Part shown: one piece after another, positions 1-64,000 of the stretch | Layout of the letters: every line of letters begins with the position of its first letter | How positions within the stretch are numbered: the stretch's first letter is position 1 | Assembly: GCF_014192015.1 (NCBI RefSeq) | Contig: NZ_JACHXJ010000001.1 | Span: 1,116,001-1,180,000 of the forward strand | Source: Paenibacillus rhizosphaerae | GTDB taxonomy: Bacteria > Bacillota > Bacilli > Paenibacillales > Paenibacillaceae | DNA: 64,000 bases | Direction: 5' to 3' | Position numbers and translations under genes: made by a program | The notes under the pieces: model-generated | Told to the model about the DNA's origin: nothing | Databases searched by the model: none | What the model saw: the letters and a program-made list of their open reading frames with translations, nothing else

Positions 1-366
1 AACCTCGTGAATGTCGCTGAGCCAGTCCTGCCAGCGGGAGCCCTGGGTTTCGACGGCTATCCGGATCCCCTGGCTTTCCAGCAGGCTCACAAGCGAGCCG
101 AGCTGGGGCAGCAGGGCGGGATTGCCGCCGGACAGGGTAACGTGGGAGAAGCGCGCGCCGCCGATCCGCTGAAGCTCATCCCAGATGTCGTCGGCGCTTA
201 TTTGGCGGATGTCCGCCTTGGCGCTGCCGTCCCACGTAAAAGCGGAGTCGCACCAGGAGCAGCGGTAATCGCAGCCCGCGGTGCGCACGAACATCGTCTT
301 CTGGCCGATGACCATGCCCTCGCCCTGAACCGTCGGGCCGAAAATTTCAAGCACAGGAATGTTCAT
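1..366 (-). CDS. queE: 7-carboxy-7-deazaguanine synthase QueE (partial, N-terminal 122 residues)
   Basis: Radical-SAM enzyme that converts 6-carboxytetrahydropterin to 7-carboxy-7-deazaguanine in queuosine precursor synthesis. The protein starts [17 protein letters not shown], the substrate-side signature of QueE, followed by a cysteine triad CDYRCSWCD (CX3CX2C) that would bind the 4Fe-4S cluster, then SAFTW and the TLSGGNPAL segment typical of the family. The start ATG overlaps the queD stop codon (ATGA), so it is translationally coupled and lies third in the queC-queD-queE operon under the preQ1 riboswitch. The gene runs off the left edge of the window; about half of a normal-length QueE is present. 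Confidence 0.93.
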   Translation of the reverse strand, partial: MNIPVLEIFGPTVQGEGMVIGQKTMFVRTAGCDYRCSWCDSAFTWDGSAKADIRQISADDIWDELQRIGGARFSHVTLSGGNPALLPQLGSLVSLLESQGIRIAVETQGSRWQDWLSDIHEV

Positions 367-848
367 TCGTACATCCACTCCCGTCTCGCCTCGGCATAGC
401 TGGTAGGCGTTTCATACAAGCGGACGAATTCGGTCCGGCCGCCTTCGATTCGGTATTCCCCGGATGCAAGTGCCTCCTCCATCCGTTCAAACAGCCACAC
501 GACGATGTTCTCGGCGGTCGTATTCATCGAAGGCAGCGTTTCGTTTAAATAGCGGTGATCCAGGGAGGGTTCGATCCGCTCCTTCCAGATTTGCTTGATC
601 AGGCCAAAGTCGGCGGTAATGCCGATTTCATCGGGGTAGGCGCTGATGCCAAAGACGGCTTTATACGTATGGCCGTGCAAGTTTTTGCACTTGCCCTCAT
701 AGGCATGCAAGTGATGCGCGGCGTCGAAAGTAAATTCTTTGCTCACGAGGACCCTCTTATGGTGATAGCGCAGGTCGGATGGCTGGATGTCTTCCCCCAG
801 CTTTTGCAGCCGGTCCACGATGCGGAATTCGCCGGGAGTCTTGGTCAT
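363..848 (-). CDS. queD: 6-carboxy-5,6,7,8-tetrahydropterin synthase QueD
   Basis: Member of the PTPS/QueD family that turns dihydroneopterin triphosphate into 6-carboxytetrahydropterin, the second step of preQ0 synthesis. The 161-residue protein carries the zinc and catalytic signature [20 protein letters not shown] (conserved Cys and the HGH pair) and a late [14 protein letters not shown] segment usual for QueD. Its start overlaps the queC stop by four bases and its stop overlaps the queE start, so the three genes form a tightly coupled operon. About 30 extra residues precede the usual family start (the VLVSKEFTF segment); an internal start cannot be excluded. Confidence 0.95.
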
Positions 849-1513
849 GGCTGCAGCGCCTCCGATTTGGATTGAAGGTATTTGTCAAGACCGGCCTTGC
901 GCAGCCGGCAGGCGGGGCATTCACCGCACCCGTCGCCGATGATGCCGTTATAACAGGTCAGCGTGCGCTCGCGGACAAACGGGAAGGCGCCCAGGTCGTC
1001 GGCAAGCTTCCAGGTTTCCGCTTTGTCGAGCCACATCAGCGGCGTATGAATAACAAAATCGTAGTCCATGGCCAGGTTCAGAGTCACATTCAGCGACTTG
1101 ACGAAAGCATCCCTGCAGTCCGGGTATCCGCTGAAGTCTGTTTCGCACACGCCGGTCACCAGATGTCTGGCTCCGGATTGCTTGCCCAGCACGGCGGCGA
1201 AGCTGAGGAACAGATGGTTCCGGCCGTCCACGAACGTGCTCGGAAGCTCGCCTTCCTCCTGCGTGATTTCAATGTCGCTGCGCGTCAGCGCGTTCGGAGC
1301 GAGCTGATTCAGCAGGCTCATGTCCAGCACGGTGTTCTTCACGCCGAGCTCTGCGGCGATCGACTGTGCACATTCGATTTCGAGCCGATGGCGCTGACCG
1401 TAGTCGAACGTAACCGTTTCGACTTCTTTGAACTGCCGGAGCGCCCAGAACAGGCAGGTCGTACTGTCCTGACCGCCGCTGAATACGACGACCGCTTTTT
1501 CGTTTTTGAGCAT
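845..1513 (-). CDS. queC: 7-cyano-7-deazaguanine synthase QueC
   Basis: ATP-dependent enzyme that converts 7-carboxy-7-deazaguanine to preQ0. The 222-residue protein opens with a PP-loop ATPase motif, [18 protein letters not shown], and closes with a four-cysteine zinc site ([17 protein letters not shown]). It is the first gene of the queCDE operon. An AAGGAGAGG ribosome site sits seven bases before the ATG. The 220-base leader holds a preQ1-I aptamer and an intrinsic terminator, so expression should fall when preQ1 is plentiful. Confidence 0.96.
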
Positions 1514-1606
1514 AAAAAAACCTCTCCTTCATGATTTGGTCCGGTAGGCAGGGCTGGAAAGCACCTGATCTCCGGCAGAAGAGAGAGGATTCTTGAACTG
1601 ATCCGT

Positions 1607-1642
1607 AAAAAAACAAGCCCGGTCTTTATGGCCAAAGAGGGC
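1607..1642 (-). terminator. Expression-platform terminator of the preQ1 riboswitch
   Basis: On the minus strand a hairpin with arms GCCCTCTTT and AAAGACCGGGC is followed by TTGTTTTTTT. It lies directly after the preQ1 aptamer and about 95 bases before queC, the placement expected for ligand-controlled transcription termination. Confidence 0.82.
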
Positions 1643-1645
1643 AGT

Positions 1646-1680
1646 CTTAGTTTTTTATAGAGGGAGTTCGCGAACCTCTC
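1646..1680 (-). promoter_or_regulatory. preQ1 class I riboswitch aptamer
   Basis: Read on the minus strand the element runs GAGAGGTTCGCGAACTCC then CTCTATAAAAAACTAAG. The AGAGGTTC start, the CCCTCTATAAAAAACTA core and the A-rich tail that folds back as an H-type pseudoknot match the compact preQ1-I consensus upstream of Bacillus queC. It lies in the queC leader, so sequence and context agree. Binding of preQ1 is expected to favour the terminator just downstream. Confidence 0.92.
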
Positions 1681-1735
1681 CCGCGCGGAAACGCGCGGAT
1701 TTTCTTCAATTGAGCGCAGAGTGCTGCGCCGCACT

Positions 1736-1744
1736 ATTATATCA
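1736..1744 (-). promoter_or_regulatory. Extended -10 promoter for the queCDE leader
   Basis: The minus strand has TGATATAAT, a perfect extended -10 (TGnTATAAT), about 55 bases upstream of the aptamer. No good -35 is visible 17 bases further upstream, which is tolerated with extended -10 promoters. The site overlaps the last codon and stop of the araC-type gene. Confidence 0.65.
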
Positions 1745-2672
1745 TATCTTTGCGGATGAGGGAGTTTTGGATTTCAACATTCTCGCTGCTGACCTTTTTC
1801 CGGAACTGGCTCGGCGAAATGTTCTTGTACTGCTTGAACTGCTGAATAAAGTAGCTAGAGCTCGAAAATCCCGTTTCCTGGGCGATTTCCGTCATGGTCA
1901 TCTCGGTGGTCAGGAGCAGCTTCTCCGCCTCGGTAATCCGAATGTAGTTCAAATAATTGGTAAACGTTTTGCCCATGATCGCTTTGAAGCGGCGTGAAAA
2001 GTAGCTGTAACTCAGGTTGCAGATCCGTGCGGCGGCCTGGGCGTTGATGTCAAAGCGATAGTTGTCGTCGATGTACTCGAACACTTTCTGCAGCATCTGA
2101 ATGTCCATCTCCTTCAGGGAATGGGCGACATCCCAATGGAGACCGAGGTTTTTCGATTCGCGCAAAAACCACAGAAACAGCCTGCAGATCAGCGTTCGGA
2201 CCGCGAGCTCGAAGCCGTAAGACCGGTTCGTGAATTCGTCGTAAATTTCGCGCACCAGACTCGGGACGACCGTATCCTTGATTTCGGATTCGGCGAACAT
2301 CCGCTGATTGTTCGATTCGGCCATCGTAAACGGCAGCACGTACTTCGATTCGAATACGGTTCTGGACGTCGAGTACAAAATTTCAGGATCGAATTTAATG
2401 ACGATATAAGAGACCTGCTCCTCATCCAGCGCATAGATGGAGTGGGTTTCATGCGAGTGGATCACGATCAGATCGCCCTTGCTAAGGGTATGCGACTCCC
2501 CTCCCAGGAACACCTTGGCTTGTCCCGTGAGAAAATAAAGAATTTCGATATACACGTGCCAATGGGCGTGAACGATCCATCGGCTGCCTGCGCTTTGATG
2601 GATCATGCATTCGTACGGATAGTGGATCGTCCCGATGGATGGGCGGTTCGACTCAAAATAAGGCTCGGTCAT
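1737..2672 (-). CDS. AraC-family transcriptional regulator with N-terminal cupin
   Basis: A 311-residue regulator. Residues 20-110 look like an AraC-type cupin sensor (HAHWHVYIEILYFLTG, then GGESHTLSKGDLIVIHSHETH). The last 100 residues are a double helix-turn-helix (YIDDNYRFDINAQAAARICN, SYSYFSRRFKAIMGKTF, EIAQETGFSSSSYFIQQFKQ). It is divergent from a sugar isomerase/epimerase and a Gfo/Idh/MocA dehydrogenase, so a sugar-responsive activator of those genes is the natural inference. The queC promoter sits inside its 3' end. The effector is unknown. Confidence 0.88.
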   Translation of the reverse strand: MTEPYFESNRPSIGTIHYPYECMIHQSAGSRWIVHAHWHVYIEILYFLTGQAKVFLGGESHTLSKGDLIVIHSHETHSIYALDEEQVSYIVIKFDPEILYSTSRTVFESKYVLPFTMAESNNQRMFAESEIKDTVVPSLVREIYDEFTNRSYGFELAVRTLICRLFLWFLRESKNLGLHWDVAHSLKEMDIQMLQKVFEYIDDNYRFDINAQAAARICNLSYSYFSRRFKAIMGKTFTNYLNYIRITEAEKLLLTTEMTMTEIAQETGFSSSSYFIQQFKQYKNISPSQFRKKVSSENVEIQNSLIRKDMI

Positions 2673-2686
2673 TTTCGCACGCTCCC

Positions 2687-2736
2687 GTTATACAATGACA
2701 AATATTTAATATATTAGAATAGGTTCATTGTATAAC
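2687..2736. promoter_or_regulatory. 12-bp inverted repeat in the divergent araC/isomerase promoter region
   Basis: GTTATACAATGA at 2687-2698 is mirrored exactly by TCATTGTATAAC at 2725-2736, with an AT-rich 26-base middle. Each arm contains a TATAAC that could serve as the -10 of the gene it faces. A symmetric pair of regulator sites or mirrored promoters is the likeliest reading. Confidence 0.5.
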
Positions 2737-2789
2737 TTATCGAGGGATTTTGGTATCGTTACTTTGTATCAACGGAAGGGGTGCAAAGG

Positions 2790-3536
2790 ATGGATAAGGT
2801 GGCATTGCAGTTATATTCAATCAAGGAACTGACAGGAACTGATTTTCTCGGGACGCTCCGGAAGGTTGCGGAGATCGGTTACGACGGCGTCGAATTCGCC
2901 GGTTATTTCAATACTTCCGCCTCGGATTTGAAGAAAGCGCTGGACGAGTATGGCCTGCAGGCGGCCGGCAGCCATATCGGCGTATCCGAGCTGACGGATC
3001 ACCTGGATCGGACGATCGAGTATTCGCAGGAAATTAATAGCGCTTACATCATCTGTCCCGGTCTTCCGGAGGAAATGAGAAACAGCGCTGACAGCTACAA
3101 GCGTACCGCAGAGCTGTTCAACCGTATCGGCGAGCGCTGCAAGCAGAGCGGCATCCGCTTCGGCTATCACAATCACGGCATTGAATTTGAGAAATTCGAT
3201 GGCGAATACGGGCTGGACCTGCTGCTGAACAATACGGATCCTGATCATCTGTTCATCGAGCTGGATACATATTGGGCGGAGCACGCCGGACTGCGCTCGG
3301 TGGATTTTATTAACAAATACAAAGAGCGCTGCGCCATTCTGCACATTAAGGATATGAAGAGCCTGGAGGACAAGCGGAATACGGAAATCGGTTCCGGCAT
3401 CATGGATTTCCGTGCCATTACGGCGGCAGGCAAGCAGTACGGCGTCAACTGGTTTACGGTCGAGCAGGAGGAATATGAAATTCCGCAGCTGGACAGCATC
3501 GGCCAGAGCCTGAAGTATTTAAGGGAAATTTTGTAA
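2790..3536 (+). CDS. Sugar phosphate isomerase/epimerase (xylose isomerase-like TIM barrel)
   Basis: A 248-residue protein of the AP-endonuclease-2/IolE-like TIM-barrel superfamily. Family marks include VALQLYSIKE at the N-terminus, GYDGVEFAGY, RFGYHNHGIEF and LDTYWAEHAG, and ILHIKDM near the end (metal-binding His, Glu and Asp). I place the start at 2790 because GGAAGGGG lies eight bases upstream; a GTG nine bases earlier has no spaced ribosome site. It precedes the dehydrogenase at 3580 and probably acts on the keto-sugar that enzyme makes. The exact substrate cannot be read from sequence. Confidence 0.85.
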   Translation: MDKVALQLYSIKELTGTDFLGTLRKVAEIGYDGVEFAGYFNTSASDLKKALDEYGLQAAGSHIGVSELTDHLDRTIEYSQEINSAYIICPGLPEEMRNSADSYKRTAELFNRIGERCKQSGIRFGYHNHGIEFEKFDGEYGLDLLLNNTDPDHLFIELDTYWAEHAGLRSVDFINKYKERCAILHIKDMKSLEDKRNTEIGSGIMDFRAITAAGKQYGVNWFTVEQEEYEIPQLDSIGQSLKYLREIL

Positions 3537-3579
3537 TTCAGGTGCAATTCCATTTTATATATGAAAAGGAGAATGAGTC

Positions 3580-4701
3580 ATGGCGCAAAATACCGATAGA
3601 GTATTGAAGGTAGCAATCGTGGGCTGCGGAGGCATCGCCAACGGCAAGCACATTCCGAACCTGGTTAACCAGAAAAACGTAGAGCTGGTGGCGTTCTGCG
3701 ACATTATCGAAGAGCGTGCCATCGAGTCCGCGCGCAAAATCGGCAAAGAGGATACAATCAAAATTTACACGGATTACAAAGAATTGCTGAAGGACGAAAG
3801 CATCGACGTCGTGCATGTGTGCACGCCGAACAAATCGCACTCTTTTATTACGATTGACGCCCTTGAATCGGGCAAGCACGTGATGTGTGAAAAGCCGATG
3901 GCCAAGACGGCCAAAGAAGCAAGAGCGATGGTTGAGACCGCCAAGCGGACCGGCAAGAAGCTCACGATCGGCTATGACAACCGCTATCGTCCGGATTCCC
4001 TGACCCTCAAGCAAATTTGTGAAAGAGGCGACCTCGGCGACATTTACTTCGCTAAAGCGCATGCCATCCGCAGACGCGCTGTGCCGACATGGGGCGTATT
4101 CCTGAACGAAGAAGAGCAGGGAGGCGGTCCGTTGATCGATATCGGTACGCACGCGCTGGACCTGACGCTCTGGCTTCTGGACAACTACAAGGTAAAGAGC
4201 GTCAAAGGCAACGTGTACTACAAACTCGGCGACAAGGAAAGCCCTGCCAATGCTTTTGGCCCATGGAAGGCGGAAGAATTTAAGGTGGAGGATTCCGCGT
4301 TCGGCTTTATTACGATGGAGAACGGCGCAACCGTCATTCTGGAAGCGAGCTGGGCGCTTAACACGCTTGACGTGGGCGAAGCTCAGGCTTCCCTGTCCGG
4401 TACGGAAGGCGGCGCGGACATGAAGGACGGCCTGCGCATTAACGGTGAGGACCTTGGCGCGCTGTATACGAAGAAGCCGGAGCTGAAGACAGGCGGAGTC
4501 GCCTACTTCGCAGGCAATTCCGAGAGCCAAGCCGGCAGAGAATGCCGTCTCTGGATCGAGAGCATCCTGAACGATACCGAGCCGTTGGTAAAACCGGAAC
4601 AGGCGCTGGTCGTCACGGAAGTTCTGGAGGCCATTTACGAGTCGGCCCGTACCGGCAAAACGGTATACTTTGACGATCAGCTCGTCACGGCCGAAGGATA
4701 A
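3580..4701 (+). CDS. Gfo/Idh/MocA family oxidoreductase
   Basis: A 373-residue NAD(P)-dependent sugar or inositol-type dehydrogenase. The N-terminal Rossmann fold shows VAIVGCGGIANGKHIPNL, then the CTPNKSH loop and the catalytic-lysine motif HVMCEKPMAKT. The C-terminal half has GGPLIDIGTHALDLTLWLL, the conserved substrate-pocket segment. An AAAGGAGAATGAGTC ribosome site precedes the ATG. It forms one unit with the isomerase and ends at a strong terminator. Substrate unknown. Confidence 0.9.
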   Translation: MAQNTDRVLKVAIVGCGGIANGKHIPNLVNQKNVELVAFCDIIEERAIESARKIGKEDTIKIYTDYKELLKDESIDVVHVCTPNKSHSFITIDALESGKHVMCEKPMAKTAKEARAMVETAKRTGKKLTIGYDNRYRPDSLTLKQICERGDLGDIYFAKAHAIRRRAVPTWGVFLNEEEQGGGPLIDIGTHALDLTLWLLDNYKVKSVKGNVYYKLGDKESPANAFGPWKAEEFKVEDSAFGFITMENGATVILEASWALNTLDVGEAQASLSGTEGGADMKDGLRINGEDLGALYTKKPELKTGGVAYFAGNSESQAGRECRLWIESILNDTEPLVKPEQALVVTEVLEAIYESARTGKTVYFDDQLVTAEG

Positions 4702-4738
4702 GCTCAGCTCTGCCAAGATCAATACGTTGCAGTACAAT

Positions 4739-4768
4739 AAAACCGTCCGGCTGCTGCCGGACGGTTTT
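4739..4768 (+). terminator. Intrinsic terminator after the Gfo/Idh/MocA gene
   Basis: Arms AACCGTCCGGC and GCCGGACGGTT with a four-base loop, followed by TTT. It ends the isomerase-dehydrogenase operon. Confidence 0.85.
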
Positions 4769-4844
4769 ATTCGGGTGGAAGGCTTTTTGTAGAAGTGCTC
4801 TTCCCGCGCAGCTGTCCCCGGATCAGCGGTGATGTACAGGGGAA

Positions 4845-4879
4845 GGCCGGATTCCTGGTTTCGAGGATCCGGCTTTTTT
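4845..4879 (+). terminator. Second hairpin with T-tract
   Basis: GCCGGATTCC and GGATCCGGC flank a short loop and are followed by six T. It may be a backup terminator for the operon ending at 4701, since no gene lies between. Confidence 0.6.
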
Positions 4880-5161
4880 GTGCCTGAAGGGGATGTTAGC
4901 CCTGTCATGGAATCGTCTCCTGGTAGACGGTTATACCTAATTTGTTGATCAAATTGTGTACAAATGCTAGAAGCTATTAAAAAATAGGAAAAATTGGCCG
5001 AATAGTATTAATGAACGTTTGTTTTTCGTAGGAGGTTCATCCTAAACGAAATGATGATTTAGGGATAATGTACTAGATTTCACGCTTTTTATTTTGTAGC
5101 AGATGCTGTCGTAAGCGGACCTGTTAAATACGAATGGAGCCGCGTGCTCAGGAGGTTTTTG
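4880..5161. other. AT-rich intergenic region upstream of the PPTase gene
   Basis: No convincing gene. It holds TTGATC, 17 bases, then TAGAAG as a weak promoter candidate (about 4943-4971) and a small inverted repeat TAGGA...TCCTA near 5029-5044. Nothing else stands out. Confidence 0.4.
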
Positions 5162-5857
5162 ATGATCAGATTGTATATGCTTGCGATCAAGAACGTTTCT
5201 GCCGCGCAATTCGATCATTTTATGAAACGGGTCTCTCCCGAACGAATCAGACAAGTACGACGAATCAGAAACAGGAGGGATGCTGTAAGAAGCCTGTTTG
5301 GCGAAGTCATGGTGCGCTGGGGGGTGAGCCAGGTAAAGCCCGCTGCCGCTTTTTCCAAGCCATGGATGCGCAGCGAATTCGGCAAACCGGTCTTTGCGGA
5401 CGAACCGGACATTCATTTTAATCTTTCCCATTCCGGAGATTGGGTGGTAGCCGCCATCGGCCCGTCTGAACTCGGAGTGGATGTCGAGCAGGTGCTCCCT
5501 GTGAACCCGGGAATTGCTGAATCATGTTTTTCACCCGCTGAACTCGGGCTGCTTCAATGCTTGCCGGAAGAAGAGCGGCTGGGCCGGTTTTATGACATTT
5601 GGACGCTCAAAGAAAGCTATACCAAGTGCATCGGTAAAGGATTAAGTCAGCCGCTGGACTCATTTACGATCACGATTTGCCGGGACGGCAAGATAGAGTA
5701 CAGCGGCCCTGAAGAGGAAGCACGCAATTATCAGTTTATGCTGATCCCTGTGGAAGGACCATATAAACTCGCGGTCTGTACAAAAGCAAGGAGGCCGATC
5801 GAAATATATGAACCGGAAATGGATCAACTTTTAGGCATGGAGATGTTTTCAGGTTAA
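5162..5857 (+). CDS. 4'-phosphopantetheinyl transferase, Sfp type
   Basis: A 231-residue enzyme that moves the phosphopantetheine arm of CoA onto carrier-protein serines. The signature pieces are present: IHFNLSHSGDWVVAA, then GVDVEQV with the Mg-binding acidic residues, and the WTLKESYTKCIGKGL motif. An AGGAGG lies six bases before the ATG at 5162; an upstream in-frame GTG at 5144 lies before that site and is unlikely. It sits just ahead of the NRPS-reductase operon, whose carrier domain needs this modification, so functional partnership is likely although transcription is separate. Confidence 0.92.
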   Translation: MIRLYMLAIKNVSAAQFDHFMKRVSPERIRQVRRIRNRRDAVRSLFGEVMVRWGVSQVKPAAAFSKPWMRSEFGKPVFADEPDIHFNLSHSGDWVVAAIGPSELGVDVEQVLPVNPGIAESCFSPAELGLLQCLPEEERLGRFYDIWTLKESYTKCIGKGLSQPLDSFTITICRDGKIEYSGPEEEARNYQFMLIPVEGPYKLAVCTKARRPIEIYEPEMDQLLGMEMFSG

Positions 5858-5911
5858 TTTCTGAAATGAATGGAAATACCCATGAAAATTATGGTAGACT
5901 AGGTTTGTGAT

Positions 5912-5940
5912 TTGAATATTTTATAGTTACTAATTATTAA
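5912..5940 (+). promoter_or_regulatory. Candidate promoter for the c-di-GMP leader
   Basis: TTGAAT, 17 bases, TATTAA. Spacing is ideal and each box matches consensus at four of six positions. It would start transcripts about 20 bases before the aptamer. Confidence 0.45.
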
Positions 5941-5964
5941 TTAGTTTCTATAAAAGCGTAATTG

Positions 5965-6060
5965 AAAATTCCATAGGCAAAACTGCTGAAAAGCAGTGAC
6001 GCAAAGCTATAGGGACTACTTCCGAACCGGGATATGTCAGCCAGTTGCAAATGAATTGGT
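5965..6060 (+). promoter_or_regulatory. Cyclic-di-GMP class I (GEMM-I) riboswitch
   Basis: The core reads CCATAGGCAAAACTGCTGAA then AAGCAGTGACGCAAAGC, followed by TATAGGGACTA and, after a variable arm, ATGTCAGCCAGTTGC. CTGCT-GAAA-AGCAG is the conserved GNRA-capped stem, GACGCAAAGC is the invariant junction, and CAGCC-AGTTGC is the conserved 3' side. The closing stem P1 can form between AATTCCAT..GCAA and TTGC..ATG..AATT. It leads straight into a chemotaxis receptor, a usual kind of c-di-GMP-controlled gene. Confidence 0.93.
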
Positions 6061-6062
6061 GA

Positions 6063-6098
6063 GCTGTGGTTTGCATTCCCATAGGTTGCTATTTTTTT
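6063..6098 (+). terminator. Candidate expression-platform terminator of the c-di-GMP riboswitch
   Basis: AGC-TGTGG pairs with CCATA-(GGTT)-GCT, then ATTTTTTT. The stem is bulged and modest. The 3' strand of aptamer stem P1 lies just upstream and could be drawn into alternative pairings, so the ON or OFF sense is not readable by eye. Confidence 0.45.
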
Positions 6099-6231
6099 GC
6101 CCTGAACATGCTGTTTTCTGCCGTGGGGAGGTGTTATTCGAGAAAAGCCAAGACCGTTTCTAGTATGGCCGGGTGGATAGGCGCCTGGAAGATTACATAA
6201 CAGAGAGACAGACCAAAGGAGAGTAACGAGA

Positions 6232-8004
6232 ATGAGCAAGTTTCAGCAATTTACCAAGAAATGGCGGTTTAAAAATTTAAGTATTGTAAGCAGAAGTATG
6301 ATGCTGACCAGTCTTTATATTTTCATCACCGGGGCGGTCGTGATTGGGGCAAGCTTTTATATTCAGGGCACCGTCCTGACCGAGCAGCTGCAGTCGGATT
6401 CCGGTAAAACGATGGATGCCCTGGTGAAGAGCGTATCGGTACAAGACGTTGAGCAGGCGAAGGATGTAAAGGATCCCAACGCCGCTGTCCAGCAAAAGCT
6501 CACGGGTATTTTTGACGAGCTGTCCCGTACGCATCCGAATATTGCCCAAGGGTATATTTTCGGGCCTGAGCTTGAAGGGGGTAATCAAACCTCGATTATT
6601 TCGATGCCGACGGCTGTGCTGGAAATGTTCGACAAAGATAATTTGCATCTGGGCGACCTGTACGAGCAGCCTAAAATTCATGCCGACGCCGTCCGCGAAA
6701 TGCTGAAAACGAAAAAGCTGGTGTTTACCAAAGCCTATACAGATAACTATGGTACTTGGATAACGGTCCTGTATCCGTTCCAGGATGCAGGCGGCAATAT
6801 CTTCGCCTATATGGGCATCGACGTGGATGCCAGCCTGGTCTCCGCCGGGCAAAATGATCTGCTTCGCAACACGCTGTTTGCGCTGCTGTTAACGCTGGTT
6901 ATCGTACTGGCGCTGCAGTATTACACGAACAGACGGACCTTTGCCCCGATCAAAACGCTGATGACGGCGCTGGACAAGCTCAGCAAGGGGGATTTTACCG
7001 TACAGCTGAAGGCCGGCGACGATGAGCTTGGGCAGGTTAACGCCAAATTCAACACGATGGTGAACCAAATCAACGAGCTGGTAGGGACGATTAAAAAAGT
7101 ATCGGAGCAGTCCGCAGAGCAATCGAAGTTCCTGTTCTCGGCTGTGGAGAACAATAACAAAAATTCGTCGGCCATTACGAAAAATATAGAACAGATGTCC
7201 GAGCGGGTTGCATTGCAGAGCACGTCCATCACGGAGAGCGTCGTTTCGCTGGAGGAGATTTCGTCTGGCGTCAACACGATTGCCGGCAATACCTCCGAGC
7301 TGTCAGACATTTCGATGCAGATGAAGGATCAGTCGGAAAAAGGAAATGAGAACGTTGAGCAGGTCATCAAGCAGATGAATTCAATCAACCACTCGGTTAA
7401 AAATTCCGTGGACATTATTGAGAAGCTGCAGGTCCGTTCCCAGGAAATCGGCCAAATTGTCCAGGTCATTACGGAGATCGCTTCCCAGACGAATCTGCTG
7501 TCCTTGAACGCGAGTATCGAGGCGGCCCGGGCCGGCGAGGAAGGCCGGGGATTTGCTGTGGTAGCCGATGAGGTCAAAAAATTGTCCGAAGAGTCCAGAA
7601 AATCCGCCACGCAAATTATCGAGCTGATCCGCTTCATTCAGGATGAGACCGCACTGGCCGTCGAGGCCATCAGCGAAGGTGAGCAGAACGTCGCCAAAGG
7701 GATTGAGGTCGTCAAGGAAACCGGCTCCCTGTTTAGAGGCATGATGATCGCGACCGATTCGGTCACGAGCCAAATTCAGGAGGTGTCTGCAGCGACGCAG
7801 CAAATGGTAGCCGAAACCGAGCAAATTACGGCTTCCATCAAACAACTTGCGGAGCTGGCGGAGAAAAACTCGGCCGTATCCAGCGAGATCAAGACGAGCG
7901 CCCAGGAGCAGCAGGCTTCCTTTGACAGAATTTATGATTCCGCCAATCAGATGAACCAGGTGGCTGACCAATTGGAAACCTTAGTTGACAAATTGCGGGT
8001 GTAA
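6232..8004 (+). CDS. Methyl-accepting chemotaxis protein
   Basis: A 590-residue membrane receptor. Two membrane helices (about residues 22-45 and 209-229) frame an external Cache-like ligand domain of about 160 residues. A HAMP segment follows (about 228-285), then a long coiled-coil signalling domain. The kinase-contact tip ITEIASQTNLLSLNASIEAA with ARAGEEGRGFAVVADEV lies near residues 412-448. The gene is led by a c-di-GMP-I riboswitch, so its level should follow c-di-GMP. Its stop is two bases before the NRPS gene, implying co-transcription. The ligand is unknown. Confidence 0.94.
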   Translation: MSKFQQFTKKWRFKNLSIVSRSMMLTSLYIFITGAVVIGASFYIQGTVLTEQLQSDSGKTMDALVKSVSVQDVEQAKDVKDPNAAVQQKLTGIFDELSRTHPNIAQGYIFGPELEGGNQTSIISMPTAVLEMFDKDNLHLGDLYEQPKIHADAVREMLKTKKLVFTKAYTDNYGTWITVLYPFQDAGGNIFAYMGIDVDASLVSAGQNDLLRNTLFALLLTLVIVLALQYYTNRRTFAPIKTLMTALDKLSKGDFTVQLKAGDDELGQVNAKFNTMVNQINELVGTIKKVSEQSAEQSKFLFSAVENNNKNSSAITKNIEQMSERVALQSTSITESVVSLEEISSGVNTIAGNTSELSDISMQMKDQSEKGNENVEQVIKQMNSINHSVKNSVDIIEKLQVRSQEIGQIVQVITEIASQTNLLSLNASIEAARAGEEGRGFAVVADEVKKLSEESRKSATQIIELIRFIQDETALAVEAISEGEQNVAKGIEVVKETGSLFRGMMIATDSVTSQIQEVSAATQQMVAETEQITASIKQLAELAEKNSAVSSEIKTSAQEQQASFDRIYDSANQMNQVADQLETLVDKLRV

Positions 8005-8006
8005 TC

Positions 8007-11000
8007 ATGAAGGAGCTGAACATTTTGAACACAACATCGATAAGCGAGCGCAGCAAGGCATACTGGTCCCAAGAACTCGAGCTTCCTCTGCCCGGACTCA
8101 ACCTGTACACAGATGAGCCGGTACGTGAATTTCAGCCCGATATGCTGCGGATCACGGAAACGCTGGATGTGGGACCGGAAGAGGCTGCTGAACTGAGCCG
8201 GCTGGGCAACCCCCGTGTCTGGTGGCTGGCTAGTTACGCGGTGTTTCTGTACAGGATGAGCGCCGATCAGGATTTGCTGTTTGGCGTGGTGAACCGGCAA
8301 GGAGTACTGCTGCCGCTTCGCGCAGCGATCAGCGGACAGGATACGTTCCGGCAGGTCTATGCGCGGATCGAAGCCAAGCTGGAGGCGTTGGACGCTGCGG
8401 ACCTGAGTCTGCAGGAGCTTGAAGAAATGATCGGCCAGCCGCTTGGCTTTCATGCGGTGTACGGCGAAGCTCATGCGAGCCGTCCATCATGGCTGGGCTG
8501 GGATGTTCAGGCAGCATCCGGGGGCTGGACTCTGAGCATCGCCTATGCCCGCCAACTCTTCAGGGAACAGACCGTTCGCAAATTCAGCAGGCATTACGTT
8601 CAAATCGTTCGCGGTGCGCTGCAGAACGCGGATCTGGAAATCAGCCGCCTGCCTTTCCTGCTGGAGGAGGACCGCGCCGCCTATACGGCTTTGAATGACA
8701 CGCAGATGGACCTTCCGGATGAGCCGACGATCGTCCGGATGATGGCTTCCACCGTAGCGAAGTATCCGGACCGGATTGCCGTCACCCAAGATGGGAAGAA
8801 GCTGACCTACGAGCAGCTTGACCGGCAGTCCAACCGGATCGCGAACATGCTGCTGTCCAAAGGGCTGCAAAAAGGGCAGTTCGTGCCTATTTTCATGAAA
8901 CGGAGTCTAGAAACGATTGTTTGCATGCTCGGCGTCATTAAGGCAGGCGGGGCTTACATTCCGCTGGATCCTTCCCATCCGGACGAAAGAAACGCCTATA
9001 TTATCGCCGACACGCAGACCGGGATGATTCTGACGCAAGCTGAATATGTGAACCGTCTGGAAACGCTGCTTGCCGGTTTTGACAGGAAGCCGGAAATTCT
9101 CCCATTGGGAGAACAGGCGGATTCCCATCCGGAAGAAGCATGTCCGGTTGATATTGAGCCGGATGATCTGGCTTATATCATTTATACGTCCGGCTCCACG
9201 GGCAAGCCGAAGGGAGCCCTGATCGCACATCAAGGCGTCGTCAATTTGGCGGAGTCCACGCGCAGGGAGATGGATCTGACCGAGGAGGACGTGATCCTTC
9301 AGTACTCCACCTTTAGCTTTGACGCGTCGGTCTATGACATTTTCGGCTCGCTGGCCTGCGGCAGCCGGCTCCATCTGCTCACGGATGAAGAGCGGTTTTC
9401 CATCGATGCCTTTACCGCGGCGGTGGTGGAGCAGCGGGCGACGCGCGTCGCCATTCTGCCGACCGTTTTCTTCAACCAGCTTGCCGCACATTTGCCTGAA
9501 GAGGATGCGCCCAAATACGGGAACATCCAGAGCATCATCGTCGGTGGCGAGGCGCTGTCGGGCGAAGCCGTACGCATGCTGCAGAAAAAGCTGCAGGTTC
9601 CGGTCGTCAATCTTTACGGTCCGACCGAAATTACGGCGGTGGCGACCTCCCATATCGTCGATTATCCGGTTCCGGAGGATCTGACGACGGTGTACATCGG
9701 AACGCCGCTCAGCAATTACGAATTGTACATTGTCAGCGAGCATGACCAGCTGTGCCCGATCGGAGTCACCGGCGAACTCCTGATCAGCTCCGTCGGCGTG
9801 GGCAAGGGGTATTTGAACCAGCCTGAAAAAACGAAGGAAGCCTTCATTACCGATCCGATTACGCCGGAGTCCGGCAAGAAATTTTACCGTTCGGGCGATA
9901 TGGTCCGCCTTCTTCCGGACGGATTGGTAGAGTACCGGGGGAGAAAGGATGCTCAGGTGAAGATCCGGGGTTTCCGGATCGAAATCGGGGAGATCGAGGA
10001 CAATCTGGCAAAGTATGAGTCCGTCAAGGACATCGCCGTCATTCCAAGAACCGAAGCGGACGGAACCAAGATCCTCGCCGCCTTTTATACGTCAAATGAC
10101 GGGCGGCCGGTTCCTTCCAAGGACCTCACCCAATTTTTAAGCCAAAAGGTGCCCGGCTACATGGTTCCCAAATATATGTGCTTCGTGGATCAAATGCCGC
10201 TGTCACCGACAGGGAAGATCGACCGCAAAAAGCTGGCCGCATTTGAAATCGTGCCGGAAGAGGATGATTCGCCGTATGAAGCCCCGGTCACGGCCATTCA
10301 GAAGGAAGTGGCAGCCGCCTGGGAGAAAGCGCTTGGCCAGACGAGAATCGGCATCCACGACGATTTCTTTGAAATCGGCGGCTACTCCCTGAAAATTTTG
10401 GAGATCCTGGTGCTGCTCAAGCCGAACTATCCGCAGCTGAAGATCAACGATTTCTTCGTGTACCCGACAATTGCCGCATTGGCAAGCCGGATCGAAGTGC
10501 TGGCCCATTCAGCGGCCGCAGCGGAGGAGGTATTCGGTGAGGATGTTCCGCTGCAGGATTTGGCGGAGTTTCCGCTGAGCTTTTATCCCCAGGATCATGC
10601 CGAAGGAAGGGGATACACGCAGGAGAACATTTTGCTGACCGGCGCGACCGGCTACCTCGGATCTCACCTGCTGTACGAGCTGCTTCGCCAATCGAAAGCT
10701 TCGATTTATTGCCTTGTTCGACCATCCGGGGAGCGGGAGCCTTACGCTCGGCTGGAACAGACGATGATCGGATACTTTGGGAATGAAATGAAGCGTCTGA
10801 TGGACGGTCGGGTCATCGCTGTGCAGGGCGATCTGGAGCAGGAGCATTTGGGGATGAACCGGGAAGTTTGGGACATGCTGGCAGATCGCCTGGACTCCAT
10901 CCTCCATTGCGGTGCGGAAGTCAAGCATTTCGGAGAAGCGGACTATTTTGCCAGGGTCAATGTGGACAGCACGAATCGACTGCTGGCATTAGCCAAGTCC

Positions 11001-11732
11001 AAACCGGGCGTTCGGTTCCATTTTATCTCGACGCTCGGCATTCCGGAAGATTTGGCGCTAAACGGCCAATGGGCATCAATCACGGCCGGTTCCGGTTATG
11101 ACGAAGCATATGTCGAAAACGTCTATACCAACAGCAAGCTTGCTGCCGAGAAGCTCGTCGTGCAAGCCGGCCGGGAAGGCCTGGAAGCTTCCGTATATCG
11201 AGTAGGCAATTTGTCTTGCAGGTCGGATAACGGCTTATTCCAGAAAAACATCGACAACAATGCGTTTTACCGCATGCTTAAGGCAATGCTGCTGCTGAAG
11301 AAGGCGCCGGATGTGTGCTGGGAAGTCGATATGACGCCGATTAATTACGCAGGAGAAGCAATTACCGCCTTGGCGCTCCAGGACGCGACCGTCGGACGGA
11401 TGTTTCATATCTGCAACCCGGCCACGGTGGCTTATCGGGACATGGTGCGGTTTTTCCAGGCATACGGGTATACGATCGACCTGACGGATTGGAAGGAATA
11501 CGAGCAGTGGCTGCTCGATCCGAAGCAGGCCAAGGACCAGACGGGGCTGGAGCTGGCTATGGCGCAGCTGGAGGGGGACGGAGCAAAAAACTCCAATTAC
11601 CGCTACGCATGCCCGCAGACACTCGAGTATCTTGAGGGGACTGGGGTCCAGTGTGCGCAGCCGGATGAGGCTTATTTCCGCAAGCTGATCGCTCATGCCA
11701 TCAAGGTAGAGTATTTTACGCGGCCCGAATAG
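8007..11732 (+). CDS. Single-module NRPS with terminal thioester reductase (partial C - A - PCP - R)
   Basis: A 1241-residue enzyme predicted to activate an amino acid, load it on its carrier domain and release it reductively as an aldehyde or alcohol. Residues 15-220 resemble only the second half of a condensation domain (YWSQELE start) with no HHxxxDG motif. The adenylation domain has YIIYTSGSTGKPKGA near 390, NLYGPTEITA near 535, YRSGDMVR near 627 and SPTGKIDRKKL near 733. The carrier motif DDFFEIGGYSLKILE (Ser about 794) follows. The reductase begins ILLTGATGYLGSHLL near 875 and has YTNSK near 1040. A TTG at 8025 with AAGGAG nine bases before it may be the real start. It is co-transcribed with the MCP. 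Confidence 0.92.
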   Translation: MKELNILNTTSISERSKAYWSQELELPLPGLNLYTDEPVREFQPDMLRITETLDVGPEEAAELSRLGNPRVWWLASYAVFLYRMSADQDLLFGVVNRQGVLLPLRAAISGQDTFRQVYARIEAKLEALDAADLSLQELEEMIGQPLGFHAVYGEAHASRPSWLGWDVQAASGGWTLSIAYARQLFREQTVRKFSRHYVQIVRGALQNADLEISRLPFLLEEDRAAYTALNDTQMDLPDEPTIVRMMASTVAKYPDRIAVTQDGKKLTYEQLDRQSNRIANMLLSKGLQKGQFVPIFMKRSLETIVCMLGVIKAGGAYIPLDPSHPDERNAYIIADTQTGMILTQAEYVNRLETLLAGFDRKPEILPLGEQADSHPEEACPVDIEPDDLAYIIYTSGSTGKPKGALIAHQGVVNLAESTRREMDLTEEDVILQYSTFSFDASVYDIFGSLACGSRLHLLTDEERFSIDAFTAAVVEQRATRVAILPTVFFNQLAAHLPEEDAPKYGNIQSIIVGGEALSGEAVRMLQKKLQVPVVNLYGPTEITAVATSHIVDYPVPEDLTTVYIGTPLSNYELYIVSEHDQLCPIGVTGELLISSVGVGKGYLNQPEKTKEAFITDPITPESGKKFYRSGDMVRLLPDGLVEYRGRKDAQVKIRGFRIEIGEIEDNLAKYESVKDIAVIPRTEADGTKILAAFYTSNDGRPVPSKDLTQFLSQKVPGYMVPKYMCFVDQMPLSPTGKIDRKKLAAFEIVPEEDDSPYEAPVTAIQKEVAAAWEKALGQTRIGIHDDFFEIGGYSLKILEILVLLKPNYPQLKINDFFVYPTIAALASRIEVLAHSAAAAEEVFGEDVPLQDLAEFPLSFYPQDHAEGRGYTQENILLTGATGYLGSHLLYELLRQSKASIYCLVRPSGEREPYARLEQTMIGYFGNEMKRLMDGRVIAVQGDLEQEHLGMNREVWDMLADRLDSILHCGAEVKHFGEADYFARVNVDSTNRLLALAKSKPGVRFHFISTLGIPEDLALNGQWASITAGSGYDEAYVENVYTNSKLAAEKLVVQAGREGLEASVYRVGNLSCRSDNGLFQKNIDNNAFYRMLKAMLLLKKAPDVCWEVDMTPINYAGEAITALALQDATVGRMFHICNPATVAYRDMVRFFQAYGYTIDLTDWKEYEQWLLDPKQAKDQTGLELAMAQLEGDGAKNSNYRYACPQTLEYLEGTGVQCAQPDEAYFRKLIAHAIKVEYFTRPE

Positions 11733-12195
11733 TCATTACGTGGTGCGTTGACAAACCTCTCGGGGGAGAGAATGATATCATCCGACATATCCTGGGGCTG
11801 CACTGCGGCAAGCGGGATGGTCGTGTACCGGACAAGGAAAGAAAAAGGTTAGAACCGTGTTAGAAAAAGACAGAAACGGACGAGAGCGAATAAAAGAGCC
11901 GGAGCCGTGAGGAGCTCGAGTTTCGCAAGGCAGGGTGGGCAGAGTATTGCGAAATCTGCGAACCGCAGGACATCGCAGACAAATGCGGGAACTCGTATCA
12001 TATAGCGTTACAATCCATTCACCAGCAGTATAACAGCAATACACCAGCAATACACCAGCAATACACCAGCAATAGCCAGCCTTAGCATGACCAAAAGCAT
12101 GACCGGGTCCGCGGAAATGATGATACGCAATCACGGCAGGACGTTAGCTATACAACGAACTCGGCATTATTAATAGTACAGAAACAGAAAGACAG
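11733..12195. other. Purine-rich gene-poor stretch after the NRPS gene
   Basis: No convincing gene on either strand. A consensus -35 TTGACA at 11748-11753 is followed by a CTCTC-GGGG-GAGAG inverted repeat (11757-11770), but no good -10 follows. The rest is low in coding signal and includes the short tandem repeat at 12034. Open frames here on the minus strand have no ribosome site and are distorted by the repeat. Confidence 0.4.
12034..12076. repeat. 11-bp tandem repeat, about 3.8 copies
   Basis: CAGCAATACAC is repeated in tandem starting at 12034, 12045, 12056 and 12067, the last copy diverging after CAGCAATA. A degenerate copy (ACCAGCAGTATAA) precedes it. It lies in non-coding DNA. Confidence 0.85.
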
Positions 12196-12330
12196 ATGAG
12201 GAAAAACAAACTGCGGAACATAGCAATACTAATGGGATTTGCGGAACTTAGCGGGCTCTTACGGCAAACAATATATCCAGCAATATTAGCATTCCTGATC
12301 CTACCATTCATCCTAATCAAAGTTTGCTGA
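12196..12330 (+). CDS. Possible small hydrophobic peptide (44 aa)
   Basis: An ATG-initiated frame of 44 residues: a basic start (MRKNKLRN), then a strongly hydrophobic end (ILAFLILPFILIKVC) that could form one membrane helix. It ends eight bases before a strong terminator, which otherwise has no gene to end for 600 bases. Against it: no clear ribosome site, and ATA, CTA and TTA codons that its neighbours avoid. I do not recognise a family. Confidence 0.25.
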   Translation: MRKNKLRNIAILMGFAELSGLLRQTIYPAILAFLILPFILIKVC

Positions 12331-12337
12331 ATTTTGA

Positions 12338-12373
12338 AATCGAACGACATGATGCCGTTCGATTTTTTTTTTT
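12338..12373 (+). terminator. Strong intrinsic terminator
   Basis: AAATCGAACG and CGTTCGAT form an 8-bp perfect stem followed by a run of ten or more T. It may end the NRPS operon or the small peptide at 12196. Confidence 0.8.
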
Positions 12374-12381
12374 GCAATCCC

Positions 12382-12412
12382 TTGAACCTTACGCTGCGTA
12401 ATGTTTTATATT
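12382..12412 (+). promoter_or_regulatory. MerR-type promoter and operator with 19-bp spacer
   Basis: TTGAAC (12382-12387) and TATATT (12407-12412) are separated by 19 bases, the over-long spacing that MerR proteins untwist. The perfect dyad TTACGC-T-GCGTAA (12389-12401) fills the spacer. It stands just before the merR-like gene, so autoregulation of the merR-SRPBCC unit is expected. Confidence 0.8.
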
Positions 12413-12453
12413 AGAGCTACCGGTACAAGTCTTCGCGAAGCAAGGTGATGATG

Positions 12454-12966
12454 ATGAATACGCAGTGGAAGGTCGGGGAACTGGCGGCCATGACGGGGCT
12501 GACGATCCGAACGTTAAGGTACTACGATCAAATAGGTTTGTTTTCTCCGTCGGGGCATACCGAATCCGGCCATCGGATCTATAACGGGCATGACTTGGCC
12601 AGATTACAGCAAATATTGTCGCTGAAAGAGCTGGGATTGTCGCTGGATGAGGTCAAGGAAATCGTGGACGGGAACGAATTCAGCCCGCTCGACATTGTCC
12701 AGATCCAGATGGATCGCCTGAAAAGTACCATCCGATTGCAGCAGCGGCTCCTGCAGGAGCTGGAGAACGTATCGGCTCTTCTGCAGCATGACCAGACGTT
12801 GACGGTCAATGAGTTTACCGCGCTGCTCGAGGTGATGAAGAAGAGCAAGGAAAAGTTCTTTTTGGAGAAAAGGACAAGCATGGAGCGCAGCCTCGACCGG
12901 CTCGGGGAGGCGCTTGGGGAAAACCAGCCGGATGCGATAAATAAGAACAATCCAGGGAGGCCATAA
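12454..12966 (+). CDS. MerR-family transcriptional regulator
   Basis: A 170-residue regulator whose winged helix-turn-helix reads WKVGELAAMTGLTIRTLRYY then DQIGLFSPSGHTESGHRIY, followed by a dimer helix DIVQIQMDRLKSTIRLQQRL and a short C-terminal domain rather than a large effector domain. Four start codons in a row (12445-12454) are possible; AAGGTG at 12442-12447 fits best with the ATG at 12454. Two bases separate its stop from the next start, so it is one operon with the SRPBCC protein. The inducer is unknown. Confidence 0.9.
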   Translation: MNTQWKVGELAAMTGLTIRTLRYYDQIGLFSPSGHTESGHRIYNGHDLARLQQILSLKELGLSLDEVKEIVDGNEFSPLDIVQIQMDRLKSTIRLQQRLLQELENVSALLQHDQTLTVNEFTALLEVMKKSKEKFFLEKRTSMERSLDRLGEALGENQPDAINKNNPGRP

Positions 12967-12968
12967 CC

Positions 12969-13409
12969 ATGAATAACGATCGTTCTGTCATTCACGAGAC
13001 ATTTGTCATTGAACGCAATTATCAAGCTGCGCCGGCGAAGGTGTTTTCGGCCTGGTCCGATCCAGAGCTGAAGTCAGCCTGGTTTCCGAAAGCCGACAGC
13101 TTCGACTTTAAGGTGGGGGGACGCGAAGTCAATGCCGGTGGTCCTCCGGAAGGGCCGGTGTTTACCTTTGATGCCGTCTACCAGGAGATCGCAGAGAACG
13201 AGCGAATTGTCTATACGTATACGTTGGATCAGGGTGACAGCCGGATGTCCATCTCGGTCGTGTCAGTGCAGTTCCAGGCGACAGGGCAGGGAACACGGTT
13301 GATATATACCGAGCACGGTGCGTTTCTGGACGGACTGGATACAGCCTCGATGCGGGAGCACGGGACCAAGATTATGCTGGATAAGCTGGGCGAAGTCGTA
13401 GCTGAGTAG
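12969..13409 (+). CDS. SRPBCC/AHSA1 domain protein
   Basis: A 146-residue protein of the START-like AHSA1 family. FVIERNYQAAPAKVFSAWSD and SAWFPKADSFDFKVGGREV are the usual first-strand and helix signature, with a C-terminal helix LDGLDTASMREHGTKIMLDK. Such proteins enclose a hydrophobic cavity; ligands are mostly undefined. It is translationally close-coupled to the MerR regulator, suggesting that both answer to the same small molecule. Confidence 0.85.
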   Translation: MNNDRSVIHETFVIERNYQAAPAKVFSAWSDPELKSAWFPKADSFDFKVGGREVNAGGPPEGPVFTFDAVYQEIAENERIVYTYTLDQGDSRMSISVVSVQFQATGQGTRLIYTEHGAFLDGLDTASMREHGTKIMLDKLGEVVAE

Positions 13410-13525
13410 CCCGGCCAAGACGGTTATTGCAAGAAAGTTAGGGCGGAAGTACAAGACCGAATAATCAACAATGCAAGATTGAAAATGCAAGGTTAAAGAA
13501 ACGGTATCGCATCAGAAGTTTTAGG

Positions 13526-13559
13526 AGGCCGCCTCAGGGAATTCTGAGGCGCCTTTTTT
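13526..13559 (+). terminator. Intrinsic terminator after the merR-SRPBCC unit
   Basis: GCCTCAG and CTGAGGC stem, extended by outer AGGC/GCCT, with a six-base loop and TTTTTT. Confidence 0.85.
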
Positions 13560-13791
13560 GCATAGAGAGGTGGTCAGTCTGAACCGCTGTACCATGCATT
13601 CTTTGCTTCTGCGCTGTTTTTCTCGCACCGCAGGTTAGCCATCAACAAGCAGACGATGGGCTGGAATTCTCTTCACAGGTGTGTTCGGTTTGAAAGAAGT
13701 GCCATACGTGATAAAAAACCGAATGCATACCACACGGACTCTGCTATCATATAGATTATGAGGATGATGACATACAGAAGGAGGGGATTCC
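13560..13791. other. Intergenic region with candidate pxp promoter
   Basis: TGCTATCAT near 13741-13749 is an extended -10 candidate upstream of pxpB; no clear -35 was found. No gene seen. Confidence 0.35.
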
Positions 13792-14514
13792 ATGAACCGA
13801 AGCGAGGCGCGCAGGGTCGTACCCTTAGGGGAATCCGCGGTTGTGGTGCACCTCGGCGGCACGGTCAGCGAAGATTTGCACCATAAAGTTCAGGCGCTGA
13901 CCCGCCGCATGGAGGCAAATCCCTTTCAAGGGTTTGTGGAATGCGTTCCGGCGTTTACGACCGTGACCGTATTTTATGACCCGTTTGAGCTTGATTTACC
14001 GCTGCACGAGACCGGCCGGTTTGATTATGTGCGGTCCCTCCTGGAAACATATATGGCAGACATCCAGGAAATGCCCGATGCGGAGCCGGTGGTGATCGAC
14101 ATCCCCGTATGCTATGGAGGCGGGTTTGGCCCGGACTTAGAAGAAGTCGCCTCTATCAACAACCTGGCCATTGAGGATGTGGTCCGCATCCATTCTGCTC
14201 AGACCTATTTGGTCTATGCAGTGGGGTTTGCTCCCGGGTTTCCTTATTTGGGCGGGCTCGACGAACGGATCGCCGCGCCGCGTAAACAATCGCCGCGGCT
14301 TGCCATTCCGGCGGGGTCGGTCGGGATCGCGGGGACGCAGACAGGAATCTACCCGGTGGAAACCCCCGGCGGCTGGCAAATCATCGGCCGGACGCCGCTT
14401 CCCCTGTTCAGGCCGGATCAGGATCCGCCTGCGCTGCTGCGGGGAGGAGAATATATCCGGTTTCGTCAGATTAACGCGGCGGAATACGAGCGGATCAAGG
14501 GGGCGCAGTCATGA
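13792..14514 (+). CDS. pxpB: 5-oxoprolinase subunit PxpB (KipI family)
   Basis: A 240-residue protein with the KipI/PxpB fold: PLGESAVVVHLGG at the start, VDIPVCYGG-like IDIPVCYGGGFGPDL in the middle, YAVGFAPGFPYLGGLD and PAGSVGIAGTQTGIYPVETP further on. With PxpC and PxpA it forms the ATP-dependent prokaryotic 5-oxoprolinase that opens pyroglutamate to glutamate. GAAGGAGG lies nine bases before the ATG. The stop overlaps the pxpC start (ATGA). In Bacillus the homologue also inhibits the KinA kinase; that role is not testable here. Confidence 0.93.
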   Translation: MNRSEARRVVPLGESAVVVHLGGTVSEDLHHKVQALTRRMEANPFQGFVECVPAFTTVTVFYDPFELDLPLHETGRFDYVRSLLETYMADIQEMPDAEPVVIDIPVCYGGGFGPDLEEVASINNLAIEDVVRIHSAQTYLVYAVGFAPGFPYLGGLDERIAAPRKQSPRLAIPAGSVGIAGTQTGIYPVETPGGWQIIGRTPLPLFRPDQDPPALLRGGEYIRFRQINAAEYERIKGAQS

Positions 14515-15527
14515 GCATCACGGTGATAAAACCCGGTCTGATGGCGACGATCCAGGACTTGGGAAGATCCGGCTACGGCAAGTATGGGATCATCGTCTCC
14601 GGCCCCATGGACCGATTTGCGCACCGGACGGCCAATTGGCTGGTGGGCAACGGCGAGGGCGATGCCCTCATCGAGGTGACCTGGTCGGGGATGTCCGTCC
14701 ACATGGAGCGGGAGATGTGGGTAGCCCTGACCGGAGGGGATTTTTCGCCGCAGCTTGACGGTGTACCGGTTCCGATGTGGAGGCCCGTTTTTGTCCGAAG
14801 GGGCAGTACACTCACATTCACCGGGCCGAAGTCAGGCTGCCGGACGTATCTGGCCGTTGCGGGCGGAATCGATGTGCCTGAGGTTCTTGGCAGCCGCAGC
14901 ACGTATATCCGTGCCGGGATCGGCGGCATGAAGGGAAGGGCGCTTAGGAAAGGGGACATCATTCCCGTAGGGACTGGCAAGGGCCGGTTACGGCATCCAT
15001 CCCCGAGGGGGACGCAGCCTTTTGATGCGGTGAGGTGGGCGGTCCCGGCTTCGGAAAGGCCCGCTTACCACGAGCACCCGTGCATCCGGATCGTCCGAGG
15101 ACCGCAATTCGGCGATTTCGACGAAGGGAGCCAGCTCGCGCTGCTTCAACATGATTTCCGGATTACGCCCCAATCCGACCGGATGGGGTATCGGCTGGAA
15201 GGCCCGCGCCTGCAGCTTCACCGCCCGCAGGAATATATATCGGAAGGTGTGACGATAGGGACCGTGCAGGTACCGTCCGATGGGCTGCCGATCGTTCTGA
15301 TGGCCGACCGGCAGACGCTCGGCGGCTATCCGAAGATCGCCCAGGTTGCCGGCGCGGATCTGCCGGTGTTGGCGCAGACACGTCCCGGTTCGACCCTTCG
15401 CTTTAAGGAGATCGGCCAGACGGAAGCGGAACAATTATGGATGGAGCAGGGCATACGGTTAAGGCAGCTTGCCCGGATGATTGCCCTTAAATTAAAGGAG
15501 GACGGATGGCTTGACAGGATGGATTGA
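14511..15527 (+). CDS. pxpC: 5-oxoprolinase subunit PxpC (KipA, biotin-dependent carboxyltransferase family)
   Basis: A 338-residue KipA/PxpC protein beginning [20 protein letters not shown], the family hallmark, followed by [36 protein letters not shown] and [16 protein letters not shown]-like [19 protein letters not shown]. It overlaps pxpB by four bases and pxpA by 17, so the three subunits are translated in a coupled way, as expected for a stable complex. Confidence 0.93.
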
Positions 15528-16275
15528 CTTGAACTGCGATATGGGGGAGGGATTCGGCGTATACCGGATCGGAGCCGACGAAGAACTGATGGGAGAAATT
15601 ACATCCGCCAACATCGCTTGCGGATACCACGCCGGCGATCCCTCCGTTATGCGGAAGACGGTGATGCTGGCTTTAAGCCGCGGGGTTGCCATCGGCGCGC
15701 ATCCCGGTTTGCCGGATCTGGCCGGCTTCGGGAGAAGAAACATGGATATTTCGCCGGCTGACGCCCTGGATTTGGTGACCTACCAAATCGGGGCGCTGCA
15801 GGCGATTGCCAAGCAGGAAGGGGGGCGGCTTCACCATGTCAAACCGCATGGCGCGCTGTACAACATGGCCGCGGTCTCCGCTCCCCTGGCGGATGCGATC
15901 GCCGAAGCCGTGTGCCGCACAGACGAGTCCCTGATTCTCTACGGCCTGGCGGGCAGCGAGCTGCTGACCGCGGCGGCCAGGTACGGGCTTAGAACGGCCA
16001 GCGAAGTGTTCGCCGACCGCACGTATCAGCCGGACGGCACGCTGACGCCCCGCAGGCTGCCCCACGCGCTCATCACGGACAGCGAGCAGGCGGTTCGGCA
16101 GGTGATCCGTATGGTGAGGGAAGGCAGGGTAACTTCCGCGGACGGAGCGGAGGTCAGCATCCAGGCCGACACGGTCTGCCTTCATGGCGACGGTGAGCAT
16201 GCCATCACCTTTGCCAGGGAGCTTCGGGCACGCCTGGAAGCGGAAGGCATCGGAGTCAGGCCTGCAGGGGCATGA
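15511..16275 (+). CDS. pxpA: 5-oxoprolinase subunit PxpA (LamB/YcsF family)
   Basis: A 254-residue LamB/YcsF protein with [12 protein letters not shown] at the start, [17 protein letters not shown], then [10 protein letters not shown] and [10 protein letters not shown]. It starts at TTG 15511: AAAGGAGG is eight bases upstream and the nearby ATG at 15506 runs into a stop in its frame. It starts inside pxpC and completes the oxoprolinase operon, ending at a strong two-way terminator. Confidence 0.93.
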
Positions 16276-16290
16276 CCCTGTATTCAGAAG

Positions 16291-16350
16291 AACCGCAAAA
16301 AGACAGTCCGCCAGGCCCTTATGCCTGATCCGGACTGTCTTTTTGCGGTT
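16291..16350. terminator. Bidirectional terminator between pxpA and the TetR-family gene
   Basis: A near-perfect 20-bp stem, AACCGCAAAAAGACAGTCCG with its complement ending CTTTTTGCGGTT, serves both convergent units. The right arm codes for the last residues of the TetR-type protein. Confidence 0.85.
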
Positions 16351-17242
16351 CCAACGTATGGTTCAGCATGAGACCCAGCTGTCTCACGTAAGGTCGCAGC
16401 TCGTCGAGGGAATCCAGGAAGCTGGTATACACCCGGACCAGGGTTCCGTTCGGTTTGTCCTGCTCCAGCTGCTCCCGAAGCAGATCGATCACTTCCAGCA
16501 GCTCTTTCTGAATCCGCTCCGGCTGCGGCAGCTCTTGAACCTTTTGGGCAAAATACTGCAGAAACTCACCCAGGTTCGCGCGCCGGGTCGGAAGGTCCAC
16601 CGGATTGATGTCGTTAAAATAGGCGCTTGATACCTTGAGAATCGGGACCGGCTCCTTATCGATCAAGTCGCGGATGACCGCATCCATCCGGTCTACGCAA
16701 AACCGGGCCAGTTCCGCCATCGGGCAGGCGATGGCCGTTTGGACGGCATGGGACAAATATTCCCGTGACATGCCGCGGTAGATCGCCACGATATCCCCAA
16801 GATAAGGGGAGATGGAATCGCCGTATGCTTCGTAGAAGCAGTCGCGGTGCCATGTCAGAAACGCTGCGCGCTTTTTTTTCCATTCTACCTGGAAGTTTTC
16901 GTTAGCGGTGATCGGCAGCTCTTTGAACTCGCTCGTAAAAAAATGGTTTTCCAGCATGTATTGAAGCTGAAACTCGACCTTGTGCCGCAAAATTTCCTTC
17001 GGCGGGTCCCCCTTCAGCCGCAACGAGCGATCCAGCTCCCGGGCCTGCTCAAACATCGTTCGGTGTACCTCCACAAAGACGCCGGTAAACAGGTCCTCCT
17101 TGGAGGGAAACACTTTATAAATGCTGCCCTTGGCCATGCCGCATGCTTCCGCTATGTCCTGCATGGAGGCGGCGAAATAGCCTTTTTCTTTAAAAATCCG
17201 CATTGCCGTATTGACGATCTGCTGCTTTTTGATTTGCTCCAT
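16319..17242 (-). CDS. TetR/AcrR-family transcriptional regulator
   Basis: A regulator of about 307 residues, longer than the usual 190-220. The N-terminal helix-turn-helix reads KKQQIVNTAMRIFKEKGYFA then SMQDIAEACGMAKGSIYKVF. The extended C-terminal part is helical with no family I can name. I choose the ATG at 17242 (MEQIKKQQ) because AGGGGTGG lies seven bases upstream; an in-frame ATG at 17269 has none. It is divergent from the MBL-fold hydrolase, whose promoter holds a palindrome, so it probably represses that operon. Confidence 0.86.
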   Translation of the reverse strand: MEQIKKQQIVNTAMRIFKEKGYFAASMQDIAEACGMAKGSIYKVFPSKEDLFTGVFVEVHRTMFEQARELDRSLRLKGDPPKEILRHKVEFQLQYMLENHFFTSEFKELPITANENFQVEWKKKRAAFLTWHRDCFYEAYGDSISPYLGDIVAIYRGMSREYLSHAVQTAIACPMAELARFCVDRMDAVIRDLIDKEPVPILKVSSAYFNDINPVDLPTRRANLGEFLQYFAQKVQELPQPERIQKELLEVIDLLREQLEQDKPNGTLVRVYTSFLDSLDELRPYVRQLGLMLNHTLEPQKDSPDQA

Positions 17243-17296
17243 CCTTACCACCCCTACACATTTTGACATGATGTCCGCTAAGGGTCAACAAAGCAA

Positions 17297-17326
17297 TTGA
17301 CACAAAAAACTCATGAGTCATATAAT
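17297..17326 (+). promoter_or_regulatory. Near-consensus promoter with palindromic operator for the MBL-AbrB operon
   Basis: TTGACA (17297-17302), 18 bases, TATAAT (17321-17326). The spacer contains the perfect palindrome ACTCATGAGT, and a similar ACTAGCGAGT follows at the start site. This is where a TetR-type repressor would bind, and the divergent TetR gene is adjacent. Confidence 0.82.
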
Positions 17327-17361
17327 GAACTAGCGAGTTTTATGCGGATATTTAAGCTGAC

Positions 17362-17401
17362 AGGAGGTGAGCCAAAGCGAGAAGCTTTGGCGCGAAGCAT
17401 G
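17362..17401 (+). promoter_or_regulatory. Ribosome site separated from its ATG by a hairpin
   Basis: AGGAGGTGA (17362-17370) is 28 bases from the ATG at 17399, too far in linear form. Between them CCAAAGC-gagaa-GCTTTGG (17372-17390) forms a 7-bp stem; folding it leaves about ten bases between site and start. Hairpin-bridged initiation is known for phage T4 gene 38. Confidence 0.5.
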
Positions 17402-18127
17402 AAAATTTCAGATCAGATTGAAATGTTGGAGCTGTCCCTTCCGATGGGCGACCGGGAGATGGTGATTCATCCCGTGGTCATCCGGGATAAGGATTCCTAT
17501 GTATTGGTGGACACGGGGATGCCGGGCTGCTACGACAAAATCGTGGAGCTTATGTCTCAGGCCGGGATCGACCCCGCCGCCCCTCATTCCATTATTCTTA
17601 CCCACCAGGATATCGACCATGTGGGCAGCCTGCCTCAATTTAAGGGCGCGGGCGTGGAGGTATACGCTCATGCGGAAGATCAGCCTTACATCGACGGACT
17701 CAAACCAATGATTAAATTTAGCGCGGACCGGAAGAAAGGACTGCTGGAGTCGCTGCCGGCCCAACTGGCCGAAGCCTTTGAGGCGACCTTTTCCGGAAAG
17801 GTTACCAATGTGACCCGCCTTCTTGCCGACGGGGAGAAGCTGCCTTTTGGCGGGGGACTGACCGTCATTTATACACCGGGCCATACTCCTGGGCATATCA
17901 GCTTGTATCACGAGCCTAGCAAAACATTGATTACCGGAGACGCCATGGTCATAAACAACGGCGAGCTGCAGGGACCGAATCCCCCGGTGACACCGAATAT
18001 GGACGAAGCGATGCAATCAATCACCAAATTCAAAGCTTATCCAATCGAAAACGTCATCTGCTATCATGGCGGTCTGTACCAAGGGGATGCCGGGGCGCGA
18101 ATTACCGAATTGACTGAGAGTCTGTAA
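17399..18127 (+). CDS. Metallo-beta-lactamase-fold hydrolase
   Basis: A 242-residue MBL-fold protein. The metal motif is ILTHQDIDHVGSL (HxDxDH), with the later ligands in YTPGHTPGHISLYH and ITGDAM. The start at ATG 17399 gives the standard opening MKISDQIEMLELSLPMG; the open frame runs upstream to 17297, but that part holds the -35 and -10 boxes and cannot be translated from this promoter. TAATG overlaps it with the next gene. Substrate unknown; glyoxalase II-like or lactonase-like reactions are typical. Confidence 0.88.
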   Translation: MKISDQIEMLELSLPMGDREMVIHPVVIRDKDSYVLVDTGMPGCYDKIVELMSQAGIDPAAPHSIILTHQDIDHVGSLPQFKGAGVEVYAHAEDQPYIDGLKPMIKFSADRKKGLLESLPAQLAEAFEATFSGKVTNVTRLLADGEKLPFGGGLTVIYTPGHTPGHISLYHEPSKTLITGDAMVINNGELQGPNPPVTPNMDEAMQSITKFKAYPIENVICYHGGLYQGDAGARITELTESL

Positions 18128-19260
18128 TGACAGACACCGCAAGCTTGAACAACAGCAGTTTGAAGAACAACAAATGGCTGCGGTTTTTGGTGACCTGCGT
18201 GTTTGCCGTCATCGGCGGATTCGTCTTCCAATGGATCCATATGCCGATTCCGTGGCTGCTGGGCTCCATGGTTTTTGTCATGATCGGCTCCAAGCTGTTT
18301 AAAGGCGTTACCTTCTTCTGGCCGGGGCAGGTGCGAAATACGGGGATGATCATCATCGGTTATACGATGGGACTGTCCTTCACCATGTCCACCCTGAAGC
18401 AGATCGGGCATCAGCTGCCGACGATGGTGCTGTTTACGGCATTGCTGCTTGTCGTTGCCGCCATCATCGCCTTTATGATCGCATTTCTGTCTGGCATCCC
18501 GTTTCCTACGGTGTTGATGGGCAGCATTCCCGGCGGGCTGAGCCAAATGATCACGCTGGCGGAGGAAGTGGAGGGAATCGATTTGACGGTCGTGACCTTC
18601 CTTCAAGTGTCGCGGCTGATCATGATCATTTTCTGTGTGCCTCTTTTGATTTTCAGTCCGCTGTTCCATACCTCGGGATCGCGTGCATCAGGAGCCGCCT
18701 CTGCGGTGCAAACGGCCGATTGGTCCGCCTTGTTTCCGCATATTTGGCTCTTTGCGGTCGTATGCGTAGTATTTGCGTTGGTTGGCAAGCGAATCAAATT
18801 TCCGACAGCCTTTCTGCTGGGGCCGATGATCGGCACCATCCTGCTCAATTTATCGGGATATGAGGGACATTCGCTTCCGCCGGTTGTTCTGAGCCTGTCG
18901 CAGCTGATGATGGGCGGGTATATCGGGCTGCTGCTCAAACCGGAAAACTTGAAGCATAAGGTGAAAATCATTTTGCTCGCCATTTTGAGCGGTGTCGTGC
19001 TGATCGCATGCTCCCTCGGGCTCAGCGTGCTGCTGACCAAGTTTCACGCGATCACGGAAGTAACGTCATTTCTGAGCCTTTCGCCGGGCGGCATGGATCA
19101 GATGGCGCTGATCGCCAAAGAAGTGAACGGGGATCTGTCGGTCGTCACCTGCTACCAGCTGTTCCGGACCCTGTTTATCTTTTTCGCCGTACCGCCGCTG
19201 CTCAGGATGATCTTCAGGTCGATGCTCAAAGGGAAACAATTGGCTAACAAGCCAATGTGA
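18127..19260 (+). CDS. AbrB-family membrane protein (PF05145-like)
   Basis: A 377-residue protein with about ten membrane helices in two similar halves. Each half has the family pattern: FQWIHMPIPWLLGSMVFVMI in the first, and IKFPTAFLLGPMIGTILL in the second, followed by SLSPGGMDQMALIAKEV matching the earlier GSIPGGLSQMITLAEEVEG. That internal duplication is characteristic of the AbrB membrane family, sometimes misnamed ammonia monooxygenase. Transport function is suspected but not established. It overlaps the MBL-fold gene by one base. Confidence 0.85.
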   Translation: MTDTASLNNSSLKNNKWLRFLVTCVFAVIGGFVFQWIHMPIPWLLGSMVFVMIGSKLFKGVTFFWPGQVRNTGMIIIGYTMGLSFTMSTLKQIGHQLPTMVLFTALLLVVAAIIAFMIAFLSGIPFPTVLMGSIPGGLSQMITLAEEVEGIDLTVVTFLQVSRLIMIIFCVPLLIFSPLFHTSGSRASGAASAVQTADWSALFPHIWLFAVVCVVFALVGKRIKFPTAFLLGPMIGTILLNLSGYEGHSLPPVVLSLSQLMMGGYIGLLLKPENLKHKVKIILLAILSGVVLIACSLGLSVLLTKFHAITEVTSFLSLSPGGMDQMALIAKEVNGDLSVVTCYQLFRTLFIFFAVPPLLRMIFRSMLKGKQLANKPM

Positions 19261-19304
19261 TCTTGTGATCTATCTTCAGCGCAACCATCATGTTTCTTCA
19301 ATTC

Positions 19305-19339
19305 AACCAGCCATTGCATTTCAGCCTTGGCTGGTTTTT
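19305..19339 (+). terminator. Intrinsic terminator after the AbrB-family gene
   Basis: AACCAGCC and GGCTGGTT stem with T-run ahead of the Crp/Fnr gene. Confidence 0.8.
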
Positions 19340-19471
19340 TGCGTCTCTACGCCAGCCGTCGCATACGTAAGTTAATTCTGCGAAAACTGCTGTATTATTC
19401 TTTTGCTGCTGCCGGATATCTTCTATACTAAAGTCATGATAGGGTTGACCTACTTGGGAGGAACAAAGCGC

Positions 19472-20176
19472 ATGAGCAAATCTCATGAATGGATTGACAG
19501 GCCGGTCCAGGTATTTCCATGCCTGACGGCGGTTTCGCCTGAAGAGTGGCGGGAGTCCGAGCCCTTTACCCGGCGTTTTAGCGCCAAATCGCGAATATTC
19601 TACCGGGATGATGCTGCGGCTTACGGTATGTTCCTGCTCAGCGGAACCGCGAGGATTACGGTGATCGGCGAAAATGGCTCGGAATCCGTCATCAACCTGC
19701 TGACGGCGGGAGAAATTTGCTCACTCTTGGTGCTGAGCGGTCTAAGCGGGCGCGAATATCCCGGCGAGCTGACTGCCGAGACCGAAGTGGAAGTACTGTT
19801 TGTGCGGAAAAGCAGCTTTATGCGTTGGGTGCAGGTATACGAGCCCATACGCGCCACGGTGTTCGGCGGTCTGCTTGACGGCATGTTGCGCATGGTGGAA
19901 CGGACGCAGCAGCGCCATAACCTCCCGCTCGACAACCGACTTGCAGGAGCGTTGCTGCGAATGACGGCCGGGGAAGCGCCGGCGGTTCGCATCACCCATC
20001 AAGAGCTGGCCGAAGAGGTCGGGTCGGTTCGCGAGGTCGTGACAAGGGCTCTTGCCCGGTTTCAGCGTAACGGGTGGATTGAAACCAGCCGGGGAACGGT
20101 CCGTATTTTGCAGCGCAAGATGCTGGAAGAGAAGTTTGGTGACCTGGTCACAGAGGAATCCGGAGCTTCCTGCTAA
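19472..20176 (+). CDS. Crp/Fnr-family transcriptional regulator
   Basis: A 234-residue regulator with an N-terminal cyclic-nucleotide-type beta barrel (AAYGMFLLSGTARITVIGEN, TAGEICSLLVLSGL) and a C-terminal Crp winged helix (RITHQELAEEVGSVREVVTR then ALARFQRNGWIETSRGTVRI). No iron-sulfur cysteine cluster of the Fnr type is apparent. The start at 19472 follows GGGAGGAA; an in-frame start at 19403 lacks a ribosome site. TATACT near 19423 is a possible -10. The peroxiredoxin-like gene follows 49 bases later, suggesting a redox role. Confidence 0.87.
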   Translation: MSKSHEWIDRPVQVFPCLTAVSPEEWRESEPFTRRFSAKSRIFYRDDAAAYGMFLLSGTARITVIGENGSESVINLLTAGEICSLLVLSGLSGREYPGELTAETEVEVLFVRKSSFMRWVQVYEPIRATVFGGLLDGMLRMVERTQQRHNLPLDNRLAGALLRMTAGEAPAVRITHQELAEEVGSVREVVTRALARFQRNGWIETSRGTVRILQRKMLEEKFGDLVTEESGASC

Positions 20177-20225
20177 AGTGGGCTCATGCATCCCATGCAT
20201 AGATGATCCATGAGGAGGAATTTCC

Positions 20226-20819
20226 ATGACCAGCCTGCTGATGACCGGGGACAAAGCCCCGCTTTTCCAATCGCTCGACCAGCACGGTAATCCAGTTTCG
20301 CTTGACCAATTCCGCGGCCGCAAGGTGCTGCTGTCGTTCTTCCGCAACGCGGCATGCGCCATGTGCAATCTGCGCGTTCATCAAATGATTCTGAGGTACC
20401 CTGACTGGCAGCGCCAAGGCCTTCAAGTCATCGCGTTATTTGAATCGCCGGAAGCGAACCTGTACAAGTATGTGGGTACGCAGCAGGCGCCTTTTTCACT
20501 GATTGCCGATCCGGGCGCCGATGTCTATAGCCTATATGGCGTGGAATCGTCGGAATCCAAGACGGAAGCTACATTAGCGCTGCCGAATGTACATCAACTG
20601 GCAGAAGAAGCGGCGGCGGCGGGTTTTCCGCTCACACCTGAGGAGGGGGCTAATTTTCACCGCATTCCGGCCGAGTTTCTGATCGATGAAGAGGGGATCG
20701 TAAGGACCGCATATTATGGAAAGCTGATTACCGATCACCTGCCTTTCGAATGGGTGGATCGGTTCGCAGCGTCCTCCCCTGACGAGGCACAAATGGAGAC
20801 AGAGAATCGGCAGCGCTAA
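20226..20819 (+). CDS. Peroxiredoxin-like (AhpC/TSA) protein
   Basis: A 197-residue thioredoxin-fold protein. GDKAPLFQSLDQHGNPVSLD and RGRKVLLSFFRNAACAMCNL give the AhpC/TSA opening with a CAMC active site; later come FSLIADPGADVYSLYGVE and FLIDEEGIVRTAYYGK. GAGGAGGAA is seven bases before the ATG. It likely reduces peroxides or handles disulfides, but the class within the superfamily is not certain. Confidence 0.87.
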   Translation: MTSLLMTGDKAPLFQSLDQHGNPVSLDQFRGRKVLLSFFRNAACAMCNLRVHQMILRYPDWQRQGLQVIALFESPEANLYKYVGTQQAPFSLIADPGADVYSLYGVESSESKTEATLALPNVHQLAEEAAAAGFPLTPEEGANFHRIPAEFLIDEEGIVRTAYYGKLITDHLPFEWVDRFAASSPDEAQMETENRQR

Positions 20820-20880
20820 CGGCCTCTGGAAACAAGGCGATCCAATCCCTTAACGGGGGGCAGAATTGCTTGGAACCAAC

Positions 20881-20918
20881 ACAGTCAAAGCAGCAGTTTT
20901 CTTGCTTTGGCTGTTTTT
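20881..20918 (+). terminator. Intrinsic terminator after the peroxiredoxin-like gene
   Basis: ACAGTCAAAGCA and TGCTTTGGCTGT stem followed by TTTTT. Confidence 0.82.
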
Positions 20919-20937
20919 AATTTTGTTTTCTTAAATT

Positions 20938-20971
20938 ATTCCTTGAAAGGAATATTCCGTCGTGGTAATAT
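20938..20971 (+). promoter_or_regulatory. Promoter and operator of the ArsR-SRPBCC unit
   Basis: TTGAAA (20943-20948), 17 bases, TAATAT (20966-20971). The perfect inverted repeat ATTCCTT-GA-AAGGAAT (20938-20953) overlaps the -35, a natural site for autorepression by the ArsR-type protein. Confidence 0.78.
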
Positions 20972-20990
20972 TTGGTCAGGAGGCATGAAG

Positions 20991-21320
20991 ATGAACACGA
21001 CAACTTTGACCGCGCTTGCTGAGCCTAACCGGCTGCATATTATCGAGCTCATTCGCGACCGTGGCCCCCTGACCATCGGAGATATCGCAAATCGGCTGGA
21101 ACTCAATCAACCCCAGACATCCAAGCATGTCCGGGTTCTTCACGAGGCCGGCCTCGTTGAAGTGCAGCCTGCCGCCAATCGGCGAATCATTAAGCTGCGT
21201 ACCGAACCATTTCAAGAGCTGGACCATTGGCTTGAGTCTTTCCGATCGATGTGGGATGACCGTTTGGACCGCCTGGATGAATACCTGCGGGATATCCAGG
21301 GGCGGGATCACTCGGATTGA
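20991..21320 (+). CDS. ArsR-family winged-helix regulator
   Basis: A 109-residue ArsR/SmtB-type protein: LTALAEPNRLHIIELIRDRG, LTIGDIANRLELNQPQTSKH, VRVLHEAGLVEVQPAANRRI. No metal-binding cysteine set is visible, which fits the non-metal subfamily often paired with AHSA1 proteins. The start at 20991 has AGGAGG at the right distance; an earlier ATG at 20907 lies upstream of the promoter and is not credible. It heads a unit with the SRPBCC and DUF1801 genes. Confidence 0.9.
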   Translation: MNTTTLTALAEPNRLHIIELIRDRGPLTIGDIANRLELNQPQTSKHVRVLHEAGLVEVQPAANRRIIKLRTEPFQELDHWLESFRSMWDDRLDRLDEYLRDIQGRDHSD

Positions 21321-21420
21321 CCGGTATGCATGCAGAGAGTTGGGCGTTATAGCGCTTCTCTTTGAGCAGATGGACGCTATGAATCCAATACATTTGTCAT
21401 AAGCGAAGGAGGAAATGAAG

Positions 21421-21930
21421 ATGAGCGATAACCGTGCGACAGACAGTAAGGTGATGATTACCCGGGTATTTGATGCTCCGCGTGAACTGGTGTTTCAAGC
21501 GTGGACCGAACCGGAGCGTCTGGCACAGTGGTGGGGACCGAAAGGGTATGAGCTGCACGTCGCCAAGCTGGATCTTCGCCCAGGAGGCATTTTCTTGGGA
21601 AGCCAGCGCTCTCCCGAAGGGCATGTGATGTGGGGGAAATTTGTTTACCAGGAAATTATCGCTCCCGAAAGGCTAGTCTTTATCCAGTCGTTTTCGGACG
21701 AAGCAGGAAATACCATCCGCGCTCCGTTCAGCGAGCAATGGCCGCTGGAAGTCATTAATGAACTCACGTTGACGGAGAGCGACGGGAAAACCACCATGAC
21801 GCTGAGCGGCGGGCCGTTTAATGCCACAGAGGAAGAGCGCGCGGCTTTTGAAGGAATGCGTCCTCATGTCCAGGAAGGGTTCGTTGGAACATTCGATCAA
21901 CTGGACGCCTATTTGTCTCAGAAGAAGTAG
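21421..21930 (+). CDS. SRPBCC/AHSA1 domain protein
   Basis: A 169-residue START-like protein: MITRVFDAPRELVFQAWTEP, ERLAQWWGPKGYELHVAKLD, ERLVFIQSFSDEAGN and a C-terminal helix EGFVGTFDQLDAYLSQ. GGAGG is eight bases before the ATG at 21421 and only two before the in-frame ATG at 21415, so 21421 is preferred. The ArsR-AHSA1 pairing is common in Bacillota; ligand unknown. Confidence 0.88.
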   Translation: MSDNRATDSKVMITRVFDAPRELVFQAWTEPERLAQWWGPKGYELHVAKLDLRPGGIFLGSQRSPEGHVMWGKFVYQEIIAPERLVFIQSFSDEAGNTIRAPFSEQWPLEVINELTLTESDGKTTMTLSGGPFNATEEERAAFEGMRPHVQEGFVGTFDQLDAYLSQKK

Positions 21931-21975
21931 TGGATTTGACGAAATCAGACTTAGGATAGGAAGGAAGTGGCATGA

Positions 21976-22317
21976 TTGAATCCGGAAGTTACTGAATTTA
22001 TTGAGCGACTTCAACTGCCTTGGCAGATCGAAGTATGCACCAAGCTTCGTGACATGGTTCATCAATCGATTCCAGACGTTGAAGAACGGGTGCAGTACAA
22101 AAAACCGCATTTTCTGAAAAATGGTCATTATGCTGCGGTCATTTCACCTTCGAAGGATGCGGTCGCATTTATGATCATGAATGCGGAAAGCCTGGATCTT
22201 CCCAAAGGGCAATTCGATGGACCACCGGAAAGAAAATGGATGAAAATTCGCGATGGCGAGTCTGCCGACTATGATATGCTCTCAAAGTATCTGATCCAGG
22301 CTTCAAGCGGACTATAA
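21976..22317 (+). CDS. DUF1801 (YdhG/YjbR-like) protein
   Basis: A 113-residue small alpha/beta protein. VTEFIERLQLPWQIEVCTKL, VEERVQYKKPHFLKNGHYAA and GPPERKWMKIRDGESADYDM are typical of DUF1801. It starts at TTG 21976, since the nearby ATG at 21972 is out of frame and soon stops. It is third in the ArsR-AHSA1 unit. Biochemical role not established. Confidence 0.82.
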   Translation: MNPEVTEFIERLQLPWQIEVCTKLRDMVHQSIPDVEERVQYKKPHFLKNGHYAAVISPSKDAVAFMIMNAESLDLPKGQFDGPPERKWMKIRDGESADYDMLSKYLIQASSGL

Positions 22318-22367
22318 TATCCGGCGTTCGGTCTTGAGTTATTTGATTAATCCCTCATATGGACCCC

Positions 22368-22397
22368 AAAAACATCGCGTATGTCGTGATGTTTTTA
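22368..22397 (+). terminator. Intrinsic terminator after the DUF1801 gene
   Basis: AAAAACATC and GATGTTTTT stem with an 11-base loop, T-rich 3' arm. Confidence 0.7.
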
Positions 22398-22423
22398 TCT
22401 TTTAAACTCTAAGATGAGCTCCT

Positions 22424-22760
22424 TTAAGTTTGCATGGATGTCTCCAGTTCTTGCAGGTCATGTTTTAGCCACTCCATAAAACGGCGGGAGACGTGTGAAT
22501 GGGTCTTTTCCTTGCGCTGGATGACGCCCAGGTAGACAGGGCCAGGATCGGGCAGATCGAAGTCCAAAATGGCGATATTGTCCCTGCGGAAGGCCGGCTC
22601 GTTCATGAACGAAAAATTGAGGCCGGTAGTCACGGCTCCGTGATTCATGCATGCCCTGAGGATCAGATCCCGATTATTGGTGGTAAAGAGCACGTCTACC
22701 GGGCCGTAACGGGACTGAAAGTCGTCCATATACCACTTTACATAATCGTCGTTATAGAGG
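22424..22760 (-). pseudogene. LysR-family regulator, C-terminal remnant
   Basis: The minus strand encodes the last 110 or so residues of a LysR effector domain: VDVLFTTNNRDLILRACMNH, GAVTTGLNFSFMNEPAFRRD and VYLGVIQRKEKTHSHVSRRF, ending with a normal stop. Nothing resembling the LysR helix-turn-helix precedes it; upstream the frame passes into DNA that codes, on the other strand, for the tail of a short-chain dehydrogenase. The 5' two thirds are therefore missing. Confidence 0.78.
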
Positions 22761-22765
22761 ACGAC

Positions 22766-22996
22766 GGTGCAGCCAAGGGCATCCGGATCAATGCGGTTTG
22801 CCCGTGATATATCGACACGCCCCTCATTCAGGGAAGGGACGAAGCGATTACCGCACATCTGACCGCCCTTCATCCAATGGGGCGGTTTGGCAAGCCGGAG
22901 GAAGTCGCCAAAGCCGTGCTGTTCCTGGCAAGCGAGGATGCTTCCTTTATCACGGGTGCCAGCTTGCTGGTCGACGGAGAATACACGGCGGTATAA
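22766..22996 (+). pseudogene. Short-chain dehydrogenase, C-terminal remnant with internal TGA
   Basis: Starting at 22766 the plus strand reads GAAKGIRINAVCP, a TGA stop at 22805, then [33 protein letters not shown] and [15 protein letters not shown] before TAA. This is the standard SDR C-terminus, where the TGA replaces the glycine of the PGYIDTP motif (GGA to TGA is one change). The NAD-binding and Ser-Tyr-Lys parts are absent, and the terminator at 23039 survives. Confidence 0.88.
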
Positions 22997-23038
22997 GAAG
23001 AGTACCTGCTGGGCATGATAGAGTACTAAGCCGATATA

Positions 23039-23093
23039 GCGCAGAATACGGAGTAGGGACACCCCTTGAATGCTCCTGTTCTGCGCTTTTTTT
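23039..23093 (+). terminator. Terminator left from the SDR gene
   Basis: GCGCAGAA and TTCTGCGC stem with inner GGAG/CTCC, followed by seven T. Confidence 0.8.
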
Positions 23094-23119
23094 GCATCAA
23101 GCCATGCCTGAATCACACC

Positions 23120-23290
23120 ATGAAATCCGCCAGGAACGCATATATCTTTTTTACCGCGGCTTTATTGGTCTGGTCGCTCTTCTATCAGATCACAACGGGT
23201 AAGACAGGGTAGGAGTTTTCGATTTTGCTGATCGGAAATGCCGTGTTTTGGTGGACTCGCGTTTTTTTTAAAAAGCGGAAAACGGAGTAA
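23120..23290 (+). pseudogene. Small two-helix membrane protein interrupted by TAG
   Basis: A 57-codon frame: MKSARNAYIFFTAALLVWSL (helix 1), FYQITTGKTG, an in-frame TAG at 23210-23212, then EFSILLIGNAVFWW (helix 2) and the basic tail TRVFFKKRKTE before TAA. Both halves look like one small membrane protein, so the TAG is most likely a nonsense mutation. No clear ribosome site precedes the ATG. I do not recognise a named family. Confidence 0.55.
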
Positions 23291-23415
23291 ACATCGCGAG
23301 CAGTAGAAGGTATAGCAACCGTGCTATCGAAATTAGCTGTATGGCTGATATTCCGATGCATGCATGAGGCAGCATGGATAAGCTCAGCACTATAAGAGCA
23401 GGGAGGTAGCTCGTT

Positions 23416-24201
23416 GTGACGAACCATCCATCGCCGACACCGGAGATTCAGGCTTATCTGGACCGGATCGGATTCCAGGGTAAGGTGGACAATGGGGCAG
23501 ACACGCTGGCGGAACTGCAGCACTGCCATATTTATAGCGTCCCCTATGAAAATTTGGACATTTTAAACGGTGTGCCCTTATCGCTTAACATCCCGGATTT
23601 ATACGAAAAAATCGTCGTGCGCCGGCGCGGCGGGTACTGCTTTGAGCTCAATGCGCTCTTTGGCTGGCTGCTGGGCGAACTGGGATTTCCCGTGACCCAC
23701 TATTTCGCCAGATTTTGGCGCGATGAGGATAACCTTCCCCCGAAGCGCAGGCATCATGTGCTTCAGGTCGAAGCGGAAGGCGCCCGGTATTTGTGTGATG
23801 TCGGGGTAGGCGGAAATGTTCCGGGGAGGCCCGTGCTGATCAAGGAGCATCTGGAACAGCCGCAGGGAACCGAATGCTACCGCCTGGAACGGGATCCGTT
23901 CTTCGGCTGGCAGCTGATGGAACGTAAAGGGGAGGATTGGCGGCTCATCTATTCGTTTGCCGAAGAGCCCCAGCTGCCGCGGGATTATGCGATGGCCTCC
24001 TTCTGGTGCGAGCATGCTCCGGAATCAATTTTCAGACAAGGGCCCATGGTGTTTATCCGCACGCCGGAGGGGCGGAACACGGTTGCTGGCGACGAATTCC
24101 GGATCTTTGCCGGTACAGAGGTGCGCATTCTGACTCCCCGGACACCGGAAGAGAGGCAGGAGGCGTTCAAGCAGTATTTTGGCATTGTCCTCCCTGAATA
24201 A
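23416..24201 (+). CDS. Arylamine N-acetyltransferase
   Basis: A 261-residue NAT enzyme that transfers acetyl from acetyl-CoA to arylamines and hydrazines. The catalytic triad is visible: Cys in RRGGYCFELNALFGWLL, His in RRHHVLQVE, Asp in YLCDVGVGG. Y-x-N-L in VPYENLDILNG is also typical. It starts with GTG at 23416, with GGGAGG ahead. Length is normal for the family. It lies between decayed genes but appears intact. Confidence 0.93.
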   Translation: MTNHPSPTPEIQAYLDRIGFQGKVDNGADTLAELQHCHIYSVPYENLDILNGVPLSLNIPDLYEKIVVRRRGGYCFELNALFGWLLGELGFPVTHYFARFWRDEDNLPPKRRHHVLQVEAEGARYLCDVGVGGNVPGRPVLIKEHLEQPQGTECYRLERDPFFGWQLMERKGEDWRLIYSFAEEPQLPRDYAMASFWCEHAPESIFRQGPMVFIRTPEGRNTVAGDEFRIFAGTEVRILTPRTPEERQEAFKQYFGIVLPE

Positions 24202-24248
24202 AATGCAGGACTGCTCTTGTCAGGATTGAGACGAGGCAGCCGGATGAC

Positions 24249-24291
24249 AAAAAGTGCCGTCTCCCTTTGGAAGGGGCAACGGCACTTTTTT
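24249..24291. terminator. Bidirectional terminator between NAT and SDR genes
   Basis: AAAAAGTGCCGT and ACGGCACTTTTTT arms serve the two convergent genes. Confidence 0.85.
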
Positions 24292-24308
24292 GCGGTTCGT
24301 GGTACACG

Positions 24309-25103
24309 TTAAAATACGCTCCGGACTAACCCGCCGTCGATCCGCAGCGCGGCCCCGTTGATCGCGGAGGAGAGGGGGCTGCTGATGAACGTGACGAGGT
24401 GGGCAATTTCCTCCGGCCGGATCAGCCGCTGAATGATCGAGGTCGGCCGGTTTTCCTGCATGAAACGCTGCTCAGCCTCCCGGATCGTTAACGACTCGCC
24501 CGGATACAAGGTATCGAGCATTGTCTTAACCCCCTCCGTCAGCGTAGAGCCGGGCATCACGGTATTGACCGTCACGTTCGTCCCTTTGGTCAGCTCGGCC
24601 AGGCTGCGGGAGATCGACAGCTGCATCGTCTTGGTGGCGCTGTAATGCGCCATCTCCTGCGACGGCATGACGGCGGCTTCGCTGGCGATAAAAATAATTC
24701 TTCCGCGGTCCTGCTGCAACATGCGTTTCAGGTAATGCCGGCTCAAGCGGACACCGCTCATAATGTTGACCTCAAAGAAGCGGAACCATTCCTCATCCGG
24801 GATATCGAAAAATTCAGCCGGTTCAAAAATGCCCAGATTGTTCACCACAATATCGACATCCGGATGCTGCTCCATCAAGGTGCGGCAGCCTTGTTCCGTG
24901 CCAAGATCGGCGACTGCGGGAATGAGCTCGGCGCCGGCATGCCGTCCCCGGATTTCTTCGATCGTTTCGTTGACCTTGTCTCCGCGGCGGCCGTTAATCA
25001 AAACCTTGGCTCCTTCTGCAGCCAGTGAAGAGGCGATCGCCTTGCCAATGCCGGAAGTGGAACCGGTGACAAGCGCGGTCTGTCCAGATAGCTGAAGCTC
25101 CAT
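24309..25103 (-). CDS. Short-chain dehydrogenase/reductase
   Basis: A 264-residue classical SDR. The cofactor motif is ALVTGSTSGIGKAIASSLAA, the NNLG segment is VVNNLGIFEPAEF, and catalysis uses IIFIASEAAVMPSQ with YSATK. The start is MELQLSGQ at 25103 with AAGGAGG eight bases upstream; an in-frame ATG 30 bases earlier precedes that site. It faces the NAT gene and ends at the shared terminator. The substrate is unknown. Confidence 0.9.
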   Translation of the reverse strand: MELQLSGQTALVTGSTSGIGKAIASSLAAEGAKVLINGRRGDKVNETIEEIRGRHAGAELIPAVADLGTEQGCRTLMEQHPDVDIVVNNLGIFEPAEFFDIPDEEWFRFFEVNIMSGVRLSRHYLKRMLQQDRGRIIFIASEAAVMPSQEMAHYSATKTMQLSISRSLAELTKGTNVTVNTVMPGSTLTEGVKTMLDTLYPGESLTIREAEQRFMQENRPTSIIQRLIRPEEIAHLVTFISSPLSSAINGAALRIDGGLVRSVF

Positions 25104-25443
25104 AATGATACCCTCCTTCATCAGAATCCCCAAATAGGATCCCTACAACTTGTCCTTTTATACCACTATGTTCCAGTTTTTGATTCAACGTGTCAAGCCC
25201 GACGCATCGTCGAAAAGATCAAAAGTTTCGAACATCCGTCCCTTCCAGCCGCAGCAGGGGCGGTGTCTTCGCTTGTTCAGATTTATTTCTAGCAAAATGG
25301 CTTGCTTGATCTATGAAAAATGGGTCGCGTACCAGGAACACATCATACGTGAGCTTACTATATATATCAATGTCAGATAGAAGCGTTCTGACAGACTACG
25401 GTTTACTCAGAAAGGAGAATCCGCCATTTTCAGATTAACCGAC
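25104..25443. other. Intergenic region between divergent SDR and CPBP genes
   Basis: No supported gene. A plus-strand open frame at 25150-25380 has no ribosome site and no family resemblance. AAAGGAG at 25411-25417 belongs to the CPBP gene downstream. Confidence 0.4.
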
Positions 25444-26361
25444 ATGTCCCGCAGGAACGCATTATTATTGCGGTTCTTCCGCGATCATGAGGGCAGAATC
25501 CGGCTGTTCTGGCGTATTGTGCTCGGCTGGCTTGCATTTGTCGCCGGGCTGGGCTTAGCCGTAACCGCTGCGACGGCTGCAGGCGCTTATGGTTTTCCCA
25601 CCTTGGGCCTGCAGGTCATTCTAGCCGTCGTGACCACAGGCGTAAGCGTGCCCCTGATTTATTTGTTGAGGCGATATGCCGACAGGCGGCCATGGAGCGG
25701 CCTGGGACTGAGCTCTCCGCCGTCCGGTCTGCCGTACTTTCTCCTCGGAGCAGGTTTCATGGCGCTCCTTGCCGCAGCCTCCCTGCTGATCGGCAGCGCA
25801 TTAGGCTGGCTCGAAGTCGTCGCTCTGCATCTTCCTGTACCTACGCTGTTCGTGATGTTGATCAATACGGCCATCGCTTTTTTCTATGAGGCTTTTCCCG
25901 AAGAGATTTCCTTCCGCGGCTATTTGTTCCGCAATCTGAACACGCGGTTTCCGCTCTGGCTTGCCCTGCTGCTTCAGGTCGCCCTGTTTGTGCTCGCGCC
26001 GGTGGCTCTCACCGCATTCATGGTAGCTGCAGGGATCGCCACATGGGATCAAGTTACAGCCGACTATATCATCAACTTGATTGCCTTCGGCACGCTGCTG
26101 CAAATGTGCCGTATTCTATCGGGCAATCTGTGGATGAACATCGGCTTCCACGTGGCATGGCTCGAAATGGTCCGATACGTCGTCGTGCCGTCCTCTTCTG
26201 CGCTCATCGAAGTGCAGTACAACTCTCCGCTCGGCGCATACCTGGTCAATATCGGCTCGGTCGTCATTGGCATCATCGTGCTGCTTACTTGGTCGCTCCG
26301 CAGGAAAAACCGGGTGGACTGGAACCGGATTGAGCCGGAAGACGTTAAGCAGGCGGGGTAA
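25444..26361 (+). CDS. CPBP-family intramembrane metalloprotease
   Basis: A 305-residue protein with about eight membrane helices and the CPBP (CAAX-protease/bacteriocin-processing) motifs: EAFPEEISFRGYLFRNL with EExxxR, and NIGFHVAWLEMVRY with the second metal-site His. These act in membrane protein processing or immunity. The first ATG is 25444, but AAAGGAG (25411-25417) is 26 bases away, while an in-frame ATT at 25426 lies eight bases from it; the start is therefore uncertain by six codons. Confidence 0.85.
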   Translation: MSRRNALLLRFFRDHEGRIRLFWRIVLGWLAFVAGLGLAVTAATAAGAYGFPTLGLQVILAVVTTGVSVPLIYLLRRYADRRPWSGLGLSSPPSGLPYFLLGAGFMALLAAASLLIGSALGWLEVVALHLPVPTLFVMLINTAIAFFYEAFPEEISFRGYLFRNLNTRFPLWLALLLQVALFVLAPVALTAFMVAAGIATWDQVTADYIINLIAFGTLLQMCRILSGNLWMNIGFHVAWLEMVRYVVVPSSSALIEVQYNSPLGAYLVNIGSVVIGIIVLLTWSLRRKNRVDWNRIEPEDVKQAG

Positions 26362-26397
26362 GAATAAGCATAATCCGATAAAGAAAGATCGAATGAG

Positions 26398-26421
26398 GCG
26401 GGCTCTATGGGAGCCCGCTTT
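26398..26421 (+). terminator. Probable weak terminator after the CPBP gene
   Basis: GCGGGCTC and GAGCCCGC perfect 8-bp stem with a five-base loop, but only three T follow. Confidence 0.45.
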
Positions 26422-26600
26422 CAACGTCTGCGCAGGGAGGTGTAGACGTGCGGTATTGTGAGCAATCCGGGGGAATGGCGGGCTGGGAGGATTCCGGGCA
26501 TGGTTTTCCTGTACATTTCCACCGTTTTCCTGCCTTGTGCGCTCCTTTTGGCTGAGAATATAATCAGCTTATTACACGACATATCGAAGAAGGAGAAGTC

Positions 26601-27995
26601 ATGGGAATATGGGTGCGTGAACGGTCGTTTTACAGCATGTTTTTCCGGTTAACCGTACTGATCGGACTGCAGAATATCATTACGCTTGGCGTCAACTTGT
26701 CGGATAACCTGCTGCTAGGGGGATACAGTGAATCCGCGCTGTCCGGGGTTGCGCTGGCCAACCAGATCCAGTTTATTTTGCATATGCTGGTCATGGGCGC
26801 GGCCGAAGGGCTGGTCATTCTGTCCTCCCGGAATTGGGGCGCCAAAAATATAGACGCCATCAAACGGGCCTCCAGCATCGGGATGCGGATCGCCCTGGCT
26901 GTAAGCGTGATCATGTGGGCGGTCGTTTTTTTCTTCCCCCACGGCTGCCTGTCGCTGTTTACGAACGAGCAGAACGTGATAATCGAAGGGGCGAAGTATT
27001 TAAAGATCATTTGTTTTTCGTACATATTTTTTGCGGTGACCAACATTTTGCTGGCGGCGCTCCGCAGCGTCGAGGTCGTGCGGATCGGCTTTCTCGTTTC
27101 GCTGTCCACCTTGATCATTAATGTGTGCCTGAATTACCTGCTGATTTACGGACACCTGGGCTTCCCGCGCCTTGGGGTGAGCGGTTCGGCCATCGCCACA
27201 CTGAGCGCAAGGGTGATCGAATGCGTGATCGTCCTCACCTTCGTGAAGAAGTTCGATCAGCGGATCCGCTTTAAGCTGAAAGATTTTTACAGCATCGACA
27301 TGTCTTTATTCAAGCAGTATCTGCGGATCGGTTCGCCCGTGCTGATGGCCAACCTGCTGTGGGCCGTATCGATGGGCGCCCAGACTGCTATCCTGGGGCA
27401 TATGGGCGAGGCGGCGATCGCTGCCAACAGCGTGGCGAATACGATTTTTCAGCTGGTCACAGTCATTACTTACGCTTCGGCCAGCGCGACGGCGGTCATC
27501 ATCGGCAAGACGATCGGGGAAGGGAATACGGGAAAGGTCATTTCCTACAGCAAAACGCTGCAGCTGCTGTACTTGATCATCGGCGTACTGACCGCGGTGC
27601 TGCTGTTTGCCGTGAAGGGCGTCGTCCTCGATTTGTACGCGATTTCGGAGAGTGCCAAAACGCTGGCTCTGCAGTTTATGACCATTCTGTCGGTGACGGT
27701 CGTCGGTACGGCATACCAGATGCCAGCCTTGACCGGCATTGTGCGCAGCGGAGGAGACACCAAGTTTGTGCTGTATAACGATTTTATTTTCATGTGGCTG
27801 ATCGTGCTGCCGGCTTCGGCGCTGTGCGCGTTCGTGTTTGACCTGTCGCCGGTCATTACATTCATGTGCCTCAAATGCGATCAAATCCTAAAATGCTTTG
27901 TCGCGATCGTAAAAGTGAACAGGTACCGCTGGATCCGGGTGTTCGACGAGCGGGGCGGCAAGTCCCAGGACGCCGGCGGCAATGTCGCGACCTGA
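26601..27995 (+). CDS. MATE-family efflux transporter
   Basis: A 464-residue protein with twelve predicted membrane helices in two MatE halves. QNIITLGVNLSDNLLLGGYS and SALSGVALANQIQFILHMLV mark the first half; LMANLLWAVSMGAQTAILGH with GEAAIAANSVANTIFQLV marks the second. These are Na+- or H+-driven exporters of organic cations and drugs. GAAGGAGAAG precedes the ATG at 26601. It is followed by the thioredoxin-reductase-like gene after 55 bases, possibly in one transcript. Confidence 0.93.
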   Translation: MGIWVRERSFYSMFFRLTVLIGLQNIITLGVNLSDNLLLGGYSESALSGVALANQIQFILHMLVMGAAEGLVILSSRNWGAKNIDAIKRASSIGMRIALAVSVIMWAVVFFFPHGCLSLFTNEQNVIIEGAKYLKIICFSYIFFAVTNILLAALRSVEVVRIGFLVSLSTLIINVCLNYLLIYGHLGFPRLGVSGSAIATLSARVIECVIVLTFVKKFDQRIRFKLKDFYSIDMSLFKQYLRIGSPVLMANLLWAVSMGAQTAILGHMGEAAIAANSVANTIFQLVTVITYASASATAVIIGKTIGEGNTGKVISYSKTLQLLYLIIGVLTAVLLFAVKGVVLDLYAISESAKTLALQFMTILSVTVVGTAYQMPALTGIVRSGGDTKFVLYNDFIFMWLIVLPASALCAFVFDLSPVITFMCLKCDQILKCFVAIVKVNRYRWIRVFDERGGKSQDAGGNVAT

Positions 27996-28050
27996 TGCAG
28001 GGTATCACCATCCGTCAGCGGCCCTAATGGGGAAGGAGGATTCGCTTAAG

Positions 28051-28950
28051 ATGATATGGGACTGCGCGATTATCGGCGGAGGACCCGCCGGACTGAATGC
28101 CGCTTTGGTGCTGGGGCGCTCCCGCAGGACGGCGGCGCTGATCGATAATGACCAGCCGCGAAACCGGGTCACGCTGGTATCGCATGGCTATCTGACGCGG
28201 GACGGCGTCCGCCCCGAACAATTCCGAAACTTGGCTTATGAGGAGATCGGGAGATATTCGACTGTTCGCCGGTTCAGGGCGACGGCACTCGAGGTGAGCC
28301 CCTCCCGCGGTGCTTTCCGCGTGATCACTTCGATGCGGGAAGAAGTGTGGGCCAGAACGCTGATTCTGGCTACCGGGCTGCACGAAACGCTGCCCCGGAT
28401 TCCCGGTGTAGAGCCATTGTATGGAAAAAGCATCTTTAATTGCGTTTACTGCGACGGCTACGAGCTGCAGGACCGGCCGTTGTTTGTGCTGTCGGAGCAG
28501 CCGGGACTGTATCACTTCGTCAAGACGGTACATCATTGGAGCCGGGATCTAATCGTACTGACGAACGGCAAGCCTGTTCTGACGTCCGTGGAAAAGGAAA
28601 AACTCCGGGTCAAGGGCGTGCCGGTCGTGGAGGAGCCGATTCATTCGTTCCGGGGAGACGAGGGGCGGTTAACTGAAGTTGTCTTTCACAGCGGTGCCTT
28701 TGTACAACGGACCGGAGGCTTCATTGTACCCCATTGGTCGCAGAAGGCTCCCTTTGCGGCACAGCTGGGCTGCCAGCCCGACGGGGCGGGCGGCATTGCC
28801 GTGGATGAACTAGGCAGAACGAGCGTGAAGGGTGTGTACGCCGCCGGCGATACAGCCCGCTTCGGGCCTTCGCAGCTGATCATTGCTGCAGGACAGGGGA
28901 GCAAAGCCGCGATGGCAGTGAATGCGGATCTGATCGATGAGGAGTTTTGA
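28051..28950 (+). CDS. Thioredoxin-reductase-like NAD(P)/FAD oxidoreductase
   Basis: A 299-residue flavoprotein with FAD motif CAIIGGGPAGLNAALVLGRS, redox pair FNCVYCDGYEL (CVYC) and C-terminal FAD motif TSVKGVYAAGDTARFGPSQL. The NADPH-binding GxGxxG is weak (LFVLSEQPGLYH), unlike true TrxB, so it may use another reductant, as the FFTR-type and similar groups do. The start is 28051, with GGAAGGAGG about 11 bases upstream. It is soon followed by a terminator. Confidence 0.87.
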   Translation: MIWDCAIIGGGPAGLNAALVLGRSRRTAALIDNDQPRNRVTLVSHGYLTRDGVRPEQFRNLAYEEIGRYSTVRRFRATALEVSPSRGAFRVITSMREEVWARTLILATGLHETLPRIPGVEPLYGKSIFNCVYCDGYELQDRPLFVLSEQPGLYHFVKTVHHWSRDLIVLTNGKPVLTSVEKEKLRVKGVPVVEEPIHSFRGDEGRLTEVVFHSGAFVQRTGGFIVPHWSQKAPFAAQLGCQPDGAGGIAVDELGRTSVKGVYAAGDTARFGPSQLIIAAGQGSKAAMAVNADLIDEEF

Positions 28951-29015
28951 TACGAATGATGCTCGCTGTAGAACCAATCACAGCATGTATTAAATCGTAT
29001 CGTATAAGTACCGCG

Positions 29016-29057
29016 GGCCATATTTCCGGTTTCTACTTGGGAATATGGCCTTTTTTT
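29016..29057 (+). terminator. Terminator after the thioredoxin-reductase-like gene
   Basis: GGCCATATTTCC and GGGAATATGGCC stem followed by seven T. It lies against the 3' end of the convergent lipoprotein pseudogene. Confidence 0.82.
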
Positions 29058-29748
29058 AGTAGGGATGTTCCACCCGACCAAGCAATTGATCCGCCACCCT
29101 TCGCTCGTCCACTGACAGGTCGCCGGTTTGTTTCAACTGCTCCAATTTCGCCTTGACCTGGGCGGTATCCTGATAGCTCAATCCATACGTCAGATGGGAT
29201 ACTACGGACTCCATTTCGGATGGAGTTTCCAATCCTGCTAGTGCTTCAATGAACTTGGACGGTTCCCGCGTGTACAGTTCAGCCAGGATGGCGTCGTAAC
29301 TCTCGGTAAGCGCGCCATCCGTGCCGTTCTCCCCCCTGATGATATCAGGATAATCTCCGACTGCGATCATATCTGCGTGGTTATAAAGATACTCAACGGT
29401 CTCAAGCGACTGATGGCTGCTGATTTGGTTATACTCATTCCAATCGACACCCGCAATTTGGCGCATCATTTGAGCCACTTTCTCTTCATCGCTGATGCCT
29501 ATCCGGGAATAGATTTCATACAGCGCTTTTTCCGCGGAGATCTTTCCCCCTCCTTTGGGAGTGACGGCTGCTTGTGAGGAACCGTCCGTCCCGGATGGGC
29601 CGGCCGAATCGGCGGTATGCTGCTTCGAAGTGTTTGAGCTTGGCGCAGACCCTTAAGTGACGTCATTTGAATCTGAAGAATCGGTACAGGCGCTGAGCAA
29701 GCCGCACAGAATGGCTCCCATGACAAACAACGCAAATATATGCTTCAT
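29056..29748 (-). pseudogene. Secreted lipoprotein interrupted by TAA at codon 32
   Basis: Read on the minus strand from ATG 29748: MKHIFALFVMGAILCGLLSA then C gives a clear lipoprotein signal with lipobox LLSAC, followed by TDSSDSNDVT, an in-frame TAA at 29653-29655, then GSAPSSNTSKQHTADSAG and a normal Ser/Thr-rich linker. From SAEKALYEIYSRIGISDEEK the frame continues for 150 residues of helical domain to the stop at 29056. The frame is intact apart from one stop codon, so a recent nonsense mutation is likely. I do not recognise the domain. Confidence 0.8.
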
Positions 29749-29868
29749 CAGAAATTTCAACCCTTTCATGTATATCTGGATATATTTCCCAGACGGTTTA
29801 AGTAGAAAAAGGCTGCTCAAAGGATATTCCCGATTCTTTATAAAATTTGACTATATTTATTTTTGGCG

Positions 29869-29897
29869 TTGAGGCACTCGTAATTCTCTGCTACAAT
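29869..29897 (+). promoter_or_regulatory. Promoter of the serine-hydrolase leader
   Basis: TTGAGG, 17 bases, TACAAT: four and five of six consensus positions with ideal spacing. Transcription from about 29904 gives a 185-base leader before the hydrolase start. Confidence 0.72.
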
Positions 29898-29923
29898 TCC
29901 AAGCAGAAAGGCGGTCGATCTCG

Positions 29924-29977
29924 ATGGCAAATCAATTTGCCAGTATGCCAAGCGGCTCATGCAAAGCCTATTCATAG
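29924..29977 (+). CDS. Possible leader peptide (17 aa)
   Basis: ATG at 29924 with AAAGGCGG nine to ten bases upstream opens a 17-codon frame, MANQFASMPSGSCKAYS, ending in TAG exactly where the next structural element begins. A perfect GGCAAAT-CA-ATTTGCC repeat (29926-29941) lies in its first codons. It covers the first arm of the leader's main hairpin, the layout of a translation-sensing attenuator. Confidence 0.4.
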   Translation: MANQFASMPSGSCKAYS

Positions 29978-30078
29978 GGCGAACCTTTGCATGGGCGGAC
30001 GATAAGTTGAACAGTTCGCCCTCAGGACGTTTTATTGGATGGGCTTTGCACCTTATTTTTTCATTTTAAATAATAAGG
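29956..30078 (+). promoter_or_regulatory. Structured leader with alternative pairings and sequestered ribosome site
   Basis: Four pairings can be traced. CTCATGCAAAG (29956-29966) pairs with CTTTGCATGGG (29985-29995). Its loop contains GGGCGAAC (29977-29984), complementary to GTTCGCCC (30014-30021), giving a pseudoknot or a competing stem. GCAAAGCC (29961-29968) can instead pair with GGCTTTGC (30042-30049). CCTTATT (30051-30057) pairs with AATAAGG (30072-30078), covering the hydrolase ribosome site. It matches no riboswitch class I can name. Confidence 0.5.
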
Positions 30079-30090
30079 GAGTTGAATGCA

Positions 30091-31239
30091 TTGACCAATC
30101 CATTGATAAACAAACGGCAGCATCTCATAAATCTTCAAACCCAGGTCCAGCGGCTGCTGGATGAACTTGCGAAAGACGATATCGGTGCAGGATTCCAAGC
30201 AGCAACCTACTGGCACGGTGAACTGGTCGTGAATGCTTTTTCAGGCAGCGCCGATGCCTTAGGACATAACCCCGTCCATCCGGATACGCTCTTCGTGATG
30301 CAGTCCTGTTCCAAAGGTGTGATTTCCACTGCGATTCATATTCTCGCCGAGCAGGGCAAGCTGGGGTATGATGAGCGGATTTCTCATTACTGGCCCGAGT
30401 TCGGAGCGAATGGGAAGGAAGAGATTACGCTTCGTCAGGTTCTGACTCATACGGCAGGCGTTCCTTTGATGCCTGCGCACGCGGATATGGAGCTGGTGAC
30501 CAACTGGCAGGCGATGGTATACGAGATGGAACAGTTACAACCCATCTGGGAACCTGGAATCAAGGCGGGTTATCACGGTTTGACCTTTGGATGGATTTTA
30601 GGGGAAACGGCTGCCAGAGCGGATGGCCGGGCGATTGGCCAGATCGTTCAGGACGAGATCTGCAAGCCACTAGGAATGGACAGGGAGCTGTACTTAGGGG
30701 CCACAGCGGAAACCCGGATCGCCGAAATTAGCGGCGAAGCCGTACCTATTGCTTCCATGCCCGATGAGATGCTGTTCAAGCGGGTGCTGCCTCCGGCCCT
30801 GGTTCCGGTTGCCAATCCGGAGTGGAACTCGGCTTGCTTCCATTCAGCAGCCGTACCAGCCGTCAATGCCGTCGCAAATGCTCAGGCTTTAGCGCGCATG
30901 TATGCTTCACTGATTGGCGAGGGCGTGGACGGCAGACGCCTGCTCAAGCCGGCCACCATAGCCGAAGCAGCGCGGCTGCAATTTGAAGGGATCGACGAAG
31001 TTGCGCTCGCTCCTGTTCGGTTGGGGCTGGGCTACTCGCTTAGCCAAGACGGTGATGTCATGGGCGGCAGCCGGGCGGCTTTCGGTTATGCCGGATTGGG
31101 CGGTATGATCGGATACGCCGATCCGTCGAACGGCCTTGCCGTTGCAGTACTGTGCAACAGGATGAAAGTTGGCCGGGGAGACCGTTCACCGGATCGGCTG
31201 GTAACGGATCTGATTCGCGAGAAACTGTGTCACAGGTAA
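30091..31239 (+). CDS. Serine hydrolase, beta-lactamase class C/EstB-like
   Basis: A 382-residue cytosolic-looking protein (no signal peptide) of the beta-lactamase-related family. The catalytic motif SCSKG (SxxK) follows TLFVMQ, the second motif is YHGLTFGWILGE (Tyr in place of YxN), and GYAGLGGMIGYADPSNGLAV provides the last strand. Such enzymes are mostly esterases or peptidases rather than true beta-lactamases. I place the start at TTG 30091, nine bases after AAGGGAG; TTG 30082 directly abuts that site. A long structured leader precedes it. Confidence 0.88.
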   Translation: MTNPLINKRQHLINLQTQVQRLLDELAKDDIGAGFQAATYWHGELVVNAFSGSADALGHNPVHPDTLFVMQSCSKGVISTAIHILAEQGKLGYDERISHYWPEFGANGKEEITLRQVLTHTAGVPLMPAHADMELVTNWQAMVYEMEQLQPIWEPGIKAGYHGLTFGWILGETAARADGRAIGQIVQDEICKPLGMDRELYLGATAETRIAEISGEAVPIASMPDEMLFKRVLPPALVPVANPEWNSACFHSAAVPAVNAVANAQALARMYASLIGEGVDGRRLLKPATIAEAARLQFEGIDEVALAPVRLGLGYSLSQDGDVMGGSRAAFGYAGLGGMIGYADPSNGLAVAVLCNRMKVGRGDRSPDRLVTDLIREKLCHR

Positions 31240-31261
31240 ATTGAATTTTTGCTACATTCGA

Positions 31262-31297
31262 AAGGCCCGTCTCAATAGCAGCCGGGCCTGTTTTTTT
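31262..31297 (+). terminator. Terminator after the serine hydrolase
   Basis: AGGCCCG and CGGGCCT stem with 13-base loop, followed by G and seven T. Confidence 0.82.
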
Positions 31298-31342
31298 ATT
31301 CTCGAACGGCGGTTTCAAGATGAATAAGCGGCCAAAAACACT

Positions 31343-31410
31343 TTATCAGCAAACCTGATAAAACCTATAAGATCATTCTAATTGACCGTTCCCCCCTGCT
31401 GTGATAGGTT
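31343..31410 (+). promoter_or_regulatory. cysJI promoter with upstream inverted repeat
   Basis: TTGACC (31382-31387), 17 bases, TAGGTT (31405-31410). Twenty bases upstream of the -35 lies the perfect repeat TTATCAG-caaac-CTGATAA (31343-31361), correctly placed for a LysR-type activator. In B. subtilis cysJI is activated by CysL, so a CysL-like site is a fair inference. Confidence 0.6.
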
Positions 31411-31478
31411 CAAGAGAGAAAATATGAGTAATCTACTAGGAATTATCACTAATGCATGCTACGCGAGGTGGATATTTG

Positions 31479-33329
31479 TTGGAACTTCAAGTAACGAACA
31501 GCCCTTTTAACCAAGAGCAGGTCGAGCTGCTCAACCGTCTGCTGCCCACATTAACCGATGCCCAGCGCATCTGGTTGAGCGGATATATCGCAGCTGCCGC
31601 CGTAACGGGAAGTGCTGTGCTGGGAACGCCCCCCATTGCGGCTGCCGTAAATGCGCCGGCTGCGTCTCCGGCAAGCACTGCACCGGCTGCACCGAAAGAG
31701 GTTACCGTCCTGTACGGATCGCAGACCGGCAATTGCGGATCGCTGGCTAAGAAGGTGACCAAGAGACTGCAGGATCAGGGCTTTGAGGTCAAGGTTTCTT
31801 CGATGAGCGATTTTAAACCGAACGGATTGAAAAAGGTGGAGAACCTGCTGATTCTGGTCAGCACGCATGGCGAAGGGGATCCGCCGGACAACGCCATATC
31901 CTTTTATGAGTTTCTGCACAGCAAGCGGGCTCCGCAGCTTGAAGGCATGCCGTTCTCTGTCCTGGCGCTGGGAGACACCTCTTATGAGTTCTTCTGCCAG
32001 ACAGGCAAGGATTTTGACAAGCGGCTGGAAGAGCTTGGCGGCAAGCGGCTCGTTCCGCGCGTCGATTGCGACGTGGATTTCGACGAGCCGGCGGCGGAAT
32101 GGATCAACAGCGTGGCCAGCGCGCTTGCCGAGCTTACCGGAGCCGGTGCTGCCGCGCAGGCCGTGCCTGTCACGGCAGATACGCTGCTCGAATCCACGGA
32201 ATCGGAATATTCCAGAACCAATCCGTTCCAGGCCGAAGTTCTGGAGAATATCAACCTGAACGGCCGCGGTTCCGACCGCGAAACCCGGCACTTGGAAATA
32301 TCGCTGGAGGGCTCGAATCTGGAGTATGAACCCGGGGACAGCCTGGGTATCTACCCGGAAAACCATCCGCGGCTTGTCGACGAATTGATCGAGGCGATGG
32401 GATGGTCCGGCGAAGAATCCGTACCGGTAAACAAAAACGGCGATGAGACTACGCTGCGCGAGGCGCTGCTCCACCATTATGAAATCACGGTGCTCACCAA
32501 GCCCCTGCTGGAAAAGACAGCCGCGCTCATCTCTAACGGAGCACTGAACGAACTGCTCGCATCGGGTCACGATGAGCTGAGAGCTTACATCGAGGAACGC
32601 GATCTGCTTGATCTGGTGCAGGATTATTCCTTGAAGGGCATCCCGGTCAGAGAGTTCGTAGCCATTTTGCGTAAAATTCCGGCACGTCTGTATTCGATCG
32701 CCAGCAGCCTGAAGGCGTCGCCGGACGAGGTGCATGTAACGGTCCGGACCGTCCGATACGAGAACCGCGGAAGAGAGCGGTACGGCGTCTGCTCCGTACA
32801 GCTGGCTGAACGAAGCGAGTCCGGATCGGCCTTACCGGTCTATATTCAGCATAATCCGAATTTTAAGCTTCCGCAAAATCCGGATACCCCGATCATCATG
32901 ATCGGCCCGGGTACGGGCGTCGCCCCGTTCCGCGCATTTTTGAGCGAGCGGGAAGAGACGGGAGCCGAAGGCAAGAGCTGGCTGTTCTACGGCGATCAGC
33001 ACTTCGCAACCGACTTCCTGTACCAGATCGAATGGCAGCGCTGGCTCAAGGACGGCGTCCTGAGCCGCATGGACGTGGCCTTCTCTCGGGATTCTGATCA
33101 GAAGGTTTACGTCCAGCACCGCATGCTGGAGAAGAGCCGGGAACTGTATCAGTGGCTGCAGGAAGGCGCCGTGGTATATGTGTGCGGCGACGAGAAACGA
33201 ATGGCCCATGACGTCCATTCCACGCTGATGACGATCCTTCAACAGGAAGGCGGTCTCAGTCCTGAGGAAGCTGCCGAATATATGATTCGCATGCAGCAGG
33301 AGAAACGTTACCAGCGGGATGTCTATTAA
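31479..33329 (+). CDS. cysJ: Sulfite reductase [NADPH] flavoprotein alpha subunit CysJ
   Basis: A 616-residue diflavin reductase passing electrons from NADPH through FAD and FMN to CysI. Order: flavodoxin domain (VTVLYGSQTGNCGSLAKKVT, STHGEGDPPDN, LALGDTSYEFFC), FAD-binding domain (RLYSIASSLKASPDEVHVTV, YGVCSVQLAE), NADP domain (IMIGPGTGVAPFRAFLSERE, WLFYGDQHFATDFLY) and the terminal KRYQRDVY. It starts at TTG 31479 (LELQVTNSPFNQEQ) with GAGGTGG seven bases upstream. The first gene of cysJI. Confidence 0.96.
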   Translation: MELQVTNSPFNQEQVELLNRLLPTLTDAQRIWLSGYIAAAAVTGSAVLGTPPIAAAVNAPAASPASTAPAAPKEVTVLYGSQTGNCGSLAKKVTKRLQDQGFEVKVSSMSDFKPNGLKKVENLLILVSTHGEGDPPDNAISFYEFLHSKRAPQLEGMPFSVLALGDTSYEFFCQTGKDFDKRLEELGGKRLVPRVDCDVDFDEPAAEWINSVASALAELTGAGAAAQAVPVTADTLLESTESEYSRTNPFQAEVLENINLNGRGSDRETRHLEISLEGSNLEYEPGDSLGIYPENHPRLVDELIEAMGWSGEESVPVNKNGDETTLREALLHHYEITVLTKPLLEKTAALISNGALNELLASGHDELRAYIEERDLLDLVQDYSLKGIPVREFVAILRKIPARLYSIASSLKASPDEVHVTVRTVRYENRGRERYGVCSVQLAERSESGSALPVYIQHNPNFKLPQNPDTPIIMIGPGTGVAPFRAFLSEREETGAEGKSWLFYGDQHFATDFLYQIEWQRWLKDGVLSRMDVAFSRDSDQKVYVQHRMLEKSRELYQWLQEGAVVYVCGDEKRMAHDVHSTLMTILQQEGGLSPEEAAEYMIRMQQEKRYQRDVY

Positions 33330-33366
33330 GCACATCCTATAGGCAAGCGAGAAGGAGAGAGCAAAC

Positions 33367-35091
33367 ATGTCTGAGAACAATTTGATGTCACCAAACAGCG
33401 CGCCCCACAGCGATGTGGAGGATATCAAACGCAGAAGCAACTATTTGCGGGGAAGCCTGGTGGAAACGCTGAAGGATCCGATTACCGGGTCGATCCCCGA
33501 GGACGATAACCGGCTGATGAAGCATCACGGCAGCTACATGCAGGATGACCGGGACCTGCGCAACGAACGGCAGAAGCAGAAGCTTGAGCCGGCTTACCAG
33601 TTTATGCTCCGGGTGCGCGCCTCTGGCGGCGTTGTTACTCCGCAGCAATGGCTGATGATGGACCGGATCTCCCAGAAGTACGGAAACGGGACGATCCGCC
33701 TGACGACACGTCAATCGTTTCAGCTGCACGGGGTGCTGAAGTGGAACCTTAAGAACACGATCCGCGAGGTGAACGAATCGCTGCTCAGCACGTTGGCCGC
33801 CTGCGGCGACGTGAACCGGAACGTCATGTGCAATCCGAATCCGTACGAGTCGGAGATTCATTCGGAAGTGTACGATTGGGCCACCAAGCTGAGTGCCCAT
33901 TTGGATCCGCGGAGCCGGGCCTATTACGAGATCTGGCTTGACGAAGAAAAAGTGGTGGACAGCCACGATCATGACGTGGAACAGGAGCCGATTTACGGCC
34001 CTGTATACCTGCCGCGTAAGTTCAAGATCGGCATGGCGATCCCGCCGTCCAACGATGTCGACGTATTTTCGCAGGACCTTGGATTGATCGCCATTGTGGA
34101 GGACGGACGTCTGGCCGGATTCAACGTTTCGGTCGGCGGCGGCATGGGGATGACCCACGGCGATCCGGCCACGTACCCGCAGGTAGGGCAGGTCATCGGG
34201 TTCTGCACGCCGGAGCAGGTGATCGATCTGGCGGAGAAGACCGTGACGATCCAACGCGACTACGGCGATCGTTCCGTGCGGAAACACGCGCGCTTCAAAT
34301 ATACGATCGACGACCGCGGCATCGACTGGTTTATCCAGGAGCTGACTGCGCGTCTCGGGTGGGAGCTGGAGCCGGCAAGGCCGTTCCATTTCGAGAGCAA
34401 CGGCGACCGGTACGGCTGGGTCAAGGGCAGCAACGGCAAGTGGCATTTGACGCTCTTTATCCAGAACGGGCGAATCAAGGACGAAGAAGGGTATGAGCTG
34501 ATGACCGGCTTGCGGGAAATCGCCAAAGTTCATACGGGGGATTTCCGGCTGACGCCGAACCAGAACCTGGTCATCGGCAGCGTGAGCAGTCAGAAAAAGA
34601 AGAAGATCACCGAATTGGTGCAGCAGTACGGTCTGACCGACGGTATCCATTATTCGGCACTGCGCCGTAACTCGATGGCGTGTGTGGCTCTGCCGACCTG
34701 CGGTCTGGCAATGGCTGAATCCGAACGCTATCTGCCTACGCTGCTCGGCAAAATCGAGCCGATGCTGGAAGAAGCGGGCCTGCGCGAGGAGGAAATCGTC
34801 ATCCGGATGACGGGCTGCCCGAACGGCTGCGCGAGACCGGCGCTGGCGGAAATCGCCTTTATCGGCAAGGCGCCGGGCAAATACAACATGTATCTCGGCG
34901 GCGGATTTGCCGGGGAGCGACTGAACAAGCTCTACAAGGAAAATATCGGCGAGGCCGAAATTTTGGACTCCCTGAAGCCGATTATTTTCCACTACGCGAA
35001 GGAACGCCGGGACGGCGAGCATTTCGGGGATTTTACCATCCGTGCAGGCTATGTGAAGGAAGTCCGTTCGGGACAATTCTTCCACGCCTGA
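33367..35091 (+). CDS. cysI: Sulfite reductase [NADPH] hemoprotein beta subunit CysI
   Basis: A 574-residue siroheme/4Fe-4S enzyme that reduces sulfite to sulfide for cysteine synthesis. The cluster cysteines are in [15 protein letters not shown] (CX5C) and [15 protein letters not shown] (CX3C); siroheme-binding arginines lie in [15 protein letters not shown], and [10 protein letters not shown] marks the second repeat. GAAGGAGAGAG precedes the ATG, 37 bases after cysJ. The length is normal. Confidence 0.96.
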
Positions 35092-35136
35092 TGGCATGAG
35101 CAACCGAATCGACAGTGACTCGGCGGTCAAGACAGC

Positions 35137-35179
35137 AGCATAAAGAGTGCAGTCCCCAGCGGACTGCACTCTTTATGCT
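35137..35179. terminator. Long hairpin between convergent cysI and PAP2 genes
   Basis: A perfect 19-bp stem, AGCATAAAGAGTGCAGTCC with its complement, around CCAGC. T-tracts are lacking outside the stem, so it may terminate by stem strength or only block readthrough. Confidence 0.6.
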
Positions 35180-35198
35180 GTATATGAAGGCTGAAAAC

Positions 35199-35735
35199 TC
35201 ATAGATTGATCACGGCGACGGTGAGCACCGCCGTCATGCTGCCGACGAAGCTGCCGACCAGACAGTCCGAAGGGTAGTGCAGCCCGAGATAGATCCGCGA
35301 AATACAGACGATGAGTGCAATAACCAGCAGCAGGGCGGCGACCCAGGAGCCCATAAACAGAAACGGGGTAATGATGGAAAAGATGGCCGTCGAATGCCCG
35401 GACGGGAACGAGGGGTCCTTCAGCGGGTTGTTCCCAACCCTAACGCCTTCGAGGGCGAGGTACGGGCGTATCCGCTGGACCTTGCGTTTAATCAAGGTCG
35501 TAATTAAAAAGCTGATGGCCAGGGCGGCAAAGCTCTGCAGACTGGTTGTCCGCCACGGATCGGGAGCGAAGAGGGCGACGGACAGCGTCAGGGTAATCGT
35601 AAACAGCGCGCCGCCCAAGTGGGTCAGCATGCGCAGCACAGCATGGAGCATGGACGGATTCTGCGTGCGGTTAATCCAGTGGAATACGCGCCGGTCCCAG
35701 CCGTGCGCCTGCTCCATATAACGGGTGATGATCAT
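35199..35735 (-). CDS. PAP2-family membrane phosphatase
   Basis: A 178-residue protein with five or six membrane helices and the three PAP2 motifs: KRKVQRIRPYLAL, PSFPSGHSTA, and SRIYLGLHYPSDCLVG with catalytic His and Asp. Members dephosphorylate undecaprenyl pyrophosphate or phosphatidyl lipids at the outer face. It is followed upstream by the DedA gene on the same strand, another undecaprenyl-phosphate-linked family, so a lipid-carrier recycling role is plausible. Confidence 0.9.
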   Translation of the reverse strand: MIITRYMEQAHGWDRRVFHWINRTQNPSMLHAVLRMLTHLGGALFTITLTLSVALFAPDPWRTTSLQSFAALAISFLITTLIKRKVQRIRPYLALEGVRVGNNPLKDPSFPSGHSTAIFSIITPFLFMGSWVAALLLVIALIVCISRIYLGLHYPSDCLVGSFVGSMTAVLTVAVINL

Positions 35736-35792
35736 GCATCGGTCCTCCTCAAAATGTGTTTATGCATCAAATAGGGTCTTCAGCTTCCGAAG

Positions 35793-36410
35793 CTATTGCC
35801 TCGAATGAACCTTGGAGCGCCTGCGCCATTTCAAGTAAACGTATACGACCAGGATGGCGAACACGGCGGCCACGACGTATTTCAGAAAATGCTCCGTCCA
35901 GGTCAAGACAAGCTGCCATTGATTGCCGAAAATGTAGCCGATCCCGATAAAGACGGTAACCCAGAGCGCGGAACCCGTGTAGGCGTACAAGGCAAAGGTA
36001 CGGTAGGGTACGCGGATGATTCCGGTAAAATAACCGATAAACTGCCTGACGCCCGGAATGAAATAACTGAACAGCAGCAGCTTGTCGCCATATTTGTGAT
36101 ACACCCTGGCTGTCTTTTCCACATGCTCCGGTTTAAGAAAAAGCCATTTCCCGTAGCGCTCGATCAGCGGCTGACCCAGCTTGTACCCAAGCAGGTAAGT
36201 AACCGTCAGCCCGACAATGGAGCCGAGGTAGGCGGCACCTAAAGCCGGAAGCAGCTCCAGCACGCCTTTATAGGACAAATACCCGGTGTAGGTAAGCGTC
36301 GTATTGCCTGGCGGAATCGGCAAGGCGATGGCATCCAGCGGAAGCCCGAGAAGCAGGACCCAATATCCGTACTGTCCGAACAGCCGCTCGATATATCCCA
36401 GCACATCCAT
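35793..36410 (-). CDS. DedA-family membrane protein
   Basis: A 205-residue DedA/SNARE-associated protein. LLLGLPLDAIALPIPPGNTT, GSIVGLTVTYLLGYKLG, LFLKPEHVEKTARVYHKYGD and SYFIPGVRQFIGYFTGIIRV are family motifs, including the conserved R before the last. DedA proteins are linked to undecaprenyl-phosphate flipping. The open frame extends to 36653, but AAAGGAG seven bases before ATG 36410 fixes the start and gives the normal family length. Confidence 0.9.
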   Translation of the reverse strand: MDVLGYIERLFGQYGYWVLLLGLPLDAIALPIPPGNTTLTYTGYLSYKGVLELLPALGAAYLGSIVGLTVTYLLGYKLGQPLIERYGKWLFLKPEHVEKTARVYHKYGDKLLLFSYFIPGVRQFIGYFTGIIRVPYRTFALYAYTGSALWVTVFIGIGYIFGNQWQLVLTWTEHFLKYVVAAVFAILVVYVYLKWRRRSKVHSRQ

Positions 36411-36733
36411 AAGAATCTCCTTTATCGTCATTGTACTTGTGCTTTCCATTTTACTTATTAAAGATAAAGAACTGATGAACAGGAAGCTTAAGAAAGTATT
36501 AAGCCGTCTGCCCGATTTCTTAACAGTCCGGAAGAACTTGTATTCCCATGATACGCAAATTTTTGCCGGAACAAAACCGTCTCCGGTTGGGGCGGAAACC
36601 CGTCTTAAGACCAGGTTTTTCTTGTGGCGCGAATTTATATAAAATTGTCGCAATATTATACTGTATTAACGGTTTTTCATGTGTTAGATTAAGGGCATGA
36701 TGTCTTAATATTAAATACTGAGGAGCGCTGGAT
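36411..36733. other. Intergenic region between divergent DedA and Gfo/Idh/MocA genes
   Basis: No gene seen. AT-rich near 36640-36720, where promoters for the downstream dehydrogenase should lie; no pair of boxes is good enough to call. GAGGAGCG precedes the gene at 36734. Confidence 0.4.
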
Positions 36734-37735
36734 ATGATCAGAATCGGTAAAATAAGCTATTGGCATGTGCATGCATGGGATTATACGAAACAGGCTGAGG
36801 CTCATCCGGGTGCGGAAATCGTGGCTGTGTGGGACGAAAATGCGGAGCGGGGGCAAGAAGCCGCCGATAAACAGGGCGTGACTTTTTACGCTTCATTGGA
36901 TGAAATGCTCAGTCGTGACGATATCGACGGGGTCATCGTGGATGCGCCAACGAACATGCACCGCGAAGTCATGATCAAAGCCGCAGAAGCCGGCAAGCAT
37001 ATCTTTACGGAAAAGGTTATTGCCGCCACGCTGAGCGAGGTCAACGACATTATTGCGGCAGTGGAGAAAAATAACGTGAAGCTGACCGTATCCCTACCCA
37101 GACTGAACGACGGCTATACGCTGGCGATTCGGGAACTTCTGGACCAGGAGCTGCTGGGCAAAGTTACTTATGTGCGCGTCCGGCTGTCCCATAACGGTGC
37201 GACAGCGAATTGGCTGCCTGCTCATTTTTATAAGAAGGAAGAGACGCTCGGCGGGGCCCTGATCGATCTTGGCTGCCACCCGATGTACTTGACGCGACTC
37301 TTCTTGAGAGAAGAGCCTGTGGACGTGAGCGCGCAATTCGGATACATAACCGGAAAAGAAGTGGAAGACAATGCGGTTGCGACGTTGTCTACGAAATCGG
37401 GTGCGGTAGGCGTGGTAGAAGCCGGATTCGTGAACAACTTTTCGCCGTTTACCGTGGAGGTTCACGGCACCGAAGGAACCATTCTGTTCGGAACGCCGGA
37501 CAGCAAGCTGCTTCTTCGTACGACCCGCAATGAGGAATACAAGGACGCCTGGGTCGAAATCCCGGTTCCGGCCAACCGCGAAAGCGCGTTTGAGCAGTGG
37601 ATCAGCCACATCGAACAAGGCACAACGGCCGATGAAAACATCGCGATGGCGATCGAATTGACGAAGCTCATGGAAGCGGCCAGCCTGTCGAACGCGGAGC
37701 GCCGCGCCGTGAAACTGAACGAACTGCAAGGCTAA
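36734..37735 (+). CDS. Gfo/Idh/MocA family oxidoreductase
   Basis: A 333-residue NAD(P)-dependent dehydrogenase. Its start, IRIGKISYWHVHAWDYTKQA, is a variant Rossmann opening (no GxGxxG; a His-Trp pair instead) found in one Gfo/Idh subgroup. HIFTEKVIAATLSEV stands where EKP is usual, keeping the catalytic Lys, and GGALIDLGCHPMYLTRLFL is the pocket motif. It leads a Gfo-AraC-Gfo cluster. Substrate not predictable. Confidence 0.87.
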   Translation: MIRIGKISYWHVHAWDYTKQAEAHPGAEIVAVWDENAERGQEAADKQGVTFYASLDEMLSRDDIDGVIVDAPTNMHREVMIKAAEAGKHIFTEKVIAATLSEVNDIIAAVEKNNVKLTVSLPRLNDGYTLAIRELLDQELLGKVTYVRVRLSHNGATANWLPAHFYKKEETLGGALIDLGCHPMYLTRLFLREEPVDVSAQFGYITGKEVEDNAVATLSTKSGAVGVVEAGFVNNFSPFTVEVHGTEGTILFGTPDSKLLLRTTRNEEYKDAWVEIPVPANRESAFEQWISHIEQGTTADENIAMAIELTKLMEAASLSNAERRAVKLNELQG

Positions 37736-37773
37736 CCATTACAGAACTTATCAGACATAAGGATGTTGCTGCA

Positions 37774-38721
37774 ATGATGAATAATTTTCCATACGAAACT
37801 ATGCAGGGACGCCAGGATGCTTTGGAGCGTCTGGATTTACGCATCTATTGGGGAAATTATGAAATTCGGGTTATACGTTTTCATTTGACTTCTTTTCCTC
37901 CGGGGAAAATCGTGTCCTTTCACAAGCATGCCGAGTTTGAATTTCACTTTATACCTCGCGGCAAGGGAACGGTGATCCTGGTGGATGAACCCTATGCTCT
38001 TCAGGAGGGCATGTTCTATCTGACGGGGCCGGAGGTGCTGCATTACCAGGAAGCGGATCCCGAGGAATCGATGGATGAGCTGTGCCTGCACGTGGATATC
38101 AGGGACCTGTCGCAGGTACCGGATGCCGGCCAGTCGCCGCGTCCAAATGCCGATCCATGGGAGGTTGCCGAGGCGCATGACTGCATCGAGAAGCTGCGGA
38201 CGCTGCCGCTGAAGCCCGTGATGGATACGTACCGGGCGATGCCGTTTTTCCTGGAGGCCTTCAACGCCTCACAACAAAAATATTTAGGACTCTATACAAC
38301 GATCAAAAACTGCATCATTCAAATTCTGCTCCGTGCCGTACGCGCTTACGAGCCGGAACCAAGGGAGGCGGAGCTTCCGTCCCGGGACATGAAGGCCTAC
38401 CGGTACCAGCTGGCTCTGGAGTACATTCATGCCAACTCTTCCGGCGAAGTGGTGCTGGAGGATGTGGCCGACAAGCTGCATATCAGTTCAAGGCAGCTGC
38501 AGCGGATCATTAAGGATCAAGGGGGCGGGCGATCCTTTAGTGAAATTTTGGAGGATTTCCGCCTGCAGGAGGTGTGCCGCCAGCTGGTGGAGACGCGCTG
38601 GTCCATCGAGAAAATCGCCGTTCAGGGCGGATTTTCCAGCGGAAGCTATCTGCATACCGTTTTTCGGAAGAGATACGGCTACACGCCGTCGGAATACCGG
38701 AGAAAGAACGCGAAAGTATAG
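37774..38721 (+). CDS. AraC-family transcriptional regulator
   Basis: A 315-residue regulator with cupin sensor (SFHKHAEFEFHFIPRGKGTV, EGMFYLTGPEVLHYQEADPE) and C-terminal double helix-turn-helix (YIHANSSGEVVLEDVADKLH, SSRQLQRIIKDQGGGRSFSE, EKIAVQGGFSSGSYLHTVF). It lies between two Gfo/Idh/MocA genes on the same strand and probably controls them. Start ATG 37774 follows AAGGATG at a loose spacing. Confidence 0.88.
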   Translation: MMNNFPYETMQGRQDALERLDLRIYWGNYEIRVIRFHLTSFPPGKIVSFHKHAEFEFHFIPRGKGTVILVDEPYALQEGMFYLTGPEVLHYQEADPEESMDELCLHVDIRDLSQVPDAGQSPRPNADPWEVAEAHDCIEKLRTLPLKPVMDTYRAMPFFLEAFNASQQKYLGLYTTIKNCIIQILLRAVRAYEPEPREAELPSRDMKAYRYQLALEYIHANSSGEVVLEDVADKLHISSRQLQRIIKDQGGGRSFSEILEDFRLQEVCRQLVETRWSIEKIAVQGGFSSGSYLHTVFRKRYGYTPSEYRRKNAKV

Positions 38722-38736
38722 GAGGATTACGATCTC

Positions 38737-39825
38737 GTGGGAAAAACTATTCGGATTGGCATTATCGGGAGCGGAGGCATCGCCGGAGCGCATGCCCGGG
38801 CTTACAAAGGAATCGAGGATGTTCAGATCGTCGGGGTGGCGGATATTCTGCCAGACAAGGCGCAGCAATTCATTGAGCGTTGGGACCTGCCGGATGCGAC
38901 CGGCTTTGACGACCACCGCAAGCTGCTCGAGCTGGATCTGGACGGCGTAAGCATCTGTACACCGAACGTGGCGCATCACCGCACAACGGTGGACGCGCTG
39001 ACGGCCGGCAAAAACGTTATGCTGGAAAAGCCAATGTCGGTTACGCTGGACGAAGCGGTCGAAATGGTGCAGGTGTCCAAGAAAACCGGAAAAATGCTGA
39101 ACGTCGGTTTCCAGCCGCGCTACGACCCGAACATGGCCATTATTAAAAATATGGTCCAGAACGGACAATTGGGTAAAGTGTATTACGTGGAAACCGGGGG
39201 CGGACGCCGCCGCGGCATGCCGGGAGGTACATTTATCCGTCAAGATATCGCCGGCGCAGGCGCAATGGCCGATATCGGCTGCTATTCACTAGATCTGGCG
39301 CTCAACACGCTTGGCTATCCGAAGCCGCTGACCGTATCCGCCTATACCTCGAACTATTTCGGCACCAATCCGAAATATCACGCGGAAGCCGGACAATTTG
39401 ACGTTGAGGATTTCGGTGTGGCCATGGTCCGGTTCGAAGGAGACCTGGTCCTGAACTTCAAGACGTCCTGGGCGATGCATATGGATACGCTCGGTGCGAC
39501 GATGTTCCTCGGCACGGATGCGGGCATGAAGGTGCTTCCGGCGGGCAGCGGACCTTGGAGCGGGGTATGGGATGGCCATGTTGGCTCCATCTCGCTGTTC
39601 CATGACATCCAGGGACATCATACCGAGAGCAATATTCCGCTTATCAAGCATGAAATCAACGTGTTTGAGGAGAAAATCAAGGATTTTGTCCGCGCGCTGC
39701 GCGAAGGGACGCCGGCTCCGATTCCGGGAGAGGAAATTTTGCGGAATCAGGCCATTATTGACGGCATTATCCGCTCTTCGCAGACGAAGAAGGAAGTCGA
39801 GATCCATATTCCTGATCTCGTGTAA
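38737..39825 (+). CDS. Gfo/Idh/MocA family oxidoreductase
   Basis: A 362-residue sugar-type dehydrogenase: IRIGIIGSGGIAGAHARAYK (Rossmann GxGGxA), ICTPNVAHHRTTVDALTAGK, NVMLEKPMSVTLDEAVEMVQ (EKP lysine), then GAGAMADIGCYSLDLALNTL. The start is GTG 38737 after GGAGG. It is the last gene of the cluster that includes the AraC regulator, ending at a terminator. Confidence 0.9.
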   Translation: MGKTIRIGIIGSGGIAGAHARAYKGIEDVQIVGVADILPDKAQQFIERWDLPDATGFDDHRKLLELDLDGVSICTPNVAHHRTTVDALTAGKNVMLEKPMSVTLDEAVEMVQVSKKTGKMLNVGFQPRYDPNMAIIKNMVQNGQLGKVYYVETGGGRRRGMPGGTFIRQDIAGAGAMADIGCYSLDLALNTLGYPKPLTVSAYTSNYFGTNPKYHAEAGQFDVEDFGVAMVRFEGDLVLNFKTSWAMHMDTLGATMFLGTDAGMKVLPAGSGPWSGVWDGHVGSISLFHDIQGHHTESNIPLIKHEINVFEEKIKDFVRALREGTPAPIPGEEILRNQAIIDGIIRSSQTKKEVEIHIPDLV

Positions 39826-39866
39826 CCGCACGATACAAGCCATCGCTTGAACTTCACATCATTACG

Positions 39867-39908
39867 GCAGTCCGAATCTCCCCTTCAGGGATCTTTGGGC
39901 TGCTTTTT
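39867..39908 (+). terminator. Terminator after the Gfo-AraC-Gfo cluster
   Basis: GCAGTCCGAA and TTTGGGCTGC stem (with G-U pairs) followed by TTTTT. Confidence 0.7.
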
Positions 39909-40012
39909 ATTTTTTCGAATTTCGGTCCGGCGCAGGTGTTATCTTTTTCGGGAAATAGGCAAACCTGATTTTGGGGGACCTAAAACCAGAATACAGGAGG
40001 ACGAATGCAAGT

Positions 40013-40549
40013 ATGAAGAAAATGGTGATGTCCGTCTGCCTCAGTGCCGGATTCCTGCTCGGAGCCGCTGCAACACCGGCTGCTTATGCCAATTCGGAAG
40101 AGCCGCAGCTGAAAGTGAAAATCGTGGATTCCAAAGGCGGGGAAGTGGGGACGGCGCTTCTGACGCAAAAAGGAGCCGCAGTTCAGATCCATATCGAAGC
40201 CGCGAATCTGCCGCCTGGTGAGCACGGCATTCATTTCCACGAAAACGGCAAGTGTGATCCGCCAGACTTTAAAACGGCGGGAGCCCATTTCAACCCGACC
40301 GGAAAGCAGCACGGCTTCCATAATCCGAAGGGCTATCATGCCGGAGACCTGCTGAACATTCAGGTGAAGCAGGATGGAACGGTGACCGCCGATTTGGAAA
40401 CCCAGTCTGTTACGCTTAACAAGGGAGCCGCCAATTCGCTCTTGAAGCCGGGCGGAACCGCGATCATCATCCACGAAAAAGCGGACGATTACGTGACCGA
40501 CCCGTCGGGGAACTCCGGCAACCGGATCGCCTGTGCGCGGATTGAATAG
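40013..40549 (+). CDS. Superoxide dismutase [Cu-Zn] family protein, secreted
   Basis: A 178-residue exported protein; MKKMVMSVCLSAGFLLGAAA then TPAAYA is a signal peptide. All usual metal ligands can be placed: GIHFHENGKC (two Cu His and the first disulfide Cys), GAHFNPTGKQHG (bridging and Zn His), GYHAGDL (Zn His and Asp) and IIIHEKADDY (last Cu His), with IACARIE for the second Cys. B. subtilis YojM lacks Cu ligands, so this copy looks enzymatically complete. The start is 40013; an out-of-frame ATG just upstream ends at once. Confidence 0.92.
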   Translation: MKKMVMSVCLSAGFLLGAAATPAAYANSEEPQLKVKIVDSKGGEVGTALLTQKGAAVQIHIEAANLPPGEHGIHFHENGKCDPPDFKTAGAHFNPTGKQHGFHNPKGYHAGDLLNIQVKQDGTVTADLETQSVTLNKGAANSLLKPGGTAIIIHEKADDYVTDPSGNSGNRIACARIE

Positions 40550-40596
40550 CTGCGGCCTGCCGTCAGCTTTGCTGGCTGCCGATAGCGATCATATAC

Positions 40597-40630
40597 ACTC
40601 CTGAAGGAACATGCCTTCAGGAGTTTTTTT
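40597..40630 (+). terminator. Terminator after the Cu/Zn SOD gene
   Basis: ACTCCTGAAGG and CCTTCAGGAGT perfect stem followed by seven T. Confidence 0.88.
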
Positions 40631-40820
40631 ATGTTCAAGCCGTTTCACAGGTTCACTTCGTATCGCGATTGATATCGCTTGCAAAAAAATCGTTGCCCGG
40701 CCTCATACTCCTGTGATATATTAAAACTCCTTCCATTTTTTCCACGTGATGACCATTTCACCGCCAACGATTCTTCAGGAAGAGAAAGGACCCCAATATG
40801 AAACAGGAGGAACCTCTGTT

Positions 40821-42086
40821 GTGAACTGGCTTAAATGGGATTTGAACTTGCAAATCCGGCTGATCGGCGACACACTCTTCAATCTGCTGTTTTGGATGTA
40901 CTTTCCTTACATCACCCTGTTTTTCAGCGACGCGTTCGGCAAGACCGCGGCCAGTATGCTGATGGCTGTTCCTCCCCTGGTCAGCCTGTTCGGGAGCTTG
41001 TTCGGCGGGTATCTGGCGGACCGCTTCGGCCGGAGACCCGCCATGCTGCTCGGAGCCTGCATGCAGTCCTGTATGTTTGCCGTCTTTGCGTTATCCCCAT
41101 CCCATTGGCTCGATTATGCCGCATATATTGGACTGGGGCTGGGAGGGGCGATTTATTCGCCGGGAAGCTCGGCCATGGTGGCCGACGTGACTCCGGAAAA
41201 GGACCGGCGTATGGTATTCGCAACCTTCGTGACAGGCAGAAATATTGGGGCGGTTTTTGGCCCGGCGCTAGGTTCGGTATTCTTTTTCCAGTACCGGCAC
41301 GAGCTGCTGTGGACCTGCACGTCGGTAACACTTCTGTACTTTTTGACCATATTATTTTTCAGCAGGGAGACGCTTCCTGCGACGGCAAGGATGAATCGCA
41401 CCCGCAGCAAGCTGACCGCTATCTTGAAGGAGCAGGTGGTAAGTTACGGTGTGATATTTAAGGACAAGGTATTCGCGCTCTATATTGCCGCGGGGATCCT
41501 GGTGACGATTGCTTTTATGCAGCTGGATATGTATTTAGCGATGTATGTCAAAGAATACGTACCGGGACAGGCGCTGCTGTCCTTCAGCGGCTGGACGTTC
41601 AACCTGAGCAGCGCGCAGGTGTTCGGGCTGATGCTGGGGCTGAACGGGCTGTTGTTCGTGCTGTGCGTTCTCCCCGTCACCAAACTGTTCGAGGGCTGGT
41701 CCGAAAGGAACATCCTGATCATGTCGGCCTTGCTGTTTGGCGGGGGGATGTTCTTGATCGGTTTGACGACACATGTGTGGCTGCTGCTGGTGTTTACGTT
41801 TGTGTTTACGATCGGCGAGCTGTCGCGGAGTCCCGTCACCGACAGCTTCATCAGTAAATATGCGCCTGAACACGCCAGAGGGCAATACATGGGGGCGGCG
41901 AATCTGCAGTTCTCGGTCGGCCGTTTTATCGCTCCGGTCACGATTATGCTGTCTTCGTGGTTTCCGCCGGTTGTCGTGTTTGGCTTCATCTTCCTGGCAA
42001 CGATCCTCAGCTCGCTTTTGTATGTTCAGGTTTTTAAAATCATTCCGGCAAGCTACTACGAGAAAAAGGCCGAGATATCGGGATGA
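40821..42086 (+). CDS. MFS transporter
   Basis: A 421-residue carrier with twelve predicted membrane helices. The MFS loop-2 motif is FGGYLADRFGRRPAMLLGAC; VTPEKDRRMVFATFVTGRNI and GPALGSVFFF are the helix 4-5 region; RSPVTDSFISKYAPEHARGQ matches the second-half loop. The start is GTG 40821 with AGGAGG ten bases upstream; an in-frame ATG at 40746 lacks any ribosome site. Resembles multidrug-type DHA1 exporters, substrate unknown. Confidence 0.88.
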   Translation: MNWLKWDLNLQIRLIGDTLFNLLFWMYFPYITLFFSDAFGKTAASMLMAVPPLVSLFGSLFGGYLADRFGRRPAMLLGACMQSCMFAVFALSPSHWLDYAAYIGLGLGGAIYSPGSSAMVADVTPEKDRRMVFATFVTGRNIGAVFGPALGSVFFFQYRHELLWTCTSVTLLYFLTILFFSRETLPATARMNRTRSKLTAILKEQVVSYGVIFKDKVFALYIAAGILVTIAFMQLDMYLAMYVKEYVPGQALLSFSGWTFNLSSAQVFGLMLGLNGLLFVLCVLPVTKLFEGWSERNILIMSALLFGGGMFLIGLTTHVWLLLVFTFVFTIGELSRSPVTDSFISKYAPEHARGQYMGAANLQFSVGRFIAPVTIMLSSWFPPVVVFGFIFLATILSSLLYVQVFKIIPASYYEKKAEISG

Positions 42087-42096
42087 AAATACGAAT

Positions 42097-42144
42097 AAAG
42101 CCGTTCAAGACAGGATGCAATCCGCATCGCTTGAACGGCTTTTT
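42097..42144. terminator. Bidirectional terminator between the MFS and phosphoesterase genes
   Basis: AAAGCCGTTCAAG and CTTGAACGGCTTTTT, with inner GATGC/GCATC, between convergent genes. Confidence 0.85.
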
Positions 42145-42151
42145 CAGGCTG

Positions 42152-43129
42152 TTATTCGGCTGCTGCCGGTATTCCCGCCTGCAAGGGTCTGCCGGTCGGT
42201 ACATGGACAGGCTGGTCGCGAATGACGGACCCATCCTCCAGATGCAGCCAGGTGTCAAAGCTTCGCTCCCCTTGCGTGAGCCGGATGACCCTGGCGCCGG
42301 GCATAAATGGCTGATCCAGATAAGCGTTGCGAGTGGTTCGGCCGTAACACAGGCGGATGCCGTGCAGCGTTCCCCAAAAATCGTTGCCGTGATCATGGCC
42401 GACAAAGGTGCCGAGAATATCACCCATTTCAACCATGCTCGCAAAAAAACCGGTGTTGATCCAGGGAGCGCAGCAGTGACGGTCAAGCTTGTTCCCATAA
42501 CAGACCGAGAAATCCCAAATATCGTTATATTCGGGCAGCGGAATATGGAAGAAGGCAAGCGATGGCAGCGGGACTCCGCCGTTACCTGCGGTAAGACGGT
42601 AGGAATATTGCGTATACCATTCAATCTGGCTGCGGCGGATCCAGTCATAAAATCCGACGCGCAGATGCTCCAGCGGCGAGTAGCTGCCCGAATCCAAAAA
42701 GTAAAGGGCGGCTTCCACGTTGTCCCGGTGTGAATCCCGGATTTCCAGACAATAGTTGCCTGCGCCCTTGACCTGGGGCGGATCGGGGATCGCATAGCAG
42801 TACCGGTGTGACAGCTGCAGGGCATGAAGCTGTTCCCGCGTCATATCGGGGGCCTCGGAGTCGTGGTTTCCAAAGACGGCTGCCCAGGGGATGCCCATCT
42901 GCTCCGGAACCGACACCGCATCCCGGAACGCCGCAACCGGATTCGGGCTTTTATTGCTGGCGATCACATCGCCGGTATAGACGACCAGATCGGGCTGTTC
43001 CGCCTCGATTATCCTTCGCATCATATGCTTCATTTGAAGCTCTTCATCATCAGGCTCGCAAAACTCCGTATCCGTAAATTGGACGATGGTAAACGTGCCG
43101 TCCTCGCGAACTCGCAATGTTTTCCTCAT
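42152..43129 (-). CDS. Calcineurin-like metallophosphoesterase
   Basis: A 325-residue protein with most metallophosphoesterase blocks: VVYTGDVIASN, AVFGNHDSEAP, AFFHIPLPEY and GTFVGHDHGNDF. The first block, normally D-x-H, reads FTDTEFCE (D20, T21, E22), so Glu takes the place of a metal-binding His. It lies downstream of the alkaline-phosphatase-like gene in a likely two-gene unit; both could release phosphate from organic esters. GAGGAGCAG precedes the ATG. Confidence 0.87.
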   Translation of the reverse strand: MRKTLRVREDGTFTIVQFTDTEFCEPDDEELQMKHMMRRIIEAEQPDLVVYTGDVIASNKSPNPVAAFRDAVSVPEQMGIPWAAVFGNHDSEAPDMTREQLHALQLSHRYCYAIPDPPQVKGAGNYCLEIRDSHRDNVEAALYFLDSGSYSPLEHLRVGFYDWIRRSQIEWYTQYSYRLTAGNGGVPLPSLAFFHIPLPEYNDIWDFSVCYGNKLDRHCCAPWINTGFFASMVEMGDILGTFVGHDHGNDFWGTLHGIRLCYGRTTRNAYLDQPFMPGARVIRLTQGERSFDTWLHLEDGSVIRDQPVHVPTGRPLQAGIPAAAE

Positions 43130-43144
43130 CTGCTCCTCCTCCTG

Positions 43145-43996
43145 CTAGTCGTTTCCCGGCACGGTGCGGATCTGGAACAAACCGGCAGGGACAGCGGCAT
43201 CCCAGGCTTCCGGAATGTCCAGGCCGAGGGCGGCGGCGGCGACAGCCGCGGTGTCCACGATCGAAATTCCCCCGATGGCTGTTCCCGGCGCAATTCCCGG
43301 TCCCACGCAGCCCCAGAACACATTTTTATCCATCGGATGATCGCTGCCGTGGCTGTATTTGTCGTCGCCTCCGCCGCCGTGGTCGGTCAGCAAAATCACC
43401 AGGCTGTCTTCAAGAAGGCCCAGCCGCTCAAGGGTGCCGAGCACCTTTCCGAACAGGCCGTCATTTAGTATAATCGCATTCAAATATTCGGGCGAATCTG
43501 GACCGTACCCGTATTTGTGTCCGGCCGCATCAGGCTCATCGATCTGCATGAATAGCAGTTTGACGTCCGGATTTTGTTCCAGATAGTCCTGAATGGCCTG
43601 AACCAAATCGGCGTCTGGCAGAGATTCCTTATGTATTCCGATGCCATCTTCCACAATCCCGTCATTGATCGGGCGCCAGCTGGTGAAGGAGGCGAGCTTG
43701 GCCTCAGGCCATGCCTTCCTGGCAAGCCGGAATACGGAAGGGTAAGGTGATTCGGCTGGATAAGGCTCACTCACAGCGACCTCGTTCGTCAATCCGTGCT
43801 TTTCCGGCACAACGCCGTGTAGTACGGAGCCCCAGCATTCCGCACTAATTGTCGGCGACTGGGCCTGGGCGGTATAGGTGAGGGCCCCTTTTGCCAGAAA
43901 AGCGTCGATGACCGGTGTAGCCGTGTGCTGAATAAAGTTGCCGGCGCCGTCCATTCCCAGAATGAACACGCGCGAAACGGCTTTTGTATTGCTCAT
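43145..43996 (-). CDS. Alkaline-phosphatase-superfamily phosphodiesterase
   Basis: A 283-residue protein of the nucleotide pyrophosphatase/phosphodiesterase group. FILGMDGAGNFIQ supplies the first metal Asp, QSPTISAECWGSVLHG the Thr/Ser nucleophile region, FMQIDEPDAAGHKYG the DxxxH ligands, ILLTDHGGGG the DH pair and KYSHGSDHPMDKNVFW the last His. No signal peptide. Its stop is 16 bases before the metallophosphoesterase start, and both follow a strong promoter with a palindrome. Confidence 0.88.
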   Translation of the reverse strand: MSNTKAVSRVFILGMDGAGNFIQHTATPVIDAFLAKGALTYTAQAQSPTISAECWGSVLHGVVPEKHGLTNEVAVSEPYPAESPYPSVFRLARKAWPEAKLASFTSWRPINDGIVEDGIGIHKESLPDADLVQAIQDYLEQNPDVKLLFMQIDEPDAAGHKYGYGPDSPEYLNAIILNDGLFGKVLGTLERLGLLEDSLVILLTDHGGGGDDKYSHGSDHPMDKNVFWGCVGPGIAPGTAIGGISIVDTAAVAAAALGLDIPEAWDAAVPAGLFQIRTVPGND

Positions 43997-44048
43997 GGGT
44001 CAACCTCCCCAAAGATGATTTCGCTTTCATAGGATCGATTACGCCCCT

Positions 44049-44077
44049 AGCATAAAGATTCCCGTACGGGGTGTCAA
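44049..44077 (-). promoter_or_regulatory. Promoter with palindromic operator for the phosphoesterase operon
   Basis: On the minus strand TTGACA (44077-44072), 17 bases, TATGCT (44054-44049). The spacer holds the perfect palindrome CCCGTACGGG (44061-44070), a likely repressor site. Confidence 0.75.
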
Positions 44078-44218
44078 CCATCGATTGGGAATTAGGCAAA
44101 CAAGTCATCAGAGTGTTAGCAGGAAGTCATCATCGTGGTAGCCGGCCTTTGCATGCACAATATAGAATCGGAATTGTAAGGGGTTACAGGTCACGAAACG
44201 ACAAAAAGGAGTGAGATC

Positions 44219-44334
44219 ATGCAAGAGGCGGTGCAGAACGTGGTGCGGCCGGCAAAGGTCCGGCGGTTTTCCACGTTCCGGAGACAACTGAAGAAATACA
44301 AATGGCTGCTGCTGATGACACTGCCGGGAGCAGG
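44219..44334 (+). pseudogene. Sugar ABC permease (LplB-like) N-terminal remnant
   Basis: ATG 44219 with AAAAAGGAGTG upstream starts MQEAVQNVVRPAKVRRFSTF, RRQLKKYKWLLLMTLPGA, the usual opening of LplB-type sugar permeases just before their first membrane helix. After TLPGA the sequence switches to unrelated DNA (the tail of an AraC-type regulator in another frame) and stops at 44392. Only about 38 residues of the permease remain. Confidence 0.65.
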
Positions 44335-44738
44335 GAAAGCTCGAGGACGTGGAGCGGGATTTGAAGACCTGCCTTGCCGCCCAGCGTGTTAACCCATCGT
44401 TGCCGGAGAAAGAAAGCCATCCTTCGGTCATTCAGCGTGTTCAAAGCTACATTGCCGGGCATCTCCATGAACCGATCACAAGGGAGCAGCTCGCCTGTTG
44501 TGTGCATTTGAATCCGGCATATCTGTCCCGTCTGTTCAAGCGGGAAACGGGAGAGTCCATTACGGATTACATCCTTCGTGAGCGGATGGAGGCCGCCAAA
44601 GAGATGATCCGGGCGTCGAGCCTTCCGATTTCTGATGTGGCTAAGTCTCTCGGATACTACAATTTTTCACATTTTTCCAAAATGTTCAGAAAGGTGCATC
44701 ACGCTTCACCGCAGCAGTTCAGACGAAAGCCGGTATGA
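44335..44738 (+). pseudogene. AraC-type response regulator, C-terminal remnant
   Basis: This stretch codes for the last 130 residues of a YesN-like or AraC-type regulator: VIQRVQSYIAGHLHEPITRE, QLACCVHLNPAYLSRLFKRE, TGESITDYILRERMEAAKEM, ISDVAKSLGYYNFSHFSKMF. The receiver and linker parts are absent and it is joined directly to the permease remnant. A GTG at 44349 could in principle start a 129-residue DNA-binding-only protein, but no ribosome site is seen. Confidence 0.72.
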
Positions 44739-44768
44739 CGGCGCGTATGCCGTGCGGTATTCTGTCGC

Positions 44769-45665
44769 CTAAGCTTGCTCGCCGGGATGGGCTGCTGCGG
44801 GCGGGAACAGCCGGAATGCCGTATCCACAAACAATTTGACGGCAATGGATGCCTGTTTGAAGGAGGGAACGGCAAGATGCAGCTTGCGGTACGCCCTAGG
44901 AGTCAACTCCCGGCTCATGACATGTTCAGGCACGCTCTGCAGGGACAGCTCCGACATGATGCAGATGCCCAGTCCTTCGTTGATCATGTTCAGGGCGGTC
45001 GGATAGTTGGTCGTAATATGCTTCACGTTCAGATTCGTTCCACCGGCGCGGAACAGTTCCATAACCGGCAGCTCATAGCCGCCCTTGCAGACCAGCATCG
45101 GCTCATCCGATAGATCCTGAATCCGGATCTCCTTGGAATGGCGGAAGGGGTGATCGTCACGGAAAACGACGTGAAGCGCTTCGTTCCGCAGCAGCTTTGT
45201 GTCCAGATCGTTCAGCGGCGGAATGAGGAAGCCGACATCCACGACCAGCTCATCGAGCCAATGCCGGACTTCTTCTACGGTGCCTTCATACATCTGGATG
45301 TTGATGTTCGGATACTTGTCGTTGATGGCGCGGACGATTTTCGGATAATAAAAGGAAGCGGCTGCCGGAAAGGCCCCGACGCGGATGCTGCCGGTCTCCA
45401 GCCCTTTCTCGGCGGCAACCTCCTGCGAAATTTTTTCGTACTGGAGTAAAATTTCCCTGCCGGTTACCACAATCCGTTTACCGATGTCGGTCAGGACGAC
45501 ACCGTTACGCGGATGACGGTTCAGGAGGGTAACCCCGAGCTCGGTCTCCAGGCTGGATATGGCGCGGCTGACCGCCGGCTGGGTCATATTCATCATCTGG
45601 CCCGCTTTGGTAAAGCTTCCCGTTTCCGCGACGGCCACAAATAGTCTGATCTGCGTCTCATTCAT
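44769..45665 (-). CDS. LysR-family transcriptional regulator
   Basis: A 298-residue regulator. The helix-turn-helix is LFVAVAETGSFTKAGQMMNM then TQPAVSRAISSLETELG, followed by the effector domain (GSIRVGAFPAAASFYYPKIV, VGFLIPPLNDLD). The start MNETQIRL at 45665 fits the family; AGGAGGTAT lies about 15 bases before it, a loose spacing, and an in-frame ATG at 45701 precedes that site. It is divergent from the EamA transporter, its probable target. Confidence 0.9.
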   Translation of the reverse strand: MNETQIRLFVAVAETGSFTKAGQMMNMTQPAVSRAISSLETELGVTLLNRHPRNGVVLTDIGKRIVVTGREILLQYEKISQEVAAEKGLETGSIRVGAFPAAASFYYPKIVRAINDKYPNINIQMYEGTVEEVRHWLDELVVDVGFLIPPLNDLDTKLLRNEALHVVFRDDHPFRHSKEIRIQDLSDEPMLVCKGGYELPVMELFRAGGTNLNVKHITTNYPTALNMINEGLGICIMSELSLQSVPEHVMSRELTPRAYRKLHLAVPSFKQASIAVKLFVDTAFRLFPPAAAHPGEQA

Positions 45666-45763
45666 AACGGTTATGGTATACCTCCTATGAGGAATATGCA
45701 TTTTATTTATAGTTCAACGTATTGTATCATGGGAATTGACCATGATTCAAGGAGTGACCTTCC

Positions 45764-46636
45764 GTGCGAATGCAGAAGAATACATTGTTTCTATTAATCT
45801 TTTTAATATTGGTATGGGGAATCAACTGGCCGTTATCCAAAATAGCACTGGACTATGCGCCTCCCATCTTGTTCGCCGGCCTGCGGGCACTGATCGGCGG
45901 TATACTGCTTGTGCTGGTAGCCTTGCCTAAAGCGAAGCAATTGCGGCTGCGCCAGACCTGGCCGATCTATTTGACCTCCGCGATGCTCAGTATCGTTATA
46001 TACTATGGTGTACAAACTATCGGACTGCAATATACGCCGGCCGGATTGTTCTCGGCGATCGTGTTTCTTCAGCCCGTGCTGCTCGGGCTGTTTTCGTGGT
46101 TGTGGCTGGGAGAGGCCATGACGAAGCAGAAGATGCTTGGCTTGATCGTCGGCTTTGCCGGTGTCGCCACCATGAGCACGGGTGGGCTTACAGGGGACGT
46201 TTCCGCCATCGGTATTATTCTGGCGCTGTTCACTGCGCTCTCTTGGGCGCTCGGCACGGCCTATGTCAAGAAGATCGGACCCAAGGTCGACTCGACCTGG
46301 CTGACGGCGATGCAAATTACGATAGGCGGTGTCATTCTGCTGCTGGCCGGTTCGGGGATGGAGGATTGGTCGAAGATCCAGTGGAACGCGACGTTCATTT
46401 GGGATACGCTGTTTATCGCCGTTTTCGTCATCGCGGCAGGATGGTTCGTCTATTTTAAACTGATCGGCGAAGGGGAAGCGAGCAAAATCGGTTCGTTTAC
46501 GTTTCTGATTCCGATCGTATCGATTTTTTCGAGCGTGCTTTTTCTGAACGAGCATGTAACGATGAAACTTGTAGGCGGCCTTATTCTGGTTCTTGCCAGC
46601 ATCGTGCTCGTCAACGTCCGGTTTCAGCGGAGATGA
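45764..46636 (+). CDS. EamA/DMT-family transporter
   Basis: A 290-residue protein with ten predicted membrane helices in two EamA halves (FLLIFLILVWGINWPLSKIA, then SAIGIILALFTALSWALGTA). The motif LEPVxA-like VFLQPVLLGLFSWLWLGEAM ends the first half, and FLNEHVTMKLVGGLILVLAS ends the second. It exports or imports a small metabolite, unknown here. GTG 45764 has AAGGAG eight bases upstream. Divergent LysR gene adjacent. Confidence 0.92.
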   Translation: MRMQKNTLFLLIFLILVWGINWPLSKIALDYAPPILFAGLRALIGGILLVLVALPKAKQLRLRQTWPIYLTSAMLSIVIYYGVQTIGLQYTPAGLFSAIVFLQPVLLGLFSWLWLGEAMTKQKMLGLIVGFAGVATMSTGGLTGDVSAIGIILALFTALSWALGTAYVKKIGPKVDSTWLTAMQITIGGVILLLAGSGMEDWSKIQWNATFIWDTLFIAVFVIAAGWFVYFKLIGEGEASKIGSFTFLIPIVSIFSSVLFLNEHVTMKLVGGLILVLASIVLVNVRFQRR

Positions 46637-46717
46637 GCTTCGGCGCTGCCTACGGTGCCTGAAGGGCCTGCAGAACCAGGAGCCCGTTGAACCGGGAGCT
46701 CAGCTAGAAATTAAAGC

Positions 46718-46745
46718 AAAAGTCCGCGTTTATCGCGGATTTTTT
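46718..46745 (+). terminator. Terminator after the EamA gene
   Basis: TCCGCG and CGCGGA stem, extended by A-T pairs, followed by six T. Confidence 0.8.
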
Positions 46746-46944
46746 CATTTTTTGCTTGAGATCAGCGATGATAGCAATTGATAAGAAATCCTGGCGTCAT
46801 ATCCATGATAGAATGCAATTAAGTCAAACGGTATCACGATGTGATGGCAGACTAGACTCAGGAATCGCCGCTTGGCGGAGCAAATGTTGAGCCGAATCAT
46901 GATCAGGTTACCGTGAATATTTCGATAAAAGGTGGTAATTTTAA

Positions 46945-47358
46945 ATGGCGCTGCAATTGGACAAAATTTTCGTGAATCTCCCGGTTAAAAACTTGAAAAA
47001 CTCGATTGAATTCTTCTCCAGCATCGGATTTGCATTTAATCCGCAATTTACGGATGACAATGCAACCTGCATGGTCATCAGTGATCATATTTATGTCATG
47101 CTCCTGGTTGAGCCGTATTATCAAACGTTCACCAATAAAGAAATCGCCGATGCCTCCAAGACGAACGAGGTCATCGTGTGCGTGTCCGCTGACAGCCGCG
47201 AGCAGGTGGACGAAATCGTGAACAAAGCGCTGGAGGCGGGCGGCAAGCCGTCCAATGACAAGCAGGATCACGGATTTATGTACGGCTGGAGCTTCCAGGA
47301 CCTCGACAACCATTTGTGGGAAGTCATGTACATGGATCCAAGTGCTGTGCAGCAGTAA
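46945..47358 (+). CDS. VOC-superfamily (glyoxalase-like) protein
   Basis: A 137-residue protein with two beta-alpha-beta-beta-beta units: KIFVNLPVKNLKNSIEFFSS then IGFAFNPQF, and later FMYGWSFQDLDNHLWEVMYM with the metal-site Glu. Members include glyoxalases, extradiol dioxygenases and fosfomycin-type resistance proteins; the exact activity is not evident. It is monocistronic with its own terminator. Confidence 0.87.
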   Translation: MALQLDKIFVNLPVKNLKNSIEFFSSIGFAFNPQFTDDNATCMVISDHIYVMLLVEPYYQTFTNKEIADASKTNEVIVCVSADSREQVDEIVNKALEAGGKPSNDKQDHGFMYGWSFQDLDNHLWEVMYMDPSAVQQ

Positions 47359-47385
47359 GCGATTCAACAGGTATCATTATAAAAG

Positions 47386-47417
47386 AAGGTGCAGGCTGCC
47401 GAGCCTGTACCTTTTTT
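47386..47417 (+). terminator. Terminator after the VOC gene
   Basis: AAGGTGCAGGC and GCCTGTACCTT stem followed by T-run. Confidence 0.82.
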
Positions 47418-47594
47418 AGAGTTCAGAAAGTATAATACTTCCAAGGCTAAGCATCTGATCTCGCCAAAAAGTTTCCGCTACATGCGGTTCGGCTTCATAG
47501 AATGTACGCCGATGACGTTTTTTTGTGAGGAAAACGGTATCATCGTTTGGTAAAATGATGTACAGGACAAGTCACTTATGAGAGGAGCAGTATA

Positions 47595-48545
47595 GTGAAT
47601 CTTAATGGTAACGACCGCCGTTCAGGCAACCCGATTTTTCCCGGATGGTATGCCGATCCCGAACCCCGAATTTTTGAGGGGCGGTATTGGGTATATCCTA
47701 CATATTCGGCAGCGTACGATGACCAGACGTTTTTTGATGCGTTCTATTCCGATGACTTGGTCCAATGGACCAAGGTTGAACGGATTCTGGAGATGAAGGA
47801 CATTTCGTGGGCAAGGCGGGCGATGTGGGCCCCTTCGCCGATCGAGCGAAACGGACGCTATTATTATTATTTTGCGGCGAACGACATCCAGAGCAATGAG
47901 GAGCTGGGCGGCATCGGCGTTGCCGTGGCTGACCGTCCCGAAGGACCTTACCGGGACGCGCTGGGGAAGCCGCTGATCGACCAGTTTTACCATGGCGCCC
48001 AGCCGATCGACCCCCATGTTTTTATCGATGACGACGGTCAGGCTTATTTGTATTACGGCGGATGGAAGCACTGCAACGTCGTGAAGCTAAATGAGGACAT
48101 GGTCAGCATCGTACCGTTTTCAGACGGGGAGGTATATAAAGAGATTACGCCAGATAACTTCGTGGAAGGTCCGTGCATGATCAAACGCGAAGGCAAGTAT
48201 TATTTCATGTGGGCTGAAGGCGGCTGGGGAGGCCCGGATTATTCGGTGGGGTACGCCGTCTCCGATTCGCCGCTGGGGCCGTTTGTGCGGGAGGCCAAAA
48301 TACTGCAGCAGGATCCCGAGGTTGCTACGGGAGCGGGACATCACGGCGTCATTCAAATTCCGGGGGAAGATGAGTGGTACATCGTTTACCACCGGCGTCC
48401 GCTGACGGAAACCGCGGCGAATCACCGCGAAGTCTGCATCGACCGGATGGAGTTTGATTCCGAAGGCCGGATTAGGCCGGTGAAGCTGACTTTTGAAGGG
48501 GTACAGCCAAGAACATTGCCGACAAGGGAGAAGAGCGATTCGTAG
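47595..48545 (+). CDS. Glycoside hydrolase family 43 protein
   Basis: A 316-residue cytosolic beta-propeller hydrolase acting on arabinosides or xylosides. The catalytic carboxylates can be placed: Asp in GWYADPEPRIFEGRYWVY, Asp in QPIDPHVFIDDDGQAYLYYG, and Glu in DNFVEGPCMIKREGKYYFMW. No signal peptide, so it would cleave imported oligosaccharides. Starts with GTG 47595 after GAGAGGAG. Together with the GH31 operon at 55-61 kb it suggests hemicellulose use. Confidence 0.9.
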   Translation: MNLNGNDRRSGNPIFPGWYADPEPRIFEGRYWVYPTYSAAYDDQTFFDAFYSDDLVQWTKVERILEMKDISWARRAMWAPSPIERNGRYYYYFAANDIQSNEELGGIGVAVADRPEGPYRDALGKPLIDQFYHGAQPIDPHVFIDDDGQAYLYYGGWKHCNVVKLNEDMVSIVPFSDGEVYKEITPDNFVEGPCMIKREGKYYFMWAEGGWGGPDYSVGYAVSDSPLGPFVREAKILQQDPEVATGAGHHGVIQIPGEDEWYIVYHRRPLTETAANHREVCIDRMEFDSEGRIRPVKLTFEGVQPRTLPTREKSDS

Positions 48546-48554
48546 GGCGGAAGC

Positions 48555-48584
48555 TTGTTCAATCGACCGTTTTTGCGATATAAT
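48555..48584 (+). promoter_or_regulatory. Promoter of the YebC/PmpR gene
   Basis: TTGTTC (48555-48560), 18 bases, TATAAT (48579-48584), 60 bases before the start codon. Confidence 0.65.
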
Positions 48585-48643
48585 AGAACACGTCTTCTAC
48601 GAGGAACGATAGAATCTGATATTACGGAAAGAGAGCGGATCGT

Positions 48644-49363
48644 ATGGGTCGTAAGTGGAATAACATTAAAGAGAAGAAAGCATCGAAAGACGCAAATACT
48701 AGTCGTATATATGCCCGCTTTGGGCGTGAAATTTATGTCGTCGCCAAACAGGGTGAGCCGGATCCGGAATCGAACCGGGCGCTGAAGGTCGTTCTGGAAC
48801 GCGCCAAGACGTACAATGTGCCGAAGGCCATCATTGACCGCGCGCTGGAGAAGGCGAGAGGCAACTCTGATGAGACCTATGACGAGTTGCGTTACGAAGG
48901 CTTCGGACCGAACGGATCCATGGTGATCGTGGATGCCCTGACGAATAACGTCAACCGTACCGCTTCGGAGGTTCGGGCTGCATTCAGCAAGAACGGAGGC
49001 AACCTTGGCGTCAGCGGATCGGTCGCCTATATGTTCGATTCCACCGCCGTCATCGGGGTCGAAGACAAGACGGAGGAAGAGGTCTTGGAGCTGCTGATGG
49101 AAGCGGACGTCGACGTTCGCGATATTATCCAGGAAGATGATTCTGTAATCGTATATTCGGATCCGGAGCAGTTCCATGCCGTGCAGGAAGCTTTCCAGAA
49201 CGCCGGTGTAACCGAATTTTCGGTTGCCGAGGTTTCCATGATTGCGCAGAACTATGTGGAACTTCCAGCCGAGTCCCAGCCGGCATTCGAGAAAATGATC
49301 GACGCGCTCGAAAACCTGGAGGACGTCCAGAATGTTTACCACAACGTGGAGCTTGAAGATTAA
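48644..49363 (+). CDS. YebC/PmpR-family protein
   Basis: A 239-residue protein of the YebC/PmpR/TACO1 family: [60 protein letters not shown] and [39 protein letters not shown]. Family members were named as DNA-binding regulators; recent work ties several to translation of proline-rich or stalling sequences. Length and start are standard. Confidence 0.94.
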
Positions 49364-49388
49364 TCAGCGGGATGCGAATTGTGGGAAG

Positions 49389-49421
49389 AAGGCCATTGTC
49401 TGAGAAGACGATGGCCTTTTT
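49389..49421 (+). terminator. Terminator after the YebC/PmpR gene
   Basis: AAGGCCATTGTC and GACGATGGCCTT stem followed by T-run. Confidence 0.82.
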
Positions 49422-49444
49422 GGGTATGAAAGGGGAAGACGGGA

Positions 49445-50188
49445 TTGTATGAGTTAGCCAGAACATCGAACGGAAACCACGAAATCATCGTCTACGAAGC
49501 ACATGAGCTGTTTGGTGAAACGGGCCGCTTCCGCGTACTGCAATTTGGAGACAACGCGGTTCAAGGTGCCATTGACCTCCGGCATCCGGACCGCATCGTG
49601 CTGGAGTATCCGCGCGAAATTGTCCGGCTGATCCGTAATCGGACGCCCGAAAAAGGCAGAATCTTTATGATCGGACACGGAATTGGAACGATTGCCGGCC
49701 GGTTCCGGGAAGATCAATGCCTTGTGGCCGAGGTCAACGCGGATATCGTGGAGCTGAGCAGAACGTATTTTCAATATGGCTGGAACAATGTCGTGATCGG
49801 AGACGGACGGGCCATATTGCAGCAGCAGGCCGAAGGCTCCTTTGATTATGTCATCTTAGACGCGTTTACACGCGAAGGGACGCCGCATCATTTGATGACC
49901 GAAGAATTTTTTGTGCTGGCCAGGCAAAGGCTGAAGGCAGGCGGGATTCTGATTATGAACGCCGCAGGGAAACTGCAGCGGGATGCCGTGCTAAGTGCCA
50001 TTCATACCACGATGGAGCAGGTGTTTGCTTCAGTTCGAGCATTCGCCCTGACAGAAGGGGAACGGGACGCAGAACGGAACGTTTTGTTCCTGGGCTCGGA
50101 TATGCCGGCCGCAGCGGATGTCAAAGATCCGGAAGGTTTTATACAGGTGCAGCTGGAGCGGGGATACATTCTTAGAGACCGCGTGTGA
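49445..50188 (+). CDS. Spermidine-synthase-like methyltransferase-fold protein
   Basis: A 247-residue protein of the spermidine synthase superfamily: IIVYEAHELFGETGRFRVLQ, IFMIGHGIGTIAGRF (the cofactor glycine loop), CLVAEVNADIVELSRTYF, VVIGDGRAIL, and FDYVILDAFTREGTPHHLMT. Similar stand-alone proteins occur in Bacillota without speD or speE context, so polyamine synthesis is not assured. Starts at TTG 49445 with AAAGGGGAAG upstream. Confidence 0.85.
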   Translation: MYELARTSNGNHEIIVYEAHELFGETGRFRVLQFGDNAVQGAIDLRHPDRIVLEYPREIVRLIRNRTPEKGRIFMIGHGIGTIAGRFREDQCLVAEVNADIVELSRTYFQYGWNNVVIGDGRAILQQQAEGSFDYVILDAFTREGTPHHLMTEEFFVLARQRLKAGGILIMNAAGKLQRDAVLSAIHTTMEQVFASVRAFALTEGERDAERNVLFLGSDMPAAADVKDPEGFIQVQLERGYILRDRV

Positions 50189-50229
50189 TGCCATTGCCCG
50201 TGGTTAACTGTGCAAAAACAATGGAATTT

Positions 50230-50270
50230 AAAAAACGCCATCCTTCCGAATCCGGAGGGATGGCGTTTTC
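50230..50270. terminator. Bidirectional terminator between spermidine-synthase-like and AKR genes
   Basis: AAAAACGCCATCC and GGATGGCGTTTT arms with an inner TCCG/CGGA stem, between convergent genes. Confidence 0.85.
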
Positions 50271-50293
50271 GTATTGCGGATGATGAAGCAGAA

Positions 50294-51136
50294 TTAGAAA
50301 TCGAAGTTGTCCGGGTCAGGACCTACACGGCGGTTTTCGTTCAGCCCGTCGATCCGGTCCATATCTTCCTGGGACAGTTCAAAATCAAACAGCGATGCAT
50401 TTTCGACGATACGGTGTTCTTTCGTCGATTTGGGGATGGTCACAACGCCATGCTGCAGGTCCCAACGGAGGATCACCTGGGCAATGGACTTGCCGTATTT
50501 GTCCGCGATTTCTTTCAACAGCGGATGGTTCAGCAGCTCGCCCTGCATCAGCGGAGACCACGCCTCCAGCTGAATGTTGTGCTGCTTCGTGAAGCCGCGA
50601 AGCTCTTTCTGGGTCAGCATCGGATGGAATTCCACCTGGTTGACGACCGGTACGATTTCCGCATCCTTCATTAAATCTTCCAGGTGGTGTACTTGGAAGT
50701 TGCTGACGCCGATGGATTTGACGCGGCCGTCCTTATACAGCTGCTCCATCGCTCTCCACGCCTCTTTATATTTGCCGGCAACCGGCCAGTGGATCAAGTA
50801 CAGATCCAGATAGTCGAGACCCAGCTTCTTCAGGCTTGTCTCGTAGGCGGCGATTGTCGATTCGTAACCGAGGTCTGCGTTCCACACTTTTGAAGTAACA
50901 AAAAGGTCTTCGCGCTTCAGGCCGTTATCGGCCAGCGCCTCGCGGATTCCCTGACCGACGCTCGTTTCGTTGGCATAAACCGCTGCGGTGTCGATGCTCC
51001 GGTAACCATGCTTCACAGCGGCTTTCACTGCTTCGACGAGCTCGCTGCCTTCCTCCACTTTGAAGACGCCCAGGCCCAGCCAAGGCATTTCGATGCCGTT
51101 ATTCAATCGGGTTTTGCTTTGTACATGTTGCGTCAT
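50294..51136 (-). CDS. Aldo/keto reductase
   Basis: A 280-residue NADPH-dependent reductase of the AKR5 type. The tetrad is visible: Asp and Tyr in YRSIDTAAVYANETSVGQGI, Lys in LFVTSKVWNADLGYE, His in YLDLYLIHWPVAGKY; VVTIPKSTKEHRIVENASLF is the cofactor loop. The start MTQHVQSKTRL at 51136 has AGGAGG about nine bases upstream; the frame is open to 51208 without a ribosome site. Substrates are probably dicarbonyls or small aldehydes. Confidence 0.92.
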   Translation of the reverse strand: MTQHVQSKTRLNNGIEMPWLGLGVFKVEEGSELVEAVKAAVKHGYRSIDTAAVYANETSVGQGIREALADNGLKREDLFVTSKVWNADLGYESTIAAYETSLKKLGLDYLDLYLIHWPVAGKYKEAWRAMEQLYKDGRVKSIGVSNFQVHHLEDLMKDAEIVPVVNQVEFHPMLTQKELRGFTKQHNIQLEAWSPLMQGELLNHPLLKEIADKYGKSIAQVILRWDLQHGVVTIPKSTKEHRIVENASLFDFELSQEDMDRIDGLNENRRVGPDPDNFDF

Positions 51137-51277
51137 TATAAAATTGCCTCCTGGATGTTGTTTGTCATGGTATATAAATTCGTTGATGCCTCCGCCATCG
51201 AAACCCATTCGTTTATCATTACCGGAACTGTATAGGACTTATCCGTATTAGATACGATAGCTAAAAAAGGTTCAGGT

Positions 51278-52495
51278 TTACGCATGGATCATTTTGTCGT
51301 CAGAAACTGCGGACGCCGTGTCTTTGTGTTCCAGGGCCCGGCTCCACCAGGTGAGCAAAACGGCTGCCGCAACCATCAGCGAGCCGATCCACGCCGTATG
51401 AATCAGACCGAGATGATCGGTCACGATTCCGCCTAAATACGCGCCCAGCGCAATGCCGGCGTTAAATGCGGCAATGTTCACGGACGAAGCGACGTCGACA
51501 GCCTTCGGAGCAAACCGTTCCGCCAGCATCACGACGTACACCTGAAGTCCCGGCACATTCATGAAGGCCAGGAGCCCCATGCCGAAAATCGTTATCAGCC
51601 CGGCGACTTTGAACGGGGCCGTGAATGTGAGGAGAAGCAAAATGACCGCCTGGATCAGGAACATATACAATAAGGCGGATAAAGGCCTGCGGTTGGCCGC
51701 TTTGCCTCCGATCACATTACCAATGGCAATGGCGATCCCGTATAGCAGCAATATCAGGGCGACGGTTGATTCTTTAAAGCCGGTAATATCATGCAGCAGC
51801 GGCGACAGGTAGGTAAAAACAACAAAGGTTCCTCCATAGCCAAGTGCGGTGATCAGAAAAGCAAGCAGCAGGCGCCCGTTGGCCACGATTTTGACCTGAT
51901 CGCGGACCGGCGTCCGGACGCCTTTGCGCAGGTTGCCCGGTACGAGGATCAGGTTCGCAATCAAAGCGATGATTCCGACGATCACGATCGCCACAAATGC
52001 GGACCTCCAGCCGAGCTGCTGCCCGATGAACGTCCCCAGCGGCACTCCGGTGACGGTGGCTACGGTGAGTCCCGAGAACATGATAGATATGGCGCTGGCT
52101 CTGCGGTTTTCCGCGACCAGATCGGCGGCAATCGTCGACCCGATCGACATAAATACGCCGTGGGACAAGGCCGAAATGATGCGGGCCGCCAGCAGCAGGC
52201 CGATCCCGGTGGACGCGGCTGCCAGGCTGTTGCCGGCAATGAATACCAGCATGATGCCGATTAGCAGAATTTTGCGGGGCACTCCCGACGTTAAAGAGGT
52301 TAGAATCGGTGCTCCAAAGGTGACGCCGAGCGCATATAACGTAACGGTTAACCCGGCGAGGGTTACCGAAATGTGCAGGTCATTGGCGATCAGGGGAAGC
52401 AGCCCCACACTGATAAATTCAGTGGTACCGATCGCGAACGCGCTGATGGCTAAAGCTAATAAGGCAAAGGTTGCGCGTTTTTTATCCAAAGACAT
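51278..52495 (-). CDS. MFS transporter, DHA1 (AraJ/YdhP-like)
   Basis: A 405-residue carrier with twelve helices: ISAFAIGTTEFISVGLLPLI at the first helix is the hallmark of the AraJ/NepI/YdhP group, followed by LYALGVTFGAPILTSLTSGV, AARIISALSHGVFMSIGSTI and SGLTVATVTGVPLGTFIGQQ. Probably a drug, sugar or purine-ribonucleoside exporter. It is divergent from an HxlR-type regulator, which likely controls it. Confidence 0.92.
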   Translation of the reverse strand: MSLDKKRATFALLALAISAFAIGTTEFISVGLLPLIANDLHISVTLAGLTVTLYALGVTFGAPILTSLTSGVPRKILLIGIMLVFIAGNSLAAASTGIGLLLAARIISALSHGVFMSIGSTIAADLVAENRRASAISIMFSGLTVATVTGVPLGTFIGQQLGWRSAFVAIVIVGIIALIANLILVPGNLRKGVRTPVRDQVKIVANGRLLLAFLITALGYGGTFVVFTYLSPLLHDITGFKESTVALILLLYGIAIAIGNVIGGKAANRRPLSALLYMFLIQAVILLLLTFTAPFKVAGLITIFGMGLLAFMNVPGLQVYVVMLAERFAPKAVDVASSVNIAAFNAGIALGAYLGGIVTDHLGLIHTAWIGSLMVAAAVLLTWWSRALEHKDTASAVSDDKMIHA

Positions 52496-52612
52496 GGTAT
52501 CATCTCACTCCTATATGTTGTTCAATCTATTTGGTGCTGCGATCAAGCTAAAGGGTAGTCATTACCGGCCGGTGAATGTTATTATGTACCCATGAAGTAA
52601 ATTTGAACAGTA

Positions 52613-52647
52613 CGTACTTTTTAGTACGATAGGCACCAAAAAGTGCC
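52613..52647. promoter_or_regulatory. Two inverted repeats in the MFS/HxlR intergenic region
   Basis: CGTACT-TTTT-AGTACG (52613-52628) and GGCAC-CAAAAA-GTGCC (52632-52647) lie between the divergent genes. The first resembles TACT...AGTA operators of the HxlR/YodB group. Confidence 0.6.
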
Positions 52648-52671
52648 CATAGATATTGAGGAGGGTCTTGG

Positions 52672-53103
52672 ATGGAAAAAAAGAAATACAATATTTCGGT
52701 TGAAGCAACGCTGGAAGTGATCGGCGGCAAATGGAAGTGCGTGATCCTGTGCCACTTGACGCACGGAAAGAAACGGACAAGCGATCTGCGGCGGCTGATG
52801 CCGTCTATCACGCAAAAAATGCTGACCCAGCAGCTCCGTGAGCTGGAGGAGGATGGTATCGTAAACCGTATCATCTATCATCAGGTTCCGCCGAAGGTAG
52901 AGTACGAACTGAGCGAATACGGCTGGAGCCTGAAACCGATCCTGGACTCCCTTTGCTCTTGGGGGGAGAATCATATTATTAAAGAGTATGGTGACAAGTT
53001 TGCCGTATTGGAGGATAACATTCTGAACAATAAGGACATCGGCCTCGCTACCGAAATGAATCAACCTGCGTTAGAAGAGGAAACTTCGCTGTCCAAAAAC
53101 TGA
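52672..53103 (+). CDS. HxlR-family transcriptional regulator
   Basis: A 143-residue winged-helix protein: ISVEATLEVIGGKWKCVILC, HLTHGKKRTSDLRRLMPSIT, QKMLTQQLRELEEDGIVNRI, YELSEYGWSLKPILDSLCSW. These are standard for HxlR. One Cys (residue 23 or so, in KWKCVILC) could be redox-sensing as in YodB/HypR, though this is speculation. It probably regulates the divergent MFS gene. Confidence 0.92.
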   Translation: MEKKKYNISVEATLEVIGGKWKCVILCHLTHGKKRTSDLRRLMPSITQKMLTQQLRELEEDGIVNRIIYHQVPPKVEYELSEYGWSLKPILDSLCSWGENHIIKEYGDKFAVLEDNILNNKDIGLATEMNQPALEEETSLSKN

Positions 53104-53146
53104 AATTTGTCTTTTATTTGAAGGGTAGAATATGGTAATATAAACG

Positions 53147-53160
53147 GGAACAGTTGTTCC
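53147..53160. promoter_or_regulatory. Palindrome upstream of the AraC-type gene
   Basis: GGAACA-GT-TGTTCC is a perfect 6-bp-arm dyad 66 bases before the gene at 53227, just after a TAATAT/TATAAA-like -10 region near 53136-53143. It could be an operator. Confidence 0.4.
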
Positions 53161-53226
53161 TGGTTTGGCAGGGGTTGGCCCAGGCTCATCGCGCCTCATC
53201 CATCCGGGACTCAAGGGAGGTAAGGT

Positions 53227-54024
53227 ATGACCAACAAGTTTCCTGAACTGGATGGAGTCATTACTTATATTCAGAACCGGCTGGATGAACCGCTGGAGCT
53301 GAACACGCTGGCGAAGTACGCAGGGTACAGCCCGTACCATTTTGCCCGGATATTCAAAGCGCGGGTGGGGCTTCCGCCGCTCTATTACGTTTCCTCGCTC
53401 CGGCTGCATCGGGCCAAAGAGCTGCTGCTGCACACGAATCTCAGCATTCGCGACATCAGCTTGGAAATCGGACAGCAGAGCCTGGGCACTTTTACTTCCA
53501 GGTTTACCGAGAAGGTAGGGGTTACGCCTTCCCTTTTCCGGAATTCCAGGGAGATCGCAGACAATCATTTGAGCTCGCTGAAAACGCTCGATGGCTGGGA
53601 TGATCTGCCGGCACTGATGACGACAATGGGAACCGTGGAGGGGTCCATATCGTTCGAGGTTCCGTTCGAAGGGGTCATTCTTATCGGTTTGTTCTCAAAA
53701 CCGATTCCGGAAGGGCTGCCTCCCTACGGTACATTGTTATCGTCAGCAAGCAGGCGCTTTCGTTTTACGGGGGTAAAGCCAGGAACCTATTATTTACTGG
53801 CGACTTCCGTTCCGTGGGGAATGAGGGCCGTCGATTTTCTGGTGCCGCAGACGACGCTTCGCGCCAAGCATAAGGTCCCGATCGTCGTCGGTCCGGATAA
53901 ATCTGTTCCGTTTCAAAGGGTAAACATGCGGGTTCCTCATCTTGACGACCCACCCATCCTCATATCGCTGCCGCTTTTGATGAACAATTTTCTTCATATC
54001 AACAGTCAATCCAGCAATCGGTAA
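53227..54024 (+). CDS. AraC-type regulator with N-terminal HTH and C-terminal beta domain
   Basis: A 265-residue protein with reversed order: the double helix-turn-helix comes first (YIQNRLDEPLELNTLAKYAG, YSPYHFARIFKARVGLPPLY, ISLEIGQQSLGTFTSRFTEK), and residues 120-265 form another domain. That domain has VEGSISFEVPFEGVILIGLF and FTGVKPGTYYLLATSVP, which look like a transthyretin- or carboxypeptidase-regulatory-like beta sandwich rather than a GyrI-type pocket. GGGAGG is close before the ATG. Confidence 0.82.
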   Translation: MTNKFPELDGVITYIQNRLDEPLELNTLAKYAGYSPYHFARIFKARVGLPPLYYVSSLRLHRAKELLLHTNLSIRDISLEIGQQSLGTFTSRFTEKVGVTPSLFRNSREIADNHLSSLKTLDGWDDLPALMTTMGTVEGSISFEVPFEGVILIGLFSKPIPEGLPPYGTLLSSASRRFRFTGVKPGTYYLLATSVPWGMRAVDFLVPQTTLRAKHKVPIVVGPDKSVPFQRVNMRVPHLDDPPILISLPLLMNNFLHINSQSSNR

Positions 54025-54255
54025 GAACTCCGGGCGCAATCATGGTGATATAGTAGAGACAGCAGGGCAGGATGGCATCCTTATACATAACGACTTTTAA
54101 AATGACGCATCTTCTCGGACGCCTATGCTAATTCGGCTGCGGCTGGTTCCTTGAGAAGAGACAAGCGTATAATATGAATCCGCCGCTTACCGCGTGTCTA
54201 AGGATACCTTCTCCTGCTTTAAATGAATCATTTATACAGGAAAGGGAGAATGACG

Positions 54256-54651
54256 ATGGCCAAGCATATGACTTACATTTTTTCAGAGGATGCCAGAGCC
54301 CAGGCCGATTTTTACGTTCAGGCGCTCGGAGGAGAAATTGTATCGGTACAGACCCATGGTGAACTGCCTCACGCTACGGAAGAAAACAAGGACAAGGTGA
54401 TGCACTTGAACCTGGTCGCCGCTGGTGTGAATATTCTGATGTCGGATGCGGTATTCGAATCGGTTCAACCAGGAACGGCGATCAACCTGGTACTGGAGTT
54501 TGAACAGGAGTCGGAAGCGTACGCCGCGTTTGAGAAACTGGCCGAAGGTGGAACGGTCCGCGACCCGATCAAACCGGCTTTCTGGGGATCGTTGTTCGGC
54601 CAACTGGAAGATAAGTTTGGCGTCCGCTGGATGATTACGACAGGATCTTAG
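54256..54651 (+). CDS. VOC-superfamily (PhnB-like) protein
   Basis: A 131-residue PhnB/glyoxalase-like protein: MTYIFSEDARAQADFYVQAL, VMHLNLVAAGVNILMSDAVF, INLVLEFEQESEAYAAFEKL and FGQLEDKFGVRWMITTGS. The start MAKHMTY at 54256 fits GGGAG eight bases upstream; ATGs at 54223 and 54250 are too early or too close. Function unknown; PhnB-type proteins occur as stand-alone binding or resistance proteins. Confidence 0.87.
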   Translation: MAKHMTYIFSEDARAQADFYVQALGGEIVSVQTHGELPHATEENKDKVMHLNLVAAGVNILMSDAVFESVQPGTAINLVLEFEQESEAYAAFEKLAEGGTVRDPIKPAFWGSLFGQLEDKFGVRWMITTGS

Positions 54652-54706
54652 CATAGTTGTCTGAATGCAGAACACTAACTTTTGCAGTTGTATATGTAAG
54701 CTGATA

Positions 54707-54741
54707 GGGACCTCCGGAATAAATCCGGTGGCCCTTTTTTG
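54707..54741 (+). terminator. Terminator after the PhnB-like gene
   Basis: TCCGG-centred stem GGG..CC.CCGGA with TCCGG.GG.CCC, followed by six T. Confidence 0.72.
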
Positions 54742-54873
54742 TGAGGGATTATAATTTGAGCTCAGAAGCCTAAATAACCCGGACCCGGGTAAAGAGGAAA
54801 AGGATAAGAATAACCTGAGAGAGGCAGAATGATTATCGAACATCATTTTTTGTATCAATCCATCATGAAAGCG

Positions 54874-54944
54874 TTGACATGCGGTTAGCCGCAGAGTTAC
54901 AATAAACCTGCCTGAAAGACCAAACGTCTTTCATTCTGCAGAAT
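54874..54944 (+). promoter_or_regulatory. Promoter and operators of the alpha-xyloside operon
   Basis: TTGACA (54874-54879), 18 bases, TACAAT (54898-54903). The spacer contains TGCGG-ttag-CCGCA. Downstream lie GAAAGAC-caaac-GTCTTTC (54914-54932) and the perfect palindrome ATTCTGCAGAAT (54933-54944). One of these is probably the operator for the LacI-type regulator encoded next. Confidence 0.75.
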
Positions 54945-54962
54945 AAGACAAGAGGTATACTT

Positions 54963-56018
54963 ATGAAGGATCATAAAAGACTGACGTTAAAAGGAATCGC
55001 CCAGCAATTGGGCATCTCGGTTGCCACGCTGGACCGGGTCCTCAACAATCGCGGCAACGTGAAGCCGGAGACGTACCGCAAGGTTATGGAGAAGCTGGAG
55101 GAGCTGGAATATACGCCGAACAAATCGGCGAGATTCCTGTCACGGGGGACTGAAATTTCTTTTGCGATCGTGTTTCCCGAGCATCCGGATTATTTCTGGT
55201 CACAGATTGAGCGAGGCATTCGCCTTGCGTATGAGGAGCTGCGGGATTACGGCCTGCGGATTGAAATTTTCAAATCGGAGAGCTACGACACGGAGAAGCA
55301 GAGACAGATCGTACAGGAGATTGTGGACAGCGGCGCCTACGATGCGCTGGCCTTGTCTCCCAACGACTCCCAGCAGATGGAGGATCCCATAGACCAGGCG
55401 ATCGATAAAGGAATGGCGGTGTGCACATTCAATAACGACGCGCCGCTCAGCAAGCGTCTGTTTTACGTGGGCTGCGACTATCGGATCGCCGGCAGACTCG
55501 CTGCCGACATGCTGTGCAAGCTGATCGGAAGCGGCGGACGGGCCGGACTGATCACATCGGATGCCAGCAGCCTGCCGTCAGCGACTACATTCCAGATGCA
55601 GCAGAAAATTACCGGCTTCCGCGAAGTCATTGCCGAGCAGGGGAACATCGACATGGCTCCGCCGCTGAAGCTGAAGCATGAGGAATACGATCATCCGGAC
55701 CGCTTTGGCGAGTACTTCCGCCAGGTCGACGGCATTTATGTCACAAGCGCCAAGCTGCATGTCATTGCGCGCCATCTGGAAGAAGCGGGCCTTGGCGGCA
55801 CCGTGGCTCTGATCGGCCATGATATGACGGAGGATATTTACAAGGATCTGGACCGCGGCACGGTTACAGCGACGATCTGCCAGGACCCGGTAAACCAAGG
55901 CTATTTGGCGGTCAAGACGCTGTTTAATCATACGGCCAGCGGCGAGAAGGTGAATTTACGGGAGAACATTTCCAAGCTGGAGCTGGTTACGAGGGAGAAC
56001 GCACGGTACTATATTTAA
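54963..56018 (+). CDS. LacI-family transcriptional regulator
   Basis: A 351-residue regulator with the LacI headpiece LTLKGIAQQLGISVATLDRV, LNNRGNVKPETYRKVMEKLE and EYTPNKSARFLSRG, then a periplasmic-binding-like sensor domain (ALSPNDSQQMEDPIDQAIDK, AVCTFNNDAPLSKRLFYVGC, VALIGHDMTEDIYKDL). It heads the operon with the sugar ABC importer and GH31 enzyme and probably senses their substrate, an alpha-xyloside. Confidence 0.92.
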   Translation: MKDHKRLTLKGIAQQLGISVATLDRVLNNRGNVKPETYRKVMEKLEELEYTPNKSARFLSRGTEISFAIVFPEHPDYFWSQIERGIRLAYEELRDYGLRIEIFKSESYDTEKQRQIVQEIVDSGAYDALALSPNDSQQMEDPIDQAIDKGMAVCTFNNDAPLSKRLFYVGCDYRIAGRLAADMLCKLIGSGGRAGLITSDASSLPSATTFQMQQKITGFREVIAEQGNIDMAPPLKLKHEEYDHPDRFGEYFRQVDGIYVTSAKLHVIARHLEEAGLGGTVALIGHDMTEDIYKDLDRGTVTATICQDPVNQGYLAVKTLFNHTASGEKVNLRENISKLELVTRENARYYI

Positions 56019-56131
56019 AGATATAGGATACCGGGCTTCCCACAAGAAAAATGATGTACGTACATCATTTTGTGATATTTATAATCATCAAAGCCAAAAT
56101 TCTAGATCATTTCGTAAGGAGGACACGCTAT

Positions 56132-57361
56132 ATGCGCGGCAAAATGAAAGCGCTCTTTCTCACTTTATCGCTGTTCGCCCTGGCGCTGACCGCCTGTTCA
56201 GCAGGATCCGGTACCGATTCGGGAAAAGTCACCCTGACCTGGTGGGATACGATGACGACGGACGGCAGCGTAACCGCGATTAACAACATCATCAGCGAAT
56301 ATGAAAAGGCCCATCCGAACGTGAAAATCAAACGCACTTACGTATCTTCTTCCGATATCAAAAACAAGCTATTGTTAGGCTCGATCGGTAACCAAGGGCC
56401 GGATATCGTATGGATTGACAGCGCCGATCATCAAACGTTCGCCGCTGCCGGCATTTTGGCCGACATCTCCTCCGAAGTCAAAGCGTGGGGACAAGGGGAT
56501 CTATATTATGACGGACCATGGTCCTCCACGGTGTACGACGGCAAAAATTACGGCGTTCCGGTCGGAAGCAACAACCTGGCGCTGTTTTATAACAAAGATA
56601 TGTTTGATCAAGCGGGGATCAAGCCCCCCGCCAACTGGAATGAGCTGAAGGAAGACGCCAAGCTGCTTACCCAGAAAAATGTATACGGTTTCGCAGTCAG
56701 TGCGGTGAAGACGGAAGAAGGGACGTTTCAGTTTTTGCCGTTCCTTCTGCAGGCCGGCTCGGACATTCCCGACTTTGATAGTCAGGGCACGCTCGATGCG
56801 GTAAACCTGTATGACTACATGGCCAAAAACAACTACATGTCCAGGGAAGTCATTACCCAGAAACAATCAGACACCGCGACGCAGTTTGCCGCAGGCAAAG
56901 TGGCGATGATGGTGAACGGAACGTGGCAGATCCCATTCCTGCAAAAGGAAGGCAAAGTCAATTGGGGCGTCGTACCGCTGCCGGAAGGTAAAACGGGCGC
57001 GACCGTTCTCGGAGGAGAAAACTGGGCGATCTCTGCAGCTTCCAAGCACAAAGAAGCCGCCTTTGACGTCATCCGATTCGCCAACGAGCCGGACCGGTTG
57101 AAGAAGCTTCTTCAGACGAACGGCCGTCTGCCGAGCCGCAAAGATTTGCTGCGGGACGCGTTCTGGCAGAAGGATCCGCAGATGAAGGTATTTGCGGATG
57201 CGATGGAGGTCGCCAAGGCACGTGCCTACGGCCCGGATTACGCGGGAATTTCCGAAGCGATCCAGACGATGCTTCAGCAGGTGCTGACCGGGCAGACTTC
57301 ACCCGAGCAGGCTGTCCAAACGGCCGCCGACAAAATCAAGCCGCTTGCACCTAATAATTGA
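56132..57361 (+). CDS. Sugar ABC transporter substrate-binding lipoprotein
   Basis: A 409-residue family 1 solute-binding protein. The signal MRGKMKALFLTLSLFALALT then AC is a lipobox; VTLTWWDTMTTDGS and TYVSSSDIKNKLLLGSIGNQ, GPDIVWIDSADHQTFA, and NGTWQIPFL are family features. AAGGAGG precedes the ATG at 56132. It captures the oligosaccharide for the two permeases downstream. No ATPase gene is in the operon, so a shared MsmX-type ATPase is expected. Confidence 0.93.
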   Translation: MRGKMKALFLTLSLFALALTACSAGSGTDSGKVTLTWWDTMTTDGSVTAINNIISEYEKAHPNVKIKRTYVSSSDIKNKLLLGSIGNQGPDIVWIDSADHQTFAAAGILADISSEVKAWGQGDLYYDGPWSSTVYDGKNYGVPVGSNNLALFYNKDMFDQAGIKPPANWNELKEDAKLLTQKNVYGFAVSAVKTEEGTFQFLPFLLQAGSDIPDFDSQGTLDAVNLYDYMAKNNYMSREVITQKQSDTATQFAAGKVAMMVNGTWQIPFLQKEGKVNWGVVPLPEGKTGATVLGGENWAISAASKHKEAAFDVIRFANEPDRLKKLLQTNGRLPSRKDLLRDAFWQKDPQMKVFADAMEVAKARAYGPDYAGISEAIQTMLQQVLTGQTSPEQAVQTAADKIKPLAPNN

Positions 57362-57378
57362 GAAGGAGGAGGAACCAC

Positions 57379-58305
57379 ATGTCTGATCAGTCCTATTCCG
57401 CGGCAGCGCCGAGAACGTCCAAGCGTTTAAGAAATACAGCATGGACCCGGTATCTGTTCGTTCTGCCGGTCATCCTGTTCCTGCTAGTGTTCATCATTTT
57501 CCCGATCGTCTATAACCTGATTCTCAGCTTTCAAAACGTGACGGTATACAACTTCAAGGGGCATCACGCTTTTGCGGGCCTGGCGAGTTATGTCAAGACA
57601 TTCAAAGATCCGGTGTTTTACACCGCGCTCGGAAACTCGGTATTGTTTACCGTTCTCAGCCTTGTGTTTCAGTTTTCGATCGGCTTTGCGCTGGCCCTGT
57701 TCTTTAACCGCAGTTTTCCGGGCCGGGGCTTGATGCGCTCGCTCATGCTGCTCGCCTGGATGCTTCCTGTCGTCATCACCGCTTCGGTATTCCAATGGAT
57801 GCTGAACGGCGACTACGGTGTCGTTAACTACATCCTGCAAAGCCTCGGGATCATTCACGAGCCGCACAGCTGGCTCAGCGAAAACGGCACGGCGCTGCTG
57901 TCCACGATCGTCGCCAACATCTGGGTCGGCATACCGTTTAACATGATTATCCTGCTGTCCGGACTTCAAGGGCTGCCGGAGCAGTTGTATGAGGCGGCCA
58001 AGCTGGACGGCGCGGGAAAAATGCTGCAGTTCCGCCACATCACGCTGCCGCTCATGCGACCGACCATTCTGATTCTGCTCATGCTGGGGATCATCAACAC
58101 GTTCAAAGTGTTTGACATGATCTTCATCATGACAGCGGGCGGACCGGTAAACTCGTCGAACGTGCTGCCGATTTACGCCTACCAGCTGTCCTTCACCAAG
58201 TTCCAGTTCAGCCAGGGCGCATCGGTATCCATGATCATGTTCGCGATTCTTACCGTGCTGGCCGTGATCTATCTCCGGATGTCCAGTAAGGAGGAGGCTG
58301 CATGA
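57379..58305 (+). CDS. Sugar ABC transporter permease (MalF type)
   Basis: A 308-residue membrane protein with six helices. LFVLPVILFLLVFIIFPIVY is the first; the ATPase-contact loop reads LPEQLYEAAKLDGAGKMLQF (EAA motif) and IFIMTAGGPVNSSNVLP follows. The start MSDQSYS at 57379 has AAGGAGGAGG upstream; it begins 17 bases after the binding-protein stop and overlaps the next permease by four bases. Confidence 0.93.
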   Translation: MSDQSYSAAAPRTSKRLRNTAWTRYLFVLPVILFLLVFIIFPIVYNLILSFQNVTVYNFKGHHAFAGLASYVKTFKDPVFYTALGNSVLFTVLSLVFQFSIGFALALFFNRSFPGRGLMRSLMLLAWMLPVVITASVFQWMLNGDYGVVNYILQSLGIIHEPHSWLSENGTALLSTIVANIWVGIPFNMIILLSGLQGLPEQLYEAAKLDGAGKMLQFRHITLPLMRPTILILLMLGIINTFKVFDMIFIMTAGGPVNSSNVLPIYAYQLSFTKFQFSQGASVSMIMFAILTVLAVIYLRMSSKEEAA

Positions 58306-59141
58306 TGAACCGACGAGCTCAATGGAAGGGCGCCGGCATGACCGTGATCGGTGCCGTCATCACCCTGTTGTTTTTGTTTCCCGTTTATTGGATGGTCAAA
58401 ACGTCGATAACTCCAATTACGGACCTGTTCTCGTCTCCGCCCCATTTTGGCGTGCTGAATGCGACCTTTACGGCTTACTATAACAACTTCATTCACAACA
58501 CGGATATGCTCCGGTATATTGGCAACAGCTTTATTATCGCCATCGGGACGATGATCATGTCGCTGCTGTTCGCCACGCCCGCGGCGTATGCACTGGCAAG
58601 ACTGGACCTGAAAGGCAAATCGCTGATCATGATTCTGCTGCTCGCGATCCAGATGCTGCCCGGTATTATGATGGCGATGCCGCTGTTCATCATGTTCTCG
58701 AAGGTTCACCTCGTGAACAGCTACTTCGGACTCATCCTGGCGGACATGATCCATGCCCTGCCGTTTGCGGTGCTTGTCCTTCGGCCGTCGTTCATGGCAC
58801 TGCCCAAAGGGCTGGAGGAAGCGGCGAAGATCGACGGCTGCAACCAGTTGACGGCGTTCACGCGAATCATCCTTCCGCTCGCCGTGCCCGGCATGATGAC
58901 GGTCGCAGTGTTCTGCTTCCTTTTCGGCTGGGGGGATTTCATCTTTGGCCTGACCTTGACGACCGAGGACAGCGTACGCCCGCTGACGCTTGGACTGTAC
59001 CGCTTTATTGGGCAGTACGGCACGGAGTGGAACAATCTGATGGCGGTCGCCACGCTGGCTGCGCTTCCTATAATAATCATTTTCATCGGCCTGCAGCGCT
59101 ACGTCGTAGGTGGTATTACCGCCGGTTCCATGAAAGACTGA
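58302..59141 (+). CDS. Sugar ABC transporter permease (MalG type)
   Basis: A 279-residue partner permease: ITLLFLFPVYWMVKTSITPI, AYALARLDLKGKSLIMILLL, and the EAA loop LPKGLEEAAKIDGCNQLTAF. The ATG overlaps the previous stop (ATGA), so the two permeases are co-translated. They form the membrane channel of the alpha-xyloside importer. Confidence 0.93.
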   Translation: MMNRRAQWKGAGMTVIGAVITLLFLFPVYWMVKTSITPITDLFSSPPHFGVLNATFTAYYNNFIHNTDMLRYIGNSFIIAIGTMIMSLLFATPAAYALARLDLKGKSLIMILLLAIQMLPGIMMAMPLFIMFSKVHLVNSYFGLILADMIHALPFAVLVLRPSFMALPKGLEEAAKIDGCNQLTAFTRIILPLAVPGMMTVAVFCFLFGWGDFIFGLTLTTEDSVRPLTLGLYRFIGQYGTEWNNLMAVATLAALPIIIIFIGLQRYVVGGITAGSMKD

Positions 59142-59181
59142 CAACTTTTACTAGAAGATATAGATAGGAGAGAGACCCAAT

Positions 59182-61503
59182 ATGAAATTTACAGACGGCT
59201 ATTGGCATGTGCGGCAGGGGCTGCAGGTATTGTATCCGGTAGAGGTAAGGGACATCGAAACCCGGGAAGACGAAATGACGGTGTATGCATCCACCAAAAA
59301 AATCGTCCACAAAGGCGATACGCTGAATACGACGCTGCTCACGGTCCGTTACTCTTCCCCGATGGAGGACGTCATCTGCGTGGAATACATCCATCATGAC
59401 GGCATGGACGACAAAGGCCCGGCCTTCCAGATCTACAAGCAGTCGGACCTAAAAGTCCAGGTCGAGAAACGCGACGGCTCCGTTACACTCACCAGCGGCA
59501 AGCTGACCGCCACCGTTCGTCCGGACGAGGGGTGGAACGTTGCATATGCTTATGACGGACACCGCCTCACCGGCACCGGCTACAAAGGCCCGGCTTACAT
59601 TAAATCCTCCGAATCGGCGGATGTATATATGAGGGAACAGCTGGATCTGGGGGTCGGCGAATACGTGTACGGGCTTGGGGAACGGTTCACGCCTTTTGTG
59701 AAAAACGGTCAGGTCGTGGATCTATGGAATGAAGACGGGGGGACCAGCAGCGAGCAGGCCTACAAGAACATCCCGTTCTATGTGTCCAGCGAAGGATACG
59801 GCGTGTTTGTGGATCATCCGGAGCGTGTTTCTTATGAGGTCGCATCCGAGAACGTCTCGAAGGTGCAGTTCAGCGTTCCCGGTGAAAAGCTGAAGTATTA
59901 CATCATCGGCGGAGCCAATTTGAAAGAGGTTCTGCAAAACTATACGACGCTGACCGGTAAGCCAGCATTGCCGCCTGCATGGTCTTTCGGCCTGTGGCTG
60001 ACGACCTCGTTTACGACCAGCTATGACGAGGACACGGTGAACAGCTTTGTGGACGGCATGCTGGAGCGCGATATTCCGCTGCATGTGTTCCATTTTGACT
60101 GCTTCTGGATGAAGGAGTTCCAGTGGTGCGATTTCAAGTGGGATCCCGACGTGTTCCCGGACCCGCAGGGGATGCTGCGGCGGCTGAAAGACAAAGGGCT
60201 TCATATCTGCGTCTGGATCAACCCTTACATCGGGCAGAAGTCGTATCTGTTCAAGGAAGGCAAGGAGAACGGCTATCTGGTGAAAAATCCGGACGGCAGC
60301 GTCTGGCAGTGGGACCGGTGGCAGTCCGGCATGGGGCTCGTGGACTTTACCAATCCGGAGGCGGTCCGCTGGTACCAGGACAAGCTGAAGGAATTGCTCC
60401 ACATGGGCGTCGACAGCTTCAAAACCGACTTCGGCGAGCGGATTCCGACGAATGTCGTTTACCATGACGGCTCCGATCCGGTCAAAATGCACAACTACTA
60501 CACGTTCCTGTACAACCAAACGGTATTCGAAGTGCTGGAGGAGACGCTTGGTAAAAATGAAGCGGCGGTGTTCGCCCGTTCCGCCACGGCGGGCGGACAG
60601 CAGTTCCCGGTTCATTGGGGCGGCGACTGCTCCGCCTCATACGCATCGATGGCCGAATCGCTTCGCGGCGGCTTGTCCTTGTCGCTCAGCGGCTTCGGGT
60701 TCTGGAGCCACGATATCAGCGGCTTTGAAAATACGGCCACGCCGGACCTATATAAGCGCTGGACCGCTTTCGGGATGCTGTCCACGCACAGCCGGCTGCA
60801 CGGCAACCAGTCGTACCGGGTGCCTTGGCTCTTCGACGAGGAAGCGGTGGACGTGCTGCGCTATTTTACCAAGCTGAAATGCACGCTGATGCCGTACCTG
60901 TTCCGTTCCGCCGTACAGACCGCGGCGACAGGAGTGCCCGTCATGCGGGCCATGGTGCTGGAATTCCCCGAAGATCCGAACTGCCATGTGCTGGACCGCC
61001 AGTATATGCTTGGGGATTCGCTTCTCGTCGCGCCGGTCATGAACGAGCATGGCCTGGCACGCTACTACGTACCGGAAGGACGCTGGACCGATTTCGTAAC
61101 CGGCGAGAGGGTGCAGGGCGGCGGATGGATCAGCCGGCAGGTCGACTACTTTACGGTTCCACTGCTGGCGCGGGCCGGAAGCATCATTCCGGTTGGAAGC
61201 AATAACCAGCGTCCGGATTATGATTACGCGGACGGCGTAACCCTTCACGCCTTTGAACTTGCGGACGGGACGGAATCCGTATGTGTCGTAAACGGGACAA
61301 ACGGCAAGGAGGAACTGAAGGTGACGGTAACCCGGAACGAGGGACGCATCGAAGTCCAAGCGGAAGGAACGAAGCCATGGAAGCTGCTTCTGCGCGGAGT
61401 CCGTCAAATCGCCCAGGCAGGCGGCGCCGAAGCCGCCGTTACCGAGCAGGGAGTACTTCTAACCCCACAAGCCGGCGCTACGCAGCTATCGCTTCAACTG
61501 TAA
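59182..61503 (+). CDS. yicI: Alpha-xylosidase, GH31 (YicI type)
   Basis: A 773-residue cytosolic glycosidase that releases xylose from alpha-xylosides such as isoprimeverose. The nucleophile is Asp in VDSFKTDFGERIPTNVVYHD, the acid/base Asp in FGFWSHDISGFE; HVFHFDCFWMKEFQWCDFKW and LHICVWINPYIGQKSYLF are the YicI-type substrate pocket. The beta domains flank it. AGGAGAGAG precedes the ATG. It ends the LacI-ABC-GH31 operon. Confidence 0.95.
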   Translation: MKFTDGYWHVRQGLQVLYPVEVRDIETREDEMTVYASTKKIVHKGDTLNTTLLTVRYSSPMEDVICVEYIHHDGMDDKGPAFQIYKQSDLKVQVEKRDGSVTLTSGKLTATVRPDEGWNVAYAYDGHRLTGTGYKGPAYIKSSESADVYMREQLDLGVGEYVYGLGERFTPFVKNGQVVDLWNEDGGTSSEQAYKNIPFYVSSEGYGVFVDHPERVSYEVASENVSKVQFSVPGEKLKYYIIGGANLKEVLQNYTTLTGKPALPPAWSFGLWLTTSFTTSYDEDTVNSFVDGMLERDIPLHVFHFDCFWMKEFQWCDFKWDPDVFPDPQGMLRRLKDKGLHICVWINPYIGQKSYLFKEGKENGYLVKNPDGSVWQWDRWQSGMGLVDFTNPEAVRWYQDKLKELLHMGVDSFKTDFGERIPTNVVYHDGSDPVKMHNYYTFLYNQTVFEVLEETLGKNEAAVFARSATAGGQQFPVHWGGDCSASYASMAESLRGGLSLSLSGFGFWSHDISGFENTATPDLYKRWTAFGMLSTHSRLHGNQSYRVPWLFDEEAVDVLRYFTKLKCTLMPYLFRSAVQTAATGVPVMRAMVLEFPEDPNCHVLDRQYMLGDSLLVAPVMNEHGLARYYVPEGRWTDFVTGERVQGGGWISRQVDYFTVPLLARAGSIIPVGSNNQRPDYDYADGVTLHAFELADGTESVCVVNGTNGKEELKVTVTRNEGRIEVQAEGTKPWKLLLRGVRQIAQAGGAEAAVTEQGVLLTPQAGATQLSLQL

Positions 61504-61550
61504 ACGGGTTTGTCTTAAGCACACGGGATCAAGAACCCTACTGACGTCAA

Positions 61551-61600
61551 ACTCCCGAAATACCGCCGTTGGCCGGGTTTTCGGGAGCTTTTACGTCTAT
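61551..61600 (+). terminator. Terminator after the GH31 gene
   Basis: CTCCCGAAA and TTTTCGGGAG arms with a GC-rich loop, followed by CTTTT. Confidence 0.72.
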
Positions 61601-61929
61601 TTTTTCATCTATATAGATTGAAATAAAGTTTTACATTGAACTTCCTTCTATAACGGCACAATGCGACACTTAAATGTTCAATTCTTTAGTTCATTCTATT
61701 TACCTTTAACGTTAACGGTTACGTCAACGATTACAACAACCTTTAGAAAAAGAGGGAATCAACAACCTCTGATATCCAAATTGCAACATATGAAAAATTC
61801 ACAATAGAAAATACAAAAATCCGTCCCTATTTCCAGCCTGCAAGCCCATCAATTCCATACTCCAGTCAACACACACCGGTCACAAGGAAGTTCTGCCCGC
61901 TTCGCCGGATCACATCCAAGCGGCCATAG
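61601..61929. other. AT-rich intergenic region
   Basis: No gene seen. It contains CTTTAACGTTAACGGTTACG near 61703-61722, with overlapping GTTAAC/AACGTT dyads that may be a regulator site, but nothing firm. Confidence 0.35.
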
Positions 61930-61959
61930 TTGCTTCTGACGAACTTTTCAGGATATAAT
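61930..61959 (+). promoter_or_regulatory. Promoter of a short leader-like transcript
   Basis: TTGCTT, 18 bases, TATAAT (61954-61959). A perfect -10 with acceptable spacing; the transcript would begin near 61966 and meet a terminator 85 bases later. Confidence 0.65.
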
Positions 61960-61996
61960 CTGCTTGGAAAAAACGGATTTCGAAGGAGGACCCCTG

Positions 61997-62059
61997 GTGT
62001 TCAAGCAGTGCAAATATTCCATAAGTAAACGGTATAGGGTGGTACGCATTGAACACTAA
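61997..62059 (+). CDS. Possible leader peptide (20 aa)
   Basis: GTG 61997 with AAGGAGG about eight bases upstream opens MFKQCKYSISKRYRVVRIEH, then TAA inside the 5' arm of the terminator. The ribosome site is strong and placement is attenuator-like. The basic 20-residue peptide matches nothing I recognise. Confidence 0.4.
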   Translation: MFKQCKYSISKRYRVVRIEH

Positions 62060-62088
62060 GGCATAATCGGCTTTAGTGTTTTCTTTTT
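62036..62088 (+). terminator. T-box-like element and intrinsic terminator upstream of the UMP kinase gene
   Basis: AACACTAAGGC pairs with GCTTTAGTGTT (62052-62062 with 62070-62080), followed by TTCTTTTT. Just before it, AGGGTGGTACGC (62036-62047) resembles the T-box antiterminator consensus AGGGTGGTACCGC with one C missing. No stem I or specifier loop is visible in the short leader, so a true T-box is unproven. Confidence 0.5.
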
Positions 62089-62216
62089 GGACTTCTGAAT
62101 TCCGGTTTTGACGGAAAGATTGCGGATGCTTTGAAATCATTGCTGAGGAAGCAAATTTATCTTGGTGGGTATCACGTTAGTCACTTTTACGAACACGAAA
62201 GGAGTTGCATCGATCC

Positions 62217-62954
62217 ATGGCAGCGTATCAAAGAGTGTTGATTAAGCTAAGCGGCGGAGCGGTGGCAGGAACGAGCCAGTTCGGCTTTGATCCTGGCCGG
62301 CTGGAGCATATTGCGGACGAAATTTTATCCGTCGTGAGCATGGGAGTGGAGGTTTCCCTGGTCATAGGCGGCGGCAATATATTTCGGGGAAACATGGCGG
62401 AAACCTGGGGCATCGAAAGGGCGGAAGCCGATAATATCGGCACGCTGGCCACCGTCGTCAACAGTTTGATGCTTCGCGGTGTTCTCAAAGCGAAGACGGA
62501 CAAGGAGGTCCGGGTCATGACCTCGCTCCCCATCGCTTCGGTAGCCGAGCCGTACATTCGGTTGCGCGCCATACACCATCTGGAGAAAGGGTATATCGTC
62601 ATTTTCGCCGGCGGGAACGGCCAGCCGTACGTCACGACGGACTACCCTTCGGTGCAGCGGGCGATCGAAGTGAACTGTGACGCGCTCCTCGTTGCCAAGC
62701 AGGGAGTGGACGGCGTGCTGAGCGCCGATCCGAAGACGGATCCGGCCGCAAGAAAATTCAAGTCGCTGCACTATGACGACGTCATCCGGCACGATCTGAA
62801 AATCATGGACCAATCGGCCTTTATTCTGGCCCGGGACTACCATCTGCCTATTCATGTATTCAACTTTGACAAGCCGGGTTCGATGAAAGAATTATGCGAA
62901 GGGAAACATCAGGGCACGATCATCAGCCGCGATTCTGTACTGGCTTATGAGTAA
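62217..62954 (+). CDS. UMP kinase PyrH-like protein
   Basis: A 245-residue amino-acid-kinase-fold enzyme that phosphorylates UMP to UDP. YQRVLIKLSGGAVAG, VSLVIGGGNIFRGNMAETWG, ADNIGTLATVVNSLMLRGVL, and VDGVLSADPKTDPAARKF are PyrH signatures. The start is ATG 62217 after AAAGGAG. It stands alone, not in the usual rpsB-tsf-pyrH-frr group, so it may be a second pyrH; GG in place of the usual GE in LSGGA is a difference. Confidence 0.9.
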   Translation: MAAYQRVLIKLSGGAVAGTSQFGFDPGRLEHIADEILSVVSMGVEVSLVIGGGNIFRGNMAETWGIERAEADNIGTLATVVNSLMLRGVLKAKTDKEVRVMTSLPIASVAEPYIRLRAIHHLEKGYIVIFAGGNGQPYVTTDYPSVQRAIEVNCDALLVAKQGVDGVLSADPKTDPAARKFKSLHYDDVIRHDLKIMDQSAFILARDYHLPIHVFNFDKPGSMKELCEGKHQGTIISRDSVLAYE

Positions 62955-63040
62955 CTTCTATACGCCGGAATACTTAAAAGATTAAAATAATAAATCATTT
63001 AAAAAAAGCAATTTATAAGAAACATTTTCAAGGAGTTATA

Positions 63041-63049
63041 TGGTAAAAT
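63041..63049 (+). promoter_or_regulatory. Extended -10 promoter for the MFS exporter gene
   Basis: TGGTAAAAT matches the extended -10 form TGnTAnAAT, 54 bases before the start codon; no clear -35. Confidence 0.5.
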
Positions 63050-63102
63050 AGGCTCGCTGATGCCAAATATAGACATATTGCACAAAACAGGAGGGAGAAT
63101 AA

Positions 63103-64000
63103 ATGAATCCATTAGGTGTCGCAGCTGCATCTGTACCGGCTGATATCAGCCGTATCAAAAAGCTGCCTATATTAGTCTCATTAATTGTGGGGGCGTTCTT
63201 TTCCATCTTAAATGAGACGCTGCTCAATATTGCTTTTCCGGAATTGATGGTTGAGCTCAAAGTTTCGGCCTCTACGCTGCAATGGCTGGCTACAGGCTAC
63301 ATGCTGGTCGTCGGCGTTCTGGTCCCCGCATCGGCGCTGCTGGTCCAGTGGTTTACGACAAGACAAATGTTCCTGGGAGCGATGATCATTTTCACGGTGG
63401 GAACGTTTGTCTGTGCCTTCGCCCCGGGCTTTGAATTCCTTCTGATCGGCCGTTTGCTTCAGGCCGCAGGAAGCGGATTGATGCTTCCGGTCATGATGAA
63501 TACGATCCTTGTGCTGTATCCGCCGGAAAAACGCGGAGCTGCCATGGGCAGCATCGGTCTGGTCATTATGTTCGCACCGGCCATCGGACCGACGTTGTCG
63601 GGATTGATTCTCGATTCGTTTGAATGGAGATGGCTGTTCTACTTGGTTCTGCCGTTTGCTATCATTTCGATCATCATCGCATTTGTGTATTTGAAAAACG
63701 TATCGCAGCCTACCAAACCCAAAGTGGACGTTCTGTCGATCATTCTGTCTACGATCGGATTCGGTGGAATCGTCTATGGCTTCAGCAGTCTGGGTGAAGG
63801 TGGAAATGGCTGGTCGCATCCCAAAGTGTACTGGACCATCATTGTTGGCGCGGTTGCCCTGCTGCTGTTCGTTATTCGTCAGCTCCGGCTGAAAGATCCT
63901 TTAATGGATATCCGGTCCTTTAGATTCCCGGCCTTTACCCTGACGGCGATCATGCTGATCATTATGATGATGACGCTGTTCTCCTCCATGTCGCTGCTGC
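63103..64000 (+). CDS. MFS transporter, DHA2 (EmrB/QacA type), partial at right edge
   Basis: The first 299 residues of a 14-helix drug exporter. ILVSLIVGAFFSILNETLLN with IAFPELM is the DHA2 helix-1 motif; LQWLATGYMLVVGVLVPASA, GRLLQAAGSGLMLPVMMNTI and GAAMGSIGLVIMFAPAIGPT (motif C) follow. GGAGGGAG precedes ATG 63103. The frame is open to the window end. Probably proton-driven multidrug efflux. Confidence 0.92.
   Translation, partial: MNPLGVAAASVPADISRIKKLPILVSLIVGAFFSILNETLLNIAFPELMVELKVSASTLQWLATGYMLVVGVLVPASALLVQWFTTRQMFLGAMIIFTVGTFVCAFAPGFEFLLIGRLLQAAGSGLMLPVMMNTILVLYPPEKRGAAMGSIGLVIMFAPAIGPTLSGLILDSFEWRWLFYLVLPFAIISIIIAFVYLKNVSQPTKPKVDVLSIILSTIGFGGIVYGFSSLGEGGNGWSHPKVYWTIIVGAVALLLFVIRQLRLKDPLMDIRSFRFPAFTLTAIMLIIMMMTLFSSMSLL

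Follow-up and report, generated by a model that had tools for sequence, protein, structure and literature searches.

A c-di-GMP-I riboswitch ahead of a conserved chemoreceptor–NRPS gene pair in Paenibacillus rhizosphaerae

The locus and its genes

The window analysed here, a stretch of 64,000 nucleotides from Paenibacillus rhizosphaerae (contig NZ_JACHXJ010000001.1, positions 1,116,001 to 1,180,000), contains a c-di-GMP-I (GEMM-I) aptamer that leads a gene for a methyl-accepting chemotaxis protein (MCP), followed by a gene for a single-module NRPS-like enzyme (Table 1). A sequence-only reading had placed the aptamer at 5965-6060, ahead of the MCP gene, and the RF01051 covariance search bears this out, with a score of 72.5 bits (E 2.8e-12; gathering score 35). 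It was the sole RF01051 match found in the 7.55 Mb genome when 150 of 583 first-look candidates were given scores.

Table 1. Features of the receptor–NRPS locus (window coordinates)
Feature	Position	Strand	Remarks
Sfp/AcpT-type 4'-phosphopantetheinyl transferase (PPTase)	5162-5857	+	ACPS 1.9e-18, AASDHPPT_N 7.3e-10 (Pfam)
c-di-GMP-I (GEMM-I) aptamer	5966-6052	+	RF01051, 72.5 bits
Aptamer strand GCUAUAGGG	6006-6014	+	predicted antiterminator partner of terminator 5' arm
Terminator-like element	6057-6098	+	hairpin 6057-6091 and U-run 6092-6098, between aptamer and MCP
MCP, 590 aa	6232-8004	+	HAMP and MCPsignal domains
Single-module NRPS-like enzyme, half-C–A–T–R	8025-11732	+	likely TTG start; in-frame ATG 8007 also possible
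N-terminal C-lobe of condensation domain (modelled)	8028-8741	+	N-lobe (HHxxxDG-bearing) missing
NRPS A domain	8751-10217	+
NRPS T domain	10305-10493	+
NRPS thioester-reductase (R) domain	10626-11693	+
Probable operon terminator	12336-12366	+	fold -16.6 kcal/mol, z -4.4, 0/200 shuffles as good

The base-paired fold of the aptamer is backed by compensatory change in relatives. In a covariation analysis of 19 of the 22 aptamers, 97.7% of cells were paired and seven pairs carried double changes, against at most four in slid versions of the alignment. The window aptamer has a G at the position that we take to be equivalent to Vc2 G20, as do all but one of the 18 other aligned aptamers, and this residue hints at c-di-GMP as the predicted ligand. 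Variants that bind cGAMP occur within GEMM-I, and one relative (L094/L107, P. dendrobii) has an A at this position; both points would suit another cyclic dinucleotide, 3',3'-cGAMP, as the ligand in place of c-di-GMP. The prevalence of G, in the window and beyond, makes that very improbable, as does the fact that the position is a selectivity factor and no hard filter (PMC9262584).

The MCP has one Cache-like sensor outside the cell (about residues 45-205), a HAMP domain (4.7e-9, 36.9 bits; cut-off 25) and a signalling domain (MCPsignal, 2.6e-44, 151.5 bits; cut-off 34.6). The sensor gave no Pfam match. When its structural model (pLDDT 90) was compared by Foldseek, Cache/PAS-type sensor domains were among the PDB matches listed, with E-values down to 3.4e-7 and query TM-scores of 0.23-0.61 over the best 50, and these listed matches included Tlp3 domains of Campylobacter in complex with Leu, Ile and Val. 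In its putative sensor fold as judged by Foldseek, and with its HAMP and MCP signalling domains, the receptor resembles Cache/PAS-like extracellular sensors such as those of Tlp3 and of the sensor kinases KinD, WalK and DcuS, from which it differs in lying in tandem with an NRPS gene and in lacking any convincing sequence relative of its sensor in the PDB.

The A, T and thioester-reductase domains expected of a single-module NRPS ending in a reductase were all found. The enzyme had been proposed to begin two bases from the MCP stop, a distance that needs correction: translation probably starts at the TTG codon, preceded by AAGGAG at 8010-8015 as a Shine-Dalgarno site, because the same start and Shine-Dalgarno site recur at the junctions of several relatives. 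The gap between the genes is then 20 nt, which leaves no room for a terminator. Of the condensation model, the N-terminus of the enzyme matches just the final 56 positions, and the profile of this region aligns with the latter portion of NRPS C domains of known structure. The structure matches listed for its model (pLDDT 85.5) are C domains, with query TM-scores of 0.67-0.80 for the best 50. As modelled, then, this domain is the C-lobe only of a condensation domain; the HHxxxDG motif sits in the N-lobe. The carrier motif IGGYSLKIL, the NAD(P) motif TGATGYLG and YTNSK are kept, comparison with the two closest relatives gives the NRPS a dN/dS of about 0.10-0.11, and sequence comparison indicates that purifying selection acts on both MCP and NRPS.

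Just upstream lies the Sfp-type PPTase gene that the sequence-only reading had reported. It is a separate gene whose product probably arms the carrier domain of the NRPS. Fixed membership of the PPTase in the operon, as its upstream gene, was rejected because its place differs between groups: of the 13 loci from the same genus, the window and its two closest relatives are the only ones with the PPTase upstream, and in L112, L121 (same record as L309), L125, L128 and L310-L313 a PPTase match immediately follows the NRPS. At the other end, the operon can terminate at the strong hairpin listed in Table 1, which follows a stretch of roughly 600 nt without a convincing gene; a hairpin with a U-run was seen by eye at the equivalent place in the two closest relatives.

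Conservation of the receptor–NRPS pair

Orthologues of the NRPS (reductase identity at least 62%) are present in 13 of 100 same-genus genomes, and exactly the same 13 have an orthologue of the MCP (sensor at least 54%) beside it. Across the Paenibacillaceae, 134 of 140 reductase matches adjoin an MCP gene on the same strand, and in the only three matches that have no MCP gene the NRPS has lost key residues or domains. The family set in which the two genes stay adjacent covers 11 of 19 genera, and the pair is found in several other families as well. In 29 of the 35 named loci the NRPS is downstream of the MCP. Outside the Paenibacillaceae, MCP and NRPS are kept together in 8 of the 19 loci examined, five of which also have a GEMM-I aptamer and a downstream PPTase, so that the order GEMM-I–receptor–NRPS–PPTase recurs in other families of Bacilli. 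The receptor–NRPS pair is therefore a conserved cassette in many bacilli. The sequence-only reading had held that absence of the pair from related genomes would speak against its proposal; the pair is instead present in all 13 same-genus loci and in the great majority of the family-wide matches.

It could still be argued that the two genes are chance neighbours, or that enzyme and receptor are linked merely by shared horizontal transfer, as the flanks vary between groups and one copy is on a record titled as a plasmid (L105). Against this stand the family-wide adjacency, the purifying selection on both genes, and three further genomes of one genus in which an NRPS of related build lies beside the same receptor in the opposite gene order. 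We consider this explanation highly improbable, and chance adjacency as such was ruled out by the family-wide counts. The receptor also occurs with a GEMM-I aptamer and without the NRPS (L274), and more distant receptors without the NRPS were found too.

The putative leader attenuator and its variation among lineages

Between aptamer and MCP gene, the window leader carries a hairpin followed by a U-run, and each of the 22 leaders with GEMM in the 35-locus set has both elements (21 by script, L109 by hand). In the window, the hairpin (-12.0 kcal/mol) was matched by 4 of 60 shuffles, which makes it one of two exceptions, the other 20 leaders being matched by no more than 3 of 60; when the 22 leaders were pooled, the observed value was reached by 17 of 1320 shuffles. 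The fold of 6035-6110 has a z-score of -1.75 (equalled by 14 of 200 shuffles), and the whole window leader is not unusually stable (z -1.1, equalled by 30 of 200). The hairpin is absent from a generic terminator scan, which admits loops of 3-8 only. From hairpin and U-run, an expression platform is predicted in the leaders of this set. The sequence-only reading had made no mention of the hairpin and its U-run.

Base pairing is predicted between the 5' arm of the terminator and the aptamer strand GCUAUAGGG (5.2 expected base pairs in the window against 0.5 with shuffled arms, none of 40 shuffles being as good), which argues for an OFF switch. Pairing between aptamer and terminator was at or below 5% of shuffles in 15 of the 22 leaders, the window included, and did not go beyond shuffles in the seven others (L102, L109, L113, L114, L116, L119 and L124). 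In all 22 leaders the hairpin starts outside the paired aptamer core, so that formation of one need not exclude the other, as is the case for the OFF switch Cd1. The predicted switch logic is OFF, and high c-di-GMP would lower the MCP and NRPS proteins alike. With Cd1, a c-di-GMP-I attenuator of C. difficile, the window leader shares the aptamer class, a downstream terminator predicted to be compatible with the folded aptamer and a predicted antiterminator that unfolds the aptamer; it differs in preceding a receptor–NRPS pair, in building its antiterminator from the aptamer strand and the terminator 5' arm named above, and in that its OFF behaviour is a prediction.

At full length and without ligand, the equilibrium fold leans towards the terminator in 17 of 22 leaders (with a value of 0.80 for the window); for an OFF model to work, the antiterminator would have to be trapped co-transcriptionally. 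The same preference would suit an ON switch, in which binding of c-di-GMP blocks termination and the operon serves surface-attached cells. Such a switch would also be compatible with a weak P1 outside the aptamer core, which from our reading of the sequence could compete with the 5' side of the terminator, and ON examples of the GEMM class are known, such as pilM (PMC9262584). We nevertheless consider ON control unlikely, given the position of the hairpin outside the aptamer core in every leader, the preference of 15 leaders for an aptamer-breaking antiterminator in the pairing test, and the presence in two related lineages of a sigma-D-like site instead of the riboswitch.

A GEMM-I riboswitch was found ahead of 25 of the 134 Paenibacillaceae pairs and before none of the remaining 109. 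The riboswitch is therefore lineage-specific, and what is conserved is the gene pair, not its control by c-di-GMP. The proposal that this one second messenger sets both genes stands in so far as a single leader lies ahead of MCP and NRPS in the window, but c-di-GMP as a universal control of the pair was rejected on these counts. An Rfam scan of 20 leaders, 18 without GEMM-I together with L248 and L255, already known to carry it, revealed no other element before the 18 (E 0.01) except one tRNA.

In one of the two related lineages mentioned above the sigma-D-like promoter is strong; in the second it is weaker. The site is at a conserved place in relatives both with and without GEMM, some lineages having it in place of the riboswitch and some alongside. 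A sigma-D consensus of the form TAAA-N15-GCCGATAT was used for scoring; no published one was found in the open-licence literature, and the promoter of this genome's own flagellin gene hag served as a control; the site of the relatives resembles the one before hag. Six of seven lautus-group loci scored 11.5, a value reached by 0.3% of shuffles, and no such site stands out before the window operon (best score 8.5, reached by 88% of shuffles). Ten GGDEF matches were found in the genome. An OFF riboswitch and a sigma-D-like promoter would each confine expression to motile, low-c-di-GMP cells. Even if the product of the NRPS is not the ligand of the receptor, related species that place a riboswitch, a sigma-D-like promoter or both ahead of this one operon offer a natural experiment in regulatory evolution.

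The NRPS product and what the receptor may sense

With A, T and reductase domains and no complete C domain, the enzyme appears to belong to the monomodular ATR kind of NRPS typified by PvfC and AsaC, a likeness of domain build as distinct from direct sequence comparison. AsaC (Aspergillus) and PvfC (Pseudomonas) make pyrazinones from two residues (PMC10512218), and PvfC is part of an autoinducer system connected with a reduction in swarming (PMC10512218, PMC10194917). The window differs in that the partner of the enzyme is a chemoreceptor and that a scan of four flanking proteins gave a PPTase, a MerR protein, a MocA-type oxidoreductase and a TIM-barrel isomerase, with neither a PvfB-type N-oxygenase nor PvfA/PvfD among them. 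In NCBIfam, the NRPS scores best with AusA (594 of 2500 bits) and the PPTase with AusB (77 of 225 bits), the Staphylococcus aureusimine NRPS and its PPTase, both far under the family cut-offs; reductase release is shared with AusA, which is dimodular, unlike the monomodular window enzyme. If the motif positions are presumed to be those of GrsA-PheA, the A-domain code of the window reads DAYIIGLAVK, from which we infer a hydrophobic or aromatic substrate, with no firm assignment. These codes vary by clade, being DAY.. in the window clade and DAWITAVV.. in distant ones. By analogy, the enzyme probably makes a diffusible molecule derived from an amino acid. No known product in Paenibacillus was found in the open-licence literature; nor, in a body of text made up mostly of titles and abstract openings, was any description of the receptor–NRPS pairing or its product, in keeping with the earlier statement that no such system was known.

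Our favoured explanation, which we consider reasonably probable, is that attenuator-controlled MCP and NRPS form a two-gene 'motile-phase' unit. Transcription would begin upstream and pass through the GEMM-I attenuator. At low c-di-GMP, the terminator 5' arm would pair with GCUAUAGGG and allow read-through; at high c-di-GMP, the aptamer would hold, the terminator would form, and MCP and NRPS would be shut off. The MCP would expose its putative Cache-type sensor outside the cell, and the NRPS would load one hydrophobic amino acid and release it reductively, two released residues perhaps giving a diffusible pyrazinone or (dihydro)pyrazine, as with PvfC and AsaC. Receptor and small molecule would both serve the same behaviour of motile cells. 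Weighing against this explanation are the seven leaders that fail the pairing comparison, the full-length preference for the terminator, the unremarkable stability of the whole leader, the want of a distinct sigma-D-like site ahead of the window operon, the 109 family pairs before which no GEMM-I was found, and the receptors that occur apart from the NRPS.

Conservation of the pair in many bacilli suggests that cells may make and sense their own chemical cue, and the idea that the receptor senses the NRPS product is an attractive one. In its full form, which we put forward tentatively and regard as on the whole doubtful, the operon would be a 'make-and-follow' device: the NRPS would make a pyrazin(on)e-type cue for which the co-transcribed receptor is the dedicated chemoreceptor, motile cells would move relative to the signal of their kin, rising c-di-GMP would silence sender and receiver together, and the clade-specific A-domain codes would represent strain-group dialects with matched sensors. 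Should the receptor indeed bind the product, a single transcript would tie signalling between cells to chemotaxis and to the motile–sessile switch, through chemotactic signals that the cells make themselves under c-di-GMP control. It is rare for a chemoreceptor to offer a clue to its ligand. Here a receptor is locked to a small biosynthetic enzyme across many Bacilli, which provides a direct and inexpensive way of assigning a ligand to an orphan receptor and of discovering a new diffusible cue.

The receptor may instead have another role, sensing the amino acid consumed by the NRPS or an unrelated nutrient, with enzyme and receptor sharing an occasion (motility) and no ligand. We give this alternative an appreciable chance, short of even: the amino-acid-bound Tlp3 domains among the listed sensor matches and the family receptors that occur without an NRPS would both agree with it. 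It accounts less readily for the persistence of adjacency over 11 of 19 genera and several other families, and for the loss of the receptor that accompanies damage to the NRPS in the three cases seen. Nutrient or amino-acid sensing is compatible with the regulatory half of the motile-phase explanation.

Architecture of the locus and conservation of the gene pair

The sequence-only reading had placed a c-di-GMP-I (GEMM-I) aptamer ahead of the chemoreceptor (MCP) gene, and an Rfam covariance search recovered it as the one aptamer of this class in the window; it is also the sole one found genome-wide, where 150 of 583 first-look candidates were scored. The following gene matched adenylation (A), carrier (T) and reductase domains, as proposed for an NRPS ending in a reductase, and the condensation model matched at its last 56 positions only. 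The proposed tandem order held, but the distance of two bases probably did not: relatives' junctions suggest that the NRPS starts at a TTG codon, and therefore the gap is probably 20 nt. No convincing gene was found between the NRPS and the strong terminator, a stretch of about 600 nt (11733-12335) that differs strongly, by eye, in close relatives. Elsewhere in the window lies an ordinary PreQ1 riboswitch, upstream of genes that by eye resemble a queuosine-pathway set.

Features located in the window
Feature	Position	Strand	Remarks
6-pyruvoyl-tetrahydropterin-synthase-like gene	363-848		by eye
QueC-like gene	845-1513		by eye
PreQ1 riboswitch	1641-1684	-	47.2 bits
c-di-GMP-I aptamer	5966-6052	+	Rfam scan, 72.5 bits
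Hairpin and U-run	between aptamer and MCP gene		
MCP gene	6232-8004		HAMP and MCPsignal domains
Probable NRPS start	8025		TTG behind AAGGAG, from relatives' junctions
11-bp tandem repeat	12020-12074		CACCAGCAATA, five copies
Strong terminator	12336-12366		downstream of NRPS

Across 100 same-genus genomes, a 409-aa reductase query (E 1e-20) matched 38, with at least 62% identity in 13 and at most 37% in the rest, and the MCP sensor query (E 1e-5) matched 30, with at least 54% identity in 13 and at most 36% in the rest. The two high-identity sets are the same 13 genomes, and MCP and NRPS adjoin in all of them, separated by -1 to 96 nt for the start codons that we chose. A sensor-profile scan of named relatives yielded 35 loci, 29 with the NRPS directly downstream of the MCP gene and 6 where it is missing and the sensors show at most 32% identity. 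Seven of the 29 are genus loci, and both sets together hold 35 distinct pair loci. On inspection, the trees of MCP and NRPS appear similar. One record titled Neobacillus mesonae MER 107 (JAMBOW010000001.1; locus L114) falls inside a Paenibacillus clade in both trees and is probably mislabelled.

At family level, the reductase (E 1e-80) is present in 140 of 394 Paenibacillaceae genomes, spanning 11 of 19 genera. Conservation of the pair in this family, which the sequence-only reading had asked to be checked, was borne out: among the matches listed, 134 of the 140 have an MCP sensor match in the same orientation at a distance of 3.7-4.5 kb. The remaining six genomes were inspected directly. G255 has the pair, with an MCP under our cut-off; in G215 the MCP is interrupted and the NRPS frame open; in G167 both genes are frameshifted. 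G161, G141 and G138 showed no MCP beside the reductase match and no sensor match among the matches listed. The G161 NRPS frame is open, but its A-domain aspartate is replaced by G and its reductase tyrosine by C; G141 and G138 have lost their A and T regions. In these last two (loci L271 and L275), which also lack the MCP, a GEMM-I leader directly precedes a 647-aa half-C plus reductase frame, open in both genomes, which may represent operon decay or a new enzyme. Two genomes were listed with the receptor and no reductase match: in G164 the pair is cut by a contig end, and G171 has an open MCP frame with a GEMM-I leader and no NRPS, which speaks against a strict dependence.

When the sensor profile was applied to 398 Bacilli genomes (E 1e-15), it matched 55, 33 of them outside Paenibacillaceae. 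Among the best 19 of these 33, inspected within 4-8.5 kb of sequence, an NRPS follows the MCP gene in 8, lies directly upstream of it in 3 (one genus of family f37) and is absent at the MCP in 8, one of which was seen for 1.7 kb only. Five of the first eight (families f2, f30, f34 and f7; one of them, L309, is the same record as L121) have GEMM-I before the MCP gene and a PPTase match directly downstream of the NRPS. At L310, a 0.75-kb span contains two GEMM-I aptamers of opposite strand: one (8019-8109, +) precedes MCP-NRPS-PPTase, and the other (7378-7464, -) points the other way, which would fit c-di-GMP control of a divergent gene as well. The f37 enzyme is 35-36% identical over nearly its whole length and is the best match in each of three NRPS-rich genomes; its A-domain motif differs, no carrier motif was picked up with a simple pattern, and a terminator-like hairpin was seen by eye between NRPS and MCP in the 2 loci whose gap was inspected.

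A Nei-Gojobori script, comparing the window with its two closest relatives, gave dN/dS of approximately 0.05 for the MCP gene and about 0.10-0.11 for the NRPS. The MCP–NRPS pair is genuine and widespread, and purifying selection acts on it.

Distribution and predicted direction of the riboswitch

GEMM-I occurs in 22 of the 35 pair loci. In the 32-member core clade, its absence reads by eye as loss in two clades, one of 7 (the lautus/solani group) and one of 3 (L115, L118 and L120). Family-wide it was found in 25 of 134 pair loci (6/13 genus loci by Rfam, 19/120 further loci by our model R1, and 0/1 for L278). The riboswitch, though real, is lineage-specific. The aptamer of P. dendrobii (L094, 10517-10601, -; the same as L107) is the sole case among 19 aligned with A at the Vc2 G20-equivalent position, the mark of cGAMP-type variants.

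The lautus group carries TAAA-N15-GCCGAT(T/C)T at -294 to -321 in 6 of 7 loci, with a score reached by 0.3% of 700 shuffles, and the seventh has a weaker form of this sigma-D-like site in the same place. In the window's genome, TAAA-N15-GTCGATAT precedes the flagellin gene by about 120 nt. A similar sigma-D-like site is present in the GEMM-bearing TCA20-type loci, where its -35 part lies about 95 nt before the aptamer, and it can be aligned with that of the GEMM-less clade of 3; single-site scores are weaker here, three at 10.5 (3.4% of shuffles) and the rest at 9.5-10 (8-26%). The window's own leader showed no sigma-D-like site above background.

Within the 35-locus set, each of the 22 GEMM leaders contains a hairpin immediately followed by a U-run (identified by script in 21 and by hand in L109), and these hairpins begin outside the paired aptamer core. 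Shuffled leaders folded equally well in 17 of 1320 cases; for 20 of the 22 leaders no more than 3 of 60 shuffles did so, and for the window 4 of 60 did. For transcripts that end before the hairpin 3' arm, pairing was predicted between the 5' arm and an aptamer strand (in the window, GCUAUAGGG), with 4.1 expected pairs on average compared with 0.5 when the 5' arm was shuffled. This pairing stood at or below 5% of shuffles in 15 of 22 leaders and did not in L102, L109, L113, L114, L116, L119 and L124. Against this, the terminator prevails in the ligand-free full-length fold of 17 of the 22 leaders (0.80 in the window), and therefore an OFF switch, in which c-di-GMP binding leads to termination, would need to act during transcription. 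As described in PMC9262584, terminator and aptamer coexist in the C. difficile OFF switch Cd1 and are mutually exclusive in the ON switch pilM. The leaders studied here are predicted to resemble Cd1, and the operon is likely expressed in motile, low-c-di-GMP cells.

The enzyme and the receptor

The N-terminal 240 residues of the NRPS match the C-lobe of a condensation domain by profile and by fold. This region evolves faster than the A domain, and two distant members at least (L133 and L268) lack it. All 44 NRPS sequences inspected, a set that excludes the truncated genes of G141 and G138, retain the carrier serine together with the NAD(P) motif of the reductase, and 43 retain the A-domain aspartate and reductase Y-x3-K, G161 being the exception. 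The A-domain code reads DAYIIGLAVK in the window and DAWITAVVCK or DAWITAVVAK in five inspected distant members, the latter two resembling Phe-type codes. PMC10512218 reports pyrazinone formation from two residues by the ATR enzymes AsaC and PvfC, and PMC10194917 reports that pvf makes autoinducers and was linked to reduced swarming. The sequence-only reading knew of no described system with such a pairing; in searches of open-licence papers aimed at the pair or its product, none was seen that describes the pair. What the putative product does, and whether it is linked to the receptor, can be tested.

The sensor model (pLDDT 90) matches Cache/PAS-like sensors at moderate TM-scores, Tlp3 with bound Leu, Ile or Val among them, and as modelled the sensor may bind an amino acid or a compound made from one. 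In genus g5 of family f1, many genomes have, among the matches listed, a further match elsewhere to a sensor of this type, at about 38-42% identity.
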